Assembly (NCBI RefSeq): GCF_039542905.1 | Contig: NZ_BAABIS010000001.1 | Coordinates: forward strand, 62,001-126,000 | Length of the DNA: 64,000 nt | Source of the DNA: Kitasatospora terrestris | GTDB taxonomy: Bacteria; Actinomycetota; Actinomycetes; Streptomycetales; Streptomycetaceae | Direction of reading: 5' to 3' | The notes under the pieces: model-generated | Seen by the model: the letters and a program-made list of their open reading frames with translations, nothing else | The model's database searches: none | Told to the model about the DNA's origin: nothing | Program-made: the position numbers and the translations under genes | Shown: positions 1 to 64,000 of the stretch, one piece after another | Numbering within the stretch: the first letter of the stretch is position 1 | Layout: each line of letters opens with the position of its first letter

Positions 1-220
1 CGTGACGGGCGTGCAGCTCGGCGGCGGGCCGGGGGTGCAGGGTGTTGTAGCGGGTGAGGACGTCGATGGTGGCGAGGTCGTCCACGCCGCCGACGCCGGT
101 GCCGGCCCGGTGGTAGAGGTGCTGGGCGTCGGCGGTGCGGTCGGTGCCGGTGAAGCCGTCCAGGGTGATCGGACTGACGTCCTGGGTGATCGGGCTGATG
201 GTGGCGGTGTCGGTGGTCAT
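1..220 (-). CDS. Hypothetical protein, N-terminal part (runs off the window)
   Basis: The reverse strand opens with ATG at 220-218 and stays open to the window edge, giving about 73 residues beginning MTTDTATISPITQDVSPITL. An AAGGAG ribosome-binding site lies 9 nt upstream of the ATG, which supports this start. The visible part is Thr/Asp-rich and soluble, with no membrane segment or signal peptide. I do not recognise the family. Small proteins of this kind occur in Streptomyces integrative-element regions, which fits the fragmented neighbours, but that is inference. The gene would be downstream of the short reading frame that ends at 270. Confidence 0.55.
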   Translation of the reverse strand, partial: MTTDTATISPITQDVSPITLDGFTGTDRTADAQHLYHRAGTGVGGVDDLATIDVLTRYNTLHPRPAAELHARH

Positions 221-269
221 GGCGGGGTGCTCCTTCGTGGTGGTGGGGATGTGGTCGGGGCGGGACAGG

Positions 270-425
270 TCAGGCGGCCGCGGCGAGGGCGGCGGCCGGG
301 CGCTCCCCCGCCCAGTAGGGCTCCTCGAAGGGCAGCAGCGCGCCGCTCTTCACGTGCAGATGGCAGCGAGGATGCGCATCTCCCGCCGGCCCCGGACAGC
401 GGTTGCCAGGGTCGTTGACCTGCGC
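270..425 (-). pseudogene. C-terminal remnant of a small Cys/His-containing protein
   Basis: A reverse frame is open from 425 to the TGA at 272-270. It reads with non-random composition (…NRCPGP, then CHLHVKSGALLPFEEPYWAGE, ending in an Ala run), but has no ATG or GTG before codon 40 and a TAG directly upstream. It ends 49 nt before the start of the next reverse gene, as expected for two genes of one operon. I infer a gene that has lost its 5' end. A short protein using an atypical start cannot be excluded. Confidence 0.35.
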
Positions 426-572
426 CTACTCCAAGATCACTCCTACACCACTCGGCGGGACGCCATCCCTGCGGCACTCATGGGACCAGCAGCGCGGGCA
501 CCAGGAGGACGAAGGCCGCCCACTGGACGAGTGGCTGTGGCCAGCACTTTCACCTGGGGTGCGGGAGGGTTG

Positions 573-920
573 TCAGCGGTGACCCAGCACGTTGACCACC
601 CGTCCGCTGGGGTCACGGACGAAGAACCGCCTCACGCCCCACTCCTCGTCCTGCAAGGGGTGAATGATCTCCGCACCGTTCGCCCGCATGACCGCATAAG
701 CCGCATCCACGTCGTCCACCTCAACACTCATGTCGGGAGCGACGGGCGCAGTCTCGTCGCTGGTCATGACGCTGATCTGCGCTGCCGGGCTGGACGGGGA
801 CGCGAGCGTCATGATCCAACCGTGGTTCATGACCTCCTCGAAGCCCAGCAGGCCGTAGAACTCCCGGCTCTCCTGCGTAGCCTCCGACTGGATGTTGGGC
901 ACGACACGACGAACGGCCAT
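573..920 (-). CDS. VOC-family (glyoxalase/bleomycin-resistance-like) protein
   Basis: This encodes 115 residues starting MAVRRVVPNI. The start is ATG at 920-918 with GGAG 8 nt upstream; the longer open frame upstream lacks protein-like composition. The sequence has the single-domain vicinal-oxygen-chelate pattern: an early strand, a helix ending FYGLLGFEEV, then EVDDVDAAYAVMRANGAEI and a C-terminal FFVRDPSGRVVNV, the usual last strand of VOC proteins. Members bind a metal in a dimer and act as dioxygenases, isomerases or drug-binding resistance proteins; the substrate cannot be told here. It is flanked by remnant DNA and sits just before a copy of a 20-bp terminal-repeat-like sequence. Confidence 0.85.
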   Translation of the reverse strand: MAVRRVVPNIQSEATQESREFYGLLGFEEVMNHGWIMTLASPSSPAAQISVMTSDETAPVAPDMSVEVDDVDAAYAVMRANGAEIIHPLQDEEWGVRRFFVRDPSGRVVNVLGHR

Positions 921-979
921 CGACGACTCCACACAAGAAGGAAGGTGTTCCTGTCTCCCCAGGAGTACTACGACACGCT

Positions 980-1026
980 GGCCCGTCTCAACGAAGTTTG
1001 ATCGCTCCCATCGAAGTTCGACTGGC
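980..1026. repeat. Terminal-repeat-like sequence, copy 1, with an internal second unit
   Basis: GTCTCAACGAAGTTTGATCG at 985-1004 recurs with one change at 1721-1740 in the same orientation, and the identity extends several bases on both sides. A related unit, TCGAAGTTCGACTGG, follows at about 1011-1025, so this end carries two related units. Multiple short terminal repeats are typical of IS21-family ends. I infer a decayed IS end. Confidence 0.5.
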
Positions 1027-1141
1027 TCTGGCGACGCCGGCCTGGTGAAGCGGACGATGCCTGCCGTGTGCCCCGGTGGACGGGACGGCGATCCCATACG
1101 CCAGGATCATGCTCTCTGTTCACCACGTTCGAGGAAGCCCT

Positions 1142-1708
1142 GTGATCGTCCGCTTGAAGCCGCTGCCCGCTGAACTGCTCAAGAGCATGGTCACCCTGGC
1201 TAATACCGAATGGGACCAAGCAGGAATAGGGGCGTTCCTCCAGGAGCGCGGGTGGGAGGAGTCGGCCTGGCAAGGCTTCAACACGGACTCCGGCCACCAA
1301 CTCGTGGCGGCAGACCCTGACTGGACACACGGCGGTCAGTCCCGCTTCTTCCTGCCCTTCTGTATTGCCGACGGGAGCGAGGACGCGGACGCGGGACCGC
1401 TTGGTGACGAGTGCGAGCTGGAGGGTTGGGAGGTCGTGGAAGACGGCTTCGACGACGTCTGGCATCAGGCATGCGCGACGGTGGTCGATGAGCTCGGAGT
1501 CGCCGACGTCACCGTCATGACCGAAGGGCACTCCAGGCGAATGGCTGCCTGGCGGGTCGGAACCGTCGCACTGGTCGTGGGGCAGAGCGAGGAGTTCACC
1601 TCCTACGGCGAACTGGACATGATCGCGATCTGGCTCGTTGCCCACCCGACCAGCGCCGACTGGCCGGACCCGCCCGCCTTCTACAGCTGGCTACTGGGCG
1701 AGGGCTGA
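1142..1708 (+). CDS. Hypothetical protein (188 aa)
   Basis: I start this gene at GTG 1142 because GAGGAAG lies about 6 nt upstream; an in-frame ATG at 1076 has no ribosome-binding site. The product is soluble, acidic and about 188 residues, with blocks such as ANTEWDQAGIGAFLQERGW, an acidic DECELEGWEVVEDGF and a C-terminal WPDPPAFYSWLLGEG. It resembles the small uncharacterised proteins common in Streptomyces, but I cannot name the family. No signal peptide or membrane segment is visible. It lies between the two directly repeated 20-bp sequences, so it may have been carried or captured by a mobile element. Confidence 0.75.
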   Translation: MIVRLKPLPAELLKSMVTLANTEWDQAGIGAFLQERGWEESAWQGFNTDSGHQLVAADPDWTHGGQSRFFLPFCIADGSEDADAGPLGDECELEGWEVVEDGFDDVWHQACATVVDELGVADVTVMTEGHSRRMAAWRVGTVALVVGQSEEFTSYGELDMIAIWLVAHPTSADWPDPPAFYSWLLGEG

Positions 1709-1716
1709 AGCCCCCG

Positions 1717-1748
1717 GCCTGTCTCAACGAAGTTTGACCGCCCCCCAT
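1717..1748. repeat. Terminal-repeat-like sequence, copy 2
   Basis: GTCTCAACGAAGTTTGACCG at 1721-1740 is the second copy, 9 nt after the stop of the gene ending at 1708. Both copies point the same way, so they are direct and do not form an inverted pair bounding one element. Confidence 0.5.
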
Positions 1749-2178
1749 GATCTTGGCTCACTTCGAGGCGATCTCGCGGGTGGTTGGACTCGCACGGGTG
1801 TACGGCGATGAGGCTCTGTCGGCTTTCGACCTGGCCCTCCCGGGCCAGCGAACGATGGCCAACTGCCGACTGCGGCGCCGTGATCGTCCGCGCCGCCCAC
1901 CGACCACGCGCCACGTGCTCAATGCGGTGCGGCGACAGAACCATACGCACAGCGCCGACGTTCCCCTCCAACTGACTCGCCCAGCTCTTGCGACAGGAGC
2001 AGCAGCGGCCCCTGACCGGCAGCGCCCGAGCGCCTGGATGAGTCGTCCCCCGCACCGATTCGAGCCGGGCAGTGAGGCCGTCGGTGTGGGACTCCCGTTG
2101 GTGCGCCTCTACGTGCCGGCCGGCACCGCCTTGGCGGGGATCAAGGCTCTGCTCGTTCATGGCGAGGTGGAGGGGTGA
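1747..2178 (+). pseudogene. Degenerate region, possible IS21-type transposase remnant
   Basis: Directly after the terminal-repeat-like sequence, the forward strand reads FEAISRVVGLARVYGDEAL and then SAFDLALPG; a switch to another frame near 1845 continues ANDGQLPTA. This order resembles the C-terminal part of IS21-type IstA proteins (a VYG-E-A helix followed by a GRF.DG.L stretch). The remainder to 2178 shows no recognisable protein. The identification rests on short motifs only and is weak. Confidence 0.25.
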
Positions 2179-2303
2179 TGGCCCCAGCGACGCCGGTGCG
2201 CAGGGCGGGACACTGGGGGGCGCCCGCAGAGCCCCTACCATCGGAGCGCATGATTCCCTGCTCCCCCCGCGGTCGCGTGAGCAGCAGCCAGCGAGGAGAA
2301 CCA

Positions 2304-3245
2304 ATGGCACGTCCCAGCGAATTCGGTGACCAGCGACTGGCAGCCGAAGGCGAGATCGCCGTCGCCCGGCTCGCGATGGACGCAGGCGACCTCCCGCACG
2401 CGGCCTCGCACCTGGCCGACGCCATGGCAACAGATCCCGCACTGCCCGACGTCCACGAGGCCCTCGCCGAGTTCTGCGCCCACGCCGGCGGCCCAGCGGC
2501 AGCCGTGGAGTACTTCCCGACCGTCGGCGAGGCGTCCCTGGGAGCAGCGGCCTGTTTTGCGCATGTGAGTGCGGCGGCCGGTGACTGGGAGGGCGCGTTG
2601 GAGGCGCTGGCTGTGGTGATGGAGGCCGAGCCTGCTCGGCCGTGGGCCGGGGCGGCCTGGCTGTTGCGCGAGGACCTGCCGGAGCTGATCGCGCCGGAGG
2701 CTGTGGTTCGTGCGGTCGCCCGTGCGACGGGCGCGCTGCGGGAGCCGCCAGCCGGGGATGTGCGGACGGCTCTGGTGCCGTTGGACCGGTTCGTGACCGC
2801 GGTGCTGGACAGGCATCCCGATCATGCTGCTCTGCTGGCGCTCTCCTCCGCACTGCCCCGCCTGCTCGGGGCCGACGGCCTGACCGTCGACCGGGCCGAG
2901 CGGGCGTACCGGATCAGCCCCGGGCGTGTGGAGGCCGTCATGTACGGCTGGGTACTGCGCGCCGACGGTAGAGCGGACGAGGCGCTGGCCGTGTGGGAGG
3001 CGGCGCTCGAGGAGGGGCCGTTCGACGGTCATCTGGCGGGTGAGGTGGCCGGACTGTACGCGGCCACCGGCCACCCCGAGGCCGGACTCGCCTGGATAGA
3101 GCGCGCACTCGACCATGAGCCCGACCATCCGATGGCCGCACCACTGCTGCACGGCCTGCACCACCAGATCGGCAGCGGCACGGAGCACCTGCTCGCCCTC
3201 GCCGACCACGCCCGCGCCCACCCCGGCCACGACCTAGATGATTGA
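2304..3245 (+). pseudogene. TPR-repeat protein, 5' part of a gene interrupted by an IS
   Basis: This encodes about 313 residues starting MARPSEFGDQ at ATG 2304, with GAGGAG 5 nt upstream. The protein is a run of paired helices with TPR character, for example ALEALAVVMEAEPARPWAG, DEALAVWEAALEEGPFDGHL and AGLAWIERALDHEPDHP. Such proteins act as interaction scaffolds. The last codons and the stop (GAT GAT TGA) come from the end of the insertion sequence at 3238-4232. Removing the IS and one CTAG copy joins GAC CTA to GCG GAC GAA in frame, adding 54 codons to a TGA at 4400. The shortened protein might still be made. Confidence 0.75.
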
Positions 3246-4232
3246 TGCCAAGGGCTCGCTGGCACGCATGACATGAAGCGAGGGAGTCCAAAGGTCGGTT
3301 GTGACGCCTAACCTGGACTCCCTCGCGACCGCACTCTACGTGAAGACCGACGACCTGCTGAAGGAATCGCCGTACCTGGCGCCGTGGCGCCCCGCTGTCG
3401 GCATCGCACCCCGGCTCACGGACGCGGAACTGGTCACCCTCGCGGTGATGCAGGCACTCCTCGGCTTCACCTCCGAACGCCGCTGGATCCGCCACGCCTC
3501 GTCCCATCTGCGGCACCTGTTCCCCTACCTGCCCGGGCAGTCCGGCTACAACCGGCGGCTGCGCAAGGCCGCCGACCTGATCGCCCAGGTCAACCGCCTC
3601 CTCGCGACGGACACCTCCCTGTGGACCGACACCGTGTGGGTCGTCGACTCCACGCCGGTGGAGTGCGGGCGCTCCCGCGAGACCGCAAAGCGCTCGGACC
3701 TGGCCGGATGGGCCGAGTACGGCTACTGCGCCAGCCACTCCCGGTACTTCTGGGGCCTGCGCCTGCACCTGGTGTGCACCCTGCAGGGCCTGCCCGTCGC
3801 CTTCACTCTCACCGGAGCGAAGGCCGACGAGCGGCAGACCCTGCTCGGCATGCTCCACACCGAACCCGGCCTCGTCGCTGCCCGCCCGGGCCAGACCCTC
3901 ATCGCCGACCGGCACTACTACGGCCGCGCCTTCGAACACGAACTGGCTGAGTGGGGCGTCCACCTGCTGCGGCCGGCCCGCAGGGGCGAACCCCCGCGAG
4001 CCGGATCCGCCCTGTTCAAACCGCTCCGACAGGTCATCGAGTCCGTCAACCAGACCTTCAAGGCCCAACTCGACCTCGAACGCCACCAAGGCCGCACCCC
4101 GGGCGGTGTCATGGCCCGCGTCCTACAACGCATCCTCGCCCTGACCTGCGCGATCTGGCACAACGACCGCACCGGCCAGCCCATCATGCGCTCGCTGACC
4201 GCCTATGACCACTAACCCTTCGCATCATTCAT
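3238..4232 (+). mobile_element. IS982-type insertion sequence with a CTAG duplication
   Basis: The left end reads ATGATTGATGCCAAGGG. The right end, reverse-complemented, reads ATGAATGATGCGAAGGG, so the terminal inverted repeats match at 15 of 17 positions. CTAG flanks both ends (3234-3237 and 4233-4236) and is the likely target duplication; because it is palindromic the exact boundary is uncertain by 1-2 bases. The element is about 995 bp and carries one transposase gene. It interrupts a TPR gene whose frame is restored when it is removed, so the insertion is probably recent. Confidence 0.85.
3301..4215 (+). CDS. IS982-family DDE transposase
   Basis: The start is GTG 3301 and the product is 304 residues, normal for the family. 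The N-terminal part has the RLTDAELVTLAVMQALLGF block and a helix-turn-helix-like YLPGQSGYNRRLRKA. Acidic residues fitting a DDE triad are in VVDSTPVECGRS, LIADRHYYG and VIESVNQTFKAQLDLERH. The C-terminus ends RSLTAYDH, as in many Streptomyces members. It catalyses cut-and-paste movement of its own element. The reading frame is intact, so the element may still be mobile. Confidence 0.93.
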   Translation: MTPNLDSLATALYVKTDDLLKESPYLAPWRPAVGIAPRLTDAELVTLAVMQALLGFTSERRWIRHASSHLRHLFPYLPGQSGYNRRLRKAADLIAQVNRLLATDTSLWTDTVWVVDSTPVECGRSRETAKRSDLAGWAEYGYCASHSRYFWGLRLHLVCTLQGLPVAFTLTGAKADERQTLLGMLHTEPGLVAARPGQTLIADRHYYGRAFEHELAEWGVHLLRPARRGEPPRAGSALFKPLRQVIESVNQTFKAQLDLERHQGRTPGGVMARVLQRILALTCAIWHNDRTGQPIMRSLTAYDH

Positions 4233-4236
4233 CTAG

Positions 4237-4400
4237 CGGACGAACTCCTCGCCCGCTACAGCCGCCAGGTGCCATGGCTGGGCATCGTGCACCCGGTCGT
4301 CGATCCGTCGATCGAGGTCCTCACCCTCACCGGCGACTCCTACCGCACCCGCCAGCGGCGCGAGCTTCTCGCGAGGGAGAACCGCGCCAGCCGCGACTGA
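4237..4400 (+). pseudogene. 3' part of the IS-interrupted TPR gene
   Basis: Immediately right of the IS the forward strand reads ADELLARYSRQVPWLGIV, then VDPSIEVLTLTGDSY, and ends TGA at 4398-4400. It is in the same frame as the TPR gene once the IS and one CTAG copy are removed. The stretch VDPSIEVLTLTGDSY also resembles the end of Uma2-type nucleases, so a truncated second gene is an alternative. Confidence 0.6.
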
Positions 4401-4428
4401 TCCAGCCCCGGCTACTGAAAACCGGTGG

Positions 4429-4875
4429 TCACAGGGACCACCGACAATACAGACGCAGGCCGGCAGAATCAGCTCGCTGAGCCAGACCCGCCAAGGCCTC
4501 CAGGATTCCGAGCGCCGCCTGAGCATCAACCTGACACTGCAGCAGTTCGGCTGTCATGGACCACGGCTCGGCAACGCGCAGCAGGTCAGCGGGCGCTGCC
4601 GCAGCGAGGGCCTCGCCCAGGGTCTCCGACAGGCTGAACACCAGCACGGCGTCGTTCTCCGGAGACGACAGCAGCTGCCCCGACCGCGGGCGCTGGCTGG
4701 CCTCCTCATAGGTGCAGTCCGTAAGGATGGCTTCGAGCTGGGCGATGGCGACGACCGGGTCGATGTTCTTGAGGAAGACCACGTCGAGCGCGGCCTCGGC
4801 CGACCCTCCGGGCCGCTCTGCCACGGCGACGGCGGCCTGGTCGTCAGCAGCAGAGAAGTAATCGCACAGCGTCAT
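4429..4875 (-). CDS. Hypothetical Streptomyces protein (148 aa)
   Basis: The start is placed at ATG 4875 (MTLCDYFSAADDQAAVAV); an in-frame ATG at 4896 would add seven residues. The protein is soluble and acidic, with a repeated helix-loop layout: a DYFSAADD opening, then DVVFLKNIDPVVAIAQLEAIL, and a C-terminal half of Ala/Leu-rich helices. From memory this is a small hypothetical family widespread in Streptomyces, with no function I can name. It has no signal peptide or membrane helix. It is convergent with the truncated TPR gene, with a 28-bp gap. Confidence 0.75.
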   Translation of the reverse strand: MTLCDYFSAADDQAAVAVAERPGGSAEAALDVVFLKNIDPVVAIAQLEAILTDCTYEEASQRPRSGQLLSSPENDAVLVFSLSETLGEALAAAAPADLLRVAEPWSMTAELLQCQVDAQAALGILEALAGLAQRADSAGLRLYCRWSL

Positions 4876-5277
4876 GGCGACGAGTCTCGCATCCATCGCC
4901 GACAGCCCGGCTTGTCCGGAGCAAGGTCAGCAGACCCGAGTCGCCAACTACGCAAAGGGGTCAACTTTCGGAGACCGTTGACAAGGTCGCCCGAGCGGAT
5001 CGAAGCCGGCCGATGGAGGCACAGGCCCGGGAACGGGAGGCCGGCCACGTGGAGGACTCCGGGCTTCGCCCCGAGTGGGAGGCGACCAAATCGCCGCCCT
5101 CGTCAGCGCCAAGGGGATGGACGGCCTACGACATGGCTCTCGACGGGCCGGCCCAGCCGCGGATCGCGGAGCGCGAAGCTCGGCTTGCGGCCCGGCAGAA
5201 CCTGGCGCAGCGGGTGCGCCGGGGCCGGCGGGCAGCTGTGGAGCCTCGGGTGCTGCCTGCCGTGGGTCTGTGTCGCC
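4876..5277. other. Gene-poor stretch, no supported gene
   Basis: Forward frames here (for example from ATG 5013, MEAQAREREAGHVED) stay open but switch character and match nothing I recognise. No ribosome-binding site precedes them. I regard the stretch as remnant DNA between a hypothetical gene and a truncated DUF6193 gene. Confidence 0.4.
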
Positions 5278-5649
5278 TCAGCTTGCGGGCCCGAGTCCTT
5301 CCGGGAGAGCGGCCACCAGGACGGCGACGGCTTCCTCCGGCGTCTCGGTGCGGACGAGTGGCACTCCCTTGTCCCAGACCCCGTACAGCCCCTCGTCGTA
5401 CGGGTGGATGGCGTACCCGACCCGCGCCTTCCAGGAGTCCCTGATGCTCGTGGAGAACCAGAGGTTGAAGTGACTGTTGACCGGCATCAGCCGGCTGAGC
5501 ACCGGCTGGGCGTACGCCGCCGCCAGCAGCGCGTGCGGGCGCAGGTGCCGGTCGTAAGGCGGCATGTGGATGCGGTCGAGCTTGGAGTGCCACGCCAACT
5601 CGACCGGGCCGAACGGCTCGCGCGGATTCCACCGCATGTCAGCGGGCAT
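5278..5649 (-). pseudogene. DUF6193-family protein, C-terminal fragment
   Basis: The last 100 or so residues have the DUF6193 signature: an AAYAQPVLSRLMPVNSHFNL block, a FSTSIRDSW strand, a GLYGVW element and a closing ETPEEAVAVLVAALPEGLG helix. DUF6193 proteins are often annotated as linked to natural-product biosynthesis, without a defined reaction. Family members are clearly longer at the N-terminus. Here the frame upstream of Met 5649 turns hydrophobic and low-complexity, with no ribosome-binding site, so the 5' part has been lost. Confidence 0.65.
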
Positions 5650-5703
5650 GCGGAGAAGGTGGACGAGCACGAGCACCAGGAGCACGAGGCCGACCCGGAC
5701 CGG

Positions 5704-5757
5704 ACCGAGGCGTCGTAGCCGGCGTCCATCACCACCAGCACCTCCACCAAGGACCAG
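5704..5757 (-). pseudogene. Short transposase fragment (IS701-like motif)
   Basis: A reverse frame reads LVEVLVVMDAGYDA, which matches the strand carrying the first catalytic Asp in Streptomyces IS701-like DDE transposases. The match stops after about 15 residues. The fragment abuts the lost 5' end of the DUF6193 gene and may mark the element that truncated it. Confidence 0.3.
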
Positions 5758-5956
5758 CGGGCAGCAGGCCGCCAAGCAGACGGCGCAGGATCCGCGGCAG
5801 ACCGGCTGGGACGCCACCCGGCAGGCCCGCGACCAGCTCGGCGACTGACACGGTGTCTCGCCTGTCAGCCCGGCCCCGGATGCGCGCGGCGTCCGGGGCC
5901 TTGCTGCACCGTCCGCCAGGTCGTCCCGCAAGCGAATCGTTCGACAACCGACGGGG

Positions 5957-6112
5957 TCAGTAGTAGTGGCGGCGTCCGCCGACGGCGTGGCCGAGGGCGC
6001 CGGCGACCCACAGGATCAGGCCGATGACGGCGAGGATGATGCCGATGGTCCACAGGATCGAGATCCCGGTGACGAAGCCGATGATGAGCAGAATGACGCC
6101 GAGGACGATCAC
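5957..6112 (-). CDS. DUF6131-like small membrane protein
   Basis: This 51-residue protein starts at GTG 6112; GGAGG lies 5 nt upstream and decides the start over the GTG at 6124. It consists of two closely spaced hydrophobic helices (IVLGVILLIIGFV and ILWTIGIILAVIGLILWV) and ends GHAVGGRRHYY, the basic/aromatic tail usual for DUF6131 proteins. It is expected in the cytoplasmic membrane; no reaction is known. It stands alone between remnant genes. Confidence 0.8.
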   Translation of the reverse strand: MIVLGVILLIIGFVTGISILWTIGIILAVIGLILWVAGALGHAVGGRRHYY

Positions 6113-6420
6113 GGTGGCCTCCACGAGATGTGCTGTGAACAGCAGCAGGAGGTGGACCGAGACCGGGCCGCCCATCTCCACTGAGGGCGAGACTGGCACT
6201 GCCCTTCGGTCCCCCTGCCTGCGGACCGATACGTCTACCGCAAGTCGGGCAAGGCAAACCGCCCCGGCAGCGTCGCGGTCTCCTTCGTCGGGGCATGCGA
6301 AAGGCTTGCCTCCGGCGAGGAAGCGGACGACAGCACCACGAAGAACACCAAGACGAGGACGAGGGCGAGGACGGGCGCCGAGCCCGACAGCGAGACCCGG
6401 GAGGTGGAAATCACCTGGCC

Positions 6421-6940
6421 GTGGCGGTCTCACTGTTCCAGTTCCGGATCGCCACCGCCGAACAGCTGCGCAGGCTCCGCGAGCAAGGCCTGGCCGAGGA
6501 GCCGGTGCTGCCGCAGTCGGGGCGGGCGAAGGGCTGGTTCCTGACCGAGCACGGCGCGCGGATCGCGGCCGCGTTCCCCGAGCCGGCGGACATCCCCGCC
6601 CCGTGGCTGCCCGGGGACGGGGAGGCCTTCAAGTTCACGCCGTACCACCAGTTCGCCGTCGTCCGCACACACCTGGTGTTCCTCGCCGACGCCCGCACCC
6701 GTGGCGACTCCTACGGGCCGTTCGACCTGGTCCCGGAGATCACCCACCGCTTCGCCGAGGGCCAGGAGGGCACGGTGCGCTCGGACGGCCTGCTCCACTA
6801 CGGGCGCACCGCCCCTACGAGGGACGGGTCGCCGACCGGGCGTTCGTCGAGGTCGACCGCGGCACCATGGGCGGGCCCCGCCTGGCCGCGAAGCTGAACG
6901 CCTGCGCCCGCTACTGGGCCACCGCTCGGGGTGACGGTTG
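6421..6940 (+). pseudogene. Replication-relaxation family protein, degraded
   Basis: The forward frame from GTG 6421 reads VSLFQFRIATAEQLRRL, then GRAKGWFLTEHGARIAAAF, YHQFAVVRTHLVFLADAR and HRFAEGQEGTVRSDGLLHY, the layout of the replication-relaxation family of Streptomyces plasmids and integrative elements. Two lesions are visible. The part of the N-terminal winged helix expected between TAEQL and RRLREQG is missing. At about 6812 the coding frame shifts, and VADRAFVEVDRGTMGG followed by KLNACARYWATA continues in another frame. The gene is probably non-functional and marks a former integrative element here. Confidence 0.7.
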
Positions 6941-7006
6941 TCGTCCTGTTGCGCGCGTCATGAACAGGTTCGATGCCGGTTCAGTAGGTCCCTTGCCCGG
7001 GGTGGG

Positions 7007-7612
7007 TCAGTCGGTGTGTCGGGCGGGGTGGGGGGTGACTTTCAGACGGGCGTGGACAGGGGGGTCCTGCCAGCCGGTGGCGGTCTGCAGGTTGGCGAGT
7101 GGCCCGTCGTGGAGGGCGCTGAGGACGGCGGCGGGCTCTGCGCCGGGGGTGAGGGTCAGCCTCAGACGCAGTTCCGGGTGTTTGACGGTCCCGGTGATGC
7201 GGGCGCGGGCCTGGTCGATGCCGGGCAGCCGCGCGGTGTCGGCGGCGACGGCGTCGGCAAGGGTCTGGTTGCGGATCTGGATGGCTCGGTGGGGGCGGGA
7301 GGCGCCGGCGGTGAGCTTGCGGGGCTGGTGGCGGCGTCCCTGACTGAGGAGCCACACGAGGGCGAGGAGGGTGAGAAGAGTGAGGGCACCGATGACGGCG
7401 GGCCACCACCAGTCTTCGGCGGTGTAGCGGGTCCGGTCGGCGGCGGGCAGCAGAACGTCGCCGGGCGAGGTGAGGGGCCAGCCCTCGGGCGGGTCGAGGT
7501 TCCAGCGGCGGTAGAGGTCGAGGCCGCCCATGACGACGAGCAGGCCGCCGATCAGCACAACGACGCCCAGCAGGGCGAGAAGAGTCCGGTTGATCCGTGA
7601 GCGCCTCTTCAT
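7007..7612 (-). CDS. AmaP-like alkaline-shock membrane anchor protein
   Basis: This 201-residue protein has two N-terminal membrane segments (about residues 10-30 and 67-90) and a soluble C-terminal domain with the ITGTVKHPELRLRLTLTPGAEP pattern of AmaP-like proteins. In other Gram-positives AmaP anchors Asp23 at the membrane. The start ATG at 7612 follows a GAGGACGAG Shine-Dalgarno stretch. It is the last gene of a five-gene reverse operon with two Asp23/Gls24 proteins, which supports an envelope-associated role. Its substrate or partner in actinomycetes is inferred from the operon. Confidence 0.8.
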   Translation of the reverse strand: MKRRSRINRTLLALLGVVVLIGGLLVVMGGLDLYRRWNLDPPEGWPLTSPGDVLLPAADRTRYTAEDWWWPAVIGALTLLTLLALVWLLSQGRRHQPRKLTAGASRPHRAIQIRNQTLADAVAADTARLPGIDQARARITGTVKHPELRLRLTLTPGAEPAAVLSALHDGPLANLQTATGWQDPPVHARLKVTPHPARHTD

Positions 7613-7649
7613 GCCTCGTCCTCGATTCGTTGTGCCGGCCGCGGATGGG

Positions 7650-8327
7650 TCACCGGGGGCGGCGCACCTTGACCCGCAGCCGGGGCGCGCGGGTCAGGGC
7701 AAGGGTGTCGCAGGCGGCGCCGAGCGCCCGGGTGAGGTCCTCGTGGACCTCCTGCTGGTCGCGGTAGCGCACGTCGGCGTAGACATCGATCCGTCGGCGG
7801 TTCACGCGGATGCGGGCGCGGGAGACGCCTGGGACGTGCCAGGCGGCGTCCCGTAGGACGACCTCCGCGCTGCTCCGCTCCAGGGTGGCACGCATCGTGG
7901 GGGTGCCCTCCGGCGCCCGCATCGGCAGCAGCGCGCGGTGGCCCGGTGTGAGGGCCAGCACCACCAGCAGCAGTCCCAGGACGGCGGCGACGGTCGCGCC
8001 GACGAGGACCCAGGTGTCGTCGATCGGCCGGGTGGCGAGCTCCTCTGCGAGGCGGGTGCGCCAGGTGAAGGCGCGTTGGCCGGCCCGGACGGCGCACACG
8101 TCGTAGAGCAGCAGCCCGGCTCCGACGGTGATCAGTGCCGCTGCGACGGCGGCCGGCCACCGCCGCGCCGACCACACCCGGTGGCCGCGCCGTCTCCCAT
8201 CAGGAGCTCCACCTGCCGCACTCGGGGAGGACGCGCTGCCATCGGCGGCGACCGTCACCCCGGACCGGGGCACGGCAACCGGGCCGCCGGCCGGGTCGGC
8301 GGTGGGGTGCCGGTGATCGTTCTCCAT
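7650..8327 (-). CDS. DUF6286-type membrane protein of the Asp23 operon
   Basis: The product is 225 residues: a Gly/Pro/Ala-rich cytoplasmic N-terminus (1-50), two membrane helices (about 57-77 and 105-127) and a C-terminal domain with VPGVSRARIRVNRRRIDVYADV. This arrangement is that of DUF6286 proteins, which accompany Asp23 genes in Streptomyces. AGGAGG precedes the ATG by 8 nt. The C-terminal domain resembles that of the AmaP-like protein downstream, so the two probably share a fold. It lies 25 nt after the second Asp23 gene and 37 nt before the AmaP-like gene. Confidence 0.8.
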   Translation of the reverse strand: MENDHRHPTADPAGGPVAVPRSGVTVAADGSASSPSAAGGAPDGRRRGHRVWSARRWPAAVAAALITVGAGLLLYDVCAVRAGQRAFTWRTRLAEELATRPIDDTWVLVGATVAAVLGLLLVVLALTPGHRALLPMRAPEGTPTMRATLERSSAEVVLRDAAWHVPGVSRARIRVNRRRIDVYADVRYRDQQEVHEDLTRALGAACDTLALTRAPRLRVKVRRPR

Positions 8328-8352
8328 CTGGCGTGCCTCCTCACAGGCCGGG

Positions 8353-8736
8353 TCAGGCCACCCGTCCCGGCGCGGCGGCCAGATACAGGTTGCGTACCGT
8401 CAGGACCACGTCACTGACGGAGAGGCCGGTCAGTTCTTCCATCTGGGCCACGATGCGTTGCTGTACCGCTTCGGCTGCGGAGGAGATGTCGATGGGGTAC
8501 GGGAGATCGACGGTGACTTCCAAGCGGGCTGTTCCCGAGCGGACGGCGGCTTTCGTACGGGCGGCGTCCGCGTGGGGTCGCGGTGCTCCGGTGACGAGGC
8601 CGGTGAGGGCCTCGCGCGCGACCTGGGTGGCGAGCCGGGCCACCACCCGGTCGGGGATCACGGTGGCGCCGCGCTCGGCCGGAGCGGGCAGCGCCACGAG
8701 GCGGCCGCTGCGGGCGGCCGGCGTGCCGGTGCTCAC
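8353..8736 (-). CDS. Asp23/Gls24-family protein (second copy)
   Basis: Translation probably starts at GTG 8736, overlapping the stop of the preceding gene (GTGA) and giving 127 residues. The Asp23 core is visible: GATVIPDRVVARLATQVA, a strand RLEVTVDLPYPIDISSAAEAV and RIVAQMEELTGLSVSDVVL, the usual end of the domain. It lacks the acidic tail of the first copy at 8944-9420. Asp23/Gls24 proteins are abundant alkaline- and envelope-stress proteins in Gram-positives. Overlap with the small membrane protein gene suggests coupled translation. Confidence 0.85.
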   Translation of the reverse strand: MSTGTPAARSGRLVALPAPAERGATVIPDRVVARLATQVAREALTGLVTGAPRPHADAARTKAAVRSGTARLEVTVDLPYPIDISSAAEAVQQRIVAQMEELTGLSVSDVVLTVRNLYLAAAPGRVA

Positions 8737-8915
8737 CTGCGGCTCCGGGTTCGGAACATGTCGCCGATCGGCGTGTCGCTCTCCGCGAGCCAGCCGATGA
8801 ACAACCCGACCGCACCCAGCACAGCCACCAGCAGGAACGCCCAGAAGCCCCCGAAGAAGCCGGCGAATCCCAGGGCGATGCCCGTCAAGAGGCCCGCGAT
8901 TGCAGCACTCATCAT
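8733..8915 (-). CDS. Small two-helix membrane protein of the Asp23 operon (DUF2273-like)
   Basis: This 60-residue protein (ATG 8915, or the adjacent ATG at 8912) is almost wholly hydrophobic: AAIAGLLTGIALGFAGFFGG, then WAFLLVAVLGAVGLFIGWLAE, and a short basic tail RTRSRR. Size, topology and position between two Asp23 genes match the DUF2273-type membrane peptides found in asp23 operons. It probably helps hold Asp23 proteins at the membrane. The end overlaps the next gene by 4 bp. Confidence 0.75.
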   Translation of the reverse strand: MMSAAIAGLLTGIALGFAGFFGGFWAFLLVAVLGAVGLFIGWLAESDTPIGDMFRTRSRR

Positions 8916-8943
8916 TCACTCACCGTCCTTGCGCCCAGGCGTC

Positions 8944-9420
8944 CTACTGCACGCGGCTCTCGGTCTGCTCGTCTTCGTCGTCCTCGGGCAGGTGAACGTC
9001 GTCGACGGTCACGTTGACCTCGACCACCTCCAGCCCGGTCATCCGTTCCACCGCGTCGATGACGCTGGCGCGCACGTCGCCGGCCAGATCGGCGATGGAG
9101 GGCCCGTACTCCACCACGATGTCGAGGTCGATGGCGGCCTGCCGCTCCCCGACCTCCACCTTCACGCCGCGGCTGACGCTGGCGCGCCCGCCGGGAACAC
9201 GGTCTCGTACTGCGCCGAGCGTGCGGGCCAAGCCGGCTCCGAGGTTGTGGACGCCGGGGACCTGCCGGGCTGCGATGCCCGCGATCTTCTCGACGACTCC
9301 ATCGGCGATGGTGGTCTTGCCACGCGACTCAGCCGGCTGGCCCCTGTCACGGGAGCCTCCGAACGTGGGCATCGTTCCCTGGTCGCCGCTGCCACCGGAA
9401 GGGCTGCTGGGATCGGTCAT
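8944..9420 (-). CDS. Asp23/Gls24-family protein (first copy)
   Basis: The start is ATG 9420 with GAAGGA 7 nt upstream; the product is 158 residues. A disordered Ser/Gly-rich leader (1-35) precedes the Asp23 domain: TTIADGVVEKIAGIAARQVPG, KVEVGERQAAIDLDIVVEYG and RMTGLEVVEVNVTVDDVHLP. The tail is acidic (EDDEDEQTES). It is the first gene of the operon and lies 182 bp from the divergent ECF sigma factor gene, so the two transcription units may share a control region. Confidence 0.9.
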   Translation of the reverse strand: MTDPSSPSGGSGDQGTMPTFGGSRDRGQPAESRGKTTIADGVVEKIAGIAARQVPGVHNLGAGLARTLGAVRDRVPGGRASVSRGVKVEVGERQAAIDLDIVVEYGPSIADLAGDVRASVIDAVERMTGLEVVEVNVTVDDVHLPEDDEDEQTESRVQ

Positions 9421-9602
9421 GGTTCTGGTCCTTCGCCTGTCCTGAGAGTGCCCCCGTTCGGGGCAGTCACATGGTTGGACACACCGGGGAGCGCAATCCT
9501 CACGCCGCGAGGAGTGAAATTCGTGGACATGTAAAGGCGCGTTCCAGGTCGCACGCGAGAAGTGGGTACAGCCGCGTGCACCCCTCGCGAAGGGTTTCGG
9601 CC

Positions 9603-10256
9603 ATGGCACCTCGAATGAGCCCGCACCTGTTGGCCAACGGTCTTCCGCCCCCGGCACCGGACCCTGTGCCGGGCCCGGACGTGATCGTCCCGGCCGCGGT
9701 GGGCTCCGACTGTCGTCAACTGCCTGACGACGTCCTGGCCGTCCGAGCCGCCGAGGGCGACCAAGAGGCGTTCTCCACACTGGTCCGCCGTCACACACCG
9801 CGCCTGCTGCGACTTGCCTACCACCTGCTCGGCAACCTGCCCGACGCGGAGGAAGCCGTTCAGGACGCGTTCATCAGCGCATGGCGCCGGCTGGCGGCCT
9901 TCCACCACCGGGCGTCCTTCCACACCTGGATGCACCGGATCACCGTCAACAGCTGCCTGAACCTCCAACGGCGTCACCGCACTCCGCTGCCCCTGCACGC
10001 GATACCCGAGCCGGCCGACCCCGCCCCCAACGGTGTGCCGAGCGCCAGCGCCGAAGCAGACGCGCTCGCCACCGCCCTGCTGGCAGCCCTCGACCGCCTC
10101 CCCCCGCAACAACGCACGTGCTGGGTGCTCTACGAACTGCACGGCCTGTCCTACAACGACATCAGCCGGATCACCGACACCAGCGAGCCGACCGTCCGCG
10201 GCCGGCTCTTCCGCGCCCGCCGAACCCTCCAGGACGTGATGGCGCCATGGCACTAG
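9603..10256 (+). CDS. ECF-type RNA polymerase sigma factor
   Basis: This is a 217-residue protein starting at ATG 9603 (an ATG at 9615 is also possible). Sigma region 2 is at about residues 38-105 (LVRRHTPRLLRLAYHLLGN, then DAEEAVQDAFISAWRRL), joined by a short linker to region 4 (LDRLPPQQRTCWVLYELHGL and DTSEPTVRGRLFRARR). It should direct RNA polymerase to envelope-stress-type promoters. The next gene starts 10 bp inside its 3' end and has a Cys-rich N-terminus, the usual placement of an anti-sigma factor. The Asp23 operon is divergent, a plausible target. Confidence 0.93.
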   Translation: MAPRMSPHLLANGLPPPAPDPVPGPDVIVPAAVGSDCRQLPDDVLAVRAAEGDQEAFSTLVRRHTPRLLRLAYHLLGNLPDAEEAVQDAFISAWRRLAAFHHRASFHTWMHRITVNSCLNLQRRHRTPLPLHAIPEPADPAPNGVPSASAEADALATALLAALDRLPPQQRTCWVLYELHGLSYNDISRITDTSEPTVRGRLFRARRTLQDVMAPWH

Positions 10257-10864
10257 AACCCCGCCCACCGGACGGCCTCCTGCCGTGCGGGCACACCGCC
10301 GGCGCGGCATGGGCGCACGAACCGGACCAGCAGGCCCCCCACTGCCCCCGCTGCCGCCGGGCACGCACCGCCCCGGCCGAGGTACGCCGCGCCGCCCAAG
10401 CGCTCACCACCCGGCCGACCGCCCCGCGCCCGGACCTCACCCAGCACATCCTGACCGCCGTCCGCCCCTACGCCCGCCGCGGGCGACTCCTACCACGCCC
10501 CTCCCGCTCCCCCACCTACATCTGGGAAACGGCCGCCGCCGACGCACTGCGCCGCGCCGTCGACACCGCCACCGACGCAGTAGTAGCCAGCTGCCGCCTC
10601 ACCCCCGATCCCCGAGGAGACGTCACCATCGCCATGACATTCCTGGTCGCCTACGGACTCCCGCTGCCCGACCAGGCCGACCACGTGCGCCGCGTCGCCT
10701 TCACCACCGCCACCGCCACCCTGGGCCTGCCCGTCCGCACCATCGACCTGACCATCACCGACGTCCTTCCCCCACCAGACCCCCGCCGGCCCTCGGGCAC
10801 GGGTCGCGAACACGAACACCACCCCTCGGCCGTTCGCACGTCGCCCCACGGACACCACCCGTAG
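10247..10864 (+). CDS. Cys-rich N-terminus joined to an Asp23-like domain; putative anti-sigma partner
   Basis: This 205-residue protein starts at ATG 10247, overlapping the sigma gene by 10 bp, so translation is probably coupled. The N-terminus has LLPCGHTAGAAWAH followed by HCPRCRRAR, a Cys/His set like a zinc-binding anti-sigma motif, and a helical EVRRAAQALTTRPT. After a basic linker the C-terminal half reads YIWETAAADALRRAVD, DVTIAMTFLVAYGLPLPDQA and VRTIDLTITDVLPP, with the strand-helix pattern of Asp23/Gls24 domains in the divergent operon. I infer a sensor linking Asp23 function to the sigma factor. There is no membrane helix. Confidence 0.7.
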   Translation: MALEPRPPDGLLPCGHTAGAAWAHEPDQQAPHCPRCRRARTAPAEVRRAAQALTTRPTAPRPDLTQHILTAVRPYARRGRLLPRPSRSPTYIWETAAADALRRAVDTATDAVVASCRLTPDPRGDVTIAMTFLVAYGLPLPDQADHVRRVAFTTATATLGLPVRTIDLTITDVLPPPDPRRPSGTGREHEHHPSAVRTSPHGHHP

Positions 10865-10865
10865 A

Positions 10866-10892
10866 ACCGAGGCAGTCCGGTAGCACCTCGGT
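10866..10892 (+). terminator. Hairpin just after the sigma operon
   Basis: ACCGAGG at 10866-10872 pairs perfectly with CCTCGGT at 10886-10892 across a 13-nt loop, two bases after the stop codon at 10864. There is no U-tract, which is common for actinomycete terminators. The stem is short, so confidence is moderate. Confidence 0.45.
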
Positions 10893-10982
10893 CCCTCGTC
10901 ATGGCAGGTGGGATGGCGCCGACAGACGCATCCTGGGCAGAGAGGCCCCAGCTCATGGGTGGAATGTGTCCCGGGAGGCATC

Positions 10983-11200
10983 ATGGCGCGAAACCCGAGA
11001 CCGGCATGGCAGGCACCACCGGGCGCCCGGCCCAGTGGAGGCAGGAACCGGCGCCGAACAGTGAGCTCTTTCAGCTCGCCCACTGATCGGGTGACGGGAC
11101 AAGGCACGACGGCTGGACTCGCCGCTGGGATCGCGCTGACTGGAGACTCGTCAACCGCCAGCCGCACGTCACCCTCTGGAGTCGCCGCTGAAAGGGCTCA
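10983..11200 (+). other. Possible frameshifted N-terminus of the Excalibur-domain gene
   Basis: ATG 10983 has a strong GGGAGG site 5 nt upstream and begins MARNPRPAWQAPPGARPSGG, a proline-rich basic leader like those of Streptomyces Excalibur-domain proteins. The frame runs on past 11200 but turns Arg/Cys-rich. The Excalibur protein is in another frame from GTG 11201. A single-base change between about 11150 and 11200 would join them. This is inference; two independent starts are also possible. Confidence 0.35.
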
Positions 11201-11590
11201 GTGGCCGAGGTCGTGGGCGGTACAGCGATCCTGCTGCTCGGTATGGGGATCGGCACGGCCGGCAAGGACAGCGGAGCAGGCAATCCCACCGGTCCCACCA
11301 CCGTGCAGACGACCGCCACGGTGACGGCGACGCCCTCCGCCGCACCCGCCACGGCCACCACCACAGTGACCATGACCCAGACCCCGACCGCCGCCGGGCA
11401 ACCCCAGCCCTCCGACGGCCAGCAACAGGCAACCACCACCGAGGCGCCGGACACCACCGGCCCCGCGGTGTACTACAAGAACTGCGCCGAGGCCCGCGCC
11501 GCAGGCGTCGCTCCCCTCCACCGGGGCGACCCCGGCTACGCCCCTCACCTGGACCGCGACGGCGACGGCGTGGCCTGCGAAACCAGCTGA
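11201..11590 (+). CDS. Excalibur calcium-binding domain protein
   Basis: From GTG 11201 the product is 129 residues: a short hydrophobic segment (GGTAILLLGMGIGTAG), a long Thr/Ala/Pro-rich linker and a C-terminal Excalibur domain, with YYKNCAEARAAGVAPLHRG and DRDGDGVACETS carrying the DxDxDGxxCE calcium-binding motif. Such proteins sit on the outer face of the membrane or in the wall. AAAGGG 4 nt upstream is a possible ribosome-binding site. The N-terminus may have been shortened by a frameshift, because a well-placed start at 10983 reads a typical leader in another frame. Confidence 0.8.
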   Translation: MAEVVGGTAILLLGMGIGTAGKDSGAGNPTGPTTVQTTATVTATPSAAPATATTTVTMTQTPTAAGQPQPSDGQQQATTTEAPDTTGPAVYYKNCAEARAAGVAPLHRGDPGYAPHLDRDGDGVACETS

Positions 11591-11639
11591 CCGCCTGCTG
11601 CGCGCAATCAGGGGGCGCCCGGTCTGCGGGCAGTTGCCA

Positions 11640-11855
11640 ACCGCCCGCAAAGGCCAGCCGTGCGCCTGTCGTCCGATTCGTCGAAGCAGTCAGCGCCACG
11701 GGGCGAAGTCCTTCGGCAGCTGCCGCCAGGCACACCCCGTTCGCACCACGTAGAAGATCGCGTCCACGATCCGCCGCCGTGGGTGCTTCTCCCGCCGCCC
11801 CTCCTTCGGACCGTGCAGGCGGTAGCAATGGCTCCATCAACGCCCACAGGCGGAT
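11640..11855 (-). pseudogene. IS5-family transposase, N-terminal remnant
   Basis: On the reverse strand one frame reads LWALMEPLLPPARSEGGAAG. A second frame continues EKHPRRRIVDAIFYVVRTG and CAWRQLPKDFAPW, the N-terminal domain of IS4811-type IS5 transposases. The frame change and the abrupt end show a degraded fragment. It lies 20 bp downstream of the acetyltransferase gene. Confidence 0.65.
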
Positions 11856-11874
11856 AGGTCCGCGTGAGCCAGTC

Positions 11875-12558
11875 CTACTGGTTGGAGGGAACCACTGGCC
11901 CCCGGGCGATCAGGACGTCGGCTTCGTGGCGCCAGCCGAGGGAGGAGTAGAGGCGCTGACCTTCCTCACTGGCGATGAGAAGACCGGTACGGGCGCCCTG
12001 GGCCACGGCGGCCTCCGCCAGAGCGCTCATCATGGCGCGGCCCAGGCCGCGCCGCCGGTGCGCCGCGTCCGTCTCGATGCGATCGGCGATCGCATCGGCG
12101 CCGACCACGGCGATGGTGCCGCGCGCCGCCACCTCTCCGGAGGAGTCGTGGAGGGAGACGACCGTGACTGGTCCCTCCGTGCGGACCTCGCGCTCGTACG
12201 GCGCGGCGGGCGCGTGCTGCGGGTGCGCGGTCAGATCGGTCGTCATGAACCACTCGGAACGGTGGAGCAGCTCCAGTCCAGCGGCGCCGACGACGGCTTC
12301 GACGGTGCCCGGGCGCAGCGTAGGCACCGTGAGCCAGGTGGTCTGCCTCGCGGCGGCGACGGCCGCCGCCAGCCGATCCAAGGATTCGGGCTCCTCGTCC
12401 GCACGCAGCGCGAACACCTCGACCTCACGGCCGGGTTGGTTGCAAATGGACCGCAGGCCGTCCCCGGCGGACTCGACCGGCTCGGCCTCGGGCAGGGAGC
12501 GAGCCACGGTCCAACCGTTCAGCCAACGTCGTATCAGCTCTGATTCGATCTTCGTCAT
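11875..12558 (-). CDS. GNAT-family N-acetyltransferase
   Basis: Starting at ATG 12558 this gives 227 residues. The C-terminal half is a GNAT domain: a strand PVTVVSLHDSSGEVAARGTI, the acetyl-CoA loop DAAHRRRGLGRAMMSALAE (R-R-x-x-G-L-G-R) and a closing GLLIASEEGQRLYSSLGW. The N-terminal 110 residues (VFALRADEEPESLDRL; WLTVPTLRPGTVEAVV) probably form a substrate-binding partner domain. It should transfer acetyl from acetyl-CoA to an amine; the substrate is unknown. The reverse frame stays open far upstream, but that part is antisense to the IS256 transposase. Confidence 0.88.
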   Translation of the reverse strand: MTKIESELIRRWLNGWTVARSLPEAEPVESAGDGLRSICNQPGREVEVFALRADEEPESLDRLAAAVAAARQTTWLTVPTLRPGTVEAVVGAAGLELLHRSEWFMTTDLTAHPQHAPAAPYEREVRTEGPVTVVSLHDSSGEVAARGTIAVVGADAIADRIETDAAHRRRGLGRAMMSALAEAAVAQGARTGLLIASEEGQRLYSSLGWRHEADVLIARGPVVPSNQ

Positions 12559-12626
12559 CCGGCGATTAGAGCATGACCGCAACCTGCGGACGGGCGAATG
12601 ACCATCCCCGTCGGGGTTGCGTCCAG

Positions 12627-14034
12627 GGAAGTGGTGTACGGGTTCCACCCGTTCCGGGGGTTTCGTCCCGGTAGCGGGTGTCGCCCGGGAACGTGAGACG
12701 GCCACCGGCTGATTCTTCGAGAACGACCAAGCTCTTGAAGGAGTCACAGCACGATGACCGCACCTGACAGTGTGCCCTTTGCCGCCCTGCTGGAGGAGAA
12801 CCTGGCCTCGGCGAGTCCCGACTTGTTGCGGGCGATGATGAAGACGTTCGCGGAGGCGATGATGTCCACCGACGTCGACCGGGCCTGCGGCGGCGAGTAC
12901 GGCCGACCGGGCGAGGACCGGGTCAACTCCCGCAACGGATACCGCAATCGGGACTGGGACACGAGGGTCGGCACGATCGACCTGGCGATCCCCAGGGTCC
13001 GCTCCGGCTCCTACTTCCCGAGCTGGCTGCTGGAGCGGCGGCGGCGCGCCGAGCAGGCCCTGGTCTCGGTGGTCGCCACCTGCTACCTGCTCGGCGTCTC
13101 GACCAGGCGGGTGGAGAAACTCGCCGAGAGCCTCGGCGTCACGCAGCTGTCGAAGTCGCAGGTCAGCGAGATGGCCAAGCACCTCGACGAGCGGGTCGCC
13201 GAGTTCCGGCACCGCCCGCTCGACCAGGGCCCTTACACGTTCGTCTGGGTCGACGCGTTGACCCAGAAGGTCCGTGAGGGCGGCAGGGTGGTCAACGTCC
13301 ACTGCCTGGTCGCGGTCGGTGTGAACAACGAGGGCCGGCGCGAGATCCTCGGGTTGGACGTCGCCACCAGCGAGGACGGCGCCGGCTGGCCGGCGTTCCT
13401 GCGGTCTCCGGTCGCCCGGGGCCTGGGCGGGGTCAAACTCGTCGTGAGCGACGCCCACGCGGGCCTGGTGGATGCGATCGACGCCACGCTGCCCGGGGCG
13501 GCCTGGCAGCGGTGTCGGACGCACTACGCGCGCAATCTGCTGTCGCAGGTCCCGAAGTCCGCCCAGCCCTGGGTCGCCACCCTGTTGCGGACCGTGTTCG
13601 AACAGCCCGACGCGGACGCCGTCCGCCGGCAGATGGCCACCGTGATCGCCGCCCTTGACGAGCGATTCCCCAAGGCCGCCGAGCACTTGGAGCGCGCCCG
13701 CGAGGGTCTGTTGGCCTTCGCCGTCTTCCCGCGGACGGTCTGGAAGTCGATCTGGTCGAACAACCCGCAGGAACGTCTGAACAAGGAGATCCGCCGTCGC
13801 ACCGACGTCGTCGGGATCTTCCCGGACCGTTCCTCGGTCATCCGGCTGATCGGCGCGGTGCTGGCCGAGCAGAGCGACGAATGGGCCGAACAGCGCCGCT
13901 ACATCGGCTCCGAGATCCTCGGCCGCTGCCGCCTCCACCCGATCGAGGGAGAAACCCCCGACGAGACCGTCCCGACCGCACTCACCGCCTAACCTGAAAA
14001 CGGATCACCGAATGGCCGTCGATACACCACTCCA
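12627..14034 (+). mobile_element. IS256-type insertion sequence
   Basis: The left end carries GGAAGTGGTGTACGG at about 12627-12641 and the right end, reverse-complemented, GGAGTGGTGTATCGAC at about 14018-14033. These give short imperfect inverted repeats around GTGGTGTA. The element is about 1.4 kb and holds one intact transposase gene. I could not see a clear target duplication, so the outer limits are approximate. Confidence 0.65.
12754..13992 (+). CDS. IS256-family (Mutator-type) transposase
   Basis: ATG 12754 follows GAAGGAG, and the product is 412 residues, standard for the family. It opens with the ALLEENLASASPDLLRAMM helix region, then YRNRDWDTRVGTIDLAIPRV, a hallmark of IS256 proteins. 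Acidic DDE residues fit FVWVDALTQKV, LVVSDAHAGL and NPQERLNKEIRRRTDVVG. It moves its own element by a copy-out mechanism. The frame is complete, so the element may be active. Confidence 0.95.
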   Translation: MTAPDSVPFAALLEENLASASPDLLRAMMKTFAEAMMSTDVDRACGGEYGRPGEDRVNSRNGYRNRDWDTRVGTIDLAIPRVRSGSYFPSWLLERRRRAEQALVSVVATCYLLGVSTRRVEKLAESLGVTQLSKSQVSEMAKHLDERVAEFRHRPLDQGPYTFVWVDALTQKVREGGRVVNVHCLVAVGVNNEGRREILGLDVATSEDGAGWPAFLRSPVARGLGGVKLVVSDAHAGLVDAIDATLPGAAWQRCRTHYARNLLSQVPKSAQPWVATLLRTVFEQPDADAVRRQMATVIAALDERFPKAAEHLERAREGLLAFAVFPRTVWKSIWSNNPQERLNKEIRRRTDVVGIFPDRSSVIRLIGAVLAEQSDEWAEQRRYIGSEILGRCRLHPIEGETPDETVPTALTA

Positions 14035-14091
14035 GCGGACGTGACCCCAGCAACCGAAGCTTCTTGCACACGGCAGCGGTGTCCTGGTGCT

Positions 14092-14129
14092 CACTTCACC
14101 AATTTGTTCCTCGCTCGCCAGGTGAAGTG
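14092..14129. repeat. Short inverted repeat
   Basis: CACTTCACC at 14092-14100 and GGTGAAGTG at 14121-14129 form a perfect 9-bp inverted repeat with a 20-nt loop. It lies beyond the right end of the IS256 element, near the end of the degraded reverse gene, and could be a terminator stem or an older IS end. Confidence 0.35.
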
Positions 14130-14202
14130 CTCAGTCACAACGCGCCGAGGGGCACGGCCCGTCGAACGGGTCTGCAACTCCAGGTCCATCCAGTTGAGGC
14201 GT

Positions 14203-14508
14203 TCAGCGCGACCTTCGCCACGCTCTGGCCGCCGCCGACCGGAAGTAGTGCTCGCGCAGGCCGTCCGCAAGGATCTCTTCCTGTTCGGCCTGGGGGGCAC
14301 CGCGGTCGCGGGCGGCGTAGAGTGCCTGGGCGACGCTGCCGGGCGTCCGGAGGTTTCCAGGAACCGTTCGCAGGGATCGTCGATGGAGTCGGGGCCGGCG
14401 TCGAAGCCGAACCTGCCGGAGATGTGGAGCGTGAAACCGTTCGTCCCGGCCGCCTTGCGCACCCGCTGCTTCACCCGCGGCTGTCCGCCGGCGCGGACCT
14501 TTACTCAA
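14203..14508 (-). pseudogene. Frameshifted remnant sharing a conserved block with 16562-16624
   Basis: Two overlapping reverse frames make one plausible protein. One reads GQPRVKQRVRKAAGTNGFTL and then DSIDDPCERFLETSGRP; the other continues SVAQALYAARDRGAPQAEQE and EILADGLREHYFRSAAARAW. The first block at 14424-14486 is 83 percent identical in DNA (52 of 63) to 16562-16624. The family is unknown to me; the composition suggests a DNA-binding protein of a mobile element. At least one frameshift near 14360 breaks it. Confidence 0.45.
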
Positions 14509-14711
14509 TGGCCTTGGCGGCGGCCGTCACCTTCGCGGTCGCGACCGTGCTGCTCGTGGTCGTGGGCGTCTGCACTCAGATCGTCGGCCCCCCGACCGAG
14601 GAACACACGGCCCGCCCCTTCCCGCCGCCGGGCATCGACCGACCGGCCCGGTCTGCGTCCCACTCGTTCGCGATCGCTCGGCTCCTCCCGGCCTCCGGTG
14701 AGGGACGATGA
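14508..14711 (+). CDS. Small single-helix membrane protein
   Basis: ATG 14508 gives 67 residues: MALAAAVTFAVATVLLVVVG and a following VCTQIV form one membrane helix, then a Pro/Arg-rich soluble tail. No clear ribosome-binding site precedes it. The stop lies 4 nt before the GTG of the next gene, so the two could be co-translated. I cannot assign a function. Confidence 0.45.
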   Translation: MALAAAVTFAVATVLLVVVGVCTQIVGPPTEEHTARPFPPPGIDRPARSASHSFAIARLLPASGEGR

Positions 14712-14715
14712 AGCG

Positions 14716-14991
14716 GTGAACACCATCGAGCCGGCGCTGCTGGTCGGCCTCATCGGCCCGCCCGACCACCCGGAGCGGCTGCTGGTCCGGCTCGCCGACG
14801 GCTGGCAAGAGGTCACGGCCCGCCTCGACGACGCCGACGCCCGCACGGTCGCCGCCAGGATCCACCTACGGGCGGAACACTCCCCGGCCTCCGTCACCCA
14901 CTGGATCCACGACGGCCCGCCGATCCGTGTCACCCGCGCCCGCCGCTCCGCCACCAACACCGGCCCGCTCACCTTCGCCGGCTTCGCCTGA
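14716..14991 (+). CDS. Hypothetical protein (91 aa)
   Basis: GTG 14716 follows an A/G-rich GAGGGACGATGAAG stretch. The product begins MNTIEPALLVGLIGPPDHPE and contains RLLVRLADGWQEVTARLDDA and a C-terminal NTGPLTFAGFA. It looks like a compact strand-rich soluble domain. I do not recognise the family. It is the middle gene of three short forward genes with gaps of 4 and 11 nt. Confidence 0.6.
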   Translation: MNTIEPALLVGLIGPPDHPERLLVRLADGWQEVTARLDDADARTVAARIHLRAEHSPASVTHWIHDGPPIRVTRARRSATNTGPLTFAGFA

Positions 14992-15002
14992 CCCCGAGCG
15001 CG

Positions 15003-15248
15003 GTGACGGCCGGCGGCCCTGACCAGCGTCCGGCCCGAAGAGCGACCGCGGCCAAGGAGGACCTGTCCCGGCCGGCCAAGGCGCAACTGCACGAGAAGAC
15101 TGCCCGGTACGAGATCGCGCACCGTTCCACTGTGAGCCGCGGCGAGCTCCAGGAGGCCGTCGCCAAGGTCGGCCGCGTCCTGGACCAGCCGGCCGGGCCG
15201 CTCCCCGGGGCGGGGCGGCATTCGGGGTTCGGGATGCCCGCCGGGTGA
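15003..15248 (+). CDS. Small protein with a Rho-N/SAP-like motif
   Basis: GTG 15003 starts an 81-residue reading frame 11 nt after the previous stop. The core LSRPAKAQLHEKTARYEIAH followed by RSTVSRGELQEAV resembles the helix-turn-helix Rho N-terminal/SAP-type fold (leucine helix, a short turn with R-S-x-x-S, then an acidic helix), which binds nucleic acid. This is a motif-level match only. The tail is Gly/Pro-rich. Confidence 0.5.
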   Translation: MTAGGPDQRPARRATAAKEDLSRPAKAQLHEKTARYEIAHRSTVSRGELQEAVAKVGRVLDQPAGPLPGAGRHSGFGMPAG

Positions 15249-15587
15249 TGGCCGGGATGTACTTCTCGGTACCGGCGGGCATCACGACCGCGCTACGCGC
15301 AGCTGCCAGCGGTGCGCCGCAGCCGCGCAGTGGCGCCTTGCGCCGGCGCAGGCCTGTGACTGCTCCGCCCGGGCGGGCGGCGCCGACAATCACTCTTTGG
15401 CATGTTCAGGAACTGTGGGGGGTGGACAGGACCGGTTCAGGTATGAGCAGAGTGGAGGACCGGCTCCGTCATCGTGGCGGAGTCGGATGCCCGTCGGCTG
15501 TCGCCGCACTGTCTCCCGATCGATCCGGGGTCCGATGCCTCGGCCCACCCCTGGCGGTGGAGCCTTCGGTGGGCTTGGAGACACGTC

Positions 15588-15986
15588 ATGACATCCCAGC
15601 CGCACGACGCCGTTCCCGTCTTCCAGGGACCGGACATCACCGCGGAGATCACCACCGCCACGGGCACCGTGGTGTGCGCCTTCGCCGGCGCCCTGCACGC
15701 CGACAACGAGGAGCACGTCCGCCGCGCCCTGGCCCAGGCCCTCAACCGCAGACCCGCGCTGCTGGTGGTCCACCTGGCCTCCGTCGACCTGTTCACCTCC
15801 AGCGCCCTCAACATGCTGCTGATCGCCCGCCGCCGCGCCACCGCGGACGGCGTGCCGCTGGTGCTGGCAGAGCCCAGCCGGATCGTGCAGCGGGTCCTGC
15901 GGATCACCGAAGCGGACCTGGTCCTGCCCGTGTACGCGAGCGTGGAACGGGCGGTGCGCCACCAACAGCGGTCACCGAGCGTGTAA
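15588..15986 (+). CDS. STAS-domain anti-sigma factor antagonist
   Basis: ATG 15588 has GGAG 8 nt upstream and gives 132 residues. The STAS fold is seen in GTVVCAFAGALHADNEEHV, LLVVHLASVDLFTSSALNML and a C-terminal RVLRITEADLVLPVY. The Ser-Ser pair in DLFTSSALNML is where the phosphorylated Ser of RsbV/SpoIIAA-type proteins lies. Such proteins release sigma factors by binding a kinase anti-sigma factor when unphosphorylated. The ATPase encoded 10 nt downstream is the likely partner. Confidence 0.9.
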   Translation: MTSQPHDAVPVFQGPDITAEITTATGTVVCAFAGALHADNEEHVRRALAQALNRRPALLVVHLASVDLFTSSALNMLLIARRRATADGVPLVLAEPSRIVQRVLRITEADLVLPVYASVERAVRHQQRSPSV

Positions 15987-15995
15987 GGCCGGTGC

Positions 15996-16511
15996 GTGCG
16001 GGCAGATGTGAGGACCGGACCCGACACGATTCACACGGACGTTCCCATGCGCAGACCGCTCGCCCCGGCCTTCCACCACCGCCTGCCCTCCCCGCCCCGC
16101 GGAGACGCGGCCCATGTGCGCCGCGGCCTCGCCTTCACCCGCACCGCCCTGGCCCTGCGTCGGCCCGACGCCGACCGCGCGGCGGTCGACGACCTGCTGC
16201 TGGTGGTCGCCGAGCTCCTCGCCAACGCAGACCGGCACGCCGGCGGCCCCCTCGCCCTGGACCTGTGCTTCGAGCCGGACGGGCACGGTGTGCGGATCGA
16301 GGTCGACGACCCGGCGCCGGACCCGCCGCGGCCTCGGTCCTCGCCGGCCCACGAGCCGCACGGCCACGGCCTGCGGGTCGTCGACCGGCTCGCCAGCGCC
16401 TGGGGCTCCACACCCACAGGCTCGGGCAAGACCGTCTGGGCCGAGCTCCCCCTCCCCCAAGCACCCCACCCCACCAACGCCCAGGCCCTGACAGACACGG
16501 ACCGCACATGA
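15996..16511 (+). CDS. RsbW-like ATP-binding protein (anti-sigma kinase family)
   Basis: The product is about 171 residues from GTG 15996, or 154 from ATG 16047 (MRRPLAPAFHH); neither start has a perfect ribosome-binding site. The GHKL ATPase boxes are LLLVVAELLANADRHAGG (N box), RIEVDDPAPDPP (G1) and HGHGLRVVDRLASAWG (G2). Proteins of this type either phosphorylate and inactivate a STAS antagonist or hold a sigma factor. The preceding STAS gene is its probable target. No sigma factor gene is adjacent. Confidence 0.88.
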   Translation: MRADVRTGPDTIHTDVPMRRPLAPAFHHRLPSPPRGDAAHVRRGLAFTRTALALRRPDADRAAVDDLLLVVAELLANADRHAGGPLALDLCFEPDGHGVRIEVDDPAPDPPRPRSSPAHEPHGHGLRVVDRLASAWGSTPTGSGKTVWAELPLPQAPHPTNAQALTDTDRT

Positions 16512-16557
16512 CCTGAGCCAGGGGCGCAACCGACCTCCGGGGCCCTGGTAGAGCGGA

Positions 16558-16760
16558 CGTGGTGAAGCGTGAACCCGTTCAGCTCAGCCGTCTTGCGTTT
16601 CCGCTGCTTGACCCGCGGCTGTCCGTGAGCACGCGCTGGAAGGCCCCGGTGGAGCCGTGCAGGTTGGCAACTCCGGTCTCGAATCGGATGTCGCCGGCGG
16701 CCCGGATGCCGTCGAAGCCCGGGGCGCTGACGATCTCCAGGATCTGGCGGGCTCGGCCGC
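16558..16760 (-). pseudogene. Second copy of the GQPRVKQR…NGFTLH block, degraded
   Basis: The reverse strand reads DIRFETGVANLHGSTGAFQR and VLTDSRG in one frame, then QPRVKQRKRKTAELNGFTLH in another. The last block is a close relative of the one at 14424-14486. A preceding block, RARQILEIVSAPGFDGIRAA, is in the same frame as the first. I take this to be a relic of a longer protein with an indel near 16625. Confidence 0.4.
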
Positions 16761-16810
16761 TCGCTCTTGTTGTCCGTACCCGCCCCGCGGCATGGGCGGC
16801 GTTCCCCGCG

Positions 16811-17155
16811 CGCCGCCCGGCGGCTGAGCGCACCGCCGAGGCCGCGGCCGGGCTGTCGCTCGAGGAGCAGCTGGTGCTCGCCCGACACCGGCGGCAGGCG
16901 CACAGCGCTGCGGCAGCCGCCGGGCGGCTGGTAGTCGAGGTCCTGGGCCGACAGGACGCCGCCGTGGACATCACCGACCCCGACCTCATGCAGGAACCTC
17001 GTGGAGCGGCTCGCCGCGTACGAGGCGTGCCTGCCGGCGTGCGCGGACGAGGCGCAGCTGCGCACCGTGTGGGCTCTGCCTACCGGGAGGCCGGCCTCCC
17101 GGTGTCGCCGATCCCGGAGGATCTGGTGGACCTGTGGCGGGTAGGCGGGTGCTAC
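16811..17155 (+). pseudogene. Frameshifted small hypothetical gene
   Basis: One forward frame reads LSLEEQLVLARHRRQAHSAA and VVEVLGRQDAAVDITDPDLM. A second frame continues LVERLAAYEACLPACADEAQ and LRTVWALPTG. The first frame then resumes YREAGLPVSPIPEDLVDLWR. The order suggests one soluble helical protein with two frame changes. Function is unknown; its end abuts the ferredoxin gene. Confidence 0.45.
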
Positions 17156-17475
17156 CGCTTCAGGTGGGCGATCTTGCCGGGTTTGCCGTTCCACTTGGCG
17201 GCGCCGGGAAGCGGGTCCTTGGACTCTGTGATGTTCGGCCAGATTTCACTGAGTTCGGCGTTGAGCTCGATGAATTCCGCCATGTCGCGGGGCACCTCAT
17301 CGTCGACGTAGATGGCGTGGGACGGGCACTCCGGCTCACAGGCGCCGCAGTCGATGCACTCGAACGGGTGGATCACGAGCATGTTCGGGCCCTCGTAGAA
17401 GCAGTCGACCGGGCATACCGCGACGCAGTCCGTGTTCTTGCACTTGATGCAGTTGTCGGTCACTACGTACGTCAA
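17152..17475 (-). CDS. fdxA: 7Fe-8S ferredoxin
   Basis: The gene starts with TTG at 17475: AGGGAG lies 6 nt upstream and the resulting [16 protein letters not shown] is the conserved N-terminus. The product is 107 residues, the family length. Cys9, Cys17 and Cys50 fit the [3Fe-4S] cluster; Cys21, Cys40, Cys43 and Cys46 (in [12 protein letters not shown]) fit the [4Fe-4S] cluster. It is a soluble electron carrier in actinomycetes, and P450s are one possible client. It is monocistronic, with a palindrome 33 bp upstream. Confidence 0.95.
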
Positions 17476-17507
17476 GGTGGGCTCCCTCTGCGCGGGTGTC
17501 GCTGACC

Positions 17508-17520
17508 ACCACGTCGTGGT
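17508..17520. promoter_or_regulatory. Palindrome upstream of the ferredoxin gene
   Basis: ACCACGTCGTGGT is a perfect 6-bp inverted repeat around a single central base. It lies 33 bp upstream of the TTG start, between the coding region and an AT-richer stretch (GCATTCTAACGATTACG) that could hold a promoter. It could be an operator. The evidence is position and symmetry only. Confidence 0.3.
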
Positions 17521-17621
17521 AGCCGTATGCATTCTAACGATTACGCTACGTGCACTATCGGAGTGGGCGAGCGGGCGGACCTCCGGTCGGCTGTCGCCGG
17601 TCGCCCGTACGACTCCGCAGT

Positions 17622-17690
17622 GGCGAAGAACAAGACGTTCGAGTTCCCCGACGACCTGAAGGCGGCGCAGCCCGGACCGGAGAGGTCTCG
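17622..17690 (+). pseudogene. N-terminal fragment of a small hypothetical gene
   Basis: From about 17622 the forward strand reads [17 protein letters not shown], which resembles the N-terminus of small Streptomyces hypothetical proteins. The match ends after about 20 residues, and a different frame carrying an SRAP-like fragment takes over downstream. It is a truncated relic. Confidence 0.4.
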
Positions 17691-17799
17691 GCGGGCCCGC
17701 GCATGCAGAATGGCATGGTCGCGGCCGGAGAACTGCAGGTCACAGGTCCATCCGGCGCAAGCTTCCAGGTCCAGCATTCGCGCCGCGGCGGCCTCACCA

Positions 17800-18071
17800 C
17801 GCTGGCCCGACTCACCAGCTGCACCGTCATCACCACCGATGCCACCGACGCGGCCGGCCGCATCCACGACCGCATGCCCCTGACCATCACTGCGGCCAAC
17901 CGAGAGGCCTGGCTGGACCCCGACCACACTGACCCCGCCAGCCTGCGGGCGCTCCTGCCCACATCCTCTGGCACCGAGCTGACCGTCACGGCGATCAGCA
18001 CCGGCGTTGACAGCGTGCACAACGACCGCGCCGACCTTCTGACCGGGGTGGACGATCCCCTGCCCGCCTGA
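17800..18071 (+). pseudogene. SRAP (YedK/HMCES-type) protein, C-terminal fragment
   Basis: The frame reads LTSCTVITTDATDAAGRIHD, then RMPLTITAANREAWLDPDHT and ISTGVDSVHNDRADLLTGVD. This is the second half of the SRAP domain, including the conserved H-D-R-M-P and the V-x-x-V-x-N-D end. SRAP proteins cross-link to abasic sites in single-stranded DNA through Cys2. The N-terminal half with Cys2 is absent; upstream sequence ([20 protein letters not shown]) belongs to something else. It is probably non-functional. Confidence 0.65.
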
Positions 18072-18635
18072 CCAAGCCGGGCCTGGCCGGCGCTCGGGGG
18101 CGCGGCGTACGTATCGGGGTCACGCACTCGTCTCGTTCGTCTTCCGACCGACGTGCCCGGCCCAACGGTCCTCGGCTTCCTCGGGTGGGAGGAGCGCCGC
18201 CGGTCTGGTCCTCGCGCACGCCGAGTGGGAGCGCCCTCTCGCCGGGTGGTCGTGCTGGACGGCGAGCGGTCCGACCGGGCGGCCGAGGGGGCCGGGAAGA
18301 TGGCCTGCATCCCATGTTCGGGCAGGCGGCGCAGAAGGCGCCCCGGCGTGGGTCGGCGCGGTCCACGCCCGGGGGGCGAAGCGCCATAAGCCAGCAGACC
18401 AACCGTAGGACTGGGCCACCGCCGACCGACGTATCCGGTTCCACGCGCCAGCAGCCGTCCGACCGCACCGGAGCAGCAGACCGCTCTCCGGAGTGTTCCG
18501 GATCAGGCCGAGCAGTCGATCACTTGAGGGCATGTCCCGGACGGCAGCAAGTGCCCCCGACAGCCCGGCCGCCGCGCGGGCCGATCGAGGATCCGCGCGG
18601 GGCAGCCGGTCGGGGCATTCGGCTGGGGCCGGGGG
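18072..18635. other. Region without a supported gene
   Basis: Several overlapping frames stay open on both strands but none has a ribosome-binding site together with a recognisable domain. One reverse frame has a Cys cluster (FCAACPNMGC near 18330), which may be a relic. It separates the SRAP fragment from the end of the conservon. Confidence 0.4.
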
Positions 18636-20105
18636 TCAGCGCCTGGATTTTCCGGTCAGGACGTACCACCAGCGGCGGCGCTGCCGGGGCAGGGCGCCGA
18701 GCCCGATGTCCGGCGTCGGCGGGGCAGCGGGCTCGGCCGAGGAGGCGGCGGTAGCGGTCGCCGGGGAGGCGGCGGTCGCGGTCGCGGCGGGGTCCGGGGT
18801 GGAGGCGATCGGGGTGCTCGGGGACGCTGCCGGGGAGGCCTTGACGGACTGTGGGGTGAAGCGGACGGGCAGGGCGACCAGGTGGCGGGCGATCCAGGAG
18901 GATCTCCAGGTCAACTCCTCGTCGGGCACGGCGAGGTGGAGGTCGGGGAGGCGGGTGAGCAGGATGTCGATGCCGGCTTCGGCGATGGCCCGGCCGATGT
19001 CCTGGCCGGGGCACTCGTGCGGGCCGCTGCCGAAGGCCAGGTGGGAGTGGTTGCCGAAGAGCGGCTTGGAGAGGTCGGGCCGGACCGCGGGGTCGGCGTT
19101 GCCGGCCGCCAGGCCGAGCAGGAGCATGTCGCCCTCGTTGATCTTGCGGCCACCGAGTTCGGTGTCGCCGGTGGCCCAGCGGCCGGCCATCAGCAGGAAC
19201 GGCGGCGAGTCCCAGAGGACTTGGTCGAGGGCGTCGGGAAGAGTCATCTGGCCGCCGGAGAGGTGGGCGCGGAACCTCTTGTCGGTGAGGACCATCTTCA
19301 GGGTGTCGGAGATCAGATTGACGGTCGTCTCGTTTCCGGCGAGCAGGACCGCCCGCAGGTGCTCGAGGACTTCGTCGTCGGTGAGGCCCGCGGGGTGGTC
19401 CATCAGCCAGGTGACCAGGTCGTGGCCCGGTGCCCCCTTCTTGCGGTCCATCGTCCGGCGCAGGCAGGACACCACGTACTCGTTGCTGGCGATGGCCGTC
19501 TCGGTACCGCGGACCATGTCCCGGGCGGCGTCGACCAGTCGCGGGCCGTACTCCTCGGGCATGCCGAGGAGTTGGGTCATCACAAGCATCGGCAGGTGCT
19601 CGGCGAACTGGGTCACCAGGTCGGCCCGGCCGGTGGTGCTGAAGCGTTCGATCAGCTGGTCGGCGAAGCGGGTGACGTGGCGGCGGATGCCGCGCCGGTC
19701 GAAGCGGTTCAGCCCTTCGGTGACCGGAGCACGCAGTCGCCGGTGTTCCTGGCCGTCCGCGAACACGCAGATGGGCTGCCAGTGAACGACCGGGAGCACC
19801 GGGTTGTCGGGGGCGACCTGGCCGGTGCGGAACGCCGACCAGCGGCGGGAGTCCCGGGAGAAGCGGGAGGGTGTGCGCATCACGGTGAGGTTCGCGGAGT
19901 AGCCGAGGACCAGCCAGGCCGGCACGTCGCCGTACAGCAGCACGGGCGCCACCTCGCCGTGTTCGGCGCGGAGCTTCTCGTACAGGCCGGCGGGATCGGC
20001 CTCGGCCTCCGGCCCGTACAGCCGCCGCACACCTCCGATTCCGGCGTGGGCGGGGCAACCGGGCGGCGGGGTGGGGAGGGAGTTCTCGGGGGGCTGGGTG
20101 GTCAC
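18636..20105 (-). CDS. cvnE: Conservon cytochrome P450, CYP157-like, with a C-terminal extension
   Basis: The product is 489 residues, about 80 longer than a typical bacterial P450. The I-helix motif is LLAGNETTVNL and the heme loop FGSGPHECPGQDIGR supplies the Cys ligand. At the K-helix, where nearly all P450s have ExxR, this protein reads DQVLWDSPP, so the motif is missing. Loss of ExxR is known for the CYP157 family, whose members occur in conservons. After the catalytic domain comes a Ser/Thr/Ala/Pro-rich tail ending RQRRRWWYVLTGKSRR. It is the last gene of the operon, 91 bp after cvnD. Confidence 0.9.
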   Translation of the reverse strand: MTTQPPENSLPTPPPGCPAHAGIGGVRRLYGPEAEADPAGLYEKLRAEHGEVAPVLLYGDVPAWLVLGYSANLTVMRTPSRFSRDSRRWSAFRTGQVAPDNPVLPVVHWQPICVFADGQEHRRLRAPVTEGLNRFDRRGIRRHVTRFADQLIERFSTTGRADLVTQFAEHLPMLVMTQLLGMPEEYGPRLVDAARDMVRGTETAIASNEYVVSCLRRTMDRKKGAPGHDLVTWLMDHPAGLTDDEVLEHLRAVLLAGNETTVNLISDTLKMVLTDKRFRAHLSGGQMTLPDALDQVLWDSPPFLLMAGRWATGDTELGGRKINEGDMLLLGLAAGNADPAVRPDLSKPLFGNHSHLAFGSGPHECPGQDIGRAIAEAGIDILLTRLPDLHLAVPDEELTWRSSWIARHLVALPVRFTPQSVKASPAASPSTPIASTPDPAATATAASPATATAASSAEPAAPPTPDIGLGALPRQRRRWWYVLTGKSRR

Positions 20106-20196
20106 GGACTTCTCCGGGGCGACGGCGAGACGGGCGTCTCGGGGGTGGGAAAGCCGGGTCGGGTCGGAACAGCGGTGCAGCCGGTCGGGGGCGGGG

Positions 20197-20814
20197 TCAG
20201 CGGGCCGACCGGGCCGAGAGGTCGTACAGGTAGCGCATCAGGGCTATCAGGACGTCCCTGCCGGACTCCCTGGCCCGTGCGTCGCAGGCCACGATCGGGA
20301 CCTCGGGGGGCAGGTCCAGGGCTGCCCGCAGGTCCTCGGTGCCGTGGGTCGGGGACTCGGGGAAGGTGTTGGTGGCGACGACGAACGGCACTCCGCGGTC
20401 CTCCAGGCGCCCGATCACGTCGAAGCTGACTTCGAGTCGCCTGGTGTCCACGAGTACGACCGCGCCGAGGGCTCCCTCGAAGAGGCCGCTCCACAGGAAC
20501 CAGAACCGCTCCTGGCCGGGGGTGCCGAAGACGTACAGCACGAGCTCGTCGCTGAGGCTGATCCTGCCGAAGTCCATCGCCACGGTCGTGGACCTCTTGC
20601 GCTCGACACCGGCGATGTCGTCGACGCCCGCGCCGGCCTGCGTCATCGTCTCCTCGGTGGTGAGCGGGCGGATCTCGCTGACGGCGCCGACCATCGTCGT
20701 CTTGCCGACTCCGAAGCCGCCCACGATCACCACCTTGACCGCCGTGGCGGTCGAGGCCGGGAGCCGGTCCGCCTCCCTCGGCCCCCGGGCCGGTTCAGAG
20801 CCTCTGAAGTCCAT
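20197..20814 (-). CDS. cvnD: Conservon GTPase
   Basis: This 205-residue protein is a small Ras-like GTPase. The P-loop is VVIVGGFGVGKTTMVGAVSE, the switch II region VYVFGTPGQERFWF (DxxG replaced by F-G-T-P-G), and VVLVDTRRLEVSFDV and VVATNTFPE carry the remaining strands (TNTF in place of NKxD). This matches CvnD proteins. With CvnA-C it forms a membrane-associated complex likened to eukaryotic GPCR/G-protein systems. The ATG lies inside the end of the cvnC gene (20-bp overlap). Confidence 0.95.
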   Translation of the reverse strand: MDFRGSEPARGPREADRLPASTATAVKVVIVGGFGVGKTTMVGAVSEIRPLTTEETMTQAGAGVDDIAGVERKRSTTVAMDFGRISLSDELVLYVFGTPGQERFWFLWSGLFEGALGAVVLVDTRRLEVSFDVIGRLEDRGVPFVVATNTFPESPTHGTEDLRAALDLPPEVPIVACDARARESGRDVLIALMRYLYDLSARSAR

Positions 20815-21157
20815 TGATCACCGCCTCCAACAGGGCCAGATCGGGTAGGGCTGCGGGTGGGACCGGGGCGCGTACCTCGATCCGTTTCGCCGCGAGCAGG
20901 TCCGCCAGGAGCACGGTGATCAGGCTCGCCGGCAGTCGCAGGTGGGCGGAGATCTCGGCCACGGACAGCGGCGAGTCGCAGATCCGCAGGATCGCCGCGT
21001 GTTCGGGTTGCATCGCGGGTGTGGGACCGGACCGGGCGATGACCAGGGTGACCAGGTCGAACGTGGCGTTGGCTGCCAGCGGGTTGCGCCGACCGCGCGT
21101 GATCACGTAGAGGCGTTCGGGATTGCCCTCGTCCCAGCCATGGCCGGCTGTCGTCAT
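20795..21157 (-). CDS. cvnC: Conservon DUF742 protein
   Basis: The start is taken at ATG 21157, giving 120 residues (MTTAGHGWDEGNPERLYVIT). The DUF742 pattern is clear: RLYVITRGRRNP, FDLVTLVIARSG, then ICDSPLSVAEISAHLRLPAS and VLLADLLAAKRIEVRAPVP, a winged-helix-like arrangement. The role is structural within the Cvn complex. A longer reading frame upstream lacks domain content. The 3' end overlaps cvnD and the gene follows cvnB by 112 bp. Confidence 0.92.
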   Translation of the reverse strand: MTTAGHGWDEGNPERLYVITRGRRNPLAANATFDLVTLVIARSGPTPAMQPEHAAILRICDSPLSVAEISAHLRLPASLITVLLADLLAAKRIEVRAPVPPAALPDLALLEAVINGLQRL

Positions 21158-21269
21158 GCCCGCACCTTGCTGTGCCCGGCAGACTCCGCATGACGTACCG
21201 GCGCCGGGCAGTGCCTGGCGCTCGCCGCATGTCGTACCCGCGTCCTGCTGATCGGATCGTTCCGTTCGC

Positions 21270-21677
21270 TCACGCCGTCGGCCCGTCGGTGCGTGCGGGC
21301 GTGGTGAGGTGGTCGCCGATCCGGGCAACCAGGTCCCGCATCCGCTGGCCCACCAGGCCGGCGTCCACGCCCTCGTCGGCCAGGACCGCGAGGTAGGCCC
21401 GGGAGCCGGCCGCCATCAGGTAGAAGAAGCCCCCGCTCACCTCGATCACCACCAGCCGCATCCGCCCGTCGCCGCCCGGGAATTCGTGTCCCACCGCGGC
21501 GGCCAGGCTCTGCAGGCCCGCGCAGGCGGCGGCGAGGCGGTCGGCGGTGTCGAGGTCGGTGCCGTGCTGGGCCATCCGCAGACCGTCGGCCGACAGGACG
21601 ATGACGTGGCGCACCTGCGGTACGCCGTCCACCAGCTCCGTGAGCATCCAGTCCATGTTGGTCCGTTGCTGAATCAC
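21270..21677 (-). CDS. cvnB: Conservon roadblock/LC7 protein
   Basis: Translation probably starts at GTG 21677, overlapping the cvnA stop as GTGA, and yields 135 residues. The roadblock/LC7 domain is seen in DWMLTELVDGVPQVRHVIVL, SADGLRMAQHGTDLDTADRL and SGGFFYLMAAGSRAYLAVLA. Such proteins bind the partner GTPase and may control its nucleotide state. The overlap with cvnA suggests fixed stoichiometry. Confidence 0.93.
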   Translation of the reverse strand: MIQQRTNMDWMLTELVDGVPQVRHVIVLSADGLRMAQHGTDLDTADRLAAACAGLQSLAAAVGHEFPGGDGRMRLVVIEVSGGFFYLMAAGSRAYLAVLADEGVDAGLVGQRMRDLVARIGDHLTTPARTDGPTA

Positions 21678-23269
21678 TGCTCGCCTTTCGCTGCGGACTC
21701 TTCGCCTGTGTGGCCCGTCGCGGTGGACGGCGTGTTGCCGTTCACCCCCTCGTGGAAGGCCGCCATCCACAGTCCTGGCTGGACCGCCTCCCGGTTCGGC
21801 TCCGGGATCCGGGACCGCTCGGGGGTGCCTCCGCGGAGGGGCGGCGCCGCGTGCCGACGGCGTTGCGGCAGACCGTTGGCGGCCCGCTCGATTACCGCCG
21901 GAGCCTCGTCGTCTGCCGGTCCGTGGAACCCCGTCCGGTGGGACCCCGTCCCGTGGAACGCCGTGTCGTGGCCCGTCGCGGGCGACGGGGAGGGTCGGAC
22001 TGCCGCGGGCGGCGGTGAGGGACGGAACTCCGTCTCCCCGGGACGGGCCGTCGACTCCGTCCGGGCGGAGGGGACCATCGGCGCACCGGACGCGATGCCG
22101 CCAATGCCGTGTGCCAGGCTGGTGGTGGGTGCGGTGGTGATCAGGTTCTGAGGGACGATCAGCACCGCGCGCACCCCGCCGTACGCGGACGGCCGCAGCG
22201 ACACCTGGAAGCCGTAGGCCCGCGCGAGTCTGCCCACCACTGCCAGGCCCAGCCGCGGCGTCTCGCCGAGGTCGTTGAGGTCGAGGCCGGACTGGGCTTC
22301 CCTCAGCATCCGCTCGGCGCGGGCCCGGCCCTCCTCGCCCAGGCTCAGGCCGCCGTCCTCGATCTCGATCGCGATACCGGTCTGCACCTCCACGGCGGTC
22401 AGGTACACCGTGGTCTGCGGCGGCGAGTAGCGCGTGGCGTTGTCCAACAGTTCGGCCAGCGCGTGGATCAGCGGCTCGACCGCCGGGCCGGCGACCGCGA
22501 CCTCGGACACCGGGTGCAGCTCGACCCGCTGGTAGTCCAGGATCCGCGAGATGCCTCCGCGCAGCACGCTGTACAGCGGCACCGGCGCGTTCCACTGCCG
22601 GCCCGGGCGGGCGCCGCCGAGCACGGCGATGCTGTCCGCGAGGCGGCCGATCAGCGCGTTTCCGTGATCCAGCCGCAGCAGGTCGTCGAAGACCGCCGGG
22701 TCGTTGCCGTGCCGGTCCTCCATGTCGCGCAGGTCCTGCGCCTGGCGGTGGATGATCGCCTGCACGCGGCGGGCGATGTTCACGAAGGCCCGCTGGGCCG
22801 CCTCGCGCATGCCCTCCTCGTTGTCGACGGCGCTGAGGACCGCGCGCAGCACCTCCAGCCGGGCGCTCTGGAACTCCGGCCCGACTACGGGGTCCGGCGC
22901 CGGGGACGCCTTCATGACGTCCTCGCTGAACTCGCCGCGCTGGAGCCGGGCCACCGCTTCGGGAAGGACGACATTCGCGAGTTCGAGCATCCCGGCCTCC
23001 TGCGCGGCCATCCGGCGGCGCAGGCCCTGCTCCCGCTGGGCGCACTGCGCCCGGACGGCCGCCACGGCGCGCTGCCGCCGCACCGCCTCGACCGTCACGG
23101 CTGCGGCACCGGCCAACCCGCACCAGAGCACTCCCGCGCGCCCTCCGTGCGGGGTCGCCGACACCGCGAGGACGACCGTGACAGCGACCACCGTGGCCGG
23201 CGCGAGGCCGAGCAGAACGGCAGCGAAGAGTCGGCTCCCGGGTGACGATCCGGCGTGAGGCATCAGCAT
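21674..23269 (-). CDS. cvnA: Conservon sensor-kinase-like membrane protein
   Basis: The 531-residue product has two N-terminal membrane helices (about 13-36 and 45-62), a coiled cytoplasmic region and a GHKL ATPase domain: ALAELLDNATRYSPP (N box), IEIEDGGLSLGE (G1) and LGLAVVGRLARAYGFQVSLR. The phospho-acceptor position has HRQAQDLRDMEDRHG, as in other CvnA-like proteins, so kinase activity is uncertain. The C-terminal 140 residues are disordered and Pro/Ser/His-rich, with short FHG repeats. It is the first gene of the operon; an AT-richer stretch upstream (23270-23340) probably holds the promoter. Confidence 0.93.
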   Translation of the reverse strand: MLMPHAGSSPGSRLFAAVLLGLAPATVVAVTVVLAVSATPHGGRAGVLWCGLAGAAAVTVEAVRRQRAVAAVRAQCAQREQGLRRRMAAQEAGMLELANVVLPEAVARLQRGEFSEDVMKASPAPDPVVGPEFQSARLEVLRAVLSAVDNEEGMREAAQRAFVNIARRVQAIIHRQAQDLRDMEDRHGNDPAVFDDLLRLDHGNALIGRLADSIAVLGGARPGRQWNAPVPLYSVLRGGISRILDYQRVELHPVSEVAVAGPAVEPLIHALAELLDNATRYSPPQTTVYLTAVEVQTGIAIEIEDGGLSLGEEGRARAERMLREAQSGLDLNDLGETPRLGLAVVGRLARAYGFQVSLRPSAYGGVRAVLIVPQNLITTAPTTSLAHGIGGIASGAPMVPSARTESTARPGETEFRPSPPPAAVRPSPSPATGHDTAFHGTGSHRTGFHGPADDEAPAVIERAANGLPQRRRHAAPPLRGGTPERSRIPEPNREAVQPGLWMAAFHEGVNGNTPSTATGHTGEESAAKGEQ

Positions 23270-23858
23270 TCGCCCAGCATAACCGGTGCAAAATCCTGAC
23301 TGTCCGTCAATTGTTGTTCTTTGTGCTGCAGTTGATCCGGTCCATCGTGCGCCTCAGCGGCTCCCTGACGGGGCCGGAGGCCCAGCCGGACGGCGTGTCC
23401 GGTCCACTACAAAGCGTTGCTGCCCGGAGCGGCGCCAACGGGCTTCCTCGCCGAATCCACTCATGGGAGCGAATTCCGACAATTCCGCTGCGCATCCACC
23501 AGGTCACCTGATAGGGGCCACCGCTGTGCAGAGTGCGTATCGACCCATGGGCGGTCAATGACCGCTCAGCTGGGGCTGTGGCAGATTGAGTGATCGTCTC
23601 GGCAGATTGCCTGCCCGCCGACATGAGACCGAGATGCCGCGTGGCCGTCTACATCGGCAGACCGCCGCCCACCCGCCCGGGCTGGTCATTCCGCGTCAGC
23701 GGATCGCGCAGAACGTGGAGCGGCGCCCCGCCGACCGTCCCCGTCTCGACTCGGTGCGCCGGGTGGTCGCGCAGATGCCGGCACAGCGGCACTTCGCGCA
23801 ACCGGCGGACACCGTGCTGGCCGAACGGGACGCGACCGAGCAGAACGCCACCGCCCGC
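23270..23858. other. Upstream region of the conservon; no supported gene
   Basis: The first 70 bp are clearly less GC-rich than the surroundings (for example CAATTGTTGTTCTTTGTG) and probably contain the cvn promoter. From 23590 the DNA leads into the truncated IS630 gene; the segment GGCAGATTG occurs twice (near 23580 and 23602). Open frames here carry no domain I recognise. Confidence 0.4.
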
Positions 23859-24219
23859 TTCGAGGACGAGGCCGGGCAGTCCATGACTCCGCCGCGCGCC
23901 AGGACCTGGGGCCGGATCGGCCAGACCCCGGTTGCGAGGGTGCGGGGCCAGGGTTCCGGGCGGGTGTCGATGGCGGGCATGACCTGCTACAAGCCCGGCG
24001 AGCGGTCCCGGCTGATCTACGCGATCCGCGAGTATCGCGGCCGCAAGGACGAGCCGAAGGGCTTCGGCTGGCGAGACTTTCGCGACTTGATCGTCCGCAC
24101 CCGCATCCCGCTCGGAGGCCCGATCGTCCTGGTCTGGGACAACCTCCGTCTACACCTGACCGTCGGCATGCGTGCGTTCATCGAGACGAACACCGAGTGG
24201 CTGACGGTATTCCACCTGC
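23859..24219 (+). pseudogene. IS630-family transposase, first part (interrupted)
   Basis: The frame reads FEDEAGQSMTPPRARTWG, then GMTCYKPGERSRLIYAIREY and GPIVLVWDNLRLHLTVGM, covering two acidic catalytic regions of the DDE domain. It stops at WLTVFHL, where the ISL3 element begins. The normal N-terminal helix-turn-helix part is not recognisable upstream, so the gene was probably already 5'-truncated. Removing 24220-26509 joins this part to the C-terminal part in frame. Confidence 0.85.
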
Positions 24220-24275
24220 TGGTTTTGTTCATGAGAACGGGTTCTGGTCCAACTTCTGCGGTCGGCGACGCTGCG

Positions 24276-24713
24276 TCAGCTTTCGAGGTCGAAGAGCGGG
24301 ATGTCCATGGAAGGCGGCGGCGGGTCAAGCACCGCGCGAAGCGCGGCAACCATGGCGAGCCAGCGGTGCGCGTCGCCAGGTTCCACCCAGTTCGATACCA
24401 ATCCGTCGTCGTCGGAGGCGATTCGAGTGAGGGCTTCAGCGGCAAGTACCCGAAGATCGGTGGAGAACTCCGGCATGAGCGTCTCTGGGCCGCAGACTGG
24501 ATCGACTGGTTGGCCGCCCGGGCACTGCGAGGCCAGTACGGCCGCTGCCCCGACCGCCTCCTCCGCTTCGCTGAGCTCGTCAGTCGCGTTGACAGTGCGG
24601 ACGAGGACGCCACGGATCAGGGCTTCGCGTTCCTCGGCCCCGGCGTCGTCCAGGGCGTTGGCGAAATCCGCGGCCGTGTCGTTGTCGAATGGACCGGTGC
24701 CCCAAGTACCCAT
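24276..24713 (-). CDS. DUF4259-domain protein, passenger gene of the ISL3 element
   Basis: ATG 24713 is preceded by GAGGAG, and the protein is 145 residues. It opens MGTWGTGPFDNDTAADFAN, the diagnostic start of DUF4259 proteins, followed by an acidic helical body (REALIRGVLVRTVN; SEAEEAVGAAAVLASQCPG) and a short FDLES tail. The function of the family is unknown; some members lie near polymorphic-toxin or immunity genes, as the SUKH-4 gene nearby recalls. The gene ends 18 nt from the inner end of the left inverted repeat, so it moves with the element. Confidence 0.9.
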   Translation of the reverse strand: MGTWGTGPFDNDTAADFANALDDAGAEEREALIRGVLVRTVNATDELSEAEEAVGAAAVLASQCPGGQPVDPVCGPETLMPEFSTDLRVLAAEALTRIASDDDGLVSNWVEPGDAHRWLAMVAALRAVLDPPPPSMDIPLFDLES

Positions 24714-24769
24714 GGCGTTCTCCTCGCATCGCAGTGCGGTGATCATGGCACCGGTGACCGACAACGGCG

Positions 24770-26362
24770 TTATGAAGCGAGCAAGACACGTTTCCGCAGC
24801 AGGTCGAAGCCAGCGCGGCCGTACATCTGGCGCTTGATCATTTTGATTCGGTTGACGTGGCCCTCGACGACGCCGGAGCTCCACGGCAGCGTCAGGCCGG
24901 CGGTGACGGCGGCGAGATCGCGTTCGAGGCCGTTGACGAAAGCGTGAAGGCTGGGTAGGTCGTCGGCGCGAACCGCCTTGATCCACTCTGGAAGCTGGTC
25001 GCCCTGGAGCTGGGTGAGCATCTGCCCGAAGGTGCGGACGTGCCCGGTGAGGGCATCCAGCTCAGGGCAGCCGGCGACGACGGACTTGAGCTTCAGGCCA
25101 TCGCCCTCCGGCAGGGTGTCGGGGTGAGTCAGGATCCAGCCGGTGACCGTGCGCGGGGATGGCGGACGGGCGGCCGGTGCTGTCGGGGATGTGCGGAACG
25201 GCTGGAGGTAGGCGCGGACGGCTCCGTAGCCGCCGGTGTAGCCGTGTGTCCTGATCTCTTCCCAGAGGGTCCAGGCGTTCGTGCAGCCTTCGGCCCATCG
25301 CACGTGCAGGTGGGCCTTGAAGTCGTCGAGTTTGGTCCTGCGGTTCTGCCACTGCCCGTGGAACAGGTCTTCCGGCCTCGCGGCGTCGGCCAATTGCTGG
25401 ACGGTGCGGTAGGTCATGCCGAGCTGGCGCTGGATCGAGCGTCGGCTGTGGCCGGCGGCCAGCAGCGCGTGGACGGTGGCGTGCTTGGCACGGGTGCGGT
25501 CGGCGAACCGGTGCCCGGTGGGCCATGGCGACTCGCTCTCGGCCGGTGCCGGAGCTTTCTCCGGCACCGGCTCGGCGAAGGTCGCACGGAGGCACGAGCG
25601 GTGGCGGGAGACGCACCGTTCGGCTGCTTCGCCGAGGTTGCGCCAAAGGTGGAATCGGTCGGCGACCTGAACCGCGGTGGGTGCCCCGGCCCTGGCGCCC
25701 TCGGCGAAGAACGAGGCACGGTCACGGCAGACGACCTCGATCCCCGGGCGTTCGGCCAGCCAAGCCGCAACAGTGCCTGCTTCGCGATCCGGCAGCAGGT
25801 CCACCGGCCTGCCGGTCTCGACGTCGACCAGCACTGTCCCGTAGACACGGCCCTTGCGCATCGCGTACTCGTCGACGCCGACCACACGCGGGACCGCTGG
25901 CTGGGGTTCAGGGAGGGCGTCGACCAGCCGCAGGACCGTGTTCCGGCTGACCCTGGCGCCGACGACGTCGGCCAACCGGGCACCGGCGCGGCCGGCCAGG
26001 GCGAGGCCGACCTCGGCCAGCACCGACCGCATTCGCTCGGTGCGCTGGCTGTGCCGCCGGGTCAGCCCCGCGACCTGCTCGACGAACGTACGCCGCCCGC
26101 AGGAGACGACTTCGCACGTGAAGCGCCGGACGCGAAGTCGGAGCATCACCCGCCGTCCCGCCACGGGGAGGTCAGCGGGAAACCGCAGGTAAGAGCCATG
26201 CACGCGCTCCGACCAGGTCCCGCAGCCTGGGCATCCAGCTCCAGTCGTCCGGCATCTGACACCAACTCGGATCACCTCGCCATCGTCTTGCACCGATTCC
26301 ACCCTGATCCTCGGATCCGCCAGGAAGAGCAGCCCTTCCAACTGGAGCAATAGCTCGCGCAC
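24770..26362 (-). CDS. ISL3-family transposase
   Basis: GTG 26362 begins a 530-residue protein. The N-terminus has a zinc-ribbon Cys set (VRCRTTGAGCPGCGTW and FTCEVVSCGRRTFVE), then a helix-turn-helix region. Catalytic acidic residues fit VVGVDEYAMRKG, VVCRDRASFFAEG and GVVEGHVNRIKMIKRQMYG. The internal segment near residue 300 (GHSRRSIQRQLGMTYRTVQQ) is a second DNA-binding helix pair. All parts of the family are present and the frame is intact. It should mobilise the element with its DUF4259 gene. Confidence 0.95.
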   Translation of the reverse strand: MRELLLQLEGLLFLADPRIRVESVQDDGEVIRVGVRCRTTGAGCPGCGTWSERVHGSYLRFPADLPVAGRRVMLRLRVRRFTCEVVSCGRRTFVEQVAGLTRRHSQRTERMRSVLAEVGLALAGRAGARLADVVGARVSRNTVLRLVDALPEPQPAVPRVVGVDEYAMRKGRVYGTVLVDVETGRPVDLLPDREAGTVAAWLAERPGIEVVCRDRASFFAEGARAGAPTAVQVADRFHLWRNLGEAAERCVSRHRSCLRATFAEPVPEKAPAPAESESPWPTGHRFADRTRAKHATVHALLAAGHSRRSIQRQLGMTYRTVQQLADAARPEDLFHGQWQNRRTKLDDFKAHLHVRWAEGCTNAWTLWEEIRTHGYTGGYGAVRAYLQPFRTSPTAPAARPPSPRTVTGWILTHPDTLPEGDGLKLKSVVAGCPELDALTGHVRTFGQMLTQLQGDQLPEWIKAVRADDLPSLHAFVNGLERDLAAVTAGLTLPWSSGVVEGHVNRIKMIKRQMYGRAGFDLLRKRVLLAS

Positions 26363-26509
26363 AGCCCAGAACCATCAGCCCGAACGAGGTCAGCACCGTC
26401 AGTTTCCGGACGATCTCGCGAGACCTCTCAGCAAGACCGACAGTGACAGGGAGTAGCCACACCACAGAAGGTGAACCAGAACCCGTTCTCATGAACAAGG
26501 CAAACCTGC

Positions 26510-26700
26510 CCACCTACGCACCCGACCTCAACCCGCAGGAGGGCATCTGGTCGCTGGTCAAGCGCGAGATCGGTAACCTCGCCGCCGCGGACCTCACTCA
26601 GATCACCCGAGCCGTAAAACGTCGGCTCAAGAGGATCCAGTACCGCCCGGATCTCGTCGACGGCTGCCTCGCGGCCACCGGCCTGGCTCAGGAGGACTGA
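26510..26700 (+). pseudogene. IS630-family transposase, C-terminal part
   Basis: The frame reads PTYAPDLNPQEGIWSLVKRE and IGNLAAADLTQITRAVKRRL, with the third catalytic Glu in P-Q-E-G-I-W, and ends at TGA 26700. It continues the part ending at 24219 once the ISL3 element and one ACCTGC copy are removed. An ATG at 26491 inside the IS end could in theory start a short peptide. Confidence 0.85.
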
Positions 26701-26706
26701 CGTGAC

Positions 26707-27219
26707 TCATTCCTCCTCCCAGTTCGCGTAGTCGCCCATCGCCACGTCGTCGCACAAGGTCTCCCACAACCCGTTGTCTGCGAGTGCGGTGTCATCGAGC
26801 GCGGTGAGGAGCCGGCGAAGCTCGTCCGCCGCCTCCTGGAACCTGTCCTCCTCGTCTTCCTCGTAGAACGGGAATCGGGCGATGGTGGCCGCGACGCACT
26901 GGTGGAAGGCTCCGAGGTCCCTGTTCACATGCCAGGCGGTCGCGGAATCGGTCTTGGGGATCTGGACGACGCGACCCGAGGCCACGTCGATGCCGAGCCG
27001 ACCGAACAGGCCGCTGGTCCCGAAGACGACCAACCCCGACTCACCGATCCGGCCCAGCAGCGTCGCCTCGGTCAGGGGCTGGTACTCATAACCGATCAGC
27101 CCTGCTGGCACACCGATCTTTCGCAGATCGGCGGCGATCGAGGCGGGCACCTCCGGCGAGCAGCCGATACGGGCCACGCCGTACTGGGGCAACGGCAGCA
27201 ACGGGAAGTCTCGGATCAT
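26707..27219 (-). CDS. SUKH-4-type immunity protein
   Basis: The protein has 170 residues, from ATG 27219. The SUKH fold is indicated by GLIGYEYQPLTEATLLGRIG, LVVFGTSGLFGRLGIDVASG, RVVQIPKTDSATAWHVNRDL and a helical C-terminus FYEEDEEDRFQEAADELRRL. SUKH proteins neutralise cognate toxins of polymorphic toxin systems, often nucleases or deaminases. No toxin gene is visible beside it, so it is an orphan immunity gene here. Directly upstream lies an 18-copy perfect 15-bp tandem repeat. A repeat-encoded reverse frame ends overlapping its ATG (ATGA). Confidence 0.8.
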   Translation of the reverse strand: MIRDFPLLPLPQYGVARIGCSPEVPASIAADLRKIGVPAGLIGYEYQPLTEATLLGRIGESGLVVFGTSGLFGRLGIDVASGRVVQIPKTDSATAWHVNRDLGAFHQCVAATIARFPFYEEDEEDRFQEAADELRRLLTALDDTALADNGLWETLCDDVAMGDYANWEEE

Positions 27220-27250
27220 GTGAGCATCATCCTCGTGCTCCGGACAGACC

Positions 27251-27520
27251 GGGAAGGCGCGAGCCGGGAAGGCGCGAGCCGGGAAGGCGCGAGCCGGGAA
27301 GGCGCGAGCCGGGAAGGCGCGAGCCGGGAAGGCGCGAGCCGGGAAGGCGCGAGCCGGGAAGGCGCGAGCCGGGAAGGCGCGAGCCGGGAAGGCGCGAGCC
27401 GGGAAGGCGCGAGCCGGGAAGGCGCGAGCCGGGAAGGCGCGAGCCGGGAAGGCGCGAGCCGGGAAGGCGCGAGCCGGGAAGGCGCGAGCCGGGAAGGCGC
27501 GAGCCGGGAAGGCGCGAGCC
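27251..27520. repeat. Eighteen perfect tandem copies of a 15-bp unit
   Basis: The unit GGGAAGGCGCGAGCC is repeated 18 times without a single mismatch, 270 bp in all. Because 15 is a multiple of three, all six frames stay open; the forward strand would encode (EGASR)n and one reverse frame (RLAPS)n. It begins 32 bp upstream of the SUKH-4 start codon. Perfect identity of all copies suggests recent expansion by slippage or recombination, so copy number probably varies between strains. Confidence 0.97.
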
Positions 27521-27754
27521 GGGCCTCCGCCACCGCCGAGGGAGCCCCACCGACATCACCCGTTCAAGTTCAGTAGCAGCCTTACCTCCTGCTCCTGGTC
27601 TTCCGACAGCCAAAGCATCGCCATCGGGTCTGATGGGAGGTGTACTACTTCCACTTCCACCCGGCACACGGAATACAACATGACCCGGATACGACGCTGT
27701 ACCAGTTGTTCAGACTGGCCCCCTCAAACCTTCGGGCTGAACCGTTCCGGGCTT

Positions 27755-28273
27755 TTATCCCTGGTCGGCGAGGTCGAGGCGCCAGTTGTTGCTGCGCATC
27801 AGGGTTCCGCTGCCTGCTGGGTATTCGAAGTCGCAGGCGTCGATGAGGGTGAACCCGAGGCGGTTGCAGAGGGCGTTCGAGGGGGCGTTCTCGACCGAGG
27901 GGAAGGCGTGCAGGCCTTGGGGCGCGTCGGGTCGGCGTGCGGCCTCACGCACGATGCCGATCAAGGCGGCGCCGGCTGCGGCGGCGATGCCGCGGCCCTG
28001 GTAGGGCGGTAGGACATTCCAGCCGGTTTCGTAGATCTGCTCGCCTTGCCAGTCGCGCTGGTGGTAGGCGATGCTGCCGACCATTTCATCGGCGAGCAGG
28101 ATCACGAACATGCAGCCGCGGCTGGTTTCGGGCATGGCCAGGTAGCGGCGGTGCCGGGCGAGCAGCTGCTCCTCAGGCTCGGGTCCGCCGACGTGGTGGC
28201 GCATCTGCGGGGTATTGATCCGCCGCAGCAGGCCGAGCGCGGATTCCGACCACGGCTTGAGATGAACGTCCAT
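27755..28273 (-). CDS. GNAT-family N-acetyltransferase (RimJ/RimL-like)
   Basis: The start is ATG 28273 (MDVHLKPWSESALGLLRRIN) with GAGG 9 nt upstream; 172 residues. The domain shows LLARHRRYLAMPETSRGCMF, FVILLADEMVGSIAYHQRDW, the acetyl-CoA loop WNVLPPYQGRGIAAAAGAAL (Q-x-x-G-x-G/A) and NAPSNALCNRLGFTLI. This order (early acceptor region, then YETGW, then the loop) is that of RimJ/RimL-like acetyltransferases acting on amines or protein N-termini. The substrate is unknown. It stands alone. Confidence 0.88.
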   Translation of the reverse strand: MDVHLKPWSESALGLLRRINTPQMRHHVGGPEPEEQLLARHRRYLAMPETSRGCMFVILLADEMVGSIAYHQRDWQGEQIYETGWNVLPPYQGRGIAAAAGAALIGIVREAARRPDAPQGLHAFPSVENAPSNALCNRLGFTLIDACDFEYPAGSGTLMRSNNWRLDLADQG

Positions 28274-28396
28274 GCAGCGCAGCCTCGCAGGCCTCGGCTC
28301 ATCGGGCATCCCATTTCCGCTCGATGCGGGATGCGGAACGGTTTCACTGTGGCCGCGAAATCATTCGGCGGTGATCCCCGGCGGCGCCACCATCAT

Positions 28397-28622
28397 GATC
28401 CAGCCCCTCACCGTGGCCCACACCGCGGAGGACGGCACGTTGCCGAGCCTCGACGTCACCGAGTTCACCACCCGGCACAACGGCGCCCGCCAGCTCACCG
28501 TCCCGATCGTCCCGGACCCGGTCGACCGACGGTGGCGCGCCCGCCTGCGGCTGACCGCCGACGGCACGAACGACATACTGGTCGGCGTCGACCGGTACAC
28601 GTTCTACGACCGCGCACCGCCG
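28397..28622 (+). pseudogene. Unidentified N-terminal gene fragment cut by an IS5 element
   Basis: From ATG 28397 the frame reads MIQPLTVAHTAEDGTLPSLD, VTEFTTRHNGARQLTVPIVP and LRLTADGTNDILVGVDRYTF. It looks like a real strand-rich protein and stops being coherent at about 28620, where IS5 transposase sequence begins in another frame. No strong ribosome-binding site is seen. I cannot name the family. Confidence 0.4.
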
Positions 28623-28623
28623 A

Positions 28624-29222
28624 TTCACGGAGTGGACCGCGGCCCGGGTGTGGGCCAAGCTCTACCGCCTGGGCCTGGACGAACTCGGCGCTCGCGGCGA
28701 GCTGGACTGGTCCAGGTGCGCGGTCGACTCGGTGAACATGCGCGCCACGAAAAGGGGGAGCTGACGGGTCCGAATCCTGTCGATCGGGGCAAGTTCGAGT
28801 CGAAGATCCACTTGCTCACCGAACGCACCGGTCTGCCCATCTCGCTCGCGATCTCCGGCGCCAACCTGCACGACAGCCAGGCCCTGATCCCACTCGTCGA
28901 GGCGATCCCGCCGATCCGCTCCCGCCGCGGCCCGAGACGGCGCCGGCCCGGCAAGCTCCACGGCGACAAAGCCTACGACCACCGCTTCATCCGCTCCTAC
29001 CTGCGACGATGGCAGATCACCCACCGCATCGCCCGCCGCGGCATCGAGCCCTCGACCCGCCTCGGCCGGCACCGCTGGGTCATCGAGCGGACCGTCGCGT
29101 GGCTCGGCGGCTTCCGCAGGCTCCACCGCCGCTACGAACGCAAAGCCGACCACTTCGCGGCCTTCACCACCATCGCCGCCGCCCTCATCTGCCACCGCAG
29201 GCTTCTCGCCCAAATGAGATGA
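28624..29222 (+). pseudogene. IS5-family transposase, C-terminal part with a frame change
   Basis: One frame reads FTEWTAARVWAKLYRLGLDE and DWSRCAVDSVNMRATKR. At the run AAAAGGGGG (about 28752-28760) the protein continues in the -1 frame: GELTGPNPVDRGKFESKIHL, GDKAYDHRFIRSYLRRWQ and RHRWVIERTVAWLGGFRRLH, ending at 29222. These carry the D (CAVDS), D (GDKAYD) and E (VIERT) of the DDE site. The N-terminal 90 or so residues are missing. The frame change may be a mutation or a programmed -1 slip, which is known in some IS5 groups. Confidence 0.75.
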
Positions 29223-29225
29223 CTT

Positions 29226-29985
29226 CTAATGAGGTCCCATCCAGCGTGGTCGCAAAGATGGGCATCGCGTCGTCGCACTCGCGCCAGCCGTCGCCGTCGT
29301 TGTCGTCCAGCCGAAGGGTCCACCATGAGCCGCGCCGGCACTCGGCCGACAGGTCCGCCACGTCCTCCTGGCGGTTGGCCAGGGCGACGGGTCCGGCGCC
29401 GGTGACGACCAGGGCGGCGGGTGGGCATCCGGCCGGGTGCAGCCGGGCCGGGTCCGCCGCCGCCGCACCGTGCGGTCGGCCGGCGCGGGTCGCTGCTCTT
29501 CGCCTTCGTGCGGAACAGCCCGCGGTAGGCGGTGAACTTCGCGGCGACCCACCCGGCGACATGGGGCAGCCGGAACTCCACTTCGGTCGCCCAGTCGGTC
29601 GCGTGCCGACCCCGTCTGCGGCTTCGGGCGCGGTGCCGCCCAGGACGAACGCGGCGATCATCTCGTCGACGCCATCGCGGGCTGGGCACTGAGGGCACAC
29701 AGGGCAGGGTCTGCCGAAGTGGGCGGCATGTTGTTCTGGGCGGCACCGCTCCCGATGCCGTGGCCGATCGAGTCGTCGATCATGGGGCAGGGCGCGTGGT
29801 CGGGCAGGCGGATCAGGCCGCGCCAGTGGCCGTCGATTCTCGGGGCCGGGGGTGGTCGGCTGGTAGCCGGCGCGCAGTTCCACGTGCACCAGGATCCCCC
29901 CCGCCACGAGAGCCTCCAGGAATGGCCCGGATTGGCCCGCAACGAGAAAGTCGTCATCCGCGCGGCTGGCAGGACGCTCACTGAT
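29226..29985 (-). pseudogene. Multiply frameshifted hypothetical gene
   Basis: Coherent pieces in three reverse frames follow each other. They are PFLEALVAGGILVHVELRAG, then HWRGLIRLPDHAPCPMIDDS, then DGVDEMIAAFVLGGTAPEAA, then WATEVEFRLPHVAGWVAAKF, and finally ALVVTGAGPVALANRQEDVA with WWTLRLDDNDGDGWRECDDA. Together they would make a protein of about 250 residues. At least three frame changes are needed, so it is a decaying gene. The family is unknown to me; the end beside the IS5 remnant is at 29226. Confidence 0.55.
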
Positions 29986-30044
29986 CATCCGGGTTTGTAT
30001 GGGATCTGGCGGGTAGGCGTTCGCAGGAAACGGGAGGACGGTCT

Positions 30045-30404
30045 ATGCCTCGTTACAACGAGGACGACGGTGAGCGGCCGAGGAAGCCCCCGCGAAGGGC
30101 TGCGGGAGATACACCGAGGCGGACACCGCGAAAAGACACTGCCCGATTGTCCGCGGCGACGGCCATGCGAGCCGCGATGGCACAACTGGAAGAGCTTCTG
30201 AGTCGGGCGCCCGAGTCGGTGTCCGGGCTGAAGCGTACGGACGAGGGCTGGCAGGCCGATGTGGAGGTGGTGGAAGTCGAGCGGATCCCGGACACGGCGA
30301 GCATCATCGCCAGCTACCGGGTGACGCTCGACACCAGGGGGGAGCTGCTGGGCTACGAAAGGACGCGTCGCTACACGCGTGATCAACTCGACCGCCGCAC
30401 GTGA
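30045..30404 (+). CDS. gvpO: Gas vesicle protein GvpO
   Basis: The product is 119 residues. A basic disordered N-terminus ([16 protein letters not shown]) precedes the GvpO domain: [40 protein letters not shown] and [20 protein letters not shown]. In Streptomyces gvp clusters gvpO is the first gene. GvpO proteins are essential for vesicle formation in haloarchaea; the role in soil actinomycetes is less clear. The stop overlaps a GTG, but the next gene probably starts 57 bp later. Confidence 0.93.
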
Positions 30405-30460
30405 GCGGCCGGATCGAGTGGGCATCGGGCGGTGCAGGCGCGACCGTGGAAGGAGACGCT

Positions 30461-30907
30461 GTGACGGTCGTACCACAGGGCGGCGGTGGCAGTGCAGTGG
30501 CAGGAGGCAAGGGCTCGGGCACGTTGTACGACGTCGTCGAGCTGATCCTCGACCGGGGACTGGTCATCGACGTGTTCGTGCGGGTGTCCCTCGTGGGCAT
30601 CGAGATCCTCAAGATCGACGCGCGCATCGTCGTGGCGAGCGTGGACACGTATCTGCGTTTCGCGGAGGCGTGCAACCGACTGGATCTGGAATCAGGCCGC
30701 AAGGCGCCCACCCAGTTGCCGGAATTGGTCGGCGAAATGACCGAAGGGGGCGCCCGGGGAAAGAGCAAGGGAGCCCTCACCGGCGCGGTGGAAGCGGTGA
30801 CGGACACCATCCGCCAACACACACAGGACACGGAGGAAGAGCCGGAGCCGGCCGAAAGGCGCGAGAGGTCGCGGCCGACGCGCCGCACGCGCCCCCGGGA
30901 GGAGTGA
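30461..30907 (+). CDS. gvpA: Gas vesicle structural protein GvpA/GvpJ type
   Basis: I start this gene at GTG 30461 because AAGGAG lies 5 nt upstream; an upstream GTG at 30401 lacks a site. The 148-residue product has the GvpA core: [40 protein letters not shown] and [16 protein letters not shown]. This amphipathic helix-strand-strand-helix unit forms the vesicle wall. A C-terminal acidic and basic tail of about 75 residues ([18 protein letters not shown]) is longer than in cyanobacterial GvpA and usual for Streptomyces copies. Confidence 0.93.
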
Positions 30908-30910
30908 GTC

Positions 30911-31621
30911 ATGGCCGTCTACGTCTACGCGATCATCGCCGCCCATCACCCGGCGCGCACGGACGACCTCACCGGGGTCGGCGATCCTCCCGAGGAGCTC
31001 TCCACCATCGGCGATTCCGACCTGACGGCGATCGTCAGCCCGGCACCCGAAGGACTGCGGGCCCGCCGGCGCGATGTCATGGCCCACCAGAACGTGCTCG
31101 AACGGCTGATGGCCGACGGTCCTGTGCTCCCGCTCAGGTTCGGCACGGTGGCTTCCGAACCCCAGGAGGTCCAGGAAATCCTCGAAGAGCGCGGCGACTT
31201 CTACCGGGAGCGGCTGCAGGCCCTGACGGGATGCGCGGAGTACTTGCTCAAAGCGTCGTTCGACGAAGACTTCATGATCCGACAGGTGCTCCGCGAATCC
31301 GCCGAGGCGCAGCGGCTGAACGAGGAGAGCCGGCGCACCGGTGATCCCAACGTGAAGGTGCGGCTCGGTGAAATCATCGTGAAGGAGCTCCAGGCGCGCG
31401 GCGAGTCCGCGGCTGCCGAGGTTCGCGAGGCGATGCGGCCGCTGGCGCGCGAGATCCACGAGAACGATCTTCACGGGGATGACTTCGTCAGCGTTTCCTT
31501 CCTGGTGGAGGAGACTCGCCGCAAGGATTTCCTCGCCGCGGAAGCGGAACTGGCCGAACAGTGGGGCGAGGGGTACGACTTCCGGTTGCACGGTCCCCTG
31601 CCTCCCTACAGTTTCGTCTAG
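30911..31621 (+). CDS. gvpF: Gas vesicle protein GvpF (GvpL/GvpF family)
   Basis: The gene starts 3 nt after the gvpA stop and encodes 236 residues. The family pattern is MAVYVYAIIAAHH, DLTAIVSPAPEGLRARRRDV, NVLERLMADGPVLPLRFGTV and FLVEETRRKDFLAAEAELAE. GvpF binds GvpA and is thought to help nucleate vesicle assembly. It is the third gene of the operon. Confidence 0.93.
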   Translation: MAVYVYAIIAAHHPARTDDLTGVGDPPEELSTIGDSDLTAIVSPAPEGLRARRRDVMAHQNVLERLMADGPVLPLRFGTVASEPQEVQEILEERGDFYRERLQALTGCAEYLLKASFDEDFMIRQVLRESAEAQRLNEESRRTGDPNVKVRLGEIIVKELQARGESAAAEVREAMRPLAREIHENDLHGDDFVSVSFLVEETRRKDFLAAEAELAEQWGEGYDFRLHGPLPPYSFV

Positions 31622-31630
31622 GAGGACGCC

Positions 31631-31882
31631 ATGGGGCTGATCACGGGCCTGCTGACGCTGCCGCTGGCTCCTGTGCGCGGAGTCGCCTGGGTGGTCGGAC
31701 AGGTCGCGGACGCCGCCGAACGCCAGTACTACGACCCGGCTCCGGTCGAGGAGGCGCTCAAGTCCCTCGAACAGGAGCTGATCGCCGGACGCATCAGCCA
31801 GGAAGAGTTCGATCGCCGCGAGGACGACCTGCTGGACGAACTCGACGAGATCCACCGGTTCTGGGCTCAGAAGCAAGCCTGA
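31631..31882 (+). CDS. gvpG: Gas vesicle protein GvpG
   Basis: AGGAGG lies upstream of ATG 31631, and the protein is 83 residues: MGLITGLLTLPLAPVRGVAW, QVADAAERQYYDPAPVEEAL and a charged helical end ISQEEFDRREDDLLDELDEI. This is the small accessory protein GvpG. In Streptomyces the cluster usually continues with gvpY, Z, J, L, S and K; none of these follows here, and the cluster ends at 31882. Confidence 0.92.
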   Translation: MGLITGLLTLPLAPVRGVAWVVGQVADAAERQYYDPAPVEEALKSLEQELIAGRISQEEFDRREDDLLDELDEIHRFWAQKQA

Positions 31883-32250
31883 ATTCAACCCGGTGGATGA
31901 GACCGGCCGCCCCCGGGCCGATCGGTGTGGACACGGGCGGTGGCGATCGCCGCGGTGGCCACGCCGGCCACCGCGTCCCGGGGCAGCGAGCGGCCGGCGG
32001 TGGCCGCGAATGCGATGGCCTCTGCGGTGTGCCCCGAACCGACGCGCGTGTATGTCCCGGGTGCGGCTGCCAGGGCGGCCGTCGCCCACCACGCGCGCCG
32101 TGCTCGGCGGCCTTGCCCTGCCGGGCCCGGCGAACCCAGCCCTACGGGCGAGACGGATGCGGCTCGGTCCGGCCGGCTCCTGCGCGGCCTTCCTCACCGG
32201 GGCAGGGCTTGCGCTTCCCGCTCTGCGCTTCCCCCTCGCAGCGGCGCGGC
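31883..32250. other. Gap after the gvp cluster; one unassigned reverse reading frame
   Basis: A reverse frame ending at TGA 31887-31885 reads APGTYTRVGSGHTAEAIAFA, ATAGRSLPRDAVAGVATAAI and ATARVHTDRPGGG. This is protein-like, but no start codon or ribosome-binding site was found upstream (the sequence turns Arg-rich by about 32110). It may be the end of a lost gene. Nothing else is supported here. Confidence 0.3.
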
Positions 32251-33282
32251 TCACGGTCCGTTCCCGTTGTCGGTGTCGTCCGGCCATTTGCGGGTGTCGC
32301 GGGGTGGGACGTAGGGCTCTTCGGCGGGCGGCATCCCGCCTTCGATGGCGCGTTCGCGGGACAGCTCGGCGTCGAACTCCAGGCCCAGCAGGATCGCCAG
32401 GTTGGACAACCACAGCCAGACCAAAAAGATGATCACGCCGGCCAGGGTGCCGTACGTCTTGTTGTAGGAGCCGAAGTTCGCCACGTACAGGGCGAAGCCG
32501 CCGGAGAGCAGCAGCCACAGGACGACGGCGAGCAGGCTGCCCGGCGAGACCCAGCGAAAGCCCCGTCCGCGCACGTTCGGCGCGGCCCAGTACAGCAGCG
32601 CGATCATGAGTACCACCAAGAGCACCAGGACCGGCCACTTGGCGATGGACCACACCTTCAGGGCGGTGTCGCCCAGCCCCAGCAGGTCCCCCATCCGCTT
32701 GGCGAGAGGCCCGGTGAACACCACGATCAGGGCGCTCGCCGCGAGCATGACCATCATCAGGACGGTCAGCCCCAGCCGCAGCGGCGTGACCTTCCACGCC
32801 GGCCTGCCCTCACGGATGTCGTACACGGCGTTGGACGCGCGGATGAACGCCGCGATGTACCCGGACGCCGACCACAGGGCGCCCAGCAGGCCCACCACCG
32901 CCAGCAGACCGCCGGTGCCACGGCTGCCCTGGAGCTGGGTGACTGCGGTCCGCAGGATGTCCTGGGCGGCACCGGGGGCGAGCTTCTGCAGGTTGTCCAG
33001 GACCTGGCTGGTGGCGGAGGCGCCGACCAGGCCGAGCACCGAGACCAGCAGCAGCAGGGCGGGGAAGATCGCCAGCACTCCGTAGTAGGTGAGCGCGGCC
33101 GCCCGGTCGGGCAGTTCGTCGTCCAGGAACTCCTTGCCGGTGCGCTTGAGCACTGCGAACCAACCCCGGCCGGACACGTCGGTGGGGCTGTCGGGCGCCC
33201 GGGCCTCCACCTCCTCGCCCGACGCCGCCTGCTCGGGCTCCCTCCTGCGGGAGTCGTCCTCGTGCCTGTGGGTGAATTCCAT
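32251..33282 (-). CDS. YihY/BrkB-family inner membrane protein
   Basis: ATG 33282 gives 343 residues. A charged N-terminus (1-40) is followed by KEFLDDELPDRAAALTYYGV, the family signature, and six membrane segments (for example FPALLLLVSVLGLVG, TVLMMVMLAASALIVVF, LLSGGFALYVANFG and GVIIFLVWLWLSNLAILLGL). The C-terminus is charged. YihY proteins are integral membrane proteins once annotated as ribonuclease BN; their real function is not established. A second member lies at 46564-47451. Confidence 0.92.
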   Translation of the reverse strand: MEFTHRHEDDSRRREPEQAASGEEVEARAPDSPTDVSGRGWFAVLKRTGKEFLDDELPDRAAALTYYGVLAIFPALLLLVSVLGLVGASATSQVLDNLQKLAPGAAQDILRTAVTQLQGSRGTGGLLAVVGLLGALWSASGYIAAFIRASNAVYDIREGRPAWKVTPLRLGLTVLMMVMLAASALIVVFTGPLAKRMGDLLGLGDTALKVWSIAKWPVLVLLVVLMIALLYWAAPNVRGRGFRWVSPGSLLAVVLWLLLSGGFALYVANFGSYNKTYGTLAGVIIFLVWLWLSNLAILLGLEFDAELSRERAIEGGMPPAEEPYVPPRDTRKWPDDTDNGNGP

Positions 33283-33457
33283 GCCCGCACGCCTTTCCGA
33301 TCCCCTGGCCCCCAACCGCTGCGGTATCCCCCGTCGGGTCCGCCATGCCCGGCATCCAGCGCGGACGCGGCGGCAGTTCACTGCCCTGGGAGCGCTACTG
33401 TCTCGTCATTTCCCTGCGGGGGCACCCGGCTCCCGCCCGCCGTACCGTCTGGCACGG

Positions 33458-33521
33458 GCCGTAGGGCGGCTTACGTGCCGCACCAGCGCGCCGCGGTCCG
33501 GCGCGTAAGCCGCCCTACGGC
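33458..33521. repeat. Perfect 18-bp inverted repeat
   Basis: GCCGTAGGGCGGCTTACG at 33458-33475 is repeated in inverted orientation at 33504-33521, with a 28-nt spacer. It lies 176 bp upstream of the YihY start, in a gene-poor stretch. It could be a terminator stem, a small mobile palindrome or an operator. Confidence 0.7.
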
Positions 33522-34130
33522 TCATGCCCTGCCCTGTGGCTCAAGGTCTTCGGGCTGCAGAGAGAGCCGAGGCGCTGTGCCACCCCGGCGGGCTACCGAG
33601 TGCTGGCGCGAGTTCTCCGGTGCGGTAGCGAGTCCTCGGCCTGGGCGGGTGTTGAAGGGCGCGGTCCATGGCGCCGTGCAGGTTCGCGGCCAGGAGACGC
33701 CACAGCAGGTGGCACAGGCGGACGCGCCCGCCGTGCAGGGTGCTGGGCCGGTTCACTGCTCGTTCCCACTTCCCTCCCGGCATTCCGCTCGTCCCGGAGG
33801 ACGAGGGGAGGGGGCCTGCGTGCGGTTCTCGGCGGCCGCACAGGCCCCCACCACGGGTCCGTCTGCTCCCCCGGGCCCTTGGCATTCGTGTGCCGACAGG
33901 GATCCACCCGATCGGCGCAATATCCCCCGCCAGGCCCAGCACCACAGGCGCAGCGCAACCTGCACGGCCGGGCCCGTGAGGGTGCGGTTCGACCTGCGGA
34001 TGCGGCAACGCCGTGCCGCCTCGATCGAGGCGCTCACCCGCCCGGCGGGGTCTGCCGCGCAGCGCGGCGCGGGCAGCACGCAGACGCGCTGCTGACGGAG
34101 AACCGGTTGCCGAACCCACCGAAGAGGTCC

Positions 34131-34163
34131 CCGGCCGCCGGAGAGGGATGTCTCGGCGGCCGG
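34131..34163. repeat. Stem-loop in the gap before the MFS gene
   Basis: CCGGCCGCCG at 34131-34140 and CGGCGGCCGG at 34154-34163 form a perfect 10-bp stem with a 13-nt loop. It could end a transcript entering this gap. Confidence 0.4.
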
Positions 34164-34591
34164 GTCTGAACCTGGCGGAATCGCCCAGGCCGGCACAGGG
34201 GCCATGGGCTCCCGGACCGCGTCTCCCGCCCACACCCCGCCTCACCCGTGCCGGACCGGACAAACCCCTACGGCCGGGACCAGATCCCGGACCGGTGTTG
34301 CTGCGGTCCGCCGGACCGGCGGCGTCCGCCACGGTGGTGCACGACGAGTCGCCGTACCGGCCTTCGACGGCCCGCCCGGCTGAGCAGCGGTGCGCGGGCC
34401 GCCGCCGCCCATCAGTCGGGCCGACGCGCGGCCGGCTCCGGCGCCAGGGTCCGGCCGGGCGGAGCCCTCCGGATCCAGTGGTGCGTGGTGCGCCTTTGAC
34501 CAGCGGGAATGGAGAAGCGCTGCCGGAGTACTAGGGTTCTCGGCGTGCCTGAGAACGTAGCCTTGTCCGTTTCCTTGTCCGTGCGCGCCTC

Positions 34592-35887
34592 GTGAGCCTC
34601 ACCCGCGCGTTGATCGATCTGCGGCCGCTGCGGACCTCCCGCCTGTTCCGGTGGTTGCTGTTCGGCCGGACGGTCTCCACCCTGGGCAGCTTCATGACCG
34701 TGGTGACCGTGATGTTCCAGGTCTGGGACAGCACCCGCAGCCCGGTGTGGAGCGGGGCGGTCGGGCTGGCGCAGGCGCTGCCGATGATCGGGGTCGGCCT
34801 GTTCGCGGGGGCCTGGGTGGACCGGGCCGACCGGCGCCGGATCTACCTGCTGGGGAACGCGGGGCAGGCGGCCTGCTCGCTGCTGCTGGCGGTCCAGGGC
34901 TTCGTCGGGCACGTGCCGGTGGTCGTGGTCCTGGCGCTGGTCGCGCTACAGGCGTCCTTCGGCGCGCTGGGCGCTCCGGCGGCGGGGGTGTTCGTGCCGC
35001 GCCTGCTGCCGAAGGACCAGGTCGCTGCGGGCGTGGCGCTGAACCAGGCGTCGGGGCAGGCGATGATGCTGGTCGGCCCGGCGGTGGCGGGCGTGGTCCT
35101 CGGCTGGTGGGGCGTCGGGGTGTGCTACCTGCTGGACGCGGCGAGTTTCGGCGTCTCCTTCGCGTGCGCCTTCGGACTGCCGGCGCTGCCGCCGGTCGGC
35201 GGTGCGTCGCGGGCGGGTCTTGGCGGGGTGGTGGACGGGCTCCGGTTCCTCACCCGCCACCGGGCGGTGCGCGGCGCGCTGCTGACCGACCTGGCGGCGA
35301 CGGTGCTGTCCATGCCGCTGTCGCTCTTCCCCTTGGTGAACGCCGAACGCATCGGCGGAAACCCGCGCACCCTGGGGTTGTTCCTGTCCGCGCTGGCGGT
35401 GGGAGGGATCGTGGCGACGGCGTTCTCGGGGCCGGTGACACGGTTCGGCCGCCCGGGTCCGGTGATGCTGGCCGCTTCGGCAGTCTGGGGCGGCGCGCTG
35501 GCGGCCTTCGGCCTGACCCACGGGGTGTGGTCGAGTCTGCTCCTGCTGGCCGTGGCCGGCGGTGCGGACGCGCTGGCGGTGCTCGCCCGGACCACGATCG
35601 TGCAGACCTGCACCCCGGACGCGTTGCTCGGCCGGGTCACGGCGGCGGAGACCGTCGTCGGTCAGGCCGGGCCGCAGCTCGGCAACCTGCGCGCGGGCGC
35701 CGTCGCGGCATGGGGCGGGGCCGCCGCCGCGCTGGTGAGCGGCGGTCTGCTGTGTCTGGCGGCGGTGGGCGCGGTCGCCGCCTCGACCCCGGAGTTCCGC
35801 CGCGGCGCGGCGGACGCGAATGGCGTGGGTGCCGTGGACGCCGCGGGTGCCAGGGAGGGTGGGCGAGCGGCAAGCGCGGCGGGGTAG
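34592..35887 (+). CDS. Major facilitator superfamily transporter
   Basis: GTG 34592 begins a 431-residue protein. About twelve membrane helices are visible. Signature parts are FGRTVSTLGSFMTVVTVMF in helix 1, the loop GAWVDRADRRRIYLLGNAGQ (motif A: G-x-x-x-D-R) and the second-half FPLVNAERIGGNPRTLGLFL. This pattern is that of enterobactin-exporter-like (EntS) drug or siderophore efflux proteins. The C-terminal 40 residues are Ala/Gly-rich. A short reading frame of 16 codons (GTG 34544) overlaps its start as GTGA and might couple translation; this is speculative. Confidence 0.88.
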   Translation: MSLTRALIDLRPLRTSRLFRWLLFGRTVSTLGSFMTVVTVMFQVWDSTRSPVWSGAVGLAQALPMIGVGLFAGAWVDRADRRRIYLLGNAGQAACSLLLAVQGFVGHVPVVVVLALVALQASFGALGAPAAGVFVPRLLPKDQVAAGVALNQASGQAMMLVGPAVAGVVLGWWGVGVCYLLDAASFGVSFACAFGLPALPPVGGASRAGLGGVVDGLRFLTRHRAVRGALLTDLAATVLSMPLSLFPLVNAERIGGNPRTLGLFLSALAVGGIVATAFSGPVTRFGRPGPVMLAASAVWGGALAAFGLTHGVWSSLLLLAVAGGADALAVLARTTIVQTCTPDALLGRVTAAETVVGQAGPQLGNLRAGAVAAWGGAAAALVSGGLLCLAAVGAVAASTPEFRRGAADANGVGAVDAAGAREGGRAASAAG

Positions 35888-36135
35888 GTCACGGCGCCGG
35901 CCGATTCGGTCGGCCGACCGGGACACCGCGCAAATGTCCTGCGACTCGGGCATGTGCTGGTGCCGACGCGGCCACAAGCGCCCGGCCGGTCATGGGCGGC
36001 GGCGGAGTGACCCTCGCGTACCTCGAAGACGCCGCTGTCCCAGTACACGGACGGCTCCTCGGCCTCGCTCGGCCAGTCGCTCTGCCGATGGCGGCGGCCG
36101 TCCCCCAGGGCCCCGACCTCCGACCCGGTGCGGGC

Positions 36136-36310
36136 TCAACCACCCCGCCACCAGATCGTCGCCTCGGCGTCCGTGATCGGCAGCACGGTCCCGTACTGCG
36201 CGTCCTGCGAGGCGAGCCAGTCGACGTCCTCGGTGAAGACACGCGACGGCCTGCGAACAGAGGACGCAGCGCTGCGCGGAGACGATGAAGTGCGAGTCGT
36301 CCCGGATCAT
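36136..36310 (-). pseudogene. Small hypothetical gene with one frameshift
   Basis: ATG 36310 starts MIRDDSHFIVSAQRCVLCSQ, and after AVAC the sense continues in another frame as VFTEDVDWLASQDAQYGTVL, then PITDAEATIWWRGG, stopping at 36136. One extra or missing base near 36245 explains this. The original protein would be about 58-60 residues. It follows the gene ending at 36332 on the same strand. Confidence 0.5.
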
Positions 36311-36331
36311 CCTCTCGAGCCGCGGTTGTGC

Positions 36332-36688
36332 TCAGGGCACGACCGGCTCGGCCCCTGTCAGGCCGCGCCACCGCGCCTCCTCGGCCGCGTGCGATCCGCT
36401 CAGCGTCTCGGCCACCACGGTCTTCGCTTCGACTGGCTGTCCTCCGCGTGTCAAGCGGCTCAGCGGCCACGTCGGCATTCCGGTCCGTCCGCTGAGGGAG
36501 TACCAGCTCCAGGGATGTTCGAAGCGCCACGCGTCGCCCCCGGCGTCGACGACCTCATCGCCGATCTCCAGGAACGCGTACGGTCTGAACAGCAGCCGCA
36601 ACTCCATGGGCTCGCGGCCGCCCGGGTAGATGACGCAGCCCTGGTCCTGTAGATCCGGATCCGGATCGAACGACTGGCCGTGGCGCAT
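36332..36688 (-). CDS. Hypothetical protein (118 aa)
   Basis: ATG 36688 (or GTG 36691) begins MRHGQSFDPDPDLQDQGCVI. The body contains YPGGREPMELRLLFRPYAFL, EIGDEVVDAGGDAWRFEHPW and a C-terminal AEEARWRGLTGAEPVVP. It is a soluble, strand-rich protein whose family I do not recognise. It may form a unit with the frameshifted gene downstream. Confidence 0.65.
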   Translation of the reverse strand: MRHGQSFDPDPDLQDQGCVIYPGGREPMELRLLFRPYAFLEIGDEVVDAGGDAWRFEHPWSWYSLSGRTGMPTWPLSRLTRGGQPVEAKTVVAETLSGSHAAEEARWRGLTGAEPVVP

Positions 36689-37219
36689 CACGTAGAGGCT
36701 CCCCCGCGCACCCGCCCGGGGCCCGGCGGTCGACCGCCTCTGTGCCCTCTCCTCCGGCCGTCACCGAAAGCCGGTGCCGCCTCGCATGAAAACACCACCC
36801 CCGGGCACACGACCAGTGCGGCGGGCCCGACCGACTCCCCTCTCGGTCGGGCCCCCGACACACCGCATCCGGCCGAACCCTGCATCAGCCACGAGCCCGA
36901 AAGGTGAACCGGCAGGGCAGCCTGGACCGCCGGAGTGAGGCCGCCACCGAGCCGGACGGTGACGTCGGTGAGCAGCACAAGGGAGTGGCGCGGCGGGCCT
37001 GCTGGATCGCCCGGTTCCGGTCGTCCCTTCCGCCGGCGTGACCGGCCGCCGCCCGCATCGGACAGGCAGCCTATCGCTCCTGCTCTGCCATGACTCGGCC
37101 ACCGCGCTCCGGGTAGACGCTCCGACGTGCCGCAGGGCAACGCGGACACCCCCGGGCGAACGAACCAAGCAGAGCGCGCAGGCCCGTCGCACGGTCGGCG
37201 CCTTCGGAAAGGCATCGGG
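36689..37219. other. Region without a supported gene
   Basis: A 45-codon forward frame from GTG 36904 follows AAAGG (MNRQGSLDRRSEAATEPDGD), but the rest has no domain. Reverse frames are open but shadow-like. I see no repeat or clear promoter. Confidence 0.35.
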
Positions 37220-37459
37220 ATGAGCAAGAGGCAGCGACGCGACAAGAACCTCAGCAAAGGCGATGACGTGTCCTGGCGGAGCCACGGACAGACAGTGCAG
37301 GGAAAGGTCGAAGGGAAGATCACCTCCCGTACGTCGGCCGCCGGACGGACGGTCGACGCCTCGCCGGACGACCCGCAGTACCGGGTCCGCAGTGACAAGA
37401 CCGGACGCACCGCCGTCCACCGGCCCGAATCCCTCGACCACCGGGGCAGTCGATCATGA
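37220..37459 (+). CDS. DUF2945-domain (Tudor-like) protein
   Basis: ATG 37220 gives 79 residues. The basic start SKRQRRDKNLSKGDDVSWRS is followed by QTVQGKVEGKITSRTSAAG and QYRVRSDKTGRTAVHRPESL, the compact strand-rich DUF2945 (hypervirulence-associated Tudor) fold. The role is unknown; the fold suggests nucleic-acid or peptide binding. Its stop overlaps the next gene's ATG by 4 bp, and the pair with DUF3140 recurs in actinomycetes. Confidence 0.85.
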   Translation: MSKRQRRDKNLSKGDDVSWRSHGQTVQGKVEGKITSRTSAAGRTVDASPDDPQYRVRSDKTGRTAVHRPESLDHRGSRS

Positions 37460-37797
37460 CCAGCGTCGCCAAGGACACGTCACGCACGCTGGCGGACTTC
37501 CGTCGACTGGTCAATCTGACCCCCTCACAGCTCGACTCCTGGCTGCAGGGCGACACGTCCAGGAAGGCCGGCCAGCACAAGCACGGTGGCGAGAGCACCG
37601 GCCATGCGTCCGGGCGGCGCATCGTCCGCATCCTCAACACCGCGAAAGCCGACCTCACCGACGACGATCTCGCCCACATGCGGAAAGTCACCGGCTACAT
37701 CAAACGCCACCTCGCGCAGCGCCCGGACGGCGACATCCGGGAGAGCACCTGGCGGTACTCGCTGATGAACTGGGGACACGACCCTCTCAAGGACTGA
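37456..37797 (+). CDS. DUF3140-family protein
   Basis: ATG 37456 overlaps the DUF2945 stop (ATGA), so the two are co-translated. The 113-residue product reads DFRRLVNLTPSQLDSWLQGD, HASGRRIVRILNTAKADLTD and DDLAHMRKVTGYIKRHLAQR, ending STWRYSLMNWGHDPLKD. This is the DUF3140 pattern, helical and basic, and resembles small DNA-binding proteins. No reaction is known. Confidence 0.88.
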   Translation: MTSVAKDTSRTLADFRRLVNLTPSQLDSWLQGDTSRKAGQHKHGGESTGHASGRRIVRILNTAKADLTDDDLAHMRKVTGYIKRHLAQRPDGDIRESTWRYSLMNWGHDPLKD

Positions 37798-37889
37798 ACC
37801 CCACCCGTCACAGGACGGATCCCGCGGGCAACACGGACACCGATCTGACCGCCGCACAGTCACTATTCGCAGGTGAGGGTGTCGAGGCC

Positions 37890-38027
37890 ATGCCTTCAGC
37901 AACCGGGCGTGCGCGGTCCATCTCGCCCGCATCTGTGCCTCGAAGTCCGTACGCCCGATGGTCCCTGACCGAGCCAGAACTGGCGGCCTGGAGGAAAGCC
38001 CGACTCCACCGCCGACCGACCGGCTGA
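37890..38027 (+). CDS. Possible small protein (45 aa)
   Basis: ATG 37890 starts MPSATGRARSISPASVPRSP followed by YARWSLTEPELAAWRKARLH. The second half is plausible helical protein, but the ribosome-binding site is poor and the frame is open upstream. It may be a fragment. Confidence 0.3.
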   Translation: MPSATGRARSISPASVPRSPYARWSLTEPELAAWRKARLHRRPTG

Positions 38028-38417
38028 CCGGCCGGCCGAGCGCACGGGCGTGCCGCAGCGCCGTGCGTGCCGCTGGCGGTCACCTGCCGTCCACCTCGGT
38101 GCCCGTTACTGCCTCGGGGGGGGCGGGTGAGGGCCGGCGTGGGGGCCGCCGCCCTCGTCGGGGAAGGTGTGCGTCGTTCCGGCCGCGCTCGTCCGCGGTG
38201 CGAGTGACGCCGCTTCGGTGGGCGACGTCCTGGCGAGCTACCCGCAGGGGGATCCCCGCAGCGCTGGCAGACCACGAGGGCGAGCGGTCCGCTCGCCCTG
38301 TTCCGGCCGACCCGCTGACGCCCTGTCGGCCGGGCGTCTCTTCCGGACGGCATGAGATCGCCGAGCCGGGGCAGAAGGGTCGGCGCCCTGGCCGGATGAG
38401 CCCCGAGGAGACCCCTG
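38028..38417. other. Intergenic region before the STAS gene
   Basis: No supported gene. It contains a run of eight G at about 38116-38123 and the control region of the STAS gene at 38418. Confidence 0.4.
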
Positions 38418-38816
38418 ATGTCCGCAGCCACTCCTGTCACCGCGCTCGCGCTGAGCGTTTCCTGTGTCGCCCGGGACGAGCTGGCCGTGCTCACGGTCAC
38501 CGGCGAGCTGGACGTCGCGACCGGCCCGCTGCTGTACGTGCACCTCTCCAACCAGTTGGCGCACGGCCGCCGCCACCTCGTCCTGGACCTGGGCGGCGTG
38601 CCGTTCATGGACTCCTCCGGTCTGAACGTCATCATCCGGGCGGTACGCGCCACCAGGGCCGAGGAGGGCAGCCTGACCCTCGTGGGGCTGACGCCGCAGG
38701 TCGACCAGCTGTTCCGCCTCACGGGGATCGGTCTGACCCAGCAGGTCCACCCGGACGTCGAGTCCGCGGTGGCTTCCCTCGGGCTCGAGATGCCCCACCC
38801 CGTCACCGAAGACTGA
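38418..38816 (+). CDS. STAS-domain anti-sigma factor antagonist (second)
   Basis: GAGGAG precedes ATG 38418, and the product is 132 residues. The STAS domain reads LAVLTVTGELDVATGPLLYV, HLVLDLGGVPFMDSSGLNVI and LTLVGLTPQVDQLFRLTGIG. DSSGLN contains the conserved phospho-acceptor Ser. It resembles SpoIIAA/RsbV-type regulators more closely than the copy at 15588. No kinase gene is adjacent, so its partner is elsewhere. Confidence 0.92.
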   Translation: MSAATPVTALALSVSCVARDELAVLTVTGELDVATGPLLYVHLSNQLAHGRRHLVLDLGGVPFMDSSGLNVIIRAVRATRAEEGSLTLVGLTPQVDQLFRLTGIGLTQQVHPDVESAVASLGLEMPHPVTED

Positions 38817-38874
38817 AGCGGCACATCTCACCGGGACTGCGCATGCTCCCTCCCGATCGGGTTACTCGCGGGTA

Positions 38875-39615
38875 GTGGAGATACGTGGTGTAGAGGTGAC
38901 GGCCCGGGGTGCCGGCCTTCGCGGCCCCCGGGGACCGGTGTTCGAGGGCGTCGACCTGGACGTCCCGGCAGGCGGGCTGCTCGTGGCCCACGGCCCGGCC
39001 GGATCGGGTCGGACCGCCCTGCTGCTGACCCTGGCCGGCCGGATGCGGCCCAGCTCGGGAGTCGTCCGGGTCGACGCCGGCCGGGCGGCCGGACGCATCC
39101 GGGCCCGGCAAGCCGTGGCGGTGGCTCGCGCGGAACCGGCGGTGGGCCTGGAGGTCCGGCTGCGCGTGCGCGAACTGGTCGCCGAGCGGCGCTGGCTCGA
39201 ACAGGGGGCCACGCCGCGCAGGATCGTCGAGGCGGCCCGACTGGTCGGCCTGCGCCACCTGCGCGGCAGGGCCCTGGCGGAGGATCTCGCCCCGCTGGAG
39301 GCGCTGCAGCTCGCCGTGGCGCTCGCCTTCGCGGCCCGGCCGGCGGGACTGGTGGTGGACGGGGTGGACGACGGCCTGCCGGACGCCGATCGCCACCGGG
39401 CGTGGCAGGGGCTCGAAGCCGTCCGCGCATGCGGCTGCACCGTACTGGCGTCGGCCCTCCAGCCGCCCGCGGACGCCGGACCGGACACGGTCCTGCTCTC
39501 CCTGCCCGCCCGCAGTGCGGACCGGCTCCCGGCCGCCCCGCCCGCGCGCAGCGCAGATCACCGCCCGACCACCTGCCCGACCGCCCGGCCGTCCGGCAAG
39601 GGGGCCGCCGCGTGA
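38875..39615 (+). CDS. ABC-type ATP-binding protein with a degenerate ATPase site
   Basis: GTG 38875 begins a 246-residue protein. Walker A is HGPAGSGRTALLL, with Arg in place of the usual Lys. The Q-loop and signature regions are not well conserved: the position of LSGGQ reads LAPLEALQLAVALAF. Walker B is LVVDGVDDGLPD, with Asp rather than Glu after the strand. The C-terminal 35 residues are Pro/Ala/Arg-rich. It is translationally coupled (GTGA) to a YhgE/Pip membrane gene, a common actinomycete pairing. It may bind but not efficiently hydrolyse ATP. Confidence 0.8.
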   Translation: MEIRGVEVTARGAGLRGPRGPVFEGVDLDVPAGGLLVAHGPAGSGRTALLLTLAGRMRPSSGVVRVDAGRAAGRIRARQAVAVARAEPAVGLEVRLRVRELVAERRWLEQGATPRRIVEAARLVGLRHLRGRALAEDLAPLEALQLAVALAFAARPAGLVVDGVDDGLPDADRHRAWQGLEAVRACGCTVLASALQPPADAGPDTVLLSLPARSADRLPAAPPARSADHRPTTCPTARPSGKGAAA

Positions 39616-41555
39616 CCGCCCTGCGACTGGCCCTCCTCGAACTGCTCCGCTTCCGTGGGCCGCTGCGACGGTTCGTCCCGCTGCTGCTCTGCCTGGTCCC
39701 GCTGCTCTACGGCGCCATGTACCTGTGGGCCAACTGGGATCCGTACGGCAAGACCGGCCGGATCCCGGTCGCCGTGGTCGACCTGGACCGCCCCGCCGTC
39801 ACCTCGCAGGGCCAGTCCCTCCGGGCGGGCGAGCAGGTGGTCCAGCAGCTCAAGGCGTCCGGCACCTTCGGCTGGCGGTTCGTGGACCAGGCCACGGCCG
39901 CCGCCGGGCTGCGCAGCGGCCGCTACGCCTTCACCATCGAGATCCCCGCCGACTTCAGCAGCCGCCTGGCCACCGGAGCCGACCCCCGGCCCGAACGGGC
40001 CGGGATCCGGATGGAGCTCAACGACGCCAACAACTACATCGCCGGCGTGATGACGGAGGTCGTCCAGTCCAAGCTGGAGGCGCAGATCGACTCCGCGACC
40101 CACGCGGCCTACGTACGCGGCCTCTATGGCGAACTCTCCACCGTCCGTGACCAGTTGCGGGTGGCCTCGGACGGTGCACACCGGCTGGCCGATGCCACCA
40201 CCACCGCCCGGCAGGCCGGCACCACCTTCGCCTCCGCCGCCGCCGACGCCCACACCGGCTCGTCCCAACTGGCCACCGGGGCCGACCAGATCAGTCAGGC
40301 GGTGCACCGGATCGACTCGGCCGCCGACCGGCTGAACAACACCGTGAGCAGTCAGCTCCCGTCGCTGGCAGACGTCCTGTCCGACGCCGCGGGCCTGGCT
40401 GCAGCGGGCACGGACGCGGTGCACGACGGCACCTCCCAGGTCCGCCACGGCACGGCCGCAGCCGTCACCGACCTCCAGCGGTTCGCCGACCGCCACCCGG
40501 AGCTGGCCCGGGACGCGGCCTTCCAACTGGCGCTGCGCGACGCGCAGTCGGCGGACGCCGCAGCCGGACGGATCGACGACCGGGCCACCACCGCGGCCGC
40601 CGACGCGCACCGCGCCCGGCAGAGTGCGCAGAACCTCCGACAGGAGTCCGGGGCACTGCAGCAGCAGACGGCCGCCCTGCAAGCTCCGTTGCGGCTGGTC
40701 GACGCGGGGGCGCAGTCGATCGCCACCGGCACCGGAACGCTCACCCGGGGGCTCGCCACTCTTCAACAGGGAGCGGACGTCTTGAACAGCGCTGCCGACC
40801 AGGCCCGGGGCGGCGCCGCGGACCTCTCCCGCACGGTGGACGACCAGCTGAACCGGATCCCGGTGCTGGACGCCCAGCAGGTGGACCACGCCGCCGAGGT
40901 GCTCGGCTCGCCCGTGCACATCGACCGGCACAACCTCCACCCCGCCGGGGTGTACGGCCGCGGCCTCGCACCGTTCTTCATCGGCATCGCCCTGTGGGTT
41001 TTCGGCCTCTTCGCCTACCTCCTGCTACGACCGGTCAACCGCCGGGCCCTGGCCGGGCGCACGGGCACGGTCGGCCTCGCGGTGGCCGGCTGGCTGCCGG
41101 CCGCAGCCCTGGGCACGGTGGCGGCCCTGGTCCTCTACGGCGTGGTCGACCTGACCCTCGGCCTCGACCCGGTCCACCCGGTGGCCACCGCGGCCCTGGT
41201 GGTGCTGGCCGCCGGGTCGTTCGTGGCGGTCGACCACCTCCTGCGGACCGCCCTGGGAGTGGCCGGCGACGCGCTGTCGGTGGTGCTGCTGATCCTCCAG
41301 CTCACCGCCTCGGGAGGCCTGTACCCGATGGCCACCGCTCCCGCGTTCTTCCAGGCGCTGCACCCGCTGCTGCCCATGACCTACCTGGTCGACGGCTTGC
41401 GGGTGACCGTCTCCGGCGGCCTCGTGAGCCACCTGGTCCGTGATGCCGCGGTGCTGGGCGGTTTCGGCCTGGTGTGCCTCGCGCTGTCAGCACTGGTCAT
41501 CCGCCGGCAGCGGCTGTGGACCGTGGCCCGGCTGCACCCGGACATCCAGCTTTGA
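39612..41555 (+). CDS. YhgE/Pip-domain membrane protein
   Basis: GTG 39612 overlaps the ATPase stop and gives 647 residues. One N-terminal helix (FVPLLLCLVPLLYGAMYLWA) is followed by an extracytoplasmic domain of about 440 residues with VAVVDLDRPAVTSQGQSLRA and FTIEIPADFSSRLATGADPR, then long Ala/Gln/Ser-rich helical repeats. Five or six C-terminal helices end the protein. The layout is that of YhgE/Pip proteins, distant relatives of phage-infection protein and of ABC-2 permeases. The substrate is unknown. Confidence 0.9.
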   Translation: MTALRLALLELLRFRGPLRRFVPLLLCLVPLLYGAMYLWANWDPYGKTGRIPVAVVDLDRPAVTSQGQSLRAGEQVVQQLKASGTFGWRFVDQATAAAGLRSGRYAFTIEIPADFSSRLATGADPRPERAGIRMELNDANNYIAGVMTEVVQSKLEAQIDSATHAAYVRGLYGELSTVRDQLRVASDGAHRLADATTTARQAGTTFASAAADAHTGSSQLATGADQISQAVHRIDSAADRLNNTVSSQLPSLADVLSDAAGLAAAGTDAVHDGTSQVRHGTAAAVTDLQRFADRHPELARDAAFQLALRDAQSADAAAGRIDDRATTAAADAHRARQSAQNLRQESGALQQQTAALQAPLRLVDAGAQSIATGTGTLTRGLATLQQGADVLNSAADQARGGAADLSRTVDDQLNRIPVLDAQQVDHAAEVLGSPVHIDRHNLHPAGVYGRGLAPFFIGIALWVFGLFAYLLLRPVNRRALAGRTGTVGLAVAGWLPAAALGTVAALVLYGVVDLTLGLDPVHPVATAALVVLAAGSFVAVDHLLRTALGVAGDALSVVLLILQLTASGGLYPMATAPAFFQALHPLLPMTYLVDGLRVTVSGGLVSHLVRDAAVLGGFGLVCLALSALVIRRQRLWTVARLHPDIQL

Positions 41556-41562
41556 CTGCTCC

Positions 41563-41596
41563 CCGTCCGAAGGCGGGGGATTCCGCCTTCGGACGG
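41563..41596 (+). terminator. Strong 14-bp hairpin after the YhgE gene / IS200-IS605 end
   Basis: CCGTCCGAAGGCGG at 41563-41576 pairs perfectly with CCGCCTTCGGACGG at 41583-41596 around a 6-nt loop. It begins 7 nt after the YhgE stop and lies beside the TnpB remnant. It could serve as terminator and also be the right-end hairpin of the IS200/IS605 element, the region that yields the guide RNA in active TnpB systems. Confidence 0.7.
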
Positions 41597-41657
41597 TGGA
41601 TTTCTGACTCGGGCTGCATGGCGGCCCCGCGGACCGCCGTGTCCTACGCCCTCGACG

Positions 41658-41960
41658 TCAGCCGGGTACGAGTCCAGCCCGGATGAGCATCACGCGGGCG
41701 GAATTCTTGTCCCTCGGGGAGACAGCTCCGCACGCGGTGCACGTGCAGGTGCGCTCGGACAGCGGCAGGCGGTGCTTGCGCCGGGCCGTCATCCGGTCGT
41801 ACCGGGTCAGCTTCGCCCGGGCCTTCCTGCCGTGCTCGGCGTGCGGCAGGTCGTGCGCATCGCTGGTCGTGGTCGCGGTCTCCCCCACACCCCAGTCGAT
41901 GCCGATGCACCGACCGGCTGAGATCCTGCACGTGCTCGAGGCCGCTCCCACTGCCGTCGG
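41658..41960 (-). pseudogene. IS200/IS605 TnpB remnant with an internal deletion
   Basis: The reverse strand reads RCIGIDWGVGETATTTSDAH, DLPHAEHGRKARAKLTRYDR, MTARRK and then directly LPLSERTCTCTACGAVSPRD and KNSARVMLIRAGL. The first block carries the RuvC I Asp, the last the zinc-finger and RuvC III Asp. The 100 or more residues normally between ARRK and LPLSERT (bridge helix region, RuvC II Glu) are missing in frame. The gene also lacks its N-terminal half, so it cannot be a working nuclease. Hairpin-like ends at 41563-41596 and 41985-42025 mark the element. Confidence 0.8.
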
Positions 41961-41970
41961 CCACCCCTGA

Positions 41971-42301
41971 CCCGCTACGCGGGAACCCGGATTCCTCCCC
42001 GGCGTAAACGCTACGCAGGAATCCGGTTATGTGGTGAACCGACCGCCGATGCGCCGGCGGACTGCCGGGCACGGCCCCTCGGCCCGGAGCGGAGGGGCGG
42101 CGCAGGGCTGCGATGCTTCCCGGTCGCACTGCGGGGCAGACGGCCCAGGGCTGCGGACTCGGCAGCCGGCCGGTCCTGGCATCGAGGAGGAGCTGTGGAA
42201 GCTGAGGTGTCCGCCGGGAACACACCCACGATCTGACGCCGACCCGGCGCGCGGCCGAACCGCGGACCCGGATCCCAGCGCCGGGACGCCGACCCGGGCA
42301 G
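41971..42301. other. Right flank of the IS605 remnant; no supported gene
   Basis: An inverted repeat around CGGATTCCT and AGGAATCCG (about 41988-42025) looks like the other terminal hairpin of the TnpB element. The rest is GC-rich without coding evidence. Confidence 0.4.
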
Positions 42302-42525
42302 GTGAAGTCCTGGTTCCGGGCCGGTTTCGCGCTGAGCGTGGGGGCCCTCCTGGCCTGGCACCTGGTGGACGCGGTGCTCCAGCTGACCTCGCTGCTCACA
42401 CTCCTGCTGCTCGCGGTGTTCATCGCGGTGGGCCTGGAACCCGTGGTGGCCGGGCCGGAGCGTCGCGGCCTGCGCCGGGGGTGGTCCGTGGCGGTCGTGG
42501 CAGGTTCCCTGGCCGTGCTGCCCGC
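42302..42525 (+). pseudogene. AI-2E-family transporter, N-terminal fragment
   Basis: GTG 42302 reads MKSWFRAGFALSVGALLAWH, LVDAVLQLTSLLTLLLLAVF and IAVGLEPVVAGPERRGLRRG, the first two membrane helices and the RGLRRGWSVAVV loop of AI-2E/PerM-type exporters. The match ends near 42525; family members have about 350 residues, so most of the protein is gone. Confidence 0.65.
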
Positions 42526-42981
42526 CGATCTCCAGCCCGACCGGATCGGCCGCACCGCGCTCCCGGCACGGCGCCCCTACGCCCCTGTGATCTCGTGTGA
42601 TCTCGCTGGGTTCGGCGTGGTAAAGGTCCTCGACCTCCTCGATCTGCCGCGCACTCGTGTCCGGAAGCCCTCGCGGCCGCCAGGCTCTCGTGCGTCGCAA
42701 AGCGCCTGCCGGCGAGGTGGTGGGACGGTGGGATCGTGATCCACGAAGCCTTGCGCTGCTGACCGCGCGCCAGGTGATGTCCCGGCAGGTCGGGAGCCTA
42801 CGGGCCGTTCCCGAACCGGACGGTGGCGGCATATCGCCTGACCATCCCGGACACGGCCGCACCGACTGTCCGCCGACGCGCGGGCCGGCGGCGCGGGGCG
42901 CGGTGTTCGACGTTGTGGCCGTCCAACCAGTCGACCGGGTGGCGGGGGCGGTGAGGGGACCGGACCGTTCGCCCGGTGCCC
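42526..42981. other. Remnant DNA; no supported gene
   Basis: Frames on both strands are open but incoherent. A reverse segment reads QIEEVEDLYHAEPSEI (about 42600-42650) and may be a gene scrap. Nothing else is supported. Confidence 0.4.
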
Positions 42982-43644
42982 TCAGGTGTGCAGGACGGCC
43001 GCGGTGGTGGGCGCGGGGGGATTCTCGCGGTCGGCCGGGCGGGCCCGCCTGCGGTGTCGGACCTTGTGCGCGGCCAGTGCGACGGTGGCGGTCACTGCTG
43101 CTGCGGCGGCGAGGGCCGGGCCGCCGTAGGTGATGACGTGCTGGAACGAGGTGGCCGCGGCGTATCCGGCGGTGGCTTCCGTGCCGGCCCACAAGAGGGC
43201 TGCAAGCAGGCTGTAGGGGGCGATGCGCCGGTAGGGCAGGCGGATCGCCCCCGCCAGGTGCGGGGTGAGGGTTCGTACGACGGGGACGAAACGGGAGAGG
43301 AGGACGGCCTGGCCGCCGCGCCGGGCCATGAGCGTCTGGGCCCGTTGCCAGGCGGGGGCGGGGATGCGGCGGCCGAGGCGGCCGGTGCGCAGGCGGCTGC
43401 CCAGGAGGTGCCCGGTACGGTGGCCGAGTGCGTCACCGGCCACGACCGCGCCTGCGGCGGTGGCGATGACCAGGACGAGGTTCAGGTCACCGGTGCGGGC
43501 CAAGGCGCCGGAGGCCAGCAGGAGGGCCAGGGTCGGGATGAACGCGCCGAGCAGCAGCACGGACTCGGCCAGCACCGCGACGGCCAGGATCGTGTAGGCG
43601 GCCGGAGCGGGGACGTGGCCGATCAGTCCGGTCAGCGTGTTCAC
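42982..43644 (-). CDS. DedA-family membrane protein
   Basis: GTG 43644 overlaps the methyltransferase stop (GTGA) and gives 220 residues. Helices include AAYTILAVAVLAESVLLLGA and FIPTLALLLASGALA. The DedA signature is AGAVVAGDALGHRTGHLLG, then AVLLSRFVPVVRTLTPHLAG and RRIAPYSLLAALLWAG, with the R-F-x-P-x-x-R motif. DedA proteins move polyprenyl phosphate or phospholipids across the membrane. Pairing with a phospholipid-methyltransferase-like protein suggests a membrane-lipid role. Confidence 0.92.
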   Translation of the reverse strand: MNTLTGLIGHVPAPAAYTILAVAVLAESVLLLGAFIPTLALLLASGALARTGDLNLVLVIATAAGAVVAGDALGHRTGHLLGSRLRTGRLGRRIPAPAWQRAQTLMARRGGQAVLLSRFVPVVRTLTPHLAGAIRLPYRRIAPYSLLAALLWAGTEATAGYAAATSFQHVITYGGPALAAAAAVTATVALAAHKVRHRRRARPADRENPPAPTTAAVLHT

Positions 43645-44369
43645 CGGGCCGCTCCCGCCGTGATGCCCCGCACTGCGGGCGCGGACGGGTGAAGCGGGCG
43701 GCGCAGTTGCCAGACGTCGGCCGGGGGCAGGTTGCCCCACACGGTCCAGCAGCCGGTGGCGTACCGGCGCTGGTAGCCGGCGAGGACTTCTTCGACGGCC
43801 CGGTGACGGCGGACCTCGGCGCGGGAGGAGGTCAGGACGCGGGCGTAGCGGGTGCCGCGGTAGGCGAAGTAGGTGAGGGTGCCGCCGGGGTGGAGCAGTT
43901 GCATGTACCGGTTCATGACCGTCTCGACCTGGGCGGGGGTGAAGTTGGTGAACGGCAGGCCGGAGACGATGACGTCGTAGGGGCGCCCGGTGTCGAGCTG
44001 TTCGACGCGGGCGTGGTGGACGCGGACCCGTTCGTTCTCGCCGGCCAGTTGCGGATGGGTGCGGACGAGGTGGCGCAGCCGGGAGGCGAAGCGGGCATTG
44101 GCCTCGACGATGTCCAGTCGACTGCCCGGGGAGAGGCGGGGAACCAGGGTGCGGGTGACCGAGCCGGTGCCCGCGCCCGCCTCCAGGACGTTCAGGGGGT
44201 GCGGCCCGTGCTGCTGGACCGGGTCGGTGAGCAGGCGGGCGAGCGCCTTGCTGCTGGGAGCGACGGCTCCGGTGGTGCGCAGGTCGCGGACGGCTTCGAT
44301 GAGGAACGTCCAGCCCTCGGAGTTGCGCTGTGCGAGGACGCGGTCGTGCGAGGTGGTCCAGTTGTCCAT
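43641..44369 (-). CDS. SAM-dependent methyltransferase (PmtA-like)
   Basis: ATG 44369 begins a 242-residue protein. Motif I is NVLEAGAGTGSVTRTLVPRL, motif II LDIVEANARFASRLRHLV, and a conserved YDVIVSGLPFTNFTPAQV follows, as in phospholipid N-methyltransferases and rRNA-adenine-dimethylase-like enzymes. LLHPGGTLTYFAYRGTRYAR follows as the next strand. It should transfer a methyl group from SAM, perhaps to a lipid head group. The DedA gene follows with a 4-bp overlap; a two-component system is divergent, 81 bp away. Confidence 0.85.
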   Translation of the reverse strand: MDNWTTSHDRVLAQRNSEGWTFLIEAVRDLRTTGAVAPSSKALARLLTDPVQQHGPHPLNVLEAGAGTGSVTRTLVPRLSPGSRLDIVEANARFASRLRHLVRTHPQLAGENERVRVHHARVEQLDTGRPYDVIVSGLPFTNFTPAQVETVMNRYMQLLHPGGTLTYFAYRGTRYARVLTSSRAEVRRHRAVEEVLAGYQRRYATGCWTVWGNLPPADVWQLRRPLHPSAPAVRGITAGAAR

Positions 44370-44425
44370 GGCTTCGACGCTAGAGACGCCTGCAGCCCTG
44401 CGGATCACTCCTTGTGCGACCGTCT

Positions 44426-44445
44426 CCCCCTACGAAAGTAGGGGG
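44426..44445. promoter_or_regulatory. Perfect 20-bp palindrome beside the kinase start
   Basis: CCCCCTACGAAAGTAGGGGG is an 8-bp perfect inverted repeat around GAAA, ending 5 nt before the kinase ATG. CTAC-N4-GTAG symmetry fits a NarL/LuxR-type dimer, so it may be the operator of the adjacent response regulator. In the RNA it would form a hairpin hiding the only G-rich ribosome-binding stretch. Confidence 0.65.
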
Positions 44446-44450
44446 TTGTC

Positions 44451-45650
44451 ATGGCGGAACGTCGGCGGTGGAACAGGTGGTCACCTGTTTACGCTGCACA
44501 GGTGGAACGGGAACGAAGCCGCAGATGGGCCAGGTACGGGCGCTACGCGCTGGTGGTGGTGCTGACCTTGGGTGCTGTTCAGAACGGGGCGGCGTCCGGT
44601 GGTGGCCCGTACGTCACCGTCCGCAGCGGGGCGCTGGTGGCGTGCGGGCTGGCCCTGCTGTGGGGCCGGGGGGTGTGGTGGCTCGCTCCGGCCCTGACCA
44701 CGGTGACCACGGGCGTGTGGGGGTGGCCCGGGCTGCCGTTGTTCCTGGTCGCCCTGTTCGATCTCGCCGACCGGCGGCGCCTGCGCGCGGCCCTGGTCTG
44801 CTCGGTCCTGGCGCTTGCCGGCAATGCCGTCCTGCACCCGGCCACGTCCCTGTGGGTCCCGCAGCAGTACGGCTCGACGCTCTTCCTGCTGCTGGCCGTG
44901 ATCGGCGGGCTGTGGATGGGGAACCGGCGCCGCCTGGTCCAGGCGCTGCACGCCCAGGTGGAGCATTTGCGGACCGAGCGGGAACTGCGGGAACAGGCCG
45001 TACGGCTGGCGGAGCGTTCCGCTATCGCGGCGGAGATGCACGATGTCCTCGCCCACCGGCTCAGCCTGATCGCCCTGCACACCGGGATCCTGGCCACCAG
45101 GAGGGACACGCTGCCCGGACCCGTCGTCGAACGCCTCGGCCTGCTGCGCACCGCCTCGACCGACGCCCTGACCGACCTGCGGGACGTGCTCGGCGCCCTG
45201 CGCACCACCGAGCCGGTCCCTGCCGCGGAGCCGCCCGCACCTGTCCTGCGCGACGTCGAAGAGATGATCGAGCAGGCTCGGTCGGCCGGGCAGGTGATCC
45301 GCGTGACCGTGGAGGGCAGCCCTGCGCAGGCGCCCGCTGCGCACCGGCTGGCCGTCTACCGGCTCGTCCAGGAGGCACTGACCAATGCCCGCAAGCACGC
45401 CCCCGGCGCACCGGTCGGCGTCCGCATCACTTACGCGCCGCCCGCCACCGTGGTCGAGGTCACCAACCCGCCCGGTACCGACCTGACCGGGGCCGGGCCC
45501 GTCGCCTCCGGCTTCGGCCTGATCGGCTTGCGCGAGCGGGTCGAAGCACTCGGCGGGCACCTGGACGCCGGGCCCGGCGGCGCCGGCACCTGGCGTCTGG
45601 CCGCCCGGATCCCCCACCCCGTCACCGAAGAGAACGGTCCCCGTACGTGA
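44451..45650 (+). CDS. NarL-type sensor histidine kinase
   Basis: The product is 399 residues. The N-terminus carries four or five membrane helices (YALVVVLTLGAVQNG; LVACGLALLWGRGVWWL; LFLLLAVIGGLWMG). The HisKA_3 dimerisation domain is RSAIAAEMHDVLAHRLSLIA, with the phosphorylated His in M-H-D-V. The ATPase N box is YRLVQEALTNARKHAPG and the G box GFGLIGLRERVEALGG. It should phosphorylate the regulator encoded next, with which it overlaps as GTGA. The palindrome before the ATG suggests autoregulation. Confidence 0.95.
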   Translation: MAERRRWNRWSPVYAAQVERERSRRWARYGRYALVVVLTLGAVQNGAASGGGPYVTVRSGALVACGLALLWGRGVWWLAPALTTVTTGVWGWPGLPLFLVALFDLADRRRLRAALVCSVLALAGNAVLHPATSLWVPQQYGSTLFLLLAVIGGLWMGNRRRLVQALHAQVEHLRTERELREQAVRLAERSAIAAEMHDVLAHRLSLIALHTGILATRRDTLPGPVVERLGLLRTASTDALTDLRDVLGALRTTEPVPAAEPPAPVLRDVEEMIEQARSAGQVIRVTVEGSPAQAPAAHRLAVYRLVQEALTNARKHAPGAPVGVRITYAPPATVVEVTNPPGTDLTGAGPVASGFGLIGLRERVEALGGHLDAGPGGAGTWRLAARIPHPVTEENGPRT

Positions 45651-46297
45651 TCCGCGCCATGATCGTCGACGACGACGCCCTCGTCCGCCTCGGACTGACC
45701 GACCTCCTCGACGGCGACGACACCATCAGTGTCGTCGCCCAGGCCACCGACGGCCTCCACGCCATCGAGCAGGCAACCGCCCACCGGATCGACGTCGCCC
45801 TGGTCGACGTCCGCATGCCCCGCATGGACGGCATCACCGCCATCAAGGGCCTGCGCGCACTGCCGCACCCACCGAAGGTCATCACCCTGACCACCTTCGA
45901 CCTCGACGAGTACGTCTACGACGCGCTGGCCGCCGGAGCCGACGGGTTCCTCCTCAAGGACACCGACCCGGCCGAAATCCTGCGCGCCGTCCACCTCGTC
46001 GCCGCCGGCTCCGCCATGCTCCACCCCGCCGCCGCCCGCCGCCTCATCGACCGCTACCACCACACGAGCCGTCCCCGGGCTGTCCAGGCGCGGGCCCGCA
46101 TCGACGACCTGACTCCACGCGAGAGGGACGTCCTGGCCCTGCTCGCCCAGGGGGACACCAACGCCGAGGTCGCCAGAGCCCTCGGGATGCAGGAGAGCAC
46201 GGTGAAATCCCACGTCAGCCGCATCCTGACCGCCCTGGGCGTCACCAACCGCGTCCAGGCCGCGCTCCTGGCCCGCGACGCGGGCCTCGCACGCTGA
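45647..46297 (+). CDS. NarL/LuxR-type response regulator
   Basis: GTG 45647 gives 216 residues. The receiver domain starts IRAMIVDDDALVRLGLTDLL, has the phosphorylated Asp in VALVDVRMPRMDGITAIKGL and the Lys in GFLLKDTDPAEIL. The C-terminal LuxR helix-turn-helix is LTPRERDVLALLAQGDTNAE and MQESTVKSHVSRILTALGVT. It is expected to bind DNA as a dimer when phosphorylated by the overlapping kinase. Likely targets are its own operon and the divergent methyltransferase-DedA operon. Confidence 0.96.
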   Translation: MIRAMIVDDDALVRLGLTDLLDGDDTISVVAQATDGLHAIEQATAHRIDVALVDVRMPRMDGITAIKGLRALPHPPKVITLTTFDLDEYVYDALAAGADGFLLKDTDPAEILRAVHLVAAGSAMLHPAAARRLIDRYHHTSRPRAVQARARIDDLTPRERDVLALLAQGDTNAEVARALGMQESTVKSHVSRILTALGVTNRVQAALLARDAGLAR

Positions 46298-46563
46298 AAT
46301 CCGCCCCAGCACAGCACCGTCGAATGGCTGCCGGTCCTCACTCGACCGTGTTCCGTCGCTTGTGGGCCGCACGGTCGAAACCGGGCGGTCGGCCGCTCGG
46401 CCGGGTTGCTCAGCTGGGCGATGCTTCCGGTCGTTGTCCCGGCCGGTCTGCTCAGCGGCGGCTACGCACTGGACACCGCCGGGTACGCGACGGCCCGTTC
46501 CCGCTCTTCCTGGTGCAGGGCTGCACCGCCGGGTCGGTGTCTTCGATCGGCGCGGTGCGATCT
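46298..46563. other. Gap between two convergent units
   Basis: No gene is supported. The response regulator gene ends at 46297 and the YihY gene on the other strand ends at 46564; the 266 bp hold no clear hairpin. Confidence 0.4.
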
Positions 46564-47451
46564 CTAGGACCTGGTGGCGGGCTCGGGCGCGGTGACGACG
46601 GACGGCCCGGCTGCGGCGCGGTGCAGTTCCGCCGTGAACTGCGCGCCGGCGAGGAGCGCCAGGTTGGAGAGCCAGAGCCAGATCAGGAACACCACCGTTC
46701 CCGCCAGCGAGCCGTACAGGCGGCTGTAGGTCCCGAGAACGCTTGTGTACAGCGCGAAGCCGGCCGAGAAGAGCAGCCACAGACCGGCTGCCAGAGCGCC
46801 GCCCGGCACACCGGCCCGGGACCGCCACGCCGGTGCCGGTCCGGTCCGAAAGACGATCAGCACCAGCGCCGCCACCACCAGCAGCAGCACCGGCCAGCGC
46901 ACCACCGACCACACCAGCGGCCCCGTCCTGCCCAGGCCCAGCATCCGGCCCGCTGCCTCGGCCACGGGACCGCTCACGATCAACACCACGGCGCTCACCG
47001 CCAGCAGCACCAGCAGGACAGCGGCCGTCGCCACGATCCGCGGCGCCGTCCGCAGCGGCGAGCGCCGATCGGTGGTGCGGTGCATCCGGTGCAGCGCCCG
47101 GCGGAACACCGCGAGATAGCTGCAGCACGACCAGAGCGCGCTCACGGTGCCCGCCCCGAGCAGTGTCCAGCCGGTCGAACCGTGCCCCAGTGCCTGGGTC
47201 AGTACCCCGCCCAGGTCGTCGCCGGCCTGGCCGGGCACCAGGCCGGCCAGATGCGCTGCCGCGTCCCGGGCCGCTCGCGGGCTGACCAGAGCGAAGCCGA
47301 CCACCGTGGCCAGCAGAGCGGGGAGGACCGCCAGGATCGCGTAGTACGTCAGTGCCGCCGCGTAGTCGGTGATGTCGTCGTTCCACATCGTCACCGGCGT
47401 GCGCCGCAGCGCACGCCACCCCCGCCCGCTGCCGACCGACGACCGAACCAC
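46564..47451 (-). CDS. YihY/BrkB-family membrane protein (second)
   Basis: GTG 47451 is chosen because GGAG lies 7 nt upstream; the longer frame upstream is Arg/Gly-rich. The 295-residue protein has the family signature DDITDYAAALTYYAILAVLP and six membrane segments, including TVSALWSCCSYLAVF, LLVLLAVSAVVLIVSGP and TVVFLIWLWLSNLALLAGAQ. It is a paralogue of the protein at 32251-33282 but has shorter N- and C-termini. Function is not established for the family. Confidence 0.9.
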   Translation of the reverse strand: MVRSSVGSGRGWRALRRTPVTMWNDDITDYAAALTYYAILAVLPALLATVVGFALVSPRAARDAAAHLAGLVPGQAGDDLGGVLTQALGHGSTGWTLLGAGTVSALWSCCSYLAVFRRALHRMHRTTDRRSPLRTAPRIVATAAVLLVLLAVSAVVLIVSGPVAEAAGRMLGLGRTGPLVWSVVRWPVLLLVVAALVLIVFRTGPAPAWRSRAGVPGGALAAGLWLLFSAGFALYTSVLGTYSRLYGSLAGTVVFLIWLWLSNLALLAGAQFTAELHRAAAGPSVVTAPEPATRS

Positions 47452-47934
47452 CGAAAACTCCCGTCCACCCGCAGGACCGCGCCCGAGTGGCCGCACGAGC
47501 CCGATTCCCGCCCCGCGCAGCGGGAAACCGTCCGGCGCCCCGCCGCGCCGAAGGCCACACCCCGACCGCCGGCCGACCTCCCGGCGAAACAAGCCGCAGA
47601 CCTCCCCAGTCGGCCACGCCAGGCGCGGCCACCGGCATGCCGTGCACGGCGGACGGGAGGGCCCGCAGTCGCACGGCGGCGGGCGGCAGCAATCGGGCCG
47701 AGGCCCGGAGGAAGGTTGTCCGGCAACTCCCCCGCGTGGTGGACCGCCAGGCCGGTGGACACCCGCGGCCACGGCGCGGGTGTCCACAGCCGCACCCGGA
47801 TCCGGATCCGGATCCGGATCCGGATCCGGACCACGGTCGCCGCCGACCCCCTGCGCGTGCTTGGGACGTGGTCGTCGTTCCACTGCCGGGAGCGTCCGAG
47901 CGGCCCCACGGACCTTGCGGGCCGGTCGCTGCCG
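47452..47934. other. Upstream gap of the YihY gene
   Basis: It contains the hexamer repeat listed separately. A reverse frame runs through the whole gap into the YihY gene, but its translation is Arg/Gly/Pro-rich with (DP)n from the repeat and has no domain; I regard it as non-coding. Confidence 0.4.
47796..47830. repeat. Tandem CCGGAT hexamers
   Basis: CCGGAT is repeated nearly six times (35 bp), placing overlapping GGATCC and TCCGGA palindromes in a row. It lies in the gap between the YihY and WhiB-Nudix genes. Two codons per unit keep frames open (Asp-Pro or Arg-Ile repeats). Confidence 0.9.
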
Positions 47935-48756
47935 TCACCGACGCCCGGTGAGAGGGGCGAAGTAGCTGCGCATGTGGGCCCGGTCCTGGGGGTGCTCGCA
48001 GGGCCAGGGGTGGTCGATGTCGAACCAGCGTGCGGGCTGGCCCGGTTCGCAGCGCAGTCTGGTCGCCAGGTCGGCCAGGGCCGCGTAGGTGAGACAGAGG
48101 GTGGTTTCCCCGGAGTCCTCGCGGAAGCGCCGGACGGAGGCCATGGCGGGCTTGTGGAGCAGCACGGCCGACAGGCCCGTCTCCTCGAGGAGTTCGCGGG
48201 CGGCCGCGCGCCGGGGCGTCTCGCCGGGTTCCACCTTCCCTCCCGGGGGAACCAGGCCGCGCCAGCGGTGGTCGACGAGCAGGACCTTGCCCTCGGCGGG
48301 GTCGAAGACCCAGACCTCGGCGACCATCGGACCGCTGTGCGGCCCGGCGTCGTCGAGCCACGCCGTTGCGCCGGGGAGGCGGAACGCCGCCGTCCGGACG
48401 TCCTGCTCGGCAGCCCGGACGACCGCGGGTGTCAGGGTTCGACGGCCGTGCGGGGACTTCGCGTTCCGCGTGCGGGAGAGGTCTCGCCTCTCCTTCTCGT
48501 CCATGCCTCCCCAGACGCCGTGGGACTCGCCGGCTGCCATCGCGGCGTCGGCGCATTCGGCGATGACCGGGCAGCGCGCGCAGACGGCCTTGGCCCGCTG
48601 GACCTGGAGAAGGCCCGGGCCGTCGATGCCGATCGGGAAGAACAGCTCCGGGTCCTCGGACCGGCAGGCGGCGCGTTCCCGCCAGGCCGTCTGCCGGACC
48701 TGCGGCGGGCAGGGGAGGTCCCGCAGCGGATCGGTCCCGTTCCTCTCCTCACGCAT
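47935..48756 (-). CDS. WhiB-domain protein fused to a Nudix hydrolase domain
   Basis: ATG 48756 follows AGAGGA and gives 273 residues in one uninterrupted frame. Residues 20-95 are a WhiB domain: Cys31, Cys59, Cys62 and Cys68 (VCARCPVIAEC) for a [4Fe-4S] cluster, and the G-V-W-G-G turn at 80-84. After a basic linker (RTRNAKSPHGRRTLTP), residues 143-265 are a Nudix domain with a complete box, GKVEPGETPRRAAARELLEE followed by TGL, at 173-195. WhiB proteins are redox- or NO-sensitive transcription factors that bind sigma region 4; Nudix enzymes hydrolyse nucleoside-diphosphate-linked compounds. No ribosome-binding site precedes Met144, so a separate Nudix start is unlikely. Confidence 0.92.
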   Translation of the reverse strand: MREERNGTDPLRDLPCPPQVRQTAWRERAACRSEDPELFFPIGIDGPGLLQVQRAKAVCARCPVIAECADAAMAAGESHGVWGGMDEKERRDLSRTRNAKSPHGRRTLTPAVVRAAEQDVRTAAFRLPGATAWLDDAGPHSGPMVAEVWVFDPAEGKVLLVDHRWRGLVPPGGKVEPGETPRRAAARELLEETGLSAVLLHKPAMASVRRFREDSGETTLCLTYAALADLATRLRCEPGQPARWFDIDHPWPCEHPQDRAHMRSYFAPLTGRR

Positions 48757-48924
48757 CGCCCGTTCCTCTCAGCTTCTGTCCGCGACCTCGGAGGTCTGCG
48801 GGGGGACAGCGGTCCAGGAGGAGTTCATGATCGTGAGCGTGGGAGGCGCGGTTCGACTTGCATCATTTGCGCAGCGTCTGCGTCGGCCGGGATCCGCTGC
48901 TGCCGAGGAGGCGGGTCGAGCGGG

Positions 48925-50472
48925 TCACCAGTTGGCGGGGTGTCCGGGGACGGGTGCGGGGAGCGGGTGGTCGGGTGGGTGGAGGAGGTAGACGACGCCG
49001 CCGCCGGTCAGCCAGACGCGTTCGAAGTCGGTTCGCGGGTAGGTGCGGCGGACCGTTTCGTCGGTGGGTGACAGGGGGTCGTTGACGACGACGTCGCCGT
49101 GGGGGGTAAAGCCGCACACGACCATGATGTTGCCGGCGCTGGTGTAGCCGCCGAGCTCGCTGCTGCGTGCGGCCTGGGCGGTGGCGACGGGGATCCCGGC
49201 GAGGATGAACCGTTCCAGCTCGGCGAGCGAGCGCAGGCGGGTGACCAGGCCGAGCAGGCCCCAGCGGGCGGGGTAGGCGGCGTTGAACGCCCAGTTCCCG
49301 CAGCCGCGGTAGGCGTAGTCGTACACCGCTCGGGCGGTGAAGTCGACGTCCGGGGCGGGGTCGTGCGGGTCCAGCCAGGTGAGGTCGTCGGCGGCGGGTC
49401 CGCGGCCGAAGTAGGCGGTGAGCATCGCGGTGCACGCCGGGCCGGCCCAGGCCTCGCCGCCGCCGTCGTACTGGGGGCAGTGGCCGGTGTGGACCTCCTG
49501 CGAACGCCGCGGCACGTCCAGCACCGTGCCCCACCCTCCGCCCGGCCCGCTCACTGCTCCCAGGGGCGGCGCCGGAGCACGGGAGGCGAGAACGGCCAGC
49601 GAGTGCAGCGCCGGCAGCACGTCCGCCACCGCGTCCCCTGCCGGGCCGGCCGTGGAAGCGTCCGGACCGCCGTCGGTGTCGCTGCCCGGGCCGGGCTTGG
49701 GGTGCGCGCCGGTGCCGGCGGGCGGGTCGGCCGGTGCCTCCTCGGCCAGGCGGTGGACCACCGCCCGGACCCGGAACGCCGCGACCGGCCGCCCGGGGGC
49801 AGCGGTGAACGTGTCCACGTCCACCGCCCCGAACGCGTCCGCCTGCCCGGGGACGGTCGTCCGGTGCACCACCTCGTCGCCCGCGGCCCAGCGCGCCATC
49901 GTGAACCAACCCGAGACGGCCCCGGCGGCGTCCCGGACCTGCAGACGCACCGTCACCCGGCAACCGGCAGGGCCGGTCGCCGACCAGGACGGCACCAACT
50001 CCTGCGCGTGCCACTCCCCCGCACCGCGCCCGCCGAGGCCGTCACGGCCGTCGTCCCGGGGGCGGTCGGGGCGGTCGGGGCCGTCGGGGTCCTGGTGGTC
50101 GTGGGGGTGGGGGGTGGCGAGGCAGGCTTCCGTCCACGGCGATGTCCACCGGGCCCACTCCCAGGTCCGCGGCCGGTGCCCGAACGGATCCGCGTACACC
50201 GCGGAGCCGGCCGGCGCCTCCCACACCAGGGCGGTGCGTCCGGGGAACACCGGGGCACCGTCCGCCACGGCCAGGCCCTCCAGGGTGCCGGAGGCGAACG
50301 CGGCGGCACCGTCCCAGCGGTGCAGCGCGACCTGTCCCCCGGTCCCGGCCGCCGGGTGCCGCACGCGGCCGGGCAGGTCGGTCCGCACCCCGGCCCGGGT
50401 CCGGCCCTGCTGCTCGGCCCGGCCCTGGGGCTGCGTGTGTGCCGCGGGCCCGCGTGCGGTGTGGCCTGTCAT
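48925..50472 (-). CDS. C39-like protein with the catalytic Cys and His replaced
   Basis: The protein has 515 residues, no clear signal peptide and a long variable N-terminal half (GGQVALHRWDGAAAFASGTL; QELVPSWSATGPAGCRVTVR) that resembles a carbohydrate-binding or fibronectin-like part. The C-terminal 200 residues follow Streptomyces C39-type peptidases: RSQEVHTGHCPQYDGGGEAW, DFTARAVYDYAYRGCGNWAF and GDVVVNDPLSPTDETVRRTY. Where those proteins read W-C-S-P-x-S-T-x-M this one has WAGPACTAM, and where they read G-H-L it has AGNIMVV, so the expected Cys and His are Ala and Asn. It is probably a binding pseudo-enzyme. An amidase gene lies 83 bp upstream. Confidence 0.85.
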   Translation of the reverse strand: MTGHTARGPAAHTQPQGRAEQQGRTRAGVRTDLPGRVRHPAAGTGGQVALHRWDGAAAFASGTLEGLAVADGAPVFPGRTALVWEAPAGSAVYADPFGHRPRTWEWARWTSPWTEACLATPHPHDHQDPDGPDRPDRPRDDGRDGLGGRGAGEWHAQELVPSWSATGPAGCRVTVRLQVRDAAGAVSGWFTMARWAAGDEVVHRTTVPGQADAFGAVDVDTFTAAPGRPVAAFRVRAVVHRLAEEAPADPPAGTGAHPKPGPGSDTDGGPDASTAGPAGDAVADVLPALHSLAVLASRAPAPPLGAVSGPGGGWGTVLDVPRRSQEVHTGHCPQYDGGGEAWAGPACTAMLTAYFGRGPAADDLTWLDPHDPAPDVDFTARAVYDYAYRGCGNWAFNAAYPARWGLLGLVTRLRSLAELERFILAGIPVATAQAARSSELGGYTSAGNIMVVCGFTPHGDVVVNDPLSPTDETVRRTYPRTDFERVWLTGGGVVYLLHPPDHPLPAPVPGHPANW

Positions 50473-50555
50473 CTCAGTCGTCCTGGCTTCCTGCCCGCCC
50501 CGGGCCGGTCAAGGGTGTCGGCGGCCCGGCCGCCGGCACCCACGCTACCCGCGCC

Positions 50556-52556
50556 TCAACCGGTCGCCGGAACCGGCGTCCAGCTCGGCACCAGCTGCAC
50601 GTCGTCGGCGTTGACGAACATGAACCGCTGACCGAACTGCACCTGGTAGTACACGGTGTTCCCGCGGACCACGGTGTGGCTCGCCGGGTCGAAGGTGGTG
50701 GAGAAGTAGTACTCCCCGTGCACCGCCCCACCGAAGGAGTACCGCTGCCCCGGCAGGAGCACGTACGGCAGCGGGACGACCGCCTGCGGCTTGATGCCCG
50801 CCGGGTAGGCGGCGGCCTCCGGATACGCCCGCCCGTACACCGGCACCGCGGCGCGCCCCGGCTTCGCCACCACCGTCAGTCCGGACGCCGCGACCGCCGC
50901 CGGGTGCCCCCCGGGGTTGCGGAACCAGCCCTTCTGCCCCAGGTACCAGATCGCCGTCCAGTCGCCACTGCGCCCGGCCACCGCGTACTGCTGCCCCGAA
51001 CTGACCCTGGCCGCGTGGTTGTACACCGACCAGTCCCCCGGCCCCGACCGGATCCCGATGTCCGTGACCAGGGGCGCGTCGTCCCGCGGCTCGGTGCGCA
51101 GGGTGATCGAGGCGGAGCCGTGCACCGGGCACAGGTCCGCCGGCGTCGCCCCGCAGTAGTACGGCTCCGTGTTGGCCTCGTAGTCGGGGGCGATGGTCAC
51201 CAGCCCGGCCCGCTTCGGGTCGCCGGTGGGGGTGAAGGGGCGGCCCAGGAGCTGGAAGTAGTGCGACCAGTCCCAGTACGGACCCGGGTCCTGGTGCATG
51301 CCGGAGATGTTGCCCGGGGTGGTGCCCGGCACGTTGTCGTGCCCCACGATGTGCGCCCGGTCCAGCGGCACCCCGTACCGCAGGGCGAGGTGGCGCACCA
51401 GCCGGGCCGAGTTGCGGTACATCGCCTCCGTGTACCACTGGCCGCCCTCGGCCAGGAATCCCTCGTGCTCGATCCCCACCGACTTCGCGTTCACGTACCA
51501 GTTCCCCGCGTGCCACGCGGTGTCCTTCGGATCCACGTGGTTCGCGATGTGCCCGTCCGCGGAACGGATCGTGTAGTGCCAGGACACGTACGTCGGGTCC
51601 TGCACCAGCCGCAGGGTCGGCTCGTACGGCGTCTCCGTGTCGTGGATCACGATGTAGTCGATCCGCTGGTTGAACGGCCGGTTCGACAGGTCGTGGTTCC
51701 CGTAGTCACCCGGATCCTGCGACAACTGCTGGTACGGGGCCGGGATCCACTCGCAGCCCAGGCCCGCCGGGCACGTCGCGCCGTCCGCGGTCGGCCGCAG
51801 GTGCAGGCGGGCGAGTTGCTCGATGCGCGGCGTGACGCGCGCGGCGGCCAGCGACACCACGCCCCCGCCGGCGTCCGTCGAACGCGAGGGGCCCTCCGCG
51901 ATCACGTCGAAGACGTCGTCGGCGAACCGCCGTGCCGTCGCCTCGTCGTCCGCCCCCGAGTACGCCGCGACCGCCCCGTACCACGCCGCCGGATCGGCGG
52001 ATGCCGCCTCACCCAGGGCCTTCTGGTGCGCGGCCAGCAGGGCGGCCCCGCCGCGGATGTTCGCCACCGGATCGGTCTTCAGCCGCTCCGGCGCGATGCC
52101 GGTCAACCGGGCCGCCTCGCGCAGCGTCTCCAGTCGGGGTGCCGCCGCGTCCGATGCGGTGCCCGCCACCGCCGGGCGGTCCCGCGGCACGAGCGGCACG
52201 TCGTCCTTGCCCCGCGCGTCGCCGGCACCGTCGCCGCCCCCGGGCAGGGTGGCGAGGGCGCCCGTGGCGTCGGTGAGGTGCATCGGGCCGTACCCGGCAT
52301 CGGTGCTGGGGGCGCCGCCGTGGCCGTCCCAGCGGCTCTCCAGGTAGGACACGCCGAGCAGCACCTGCAGCGGCACCCCGTATTCGGCGGCCGCTGCCGA
52401 GAACGCCGCCGCTCGCGCGGTGCCGGGCTCCGCCGCACCTGCCGGGGGGACCACGGCAAGGGCGGGCAGCAGCGCCAGCGCGGCCGCCAGGGCGGTGCGC
52501 GCCCGCACCGGCTTGCGCTGCGGGGACAGGGGCGAGGGTTCGAGCGGTTCTGACAT
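50556..52556 (-). CDS. Secreted N-acetylmuramoyl-L-alanine amidase with a transglycosylase-like N-terminal domain
   Basis: ATG 52556 has AGGAG 9 nt upstream; 666 residues. A signal peptide is clear (RTALAAALALLPALAVVPPA then GAAEP). Residues 50-120 read YGVPLQVLLGVSYLESRWDG and AGYGPMHLTDA, an SLT-type lysozyme-like fold with a Glu in YLESRW. The Amidase_2 domain lies at about 295-420: IDYIVIHDTETPYEP, SWHYTIRSADGHI, SVGIEHEGFLAEGGQW and HIVGHDNVPGTTPGN, including the zinc His residues. The C-terminal 180 residues hold SH3-like repeats (ITLRTEPRDDAPLVTDIGIR). It should cut peptide from glycan in the wall. Confidence 0.9.
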   Translation of the reverse strand: MSEPLEPSPLSPQRKPVRARTALAAALALLPALAVVPPAGAAEPGTARAAAFSAAAAEYGVPLQVLLGVSYLESRWDGHGGAPSTDAGYGPMHLTDATGALATLPGGGDGAGDARGKDDVPLVPRDRPAVAGTASDAAAPRLETLREAARLTGIAPERLKTDPVANIRGGAALLAAHQKALGEAASADPAAWYGAVAAYSGADDEATARRFADDVFDVIAEGPSRSTDAGGGVVSLAAARVTPRIEQLARLHLRPTADGATCPAGLGCEWIPAPYQQLSQDPGDYGNHDLSNRPFNQRIDYIVIHDTETPYEPTLRLVQDPTYVSWHYTIRSADGHIANHVDPKDTAWHAGNWYVNAKSVGIEHEGFLAEGGQWYTEAMYRNSARLVRHLALRYGVPLDRAHIVGHDNVPGTTPGNISGMHQDPGPYWDWSHYFQLLGRPFTPTGDPKRAGLVTIAPDYEANTEPYYCGATPADLCPVHGSASITLRTEPRDDAPLVTDIGIRSGPGDWSVYNHAARVSSGQQYAVAGRSGDWTAIWYLGQKGWFRNPGGHPAAVAASGLTVVAKPGRAAVPVYGRAYPEAAAYPAGIKPQAVVPLPYVLLPGQRYSFGGAVHGEYYFSTTFDPASHTVVRGNTVYYQVQFGQRFMFVNADDVQLVPSWTPVPATG

Positions 52557-52690
52557 GGGTGCAGTGCTCCTTCGCACGAGGGGACGGAACAGGTCGAGGT
52601 CGTGCATCGGTCCGCGCCCGGCGCGGGACCGACGGGCAGGGGGCGAGCGGGCGGCGGGCCCGTCGTCAGCGGGCCTCTCCGGCCGTGGTC

Positions 52691-53781
<1,091 letters not shown>

Positions 53782-53785
<4 letters not shown>

Positions 53786-54822
53786 GCTCCCCACCCCCCT
53801 TGCAACAGCTCGTCGGTGAAGTGGCAGGCACTGCGGCGCGACCCGTCCGCCTCGCGACCGCCGACCGGCCCGAGCACAGGACGCTCCTGCGCACACCGGG
53901 CCCGCGCGGCCCCGCACCGGGGGTGGAAGGCACAACCGGCCGGCAGCCGGGCGAGGTCCGGCGGTGATCCCGGCACCGGAACCAGCCGCCGGCCGGGCCG
54001 GTCCACCCGCGGCACCGACGCCAGGAGTCCCCGCGTGTAGGGGTGGGCGGGCACGGCGTACAGGCGGTCCGCGTCGGACTCCTCGACCGCCCGGCCCGCG
54101 TACATCACCGTGATCCGGTCCGCGACCGAGGCGACCACTCCGAGGTCGTGGGTGATCAGTACCAGTCCCGTGCCGGTCTCCTGCTGGAGGTCGTGGAGCA
54201 GTCGCATGATCTGGGCCTGGACGGTGACGTCGAGTGCCGTGGTGGGCTCGTCCGCGATGACGACCTCGGGGTCCAGGGCCAGCGCCATGGCGATCATCAC
54301 GCGTTGGCGCATGCCGCCCGAGAACTGGTGGGGGTAGTCGTTCACCCGCCGGGCCGCGGCCGGGATGCGGACCCGGTCCATCAACTCGACGGCTCGGGCC
54401 CGCGCCTCCTTCCTGCCGGCGCCCCGGTGGACCCGGAACATCTCGGCGAGCTGGGCACCGACCGTCAGCACCGGGTTGAGAGCGGACAGGGCGTCCTGGA
54501 ACACCATCGCGATCCGGGTCCCGCGGACCCTGCGGTGCTCGGCGTCGGTGAGTTTGAGCAGGTCCTGGCCGTGGAGGCGGACCGCGCCCCGGGTGATCCG
54601 GGCCGGTGGAAAGGGCAGCAGACCCATCACGGCCTGCGCCGCGACCGACTTCCCGGAGCCGGACTCGCCGAGCAGGGCCAGGGTCTGGCCGGAGTGGAGG
54701 GTGTAGCTGAGGCCGTTCACGGCCCGCACCACACCGCGTGCCGTGCGGAACTCCACGTGCAGGTCGTCCACTTCGAGCAGCGGCGGCACGGCCGGCGCAC
54801 GGACGGGTCGGGAAGCGGTCAC
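53782..54822 (-). CDS. Oligopeptide ABC transporter ATP-binding protein (DppD/OppD type)
   Basis: GTG 54822 gives 346 residues. Walker A is [20 protein letters not shown], the signature [20 protein letters not shown], Walker [21 protein letters not shown] and the His is in LITHDLGVV. The C-terminal [18 protein letters not shown] contains the conserved Cys cluster of this family. It pairs with the protein encoded next to form the asymmetric ATPase dimer of the importer. Confidence 0.95.
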
Positions 54823-54866
54823 CTTTGTTCTCCCAGGGTGCCCGGGCCGTCAGGCCGGGGAGGATG

Positions 54867-55811
54867 TCAACTCAACTTCGGGTCGAAGGCGTCACGGACC
54901 GCGTCTCCGAGGAGGATGAAACTCAGCACGGTCGCCGACAGGAACAGGGCGGGGAACGCCAGCAGGTGCGGGTGGTCCAGGAAGAAGCTCTGGGCGGTGT
55001 TCAACTGGAGCCCCCAGCTGACCGCCGGGTACTGCAGGCCCACGCCGAGGAAGTCGAGGGTCGCCTCGCCGGAGATCACGTTGCCGACGTTGAGCATCGC
55101 CACGACGACGACCGGCGTGATCGCGTTCGGCAGGACGTGCCGGAACATCAGCCTGGCCGGCCGGGCTCCGGACATCCGGGCGGCCCGGACGTAGTCGGCG
55201 TCCTTGACCGCGATGACCTGGGAGCGCATCACCCGGGTCATCGTGCTCCAGCCGAGCGCCACCAGGACCAGGGTCATCGCGCCCAGACCGTGGCGGGGGA
55301 AGGCGACCAGGATGACGGTGGCGCCCAGGACGAACGGCAGACCGAAGAAGACCTCGGTGACCCGTGACAGCAGGTCGTCCACCCATCCGCCGTAGAACCC
55401 GGCGAGGAGGCCGAGGACGACGGACACCACGAGCGCACCGGCGGTGACGGCGACTCCGGCCAGCAGGGAGGGCCGGCTGCCCCGCACGACCTGGGCGAGG
55501 TAGTCGCAGCCCTGGAGGTCGAATCCGAAGGGGTGGCCGTCGGCGGGTCCCAGTTTCGAGTGCGCGAGCTCGCAGCGGCCGTCGTCGTCGGTGAACGCCG
55601 CGGTGAAGACGCCGGGGAAGGCCGCCATCAGGCCGATCAGGGCGATCACCGCCAGGCACACCCACACCAGCGGACGCGAGCGCAACTGCGACCAGGCGTC
55701 ACGGCTCAGCGAAGCGCGCGCGGTCTGCGGCACGCCGTCGACGGGCAGGGCGCCCGGTGCCGGATCCGGGGGCGGGTCCTGGGTGGGGCCGGGCAGGCGG
55801 AGGCTAGTCAA
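54867..55811 (-). CDS. Oligopeptide ABC transporter permease (DppC/OppC type)
   Basis: I start this gene at TTG 55811, which has GAGGA 6 nt upstream and overlaps the previous stop; an in-frame ATG at 55847 would add 12 residues. The 314-residue protein begins with a Pro-rich cytoplasmic leader, has one N-terminal helix ([19 protein letters not shown]) and five more, and carries the EAA loop [20 protein letters not shown]. The insertion [20 protein letters not shown] is the usual periplasmic segment. Confidence 0.92.
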
Positions 55812-56730
55812 GGCGGATCCTCGGGTCGAGCAGGCCGTAGAGGACATCGACGGCCAGGTTGGCCAGGACGAAGACGAGCACGAGCGCCGTGGTGATGCCC
55901 ACGACCGTGGGCCCCTCGCGCAGTTGGATCGACTGGAAGACCTGCTGGCCGATGCCGGGGAGGTTGAAGATGTACTCGGTGACGATCGCCCCGGCCATCA
56001 AGGACCCCAGCTCCACGCCGAGGAACGTGACCACCGGGATCAGGGAGTTGCGCAGCGTGTGGCGGACCACCACCCTGCGCCGGCTCAGGCCCTTCGCGTC
56101 GGCGGTGCGCACGAAGTCGGCCCGCAGGTTCTCCACCAGGGAGGCGCGGGTCAGCCGTGCGACGTAGGCGAGGCCGAAGGAGGAGAGGACCAGGCCGGGC
56201 AAAAGGTAGGCCGTGGGCCAGCCGGCGTCGCCGCCGGACACCGGGAACCAGCCCAACCTCACGCCCAGGACCAACTGCGCCAGGTAGCCCACGATGTAAA
56301 CGGGCACGGCGATGACGAGGGTGGTGGCGCCGAGCACGACGTTGTCGGCCCAGCGCCCCTTGTTGAGGCCGGCCCACACACCGAGGGCGATGCCGAGGAC
56401 CACTTCGAAGAACCAGGCGGTGAGTCCGAGCCGGACGGTCACCTGCCAGCGCTCGGCGATCACGTCGGCGACCGGCTGGCCGCGGAAGGTGGTGCCGAAG
56501 TCACCGGTGATCAGGCCGCCCAGGTACTTGGCGTACTGCACCACCAGCGGGTCGTCCAGGTGGTAGCGGCGGTGGAGCTCGGCGAGGACCGAGGGCGGGA
56601 CGGGCCGGTCACCGGCCAGGCCCTGGATCGGATCGCCCGGCAGGACGAACACCAGGGCGTAGATGAGGAAGGTGGTCGCGAGCAGCACCGGTACGGCGTG
56701 CAGCAGGCGGCGGGCGACGAATCTGCCCAT
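55804..56730 (-). CDS. Oligopeptide ABC transporter permease (DppB/OppB type)
   Basis: ATG 56730 (MGRFVARRLLHAVPVLLATT) gives 308 residues with six helices. The family features are FVLPGDPIQGLAGDRPVPPS, YAKYLGGLITGDFGTTFRGQ and the EAA loop ADAKGLSRRRVVVRHTLRNS. It forms the membrane channel with the DppC-type permease. A longer frame to 56817 is Pro/Arg-rich without a ribosome-binding site. Confidence 0.95.
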   Translation of the reverse strand: MGRFVARRLLHAVPVLLATTFLIYALVFVLPGDPIQGLAGDRPVPPSVLAELHRRYHLDDPLVVQYAKYLGGLITGDFGTTFRGQPVADVIAERWQVTVRLGLTAWFFEVVLGIALGVWAGLNKGRWADNVVLGATTLVIAVPVYIVGYLAQLVLGVRLGWFPVSGGDAGWPTAYLLPGLVLSSFGLAYVARLTRASLVENLRADFVRTADAKGLSRRRVVVRHTLRNSLIPVVTFLGVELGSLMAGAIVTEYIFNLPGIGQQVFQSIQLREGPTVVGITTALVLVFVLANLAVDVLYGLLDPRIRLD

Positions 56731-56832
56731 GGAAGGCTGCCCCCGGAGGTAGGGTCCGCCGCCCTGGCGGGGGCGAGGCCGGCGGACGGGCGTTCGTGCG
56801 GGTGACGACTGCGGCACGTGGGCCGCGGGCGG

Positions 56833-58479
56833 TCAGTGCTTGACGGTGACCTCGTCGAGGTGCAGGCCGGTGACGTAGGGGTCGATCAGCACGTGGCCGA
56901 CGTTGGTGCTCCACGCCGACTGGTCCTGCCAGTTCCACAGCGGGATCAGCGGCATCTCCCGGAGCGCGAGGTCTTCGGCCTTCTGGTAGGCGGCCAGGCC
57001 GTCCTTGCCGTCCTTGGCGGCGTTGCCCTCGGCGAGGAGCGCGTCGAACTGCTTGCTGCTCCAGCCCATCCGGTTGTCGGGGTTGTAGAGCCCGTCCAGG
57101 TAGTTCTGCATGCTCGGGTAGTCGATCACCCAGTTCTGGCGGTAGGGGCCGGTGCCCTGGCGCTTGTTGAGGATCGGGCCGAGGTCGGCGGACGCCATCT
57201 TCTTGAAGGTGATGTCCTGGATTCCGAGGTTCTGCTTGAGCTGGTTGGCCACCGAGGTCATCCACTGTTCGTACGTGGGGTCGGAGTTGGAGAAGTAGAG
57301 CTCCATCGGGCCGGTGAAACCGCCGGCCTTGTCGAACAGCGCTTTCGCCTTGGCGGGGTCATAGGTGCAGGCCTCCCCGCAGGCGCCGTCGCGGTGGCCC
57401 GGGATCATCGGGGCGACGACCGAGTCGGCGGGCTTGAAGACGCCGTTGTAGATGGCCTGGGTGACGCCCGGCCGGTCGATGGCCATGGACAGGGCGCGGC
57501 GCAGCTCGGGGTTCTGGAAGCGCGGGTCCCACAGGGGCAGCCCGAGGTAGTCCATGGTGCCGCTGGGACGGACGGAGTAGTGGTCGCCGAATGCCCGTTT
57601 GGCTTCGGGTGCGCGGGCCGCGGGCACGGTGGTCATGATGTCGACGTTGCCGGCCTGGAGCTCGGTGAAGGCGGTGTCCTTGCTGGTGAAGATCTTGAAG
57701 GTGACGCCGTCCGCCATGGCCTTGCGGCTGCCCGTGTAGGAGGCGGACTTCTTCAGGGCGATCTTCTGGTCGTGCACCCAGTCGCCGTCCATCTGGAACG
57801 GCCCGTTGCCGATCGGGTGGGCGTCGAAGCCCTTGGGGTCGCTGAACGCGGCCTTCGGCAGCGGCGCGAAGGCCGTGAAGGCCAGCATCATCGGGAACTG
57901 GCTGAACGGTGCCGACAGGGTGACCTGCAGGGTGGTGTCGTCGACGACCTTCAATCCGGACAGCTTCTCGGCCTTGGGCTGCTGCCCCTGGTCGGGGTTG
58001 AGGTCCGCGTAGCCCTCGATCTGGGCGAAGTAGTAGTTCGACTCCCAGCCGTTGGGCCCGTACGCGGCGGCGTTCCACGCATCCGCGAAGCTCTGCGCGG
58101 TGACCTTCTCGCCGTTGTGGAAGGTGCCGTCCGGGCGCAGCTTGACCGTCCAGACCTTCTGGTCGCCGGAGTCGACCGACGCGGCCGCCAGGGGCAGGAC
58201 GTGGCCGTCCTTCGGGTCGAGGGTGACCGGGGTGTCGAACAGGCCCTGGATCACCTGGATGGCGTAGCTGTCAGTGGTCTGACCCGGCGTCAGGTGGTTG
58301 GGTTCGGTCAGCGCGACGCTGTAGGTGCCGCCGGGGGTCCCGGGGCCCTGGTCGGCGGAGTTCTTGCCGCCGCTCGCCGTACCGCCGCAGGCGGAGACCG
58401 CCAGGACCAGGGCGGTGGCTGCGGTGAGGGCCGGCAGCGAGCGGGCGGGGTGGGAAGGTCTGTGCCGGGGAGTGTGCAT
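56833..58479 (-). CDS. Oligopeptide-binding lipoprotein of an ABC transporter
   Basis: ATG 58479 has GAGGAA upstream; 548 residues. The lipoprotein signal ends in LAVSAC with lipidated Cys31. The SBP_bac_5 fold is seen in GTYSVALTEPNHLTPGQTTD, VIQGLFDTPVTLDPKDGHVL, FHNGEKVTAQSFADAWNAAA and RRALSMAIDRPGVTQAIYNG. It should bind oligopeptides outside the membrane. Within a peptidoglycan locus, cell-wall peptides or muropeptides are the likely ligand (inference). It is the first gene of the transporter operon. Confidence 0.95.
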   Translation of the reverse strand: MHTPRHRPSHPARSLPALTAATALVLAVSACGGTASGGKNSADQGPGTPGGTYSVALTEPNHLTPGQTTDSYAIQVIQGLFDTPVTLDPKDGHVLPLAAASVDSGDQKVWTVKLRPDGTFHNGEKVTAQSFADAWNAAAYGPNGWESNYYFAQIEGYADLNPDQGQQPKAEKLSGLKVVDDTTLQVTLSAPFSQFPMMLAFTAFAPLPKAAFSDPKGFDAHPIGNGPFQMDGDWVHDQKIALKKSASYTGSRKAMADGVTFKIFTSKDTAFTELQAGNVDIMTTVPAARAPEAKRAFGDHYSVRPSGTMDYLGLPLWDPRFQNPELRRALSMAIDRPGVTQAIYNGVFKPADSVVAPMIPGHRDGACGEACTYDPAKAKALFDKAGGFTGPMELYFSNSDPTYEQWMTSVANQLKQNLGIQDITFKKMASADLGPILNKRQGTGPYRQNWVIDYPSMQNYLDGLYNPDNRMGWSSKQFDALLAEGNAAKDGKDGLAAYQKAEDLALREMPLIPLWNWQDQSAWSTNVGHVLIDPYVTGLHLDEVTVKH

Positions 58480-58653
58480 GGCCGCTGTGTTCCTCTCGGT
58501 TCCTGCCGGTGGGGCAGGAAGGGGGTACCGGAGACGGGGGTGCGGTGCGAGTGCGCGGGAGCGGGCTTCTGCTCTCCGGGCCCGCGGAGGCCGTCGGCCG
58601 CTCTGCCGTCCGGTCGGGCGCACCGACGGAACGGTACGGTCGCTGTCCTCTGC

Positions 58654-58674
58654 GGGCCCCCACCGTAGGGGCCC
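58654..58674. terminator. Hairpin between the AnmK-type and binding-protein genes
   Basis: GGGCCCC at 58654-58660 and GGGGCCC at 58668-58674 form a 7-bp stem with a 7-nt loop in the 263-bp gap. It could end the kinase transcript or attenuate read-through into the transporter operon. Confidence 0.4.
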
Positions 58675-58699
58675 TCCGCCGTCGGCCGCGATGGACAGG

Positions 58700-58741
58700 C
58701 TGTCGATCCCTGTCGGGGCGGGGCCGACATCCTGTCGATCC
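58700..58741. promoter_or_regulatory. Paired 10-bp direct repeats upstream of the transporter operon
   Basis: CTGTCGATCC occurs at 58700-58709 and 58732-58741, exactly 32 bp apart (about three helical turns). They lie 220-260 bp upstream of the binding-protein start, just after the kinase stop. Equal phasing suggests a regulator binding site; none is proven. Confidence 0.35.
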
Positions 58742-58742
58742 G

Positions 58743-59963
58743 TCAATTGAGGCTTCCTGCCGGGCGGAAGGTCGCCGCGACGGGTGGACGCGGCACCGCC
58801 CTCGTCGAGGGAGGTCCGGCGGGGCCGGGTGTCACCGCGCCGAGCACCCGCGGGCCCCGGGCGCCCGTGCAGGACGGCACCGAGGACGGCAGCCCGTGCA
58901 CCGCGTACCAGCCGAGCACCGCGAACGCCACCGCCTCCTTGGCGTCCCAGGGCAGCCCCACCGCCTCGCTGGGGACCAGCGCCACGCCCGGCAGTTCGGA
59001 GGCGAGCATCGCCGACAGCACCGGATTGCGGCAGCCGCCGCCCGACACCACGACCTCCCCCAGGCCGTGGAGCCGCACCTGGTCCGCCACCGTGCGGGCG
59101 GTGAGTGCCGCCAGGGTCGCCAACAGGTCCGGGGCTGTCGGCTCGCGGCCGCCGGCGGCCCGGTGCTCGGTCAGCATCCGGTCCAGGTAGCCGTGGTGGA
59201 AGAGTTCCTTTCCGGTGCTCTTGGGTGCCGGCCGCCGGTAGTAGGGCTCGTCGAGGAGCCGCGCCAGCAGGAGCGGCTCGACCGAGCCCCGCGCGGCCAG
59301 TGCGCCGTCGCGGTCGTAGTGCCGTCCGGTGGCGCGCAGCACGGCCGCGTCCAGCAGTGCGTTCGCCGGTCCCGTGTCGTACGCCGCGCAGCCCCCGCGT
59401 CCGGTGCGCGGGACGGTGAGGTTGGCGATGCCGCCGAGGTTCAGCGCGCCCCGGAGCAGGCCCGGCCGGCGGGGCAGCCCCGCCAGCAGCAGCAGGTCCA
59501 CAAGAGCCACCAGCGGGGCGCCCTGCCCGCCCGCCGCCACGTCCCGCGCCCGGAGGTCGGCCACCACCGGGGCGCCCACGGCCTCCGCGATCCAGGCGGG
59601 CTGACCGAGTTGCAGCGTGCCGCGCACCGTGCCGTCCTCCACCCAGTGGTAGACGGTCTGCCCGTGCGAGGCGACCAGGTCGACCCCGCCGACGGCTGCG
59701 GCCGCGCCGGCCGCGGCCTCGGCGAACGCCTGCCCGATACGGGTGTCCAGCCGGCACACGGCGGCCAGGTCCACCCGGTGCGGCGGAAGCGCGGCCGCCA
59801 GGTCCTGCCTCAGCTCGTCCGGGTAGGGCACCGCGACGTGGTGCAGCAGCCGGCCCCGCAGCACGGGCCCCTGCCCGCGGAGGCTCTCGTCGAGGGCGAG
59901 GTCCACCACAGCCGCGTCGATCGCGTCGTGGGAGGTGCCCGACATCAGACCAAGGACTTTCAC
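58743..59963 (-). CDS. anmK: Anhydro-N-acetylmuramic acid kinase
   Basis: GTG 59963 has AGGAG about 8 nt upstream and gives 406 residues. Family motifs are [59 protein letters not shown] and [17 protein letters not shown]. AnmK opens 1,6-anhydro-MurNAc and phosphorylates it to MurNAc-6-phosphate, a step of wall recycling. The C-terminal 45 residues ([20 protein letters not shown]) extend past the usual end. It is divergent from the GHL10 gene; a 23-bp inverted repeat lies 27 bp upstream. Confidence 0.93.
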
Positions 59964-59989
59964 CGTGTCGCTCCTGAGTCGTCGTTCTC

Positions 59990-60012
59990 GTGCCGGTCGT
60001 GGTGACCGGCAC
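59990..60012. promoter_or_regulatory. Inverted repeat in the divergent control region
   Basis: GTGCCGGTC at 59990-59998 and GACCGGCAC at 60004-60012 are perfectly inverted around a 5-nt spacer. They lie in the 217-bp gap between the divergent anmK and GHL10 genes, a likely operator position for a dimeric regulator controlling both. Confidence 0.5.
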
Positions 60013-60180
60013 CCCTGGCAAGGCCTCGAAGTTGCCTGACAGTGGAATCCGGCCGCGGGGATCGCGAACTCCTTGACGGACGGTGCGCCGCACCCGGCAC
60101 AGTGGGCGCGCCCCGCCGGGACCTCGCCCGCAGCACCAGCGGTCGGTCCCGCGCCCTCTGCGCACTCTCCGGGAGCCGCC

Positions 60181-61794
60181 ATGTCGCCGTCCCCCTCGTC
60201 CGTCCCCGCTCATCGCCCGTCGACCCCGTCACGGCGGTCGGTGCTCTCCGCCCTCGCCGTCGTCGCCACCGGCAGTTGCGGCGGGCTGCTGGCCACCGGC
60301 CGCGGATTCGCGGCGGACGGCCGACCGCCCGCCGGGAAGGCGCAGTTGCGCGGCGTGTGGATCGCCTCCGTCGTCAACATCGACTGGCCGTCCGCGCCCG
60401 GGCTGACGCCGGAGCGCCTGCGGACCGACTTCCTCGGCCAGCTGGACCGGGCCGTCGCGCGGGGCCTGAACGCCGTCTTCGTGCAGATCCGCCCCACGGC
60501 GGACGCCTTCTGGCCGTCCCCCTACGAGCCGTGGTCGCAGTGGATCACCGGAGTCCAGGGCCGGGATCCGGGCTGGGATCCGCTCGACTTCATGGTGCGC
60601 TCGGCCCACGAGCGCGGACTGGCCTTCCACGCCTGGTTCAACCCCTACCGCGTCTCCATGCAGCCGGACGTCACCGCCCTGGTCCCCGACCACCCCGCCC
60701 GCACCCACCCGGAGTGGACCGTCTCCTACGGCGGCAAGCTCTACTACAACCCCGGCGTGCCGGCCGCCCGCCGCTTCGCCCAGCAGGCCATGCTGGACGC
60801 GGTGCGCCGCTACGACGTCGACGGGGTCCACTTCGACGACTACTTCTACCCCTACCCGGTCAGCGGCCGGGACTTCCCCGACGACGACGCGTTCGCCGCC
60901 TACGGCCAGGGGTGGACCGACCGCAACGCCTGGCGCCGCCACAACGTCGACCTGATGGTCAGCGAGATGCAGCAGCTGGTCCGCGAAGCGCGACCGGACG
61001 CCTGCTTCGGCATCAGCCCGTTCGGCGTGTGGCGCAACGACACCAGCGATCCGGCCGGATCCGCCACCAAGGCCTTCCAGTCCTACGACGGCCTGCACGC
61101 CGACACCCGCGGCTGGATCGCCAAGGGCTGGCTCGACTACATCGCCCCGCAGCTGTACTGGCACATCGGACTGGCCGTCGCCGACTACGCCGAACTGGCC
61201 CCCTGGTGGGCCGCGCAGACCGCCGGGACCGACACCCTCCTGTGGATCGGCCAAGCCGCCTACAAGGTCGCCGACCCGGCCCAGCCCGCCCCCTGGCAGG
61301 ACCCGGCCGAACTCTCCCGCCACCTCGATCTCAACGCCACCCTCCCCCAGGTGAGCGGCGACATCCTCTTCAGCGCCAAGGACACCTGGGCCGACCGGAT
61401 CGGCGCCGTCAGCCGCCTGCAGGCCGACCACTGGCAGCGGCCCGCGCTCGTCCCGGTCCTGCCGCGCCTCGCCGACGGCACGCCGCCCCGCAGGCCCGCC
61501 GTGCACGCCCGGCGCCACGGCACGGACGGCCTGGACATCGACAGTCCCGGCAGTCCCGCCGGCCGGCCCGCGCCGTTCCGCTACGCGGTCTACCGCTACG
61601 ACACCGCACCGGGGCACGACCCCGTGCTCGACGCCGCCCACCTGGTGGCCGTCGTCCCGGCCGCCACCGGGCGGTTCGACGACCCGGACGGTCCGCGCGA
61701 CGCCTGGTACGTGGTCACCGCCGTCGACCGGGTCGGACGGGAGAGCAGGCCGAGCACCGCCGTCCGCACCCGCGCCCCGCGCAGCGGCGGGTAG
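60181..61794 (+). CDS. Secreted GHL10-type glycoside hydrolase (DUF187)
   Basis: ATG 60181 has GGGAG 5 nt upstream; 537 residues. A Tat-type signal ([20 protein letters not shown]) targets it for export. The GHL10 barrel is marked by [66 protein letters not shown] and [12 protein letters not shown]. The C-terminal 130 residues form a fibronectin-like domain ([10 protein letters not shown]). GHL10 relatives such as DigH cut denuded peptidoglycan glycans. The Asp pair in HFDDYFYP is at the usual catalytic position. Confidence 0.9.
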
Positions 61795-61811
61795 CCCCCT
61801 GCGCCGCCCGG

Positions 61812-62831
61812 TCAGGCGACGTCCAGTCCCGCCACCGTGCGGTGCAGACGACGCGCACCGCCGGGCGGCGCGGCACCACCCGCGGTGAGCGCGGCCAGCG
61901 CCGCGGCACCGGCTGCGGCGTCCCGCACCGGCACCACGCCGACACCGCGGGCCCGCAGCACGGTGGTGACCCGGGCAGCGAGCAGGGTCGGAGCCGTGAG
62001 CAGGCCCCCCGCCAGGACCGCCGGCAGCGACGCGAAGTCCGGACCGGCCTCGACCGTCAGCGAATCGAACGTGCGCAGCAGACGGTGCGCGCCCTCGGCG
62101 ACGATCCGCTCGGCGACCGCGTCGCCGGTCCGAGCCGCGGCGTCCACCAGCGGTGCGAGACGGGCGAGATCGGCCGGCGGGGCGGCGTGCACCGCGGTGA
62201 CCATCCGCCGTGCCAGGGCGGTGCCCGTGCCCCCGGTGCCCCCGGACTCCAGGCCGAGCGCCTGCGGCACGAGGTCCACCAGGGCGGTCGTCGGACCTCG
62301 GCCGTCCAGAGCGGCGAGCGCCAGGACGACGGCCTGCCGCCCGAGCCACACCCCGGAGCCCTCGTCGCCCAGGAGCCAGCCGTAGCCGTCCCGCCGGGCG
62401 ACCTGCACACCGTCGCGGAAGAGAGCCGCCACCGCACCCGTCCCGGACAGCAGCAGCACCGCGTCCCGGCTGTCCGTGGCCCCGGCGACGGCAGCGGCCA
62501 GGTCGTCGCCGACGCCGGGCACACCGCTCAGGTCCGCTTCCCGCCAAGCCCGCTGGGCGAGCTCTTGATACGCGGCACCGTCGTCGCCTCCGGCTCCGGC
62601 GAATGCCAGGTGTCCGGCCGCGACCCGGCGCCGGTCGACGCTCCCCAGCGCTTCCTCCAACACCTGGCGCAGCGCCGCCCGGGGGTCGGCGCTGGAGCGC
62701 AGGTTGCCGCCGGGGCCGCGGGCACGGCCGTGGACCCGCCCGTCCAGGCCGACGACCACGCAGCGGGTTGCGGTCCCTCCTGCGTCCACGCCGATCACCA
62801 GCGGGACGCGGGGCTCCGGAGCGGTACTCAT
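61812..62831 (-). CDS. N-acetylglucosamine kinase-like protein (BadF/BadG ATPase family)
   Basis: The product is 339 residues. The phosphate-1 motif is LVIGVDAGGTATRCVVVG, the phosphate-2 motif AVLLLSGTGAVAALF, GYGWLLGDEGSGVWLGRQAV follows and the adenosine motif is LPAVLAGGLLTAP. This is the layout of eukaryote-type N-acetylglucosamine kinases within the ASKHA superfamily. It should phosphorylate GlcNAc (or MurNAc) at C6. It is convergent with the GHL10 gene, 17 bp away. Confidence 0.85.
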   Translation of the reverse strand: MSTAPEPRVPLVIGVDAGGTATRCVVVGLDGRVHGRARGPGGNLRSSADPRAALRQVLEEALGSVDRRRVAAGHLAFAGAGGDDGAAYQELAQRAWREADLSGVPGVGDDLAAAVAGATDSRDAVLLLSGTGAVAALFRDGVQVARRDGYGWLLGDEGSGVWLGRQAVVLALAALDGRGPTTALVDLVPQALGLESGGTGGTGTALARRMVTAVHAAPPADLARLAPLVDAAARTGDAVAERIVAEGAHRLLRTFDSLTVEAGPDFASLPAVLAGGLLTAPTLLAARVTTVLRARGVGVVPVRDAAAGAAALAALTAGGAAPPGGARRLHRTVAGLDVA

Positions 62832-62876
62832 CGGCGCGTTTCCTCTCCTTCGCGACGGCGGCTGTCTGCTGTGCTG

Positions 62877-64000
62877 TCAGTCCCAGGTCCGACCGCGCAC
62901 CCCCTTCGACGGCACCGGCTCGTCCACCTGCCCCTCCGTACCGGGTGCGACCCGGGACCGCAGCTGGGCGGCCGGCGCCGGACCGGAGGCCAGCCGGACC
63001 GCGATCCGGTCGGCGACCGGGCGGGGGCTGGATCCGGCGAAGTCGTTCAACAGGACGGCGAACGCGAGCTTGCGGCCCTCGGGCGAGGTCACGTATCCGG
63101 CGAGGGTGGTGACGCCGCTCATCGACCCGGTCTTCGCATGGACGTTGCCTGCCGCAGCGGTGCCCTGCATGCGGTTGGCCAGGGTCCCGCCCACCATCCG
63201 GTCCGGGTTGCCCGCGATCGGCAGGGCCTCGTACCAGGTGGCGAACCAGGGCTGTTTGCGGGCGTAGGAGAGCAGCGCAGTGTAGCGGTCGGCGGTGACC
63301 AGGTCGTAGCGCGACAGGCCGGAGCCGTCGGCCTGCCGGGCCGGGGTGACGTCGAGGCCGTTGCGGTGGAGGAAGTCGGAGATCCGGGCGAGACCGGCCC
63401 GCCAGCTGCCGTCACCGGCCCCGGTCCTTCCCATCTCCTTGACCAGGTGCTCCGCGATGCCGTTGTTGCTGAGCTTGAGGAACGGCACGAGCAGGTCCCC
63501 GAGCGGAGCCGACTCGTGGTGGGCGACCTGCCGGGCGCCGGCAGGGGCCGTGACCGCTCGCGGGTCGCGGCCGAGCACCCGTACACCGTGCCGGGCCAGG
63601 GCTGCCGCGAAGACGTGCGCGGTGACCTCGGCGGGGTCCTCGACGGTCACCCATTCGTCGTCGGGGCCGCTGCCGGCGGGCAGGCTGCCGGAGAGGACGA
63701 TCTCGCCGGTGCCGTGGCGGCGGGTGACATCGACGGTGAAGGGGCTGTCGCTCTGCCCGGTGGTGACGCTCCCGGAGACCGTCACGCCCGTGTCCGCCGG
63801 CGTGATCCGCACGGCGGCCGGCGTGCCGGGCTCGCCCGGCGTCAGGGTGACCTGCAGGGTGCCCATGTCGTAGTCCGTGTCGCTGGCCAGCGTGAGCGCC
63901 GAGATCTGCGGGCTGTAGTAGTACGGCTCGTCGTCCCAGGCCCAACCGCTGCCCAGCGGTACGTCGTCGTAGCGGGAGGCGTCGTAGGCCACGGCGCCGG
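62877..64000 (-). CDS. dacB: D-alanyl-D-alanine carboxypeptidase/endopeptidase, PBP4 (DacB) type, C-terminal part
   Basis: The reading frame enters the window at 64000 and ends at 62877, giving at least 374 residues. DacB features are YDDVPLGSGWAWDDEPYYYS, the S-x-N motif in FLKLSNNGIAEHLVKEMGR, GLSRYDLVTADRYTALLSYA and the K-T-G motif in NVHAKTGSMSGVTTLAGYV. The active-site S-x-x-K and the signal peptide lie beyond the window. PBP4-type enzymes trim or cut wall peptides. It is on the same strand as the kinase gene, 45 bp upstream of it. Confidence 0.93.
   Translation of the reverse strand, partial: GAVAYDASRYDDVPLGSGWAWDDEPYYYSPQISALTLASDTDYDMGTLQVTLTPGEPGTPAAVRITPADTGVTVSGSVTTGQSDSPFTVDVTRRHGTGEIVLSGSLPAGSGPDDEWVTVEDPAEVTAHVFAAALARHGVRVLGRDPRAVTAPAGARQVAHHESAPLGDLLVPFLKLSNNGIAEHLVKEMGRTGAGDGSWRAGLARISDFLHRNGLDVTPARQADGSGLSRYDLVTADRYTALLSYARKQPWFATWYEALPIAGNPDRMVGGTLANRMQGTAAAGNVHAKTGSMSGVTTLAGYVTSPEGRKLAFAVLLNDFAGSSPRPVADRIAVRLASGPAPAAQLRSRVAPGTEGQVDEPVPSKGVRGRTWD

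Follow-up and report, generated by a model that had tools for sequence, protein, structure and literature searches.

An ISL3-family element with a DUF4259 passenger gene lies between IS21-type ends inside an IS630 gene of Kitasatospora terrestris

How many mobile elements make up an insert that splits a transposase gene in two, and does an unrelated gene inside it belong to what moves? The question is raised by a locus of Kitasatospora terrestris within the 64,000-nucleotide stretch analysed here (the window, positions 62001-126000 of the 8.57-Mb assembly), which we compared with relatives from Streptomyces and Kitasatospora. The first-pass annotation, made from the sequence alone, had described a 2,284-bp ISL3 element nested in an IS630 transposase gene, bounded by long inverted repeats and a 6-bp duplication (ACCTGC) and carrying a DUF4259 gene with its own GAGGAG site. 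The edges of this insert are real: both copies of ACCTGC were read directly in the sequence, the arms at 24225-24262 and 26461-26498 are 92% complementary over 38 nucleotides, and the insert in the IS630 gene amounts to exactly 2,284 bp plus one ACCTGC. The two IS630 halves, one on each side, both match IS630 models. After removal of 24220-26503 plus one ACCTGC, the gene was aligned to uninterrupted IS630 genes and ran straight across the junction in most homologues tested. These come from other genomes, are 71-86% identical, none with the insert, and display a single-copy site, so that they stand for the empty IS630 copies the annotation had proposed to look for and bear out its statement that removal restores the gene. 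The IS630 gene was already a 5'-truncated fragment, homology to intact copies beginning at about 23858. A search of the window's genome found no second full copy of the 2,284-bp unit. Inside the unit we found the predicted DUF4259 gene (88.6 bits against a cut-off of 22.8 for PF14078), with GAGGAG 6 nucleotides ahead of its ATG, and the ISL3 transposase gene; there are no others, and since istA and istB are absent the unit itself is not an IS21. The features of the locus are given in Table 1.

Table 1. Features of the interrupted IS630 gene and its insert, in window coordinates
Feature	Position	Strand	Basis
IS630-family transposase gene 5' part (DDE_3), truncated and interrupted	23858-24219	+	PF13358/NF033545 matches; homology to intact IS630 copies from about 23858
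ACCTGC, left copy of 6-bp target duplication	24214-24219	.	Sequence; single-copy site in uninterrupted homologues
IS21-type end arm TGGTTTTGTTCATGAGAACG (12 bp end + 8 bp)	24220-24239	+	Agrees with IS21-type and cassette ends at 18/20 positions; same exact 20-bp offset from ISL3 as at 29/108 ISL3 ends
ISL3-family element proper, 2,244 bp (GGTTCTGG ... CCAGAACC), transposase then passenger	24240-26483	-	Ends set by relatives with 8-bp duplications
ISL3 terminal inverted repeat, passenger side	24240-24262	+	Arm comparison and relatives
DUF4259 passenger gene, 145 aa; GAGGAG at 24720-24725	24276-24713	-	PF14078 88.6 bits; dN/dS 0.08-0.32 in ISL3-borne pairs
ISL3 transposase, up to 530 aa; internal IS21-like helix-turn-helix region aa 300-392	24770-26362	-	NF033550 349 bits; NF033546 partial 42 bits; PF01610, PF14690
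ISL3 terminal inverted repeat, transposase side	26461-26483	-	Arm comparison and relatives
IS21-type end arm, inward reading TTGCCTTGTTCATGAGAACG	26484-26503	-	17/20 match to IS21-type ends
ACCTGC, right copy of 6-bp target duplication	26504-26509	.	Sequence; uninterrupted IS630 homologues
IS630 transposase gene 3' part	26510-26700	+	IS630 model matches; colinear homologues

The transposase is an ISL3-family member above the curated cut-off (349 bits against 180, NF033550), and the ends on which it acts were located from its relatives. Terminal inverted repeats beginning with GG, GGTTCTGG, are present at both ISL3 ends and start 20 bp inside the boundary first drawn for the window unit. The genome G041 contains two copies that are 99.8% identical over an aligned 1.9 kb, each of about 2,283 bp with the transposase and DUF4259 genes. 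Their 8-bp duplications, TCAAATGA for one copy and TCATATGA for the other, are independent and lie immediately next to GGTTCTGG and CCAGAACC. Nine further copies have 8-bp duplications at GGTTCTGG, eight of them exact and one with a single mismatch, and this length has been reported for ISL3 members elsewhere (PMC6305408). Because the duplications of the relatives abut the GGTTCTGG ends, we placed the limits of the ISL3 element proper there; the outer 39-bp repeat was ruled out as its terminus, the ends and duplications of the relatives sitting 20 bp further in. The window's own copy has no 8-bp duplication (6 of 8 positions mismatched), and given this its transposition is suggested by the relatives.

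The outer 20 bp on both sides (TGGTTTTGTTCATGAGAACG and TTGCCTTGTTCATGAGAACG) correspond to a separate set of ends, TGGCTTTGTTCACGAGAACGGACAGC...TGTTCAC. Ends of this kind delimit cassettes of about 0.04-2.7 kb that lack a transposase and frequently have exact 6-bp duplications; their genes encode a short-chain dehydrogenase, an EamA transporter, a GNAT protein, an SMI1/KNR4-like protein and others. The same ends also delimit an IS21 whose istA and istB exceed the curated cut-offs (L265 in genome G058; IstA 236 bits, IstB 259 bits) and which is flanked by an exact 6-bp duplication, CTTGCC; this is the only IS21 found with both ends and an exact duplication, a second having a degenerate repeat. 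Because the same ends flank an istA/istB element and cassettes with 6-bp duplications, we assign ACCTGC and the 20-bp arms to an IS21-type element and not to ISL3. The annotation thus had the edges of the insert right, and its single ISL3 element has to give up the outer 20 bp per side and the 6-bp repeat; when the outermost repeat is taken as the boundary, two elements can be mistaken for one. A literature search with the arm sequences gave nothing relevant. Transposase-free cassettes with IS21-type ends are widespread in Streptomyces (L176, L178-L182, L215-L220, L226 and L232), many with 6-bp duplications, and their cargo includes dehydrogenase, EamA, GNAT, SMI1-like and p23-like genes, among others. 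The IS21 with both ends has a third gene as well (L265:875-1465, 196 aa), so that it too has a passenger. In the window's genome, three loci (L120, L121 and L122, at about 7.8 kb from each chromosome end and at 689 kb) consist of 42-50 bp palindromes made of two IS21-type arms only, one pair being flanked by the 6-bp duplication CGCTGC; these are possibly remnants or miniature elements.

Out of 108 ISL3 ends, 29 have an arm lying exactly 20 bp outside them (12 bp of arm plus the 8-bp duplication). One of the 108 ends had its arm at 21 bp, the other offsets tested gave none, and shuffled flanks gave 0.01. In six ISL3 copies, the window's included, arms lie on both sides without an 8-bp duplication. 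The simplest reading of these positions is that an IS21-type end is a preferred ISL3 insertion site, so that the ISL3 family would include an IS homing, at a fixed position, to other mobile elements. On this reading, the copies armed on both sides would have lost what lay between two such ends. We ruled out that the arms reflect a conserved ISL3 target preference only, since they also occur as the ends of complete IS21-type cassettes and of an IS21. Over an internal region, residues 300-392, the transposases of this ISL3 clade are weakly similar to the IstA helix-turn-helix of IS21. This region as the cause of the targeting is unsupported, because all the ISL3 transposases compared have it, even those without such targets. 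The L237 protein, considered as an ISL3 with an IstA domain, is not an ISL3.

DUF4259 is a true passenger inside the transposing unit, because the two near-identical G041 copies hold both genes between independent 8-bp duplications. A gene unrelated to transposition thus lies within the moving unit in both copies, as in a transporter IS. In at least 10 other loci, on plasmids and chromosomes, an ISL3 transposase of 50-92% identity is followed by DUF4259 at a distance of about 55-60 bp, and in most of them the far inverted repeat was found beyond this gene. The annotation had named a true end between the two genes as the result that would overturn its passenger claim; none was found. Its question whether DUF4259 always travels with the transposase is answered in the negative, since other genes are carried by close relatives and the majority of DUF4259 genes are ordinary chromosomal ones: the gene is present in 47 of 70 genomes of the genus and adjoins an ISL3 transposase in only a few cases. 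In a DUF4259 tree (145 aa, moderate support) the copies borne by ISL3 fall into three groups interspersed with chromosomal genes, and on the transposase tree the presence of DUF4259 requires at least five changes. DUF4259 is for the most part an ordinary gene of the chromosome, and ISL3 recruited it about three times. At L119, DUF4259 groups with that of the window and the transposase with the other group, a discordance between trees that indicates exchange, the means of which we infer rather than observe.

Passengers other than DUF4259 occupy the same position. When 41 loci were clustered by how similar they are in the stretch from the transposase to the far end, 17 clusters of slot content were obtained, a few single-locus clusters resting on weak ORFs. 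The passengers include DUF4259, SUKH-3, SUKH-6-like, DUF6368, GNAT, HIT, glyoxalase-like and several unnamed families, and transposases 87-92% identical to that of the window carry different single genes in this slot. So this ISL3 lineage appears to pick up and spread small genes. With a passenger that varies from copy to copy on transposases this similar, cargo gain or swap by an IS becomes a directly testable question. Mechanistically, the element would work as a transporter IS whose transposase acts on the GGTTCTGG ends, so that any single gene between the transposase and the far end rides along.

Taken as a whole, the locus probably holds three nested mobile elements, an IS21-type element in IS630 and an ISL3-DUF4259 element in an IS21-type end, with the interior lost. 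The truncated IS630 gene would have received an IS21-type element or cassette, giving the 6-bp duplication; an ISL3 with DUF4259 behind its transposase would have entered 12 bp inside an IS21-type end, its preferred target; and what lay between the two IS21-type ends was probably lost, given that each end is down to 20 bp and the 8-bp ISL3 duplication is missing. This collapse could have occurred, for example, if the ISL3 transposed to the opposite end or recombined with another copy located there. A one-step origin, in which an IS21-type cassette with an ISL3-DUF4259 payload entered IS630 after mobilization in trans by IstA and IstB of a full IS21, predicts the same anatomy. Transposase-free cassettes with these ends are widespread, and at L062, L088 and L116 a larger IS21-type cassette with duplications encloses ISL3-DUF4259. 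Movement by IS21 proteins is doubtful, however, because the unit retains only 20 bp per end and lacks the second TGTTCAC motif seen at about 33 bp in most complete cassette ends, and we regard this origin as possible but distinctly weaker than the nested history. We consider it quite improbable that all 2,284 bp form a single element, as the annotation had assumed, with an ISL3 sublineage adopting the 20-bp arms as its new termini and generating 6-bp duplications. Exact 6-bp duplications do flank arm-ISL3-arm in the window (ACCTGC) and in L046 (ACCAAT), and six copies are armed at both ends, but these arms also border istA/istB in L265, as well as cassettes that have 6-bp duplications and no ISL3; in close relatives there is a single arm, or none, and 8-bp duplications occur at GGTTCTGG; and the arm-ISL3-arm copies differ in their passengers, several lacking any outer duplication.

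A different doubt concerns the passenger, which might merely have been trapped beside the transposase without being selected as cargo. The frequency of DUF4259 on chromosomes (47/70 genomes) and the freedom with which close relatives differ in their passengers would fit such trapping. On the other hand, separate ISL3 lineages have the gene in intact form and under purifying selection (dN/dS of 0.08-0.32 between ISL3-borne copies compared in pairs), and recruitment of this family happened about three times, so that we think trapping rather unlikely. A broader and speculative proposal is that an ISL3 lineage of Streptomyces acts as a one-gene shuttle, with a permanent, exchangeable cargo slot, that homes to IS21-type cassette ends, the two unrelated families trading and spreading small immunity-like and accessory genes.

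What DUF4259 does for its carriers was approached by comparison. It had no hit among the PADLOC curated defence models and no PDB relative by sequence, and its moderately confident predicted model (all helical, pLDDT 72) gave no PDB fold match below an E value of 0.001. Our guess is that it may be accessory cargo of benefit to the host. The annotation had thought of a toxin- or immunity-type function. An immunity-type role is possible, since the sister passengers include members of the SUKH family, whose proteins are known to act in immunity (PMC3482391), whereas a toxin is less likely because DUF4259 is carried alone, without a partner gene. The parallel with the SUKH immunity families (PMC3482391) lies in the SUKH-3 and SUKH-6 passengers of the same slot; DUF4259 itself has no demonstrated link to them, and other passengers are of metabolic type.

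Several parts of this system have known counterparts. ISPst2 is an ISL3-family element with a permease and an ArsR regulator as passengers, in one unit of about 3 kb with 8-bp target duplications (PMC6305408); here there is one passenger, which varies between copies, and the preferred target is an IS21-type end. Transporter ISs, a term found in PMC3129680, likewise carry genes unrelated to transposition, whereas here one lineage has about 17 alternative single passengers in one slot. The IS21-type cassettes resemble the mobile insertion cassettes (MIC; PMC3129680) in having IS ends and passengers and no transposase, and differ in being landing sites for ISL3 as well. According to a passage in PMC8269217 citing Partridge and Hall 2003, IS5075 and IS4321 target the terminal inverted repeats of the Tn21 family, and thus also insert at a fixed position inside the terminal repeat of another element; these belong to the IS1111 family, whereas here an ISL3-family DDE transposase and IS21-type ends are involved. 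ISL3 passengers, mobile cassettes and end-targeting ISs are each known already; no report of their combination was found in the open-access literature, and it looks new.

The surroundings of the IS630 fragment have features of their own. Upstream, the sequence joined to the fragment (window 23640-23858) is a 76% match to a region at 8.32 Mb of the same chromosome, which suggests an older rearrangement. A SUKH-4 immunity-family gene directly adjoins the fragment, and the region upstream of this gene contains a 15-bp tandem repeat, CCGGGAAGGCGCGAG, in 18.3 perfect copies (window 26707-27219 and 27249-27523 cover the gene and the upstream repeat).

Follow-up and report, generated by a model that had tools for sequence, protein, structure and literature searches.

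What can a C39-type peptidase do in a wall-recycling gene set after its catalytic cysteine and histidine have both been replaced? The question is raised by a gene in the window (the whole 64,000-nucleotide stretch of Kitasatospora terrestris DNA analysed here). Less is known of wall-peptide recycling in Gram-positive bacteria, among them the antibiotic-producing actinomycetes, than in Gram-negative ones. The coordinates of the gene, which we call pseudo-C39, of its key codons and of its neighbours are given in Table 1.

Table 1. Features of the pseudo-C39 locus (window positions).
Feature	Position	Strand	Remark
Leaderless C39-fold pseudopeptidase gene	48925..50472	-	515 aa; ORF read 50472->48925
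Pseudo-C39 protein layout			N-terminal beta-rich domain, ~residues 47-245, then variable linker, then C39_2 domain, ~313-515
C39/papain-like domain modelled (residues 313-515)	48928..49536	-	AlphaFold2 pLDDT 92.1, pTM 0.90
Asp465 codon	49078..49080	-	third catalytic residue, retained
Asn448 codon AAC	49129..49131	-	position of catalytic His in active homologues
Cys347 codon TGC	49432..49434	-	displaced Cys, four residues after Ala343
Ala343 codon GCC	49444..49446	-	position of catalytic Cys in active homologues
Gln325 codon	49498..49500	-	oxyanion-hole Gln, retained
N-acetylmuramoyl-L-alanine amidase (Amidase_2, marginal SLT)	50556..52607	-	N-terminal signal-like stretch; directly upstream of pseudo-C39
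OppF-like ATPase, dipeptide/oligopeptide importer	52691..53935	-
OppD-like ATPase	53782..54822	-
OppC-like permease	54867..55847	-
OppB-like permease	55804..56817	-
SBP_bac_5 peptide-binding protein of importer	56833..58479	-
AnmK anhydro-N-acetylmuramic acid kinase	58743..59945	-	upstream of importer cluster
GHL10 glycoside hydrolase	60241..61794	+	divergent; adjoins cluster in Streptomyces carriers too

A C39 fold without the catalytic Cys and His

The protein belongs to the Peptidase_C39_2 family by both profile score and fold. The Pfam profile PF13529 matched residues 318-466 with 61.9 bits, the gathering cut-off being 24 bits. A full-length AlphaFold model represented the active-site region poorly; a domain-only AlphaFold2 model built with 88 homologous sequences was good, its weakest part being the loop that carries Asn448 (about residues 433-452). 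The nearest solved folds were C39 peptidases (6MPZ, Z 16.0; ComA, Z 15.3; 3ERV, Z 15.2), and further matches included PeiR (Z 14.4) and the C39-like domain of HlyB (Z 12.4). Together with the domain pLDDT of 92, these matches bear out the claim, made from the letters of this DNA before any search, that the C39 fold is well kept.

That sequence-only reading had also placed Ala at the Cys position of WAGPACTAM, Asn at the His position of AGNIMVV and a Cys four residues beyond the first site. All three proved exact: the former motif spans residues 342-350 and contains Ala343 and Cys347, and the latter spans residues 446-452 and contains Asn448. Active C39 peptidases carry a catalytic Cys where helix 1 begins, a catalytic His, an Asp and an oxyanion Gln. 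At the first two of these sites the window protein has Ala343 and Asn448, and at the other two it retains Asp465 and Gln325. In the model, the lost-Cys position and Cys347 share one helix, one turn apart. Position 347, which is normally Ser in the family, belongs to helix 27-42 of the model and lies a turn beneath the cleft. No second match of the C39 family was found in the 8.57 Mb genome, which ruled out pseudo-C39 as a regulator of an active same-family paralogue.

The double loss is conserved

Alignment with C39-type homologues confirmed both replacements. Cys and His are missing in all 20 distinct orthologues from Kitasatospora, Actinacidiphila and Streptomyces, whereas the catalytic Cys is present in 74 and the catalytic His in 78 of 79 other homologues. 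The Cys position reads Ala in Kitasatospora and Actinacidiphila and Ser in Streptomyces, and the His position reads Asn or Ser. Cys347 is invariant in the clade (20/20). Because 20 distinct orthologues share the double loss together with the displaced Cys, it goes beyond chance or sequencing error, and a lone mutation was ruled out on the same grounds.

The gene is present in seven of 70 Kitasatospora genomes, in the window and as six orthologues with 75-87% domain identity, always with the Ala/Cys+4/Asn pattern. A wider search yielded eight Streptomyces and five Actinacidiphila orthologues; among 393 sampled Streptomyces genomes, seven are carriers. Six other Kitasatospora genomes of the 70 have the active form and none has both, in numbers too small for the two forms to be called mutually exclusive. 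The N-terminus of the L032 protein contains a short tandem repeat, AAPDHGT x3, of which sister species have at most one copy.

The 74 active homologues share 24 invariant columns. In nine diverse pseudo members 20 of these survive, and the four lost columns include those of the catalytic Cys and the catalytic His. With looser invariance cut-offs, the additional changes flank the lost residues, at 344, 346, 347 and 449. In the pseudo clade, the C39 domain has pairwise dN/dS values of 0.10-0.26, in every pair computed below that of the protein's own N-domain. The C39 domain of the pseudo clade is under purifying selection. Furthermore, the reading frame is open in 20/20 orthologues and the replacements are uniform within each genus. 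Judged from these comparisons, the loss of catalysis is targeted and under selection.

A peptidoglycan locus with a peptide importer

The gene had been assigned to a peptidoglycan locus, and this was right, with an amidase, an importer and AnmK encoded beside it. All seven Kitasatospora carriers show the window order, SBP-OppB-OppC-OppD-OppF-amidase-pseudo-C39. Outside the window genes were called with a simple codon-bias script, which leaves small genes and start positions approximate; on these calls the importer adjoins the pseudo-C39 gene in 14/20 carriers, and the amidase lies between them in all but one. SBP-OppBCDF stands upstream of the gene in seven of the eight Streptomyces carriers and is absent beside it in L187; by the rough gene calls no amidase was recognised in another Streptomyces, L184.

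In six of the eight Streptomyces carriers, S9, M55 and M20 peptidase genes come after pseudo-C39, joined in five of the six by an S66 LD-carboxypeptidase gene, and genes for PLP-dependent decarboxylases come after those peptidases. In two of the five Actinacidiphila carriers the gene comes directly after a GH3 enzyme and AnmK; in the other three no recycling neighbour was recognised within the stretch read. The window genome has S66 and M55 genes about 35 kb from pseudo-C39, outside the operon. They are neighbours on the same strand (G000:C1:146831-148629), about 21 kb past the right end of the window, and S66/M55 genes are similarly near the pseudo-C39 cluster in G029 and G064. Downstream of pseudo-C39, one ORF (47935-48756, minus strand) encodes both a WhiB transcription-factor domain and a NUDIX hydrolase domain.

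Probable loss of export ahead of catalysis

In a tree of 66 rows, the pseudo members formed one clade (support 100/100), which does not descend from the secreted C39 protein of many sampled Streptomyces. Its sister (support 100/90) is a C39 group from another family of the class (f19) with Cys and His intact and no signal peptide. S9 and M20 genes come after these active sisters, as they do after the dead form in most Streptomyces carriers. By hydrophobicity and reading of N-termini, no signal peptide was recognisable in the 20 pseudo orthologues, whereas a hydrophobic leader is present in the majority of the other active homologues. We considered whether a leader had been missed through a wrong start, and rejected this: the upstream in-frame sequence of the window gene is short and hydrophilic, and the orthologues have no leader. 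Because the sister group is leaderless but catalytically intact, the simplest order of events is that export was probably lost first and catalysis second.

A separate Cys-to-Ser loss was observed in secreted C39 relatives from a further family of the class, f21 (L105, L106, L146, L147, L148 and L149, the last with a masked stretch), which form their own clade. Their motif is WSSPTATTM and variants, the leaders are retained, and the His is kept in most and is Thr in L147.

A candidate cytosolic binding protein and its alternatives

The reading that we prefer, and to which we give about an even chance, is that pseudo-C39 acts in the cytosol as a pseudopeptidase, binding imported wall peptides but leaving them intact. 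Its ancestor would have been a leaderless, catalytically intact C39 enzyme of a wall-peptide salvage gene set. In the Streptomycetaceae lineage, after export had been lost, the nucleophile Cys would have changed to Ala or Ser and the base His to Asn or Ser, while the protein kept its fold and retained the oxyanion Gln, the Asp and most of the remaining residues that are invariant in the family. The secreted amidase would release wall peptides, the adjacent Opp importer would bring them in, and pseudo-C39 would bind them uncut and either pass them to, or sense them for, the cytosolic peptidases S9, S66, M55 and M20. The double loss in 20 orthologues, their single clade, purifying selection and the recycling-gene neighbourhood are shown, and HlyB offers a precedent for a dead C39 domain that tethers cargo. 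Two observations speak against the reading, the distance of the S66 and M55 genes from the operon in Kitasatospora and the three Actinacidiphila carriers in which the stretch read contained no recognised recycling neighbour. We strongly infer the cytosolic location and the absence of Cys-protease activity; for peptide binding and a hand-over or sensing role the inference is weaker. With no signal peptide recognisable in any orthologue, a binding role, if there is one, more likely belongs to the cytosol. The binding pseudo-enzyme first suggested for this gene is supported as a conserved pseudo-enzyme with an intact fold (20/24 invariant columns); the wall-peptide receptor also suggested is not supported if taken to lie outside the cell.

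The invariant displaced Cys raises a second reading, a re-wired enzyme in which Cys347 would act as the nucleophile with another base, such as His328 or His331, in hydrolysis, acyl transfer or some other reaction. We consider this unlikely. The presence of Cys347 throughout the clade and in only one of the 79 other homologues fits a functional constraint, and papain folds support other chemistries, with phytochelatin synthase and AziU3 among the fold matches. However, no compensating His has been gained, since His328 occurs throughout the family and the active sister group has His331 too. Cys347, one turn below the cleft in the model, is probably buried, and the one other homologue with a Cys there keeps the catalytic Cys as well. 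Packing or redox sensing are alternatives to retained chemistry as causes of the invariance.

An equally unlikely reading makes the C39 domain a passive scaffold and gives the work to the N-terminal beta-rich domain, for example in sugar binding. The N-domain is retained throughout the whole family, and sugar-binding proteins are among its weak fold matches; however, the fold search gave no significant match for it, and within the pseudo clade it evolves faster than the C39 domain. Retention of Gln325 and of the Asn-Asp pair would also not be expected of a pure scaffold.

Slightly less probable again is a cytosolic C39-fold protein in which Cys347, with the retained Gln and Asp, would form a new thiol-based centre that senses wall peptides or transfers acyl groups, and would link peptide import with recycling in Streptomycetaceae.

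We regard as improbable an extracellular wall-peptide receptor that would be exported non-classically or together with a secreted partner. Secretion is predicted for the adjacent amidase and more distant active C39 relatives have signal peptides, but none was recognisable in any of the 20 orthologues or in the active sisters. The earlier proposal of a wall-peptide receptor, read as an extracellular one, fits this absence badly, since most active relatives have a signal peptide. Finally, a decaying gene on its way out, to which only the patchy distribution in both genera points, is highly improbable and was rejected on a dN/dS well below 1, open frames, a conserved operon position and gene order, and the same replacements within each genus.

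Relation to known C39 proteins

Dead C39 domains are already known, and that of HlyB-type type I secretion ABC transporters is the best described: it has no proteolytic activity and tethers cargo, and it keeps its His, in a flipped position (PMC8277102). The HlyB domain (PDB 3ZUA) resembles pseudo-C39 in its C39 fold (Z 12.4) and in the replacement of the catalytic Cys. It is, however, attached N-terminally to an exporting ABC transporter and retains the His, whereas pseudo-C39 is free-standing, is encoded beside importer genes, has Asn or Ser in place of the His and carries an additional domain at its N-terminus.

Actinobacterial secreted C39_2 peptidases (PF13529) share the two-domain architecture and fold of pseudo-C39, but have a signal peptide and an intact Cys-His-Asp triad. 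The leaderless active C39_2 proteins of other actinobacteria (family f19; L103, L127, L136 and L178-L183), the sister group, likewise have no signal peptide and have S9 and M20 neighbours; they differ in that Cys and His are intact in the sequences read. The pseudomurein endoisopeptidase PeiR (PDB 8Z4H) has a papain-like fold (Z 14.4) and acts on a wall-type peptide, but it is an active enzyme of another lineage with 15% identity. The sequence search of the PDB picked out a single C39-like entry, a putative C39-like peptidase of Bacillus anthracis (PDB 3ERV; E 7e-5; fold match Z 15.2), which is distant, at about 20% identity. In the open-licence papers searched, we found no description of a free-standing, cytosolic, doubly inactivated C39 protein in a wall-recycling gene set, and this form appears to be undescribed.

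Implications

Secreted active, leaderless active and leaderless dead forms make up a before-and-after series, with which the birth of a pseudopeptidase becomes testable. If the preferred reading of a cytosolic, peptide-binding pseudopeptidase is true, pseudo-C39 would become a candidate for a sensor or chaperone of wall peptides that acts between a peptide importer and the cytosolic peptidases.
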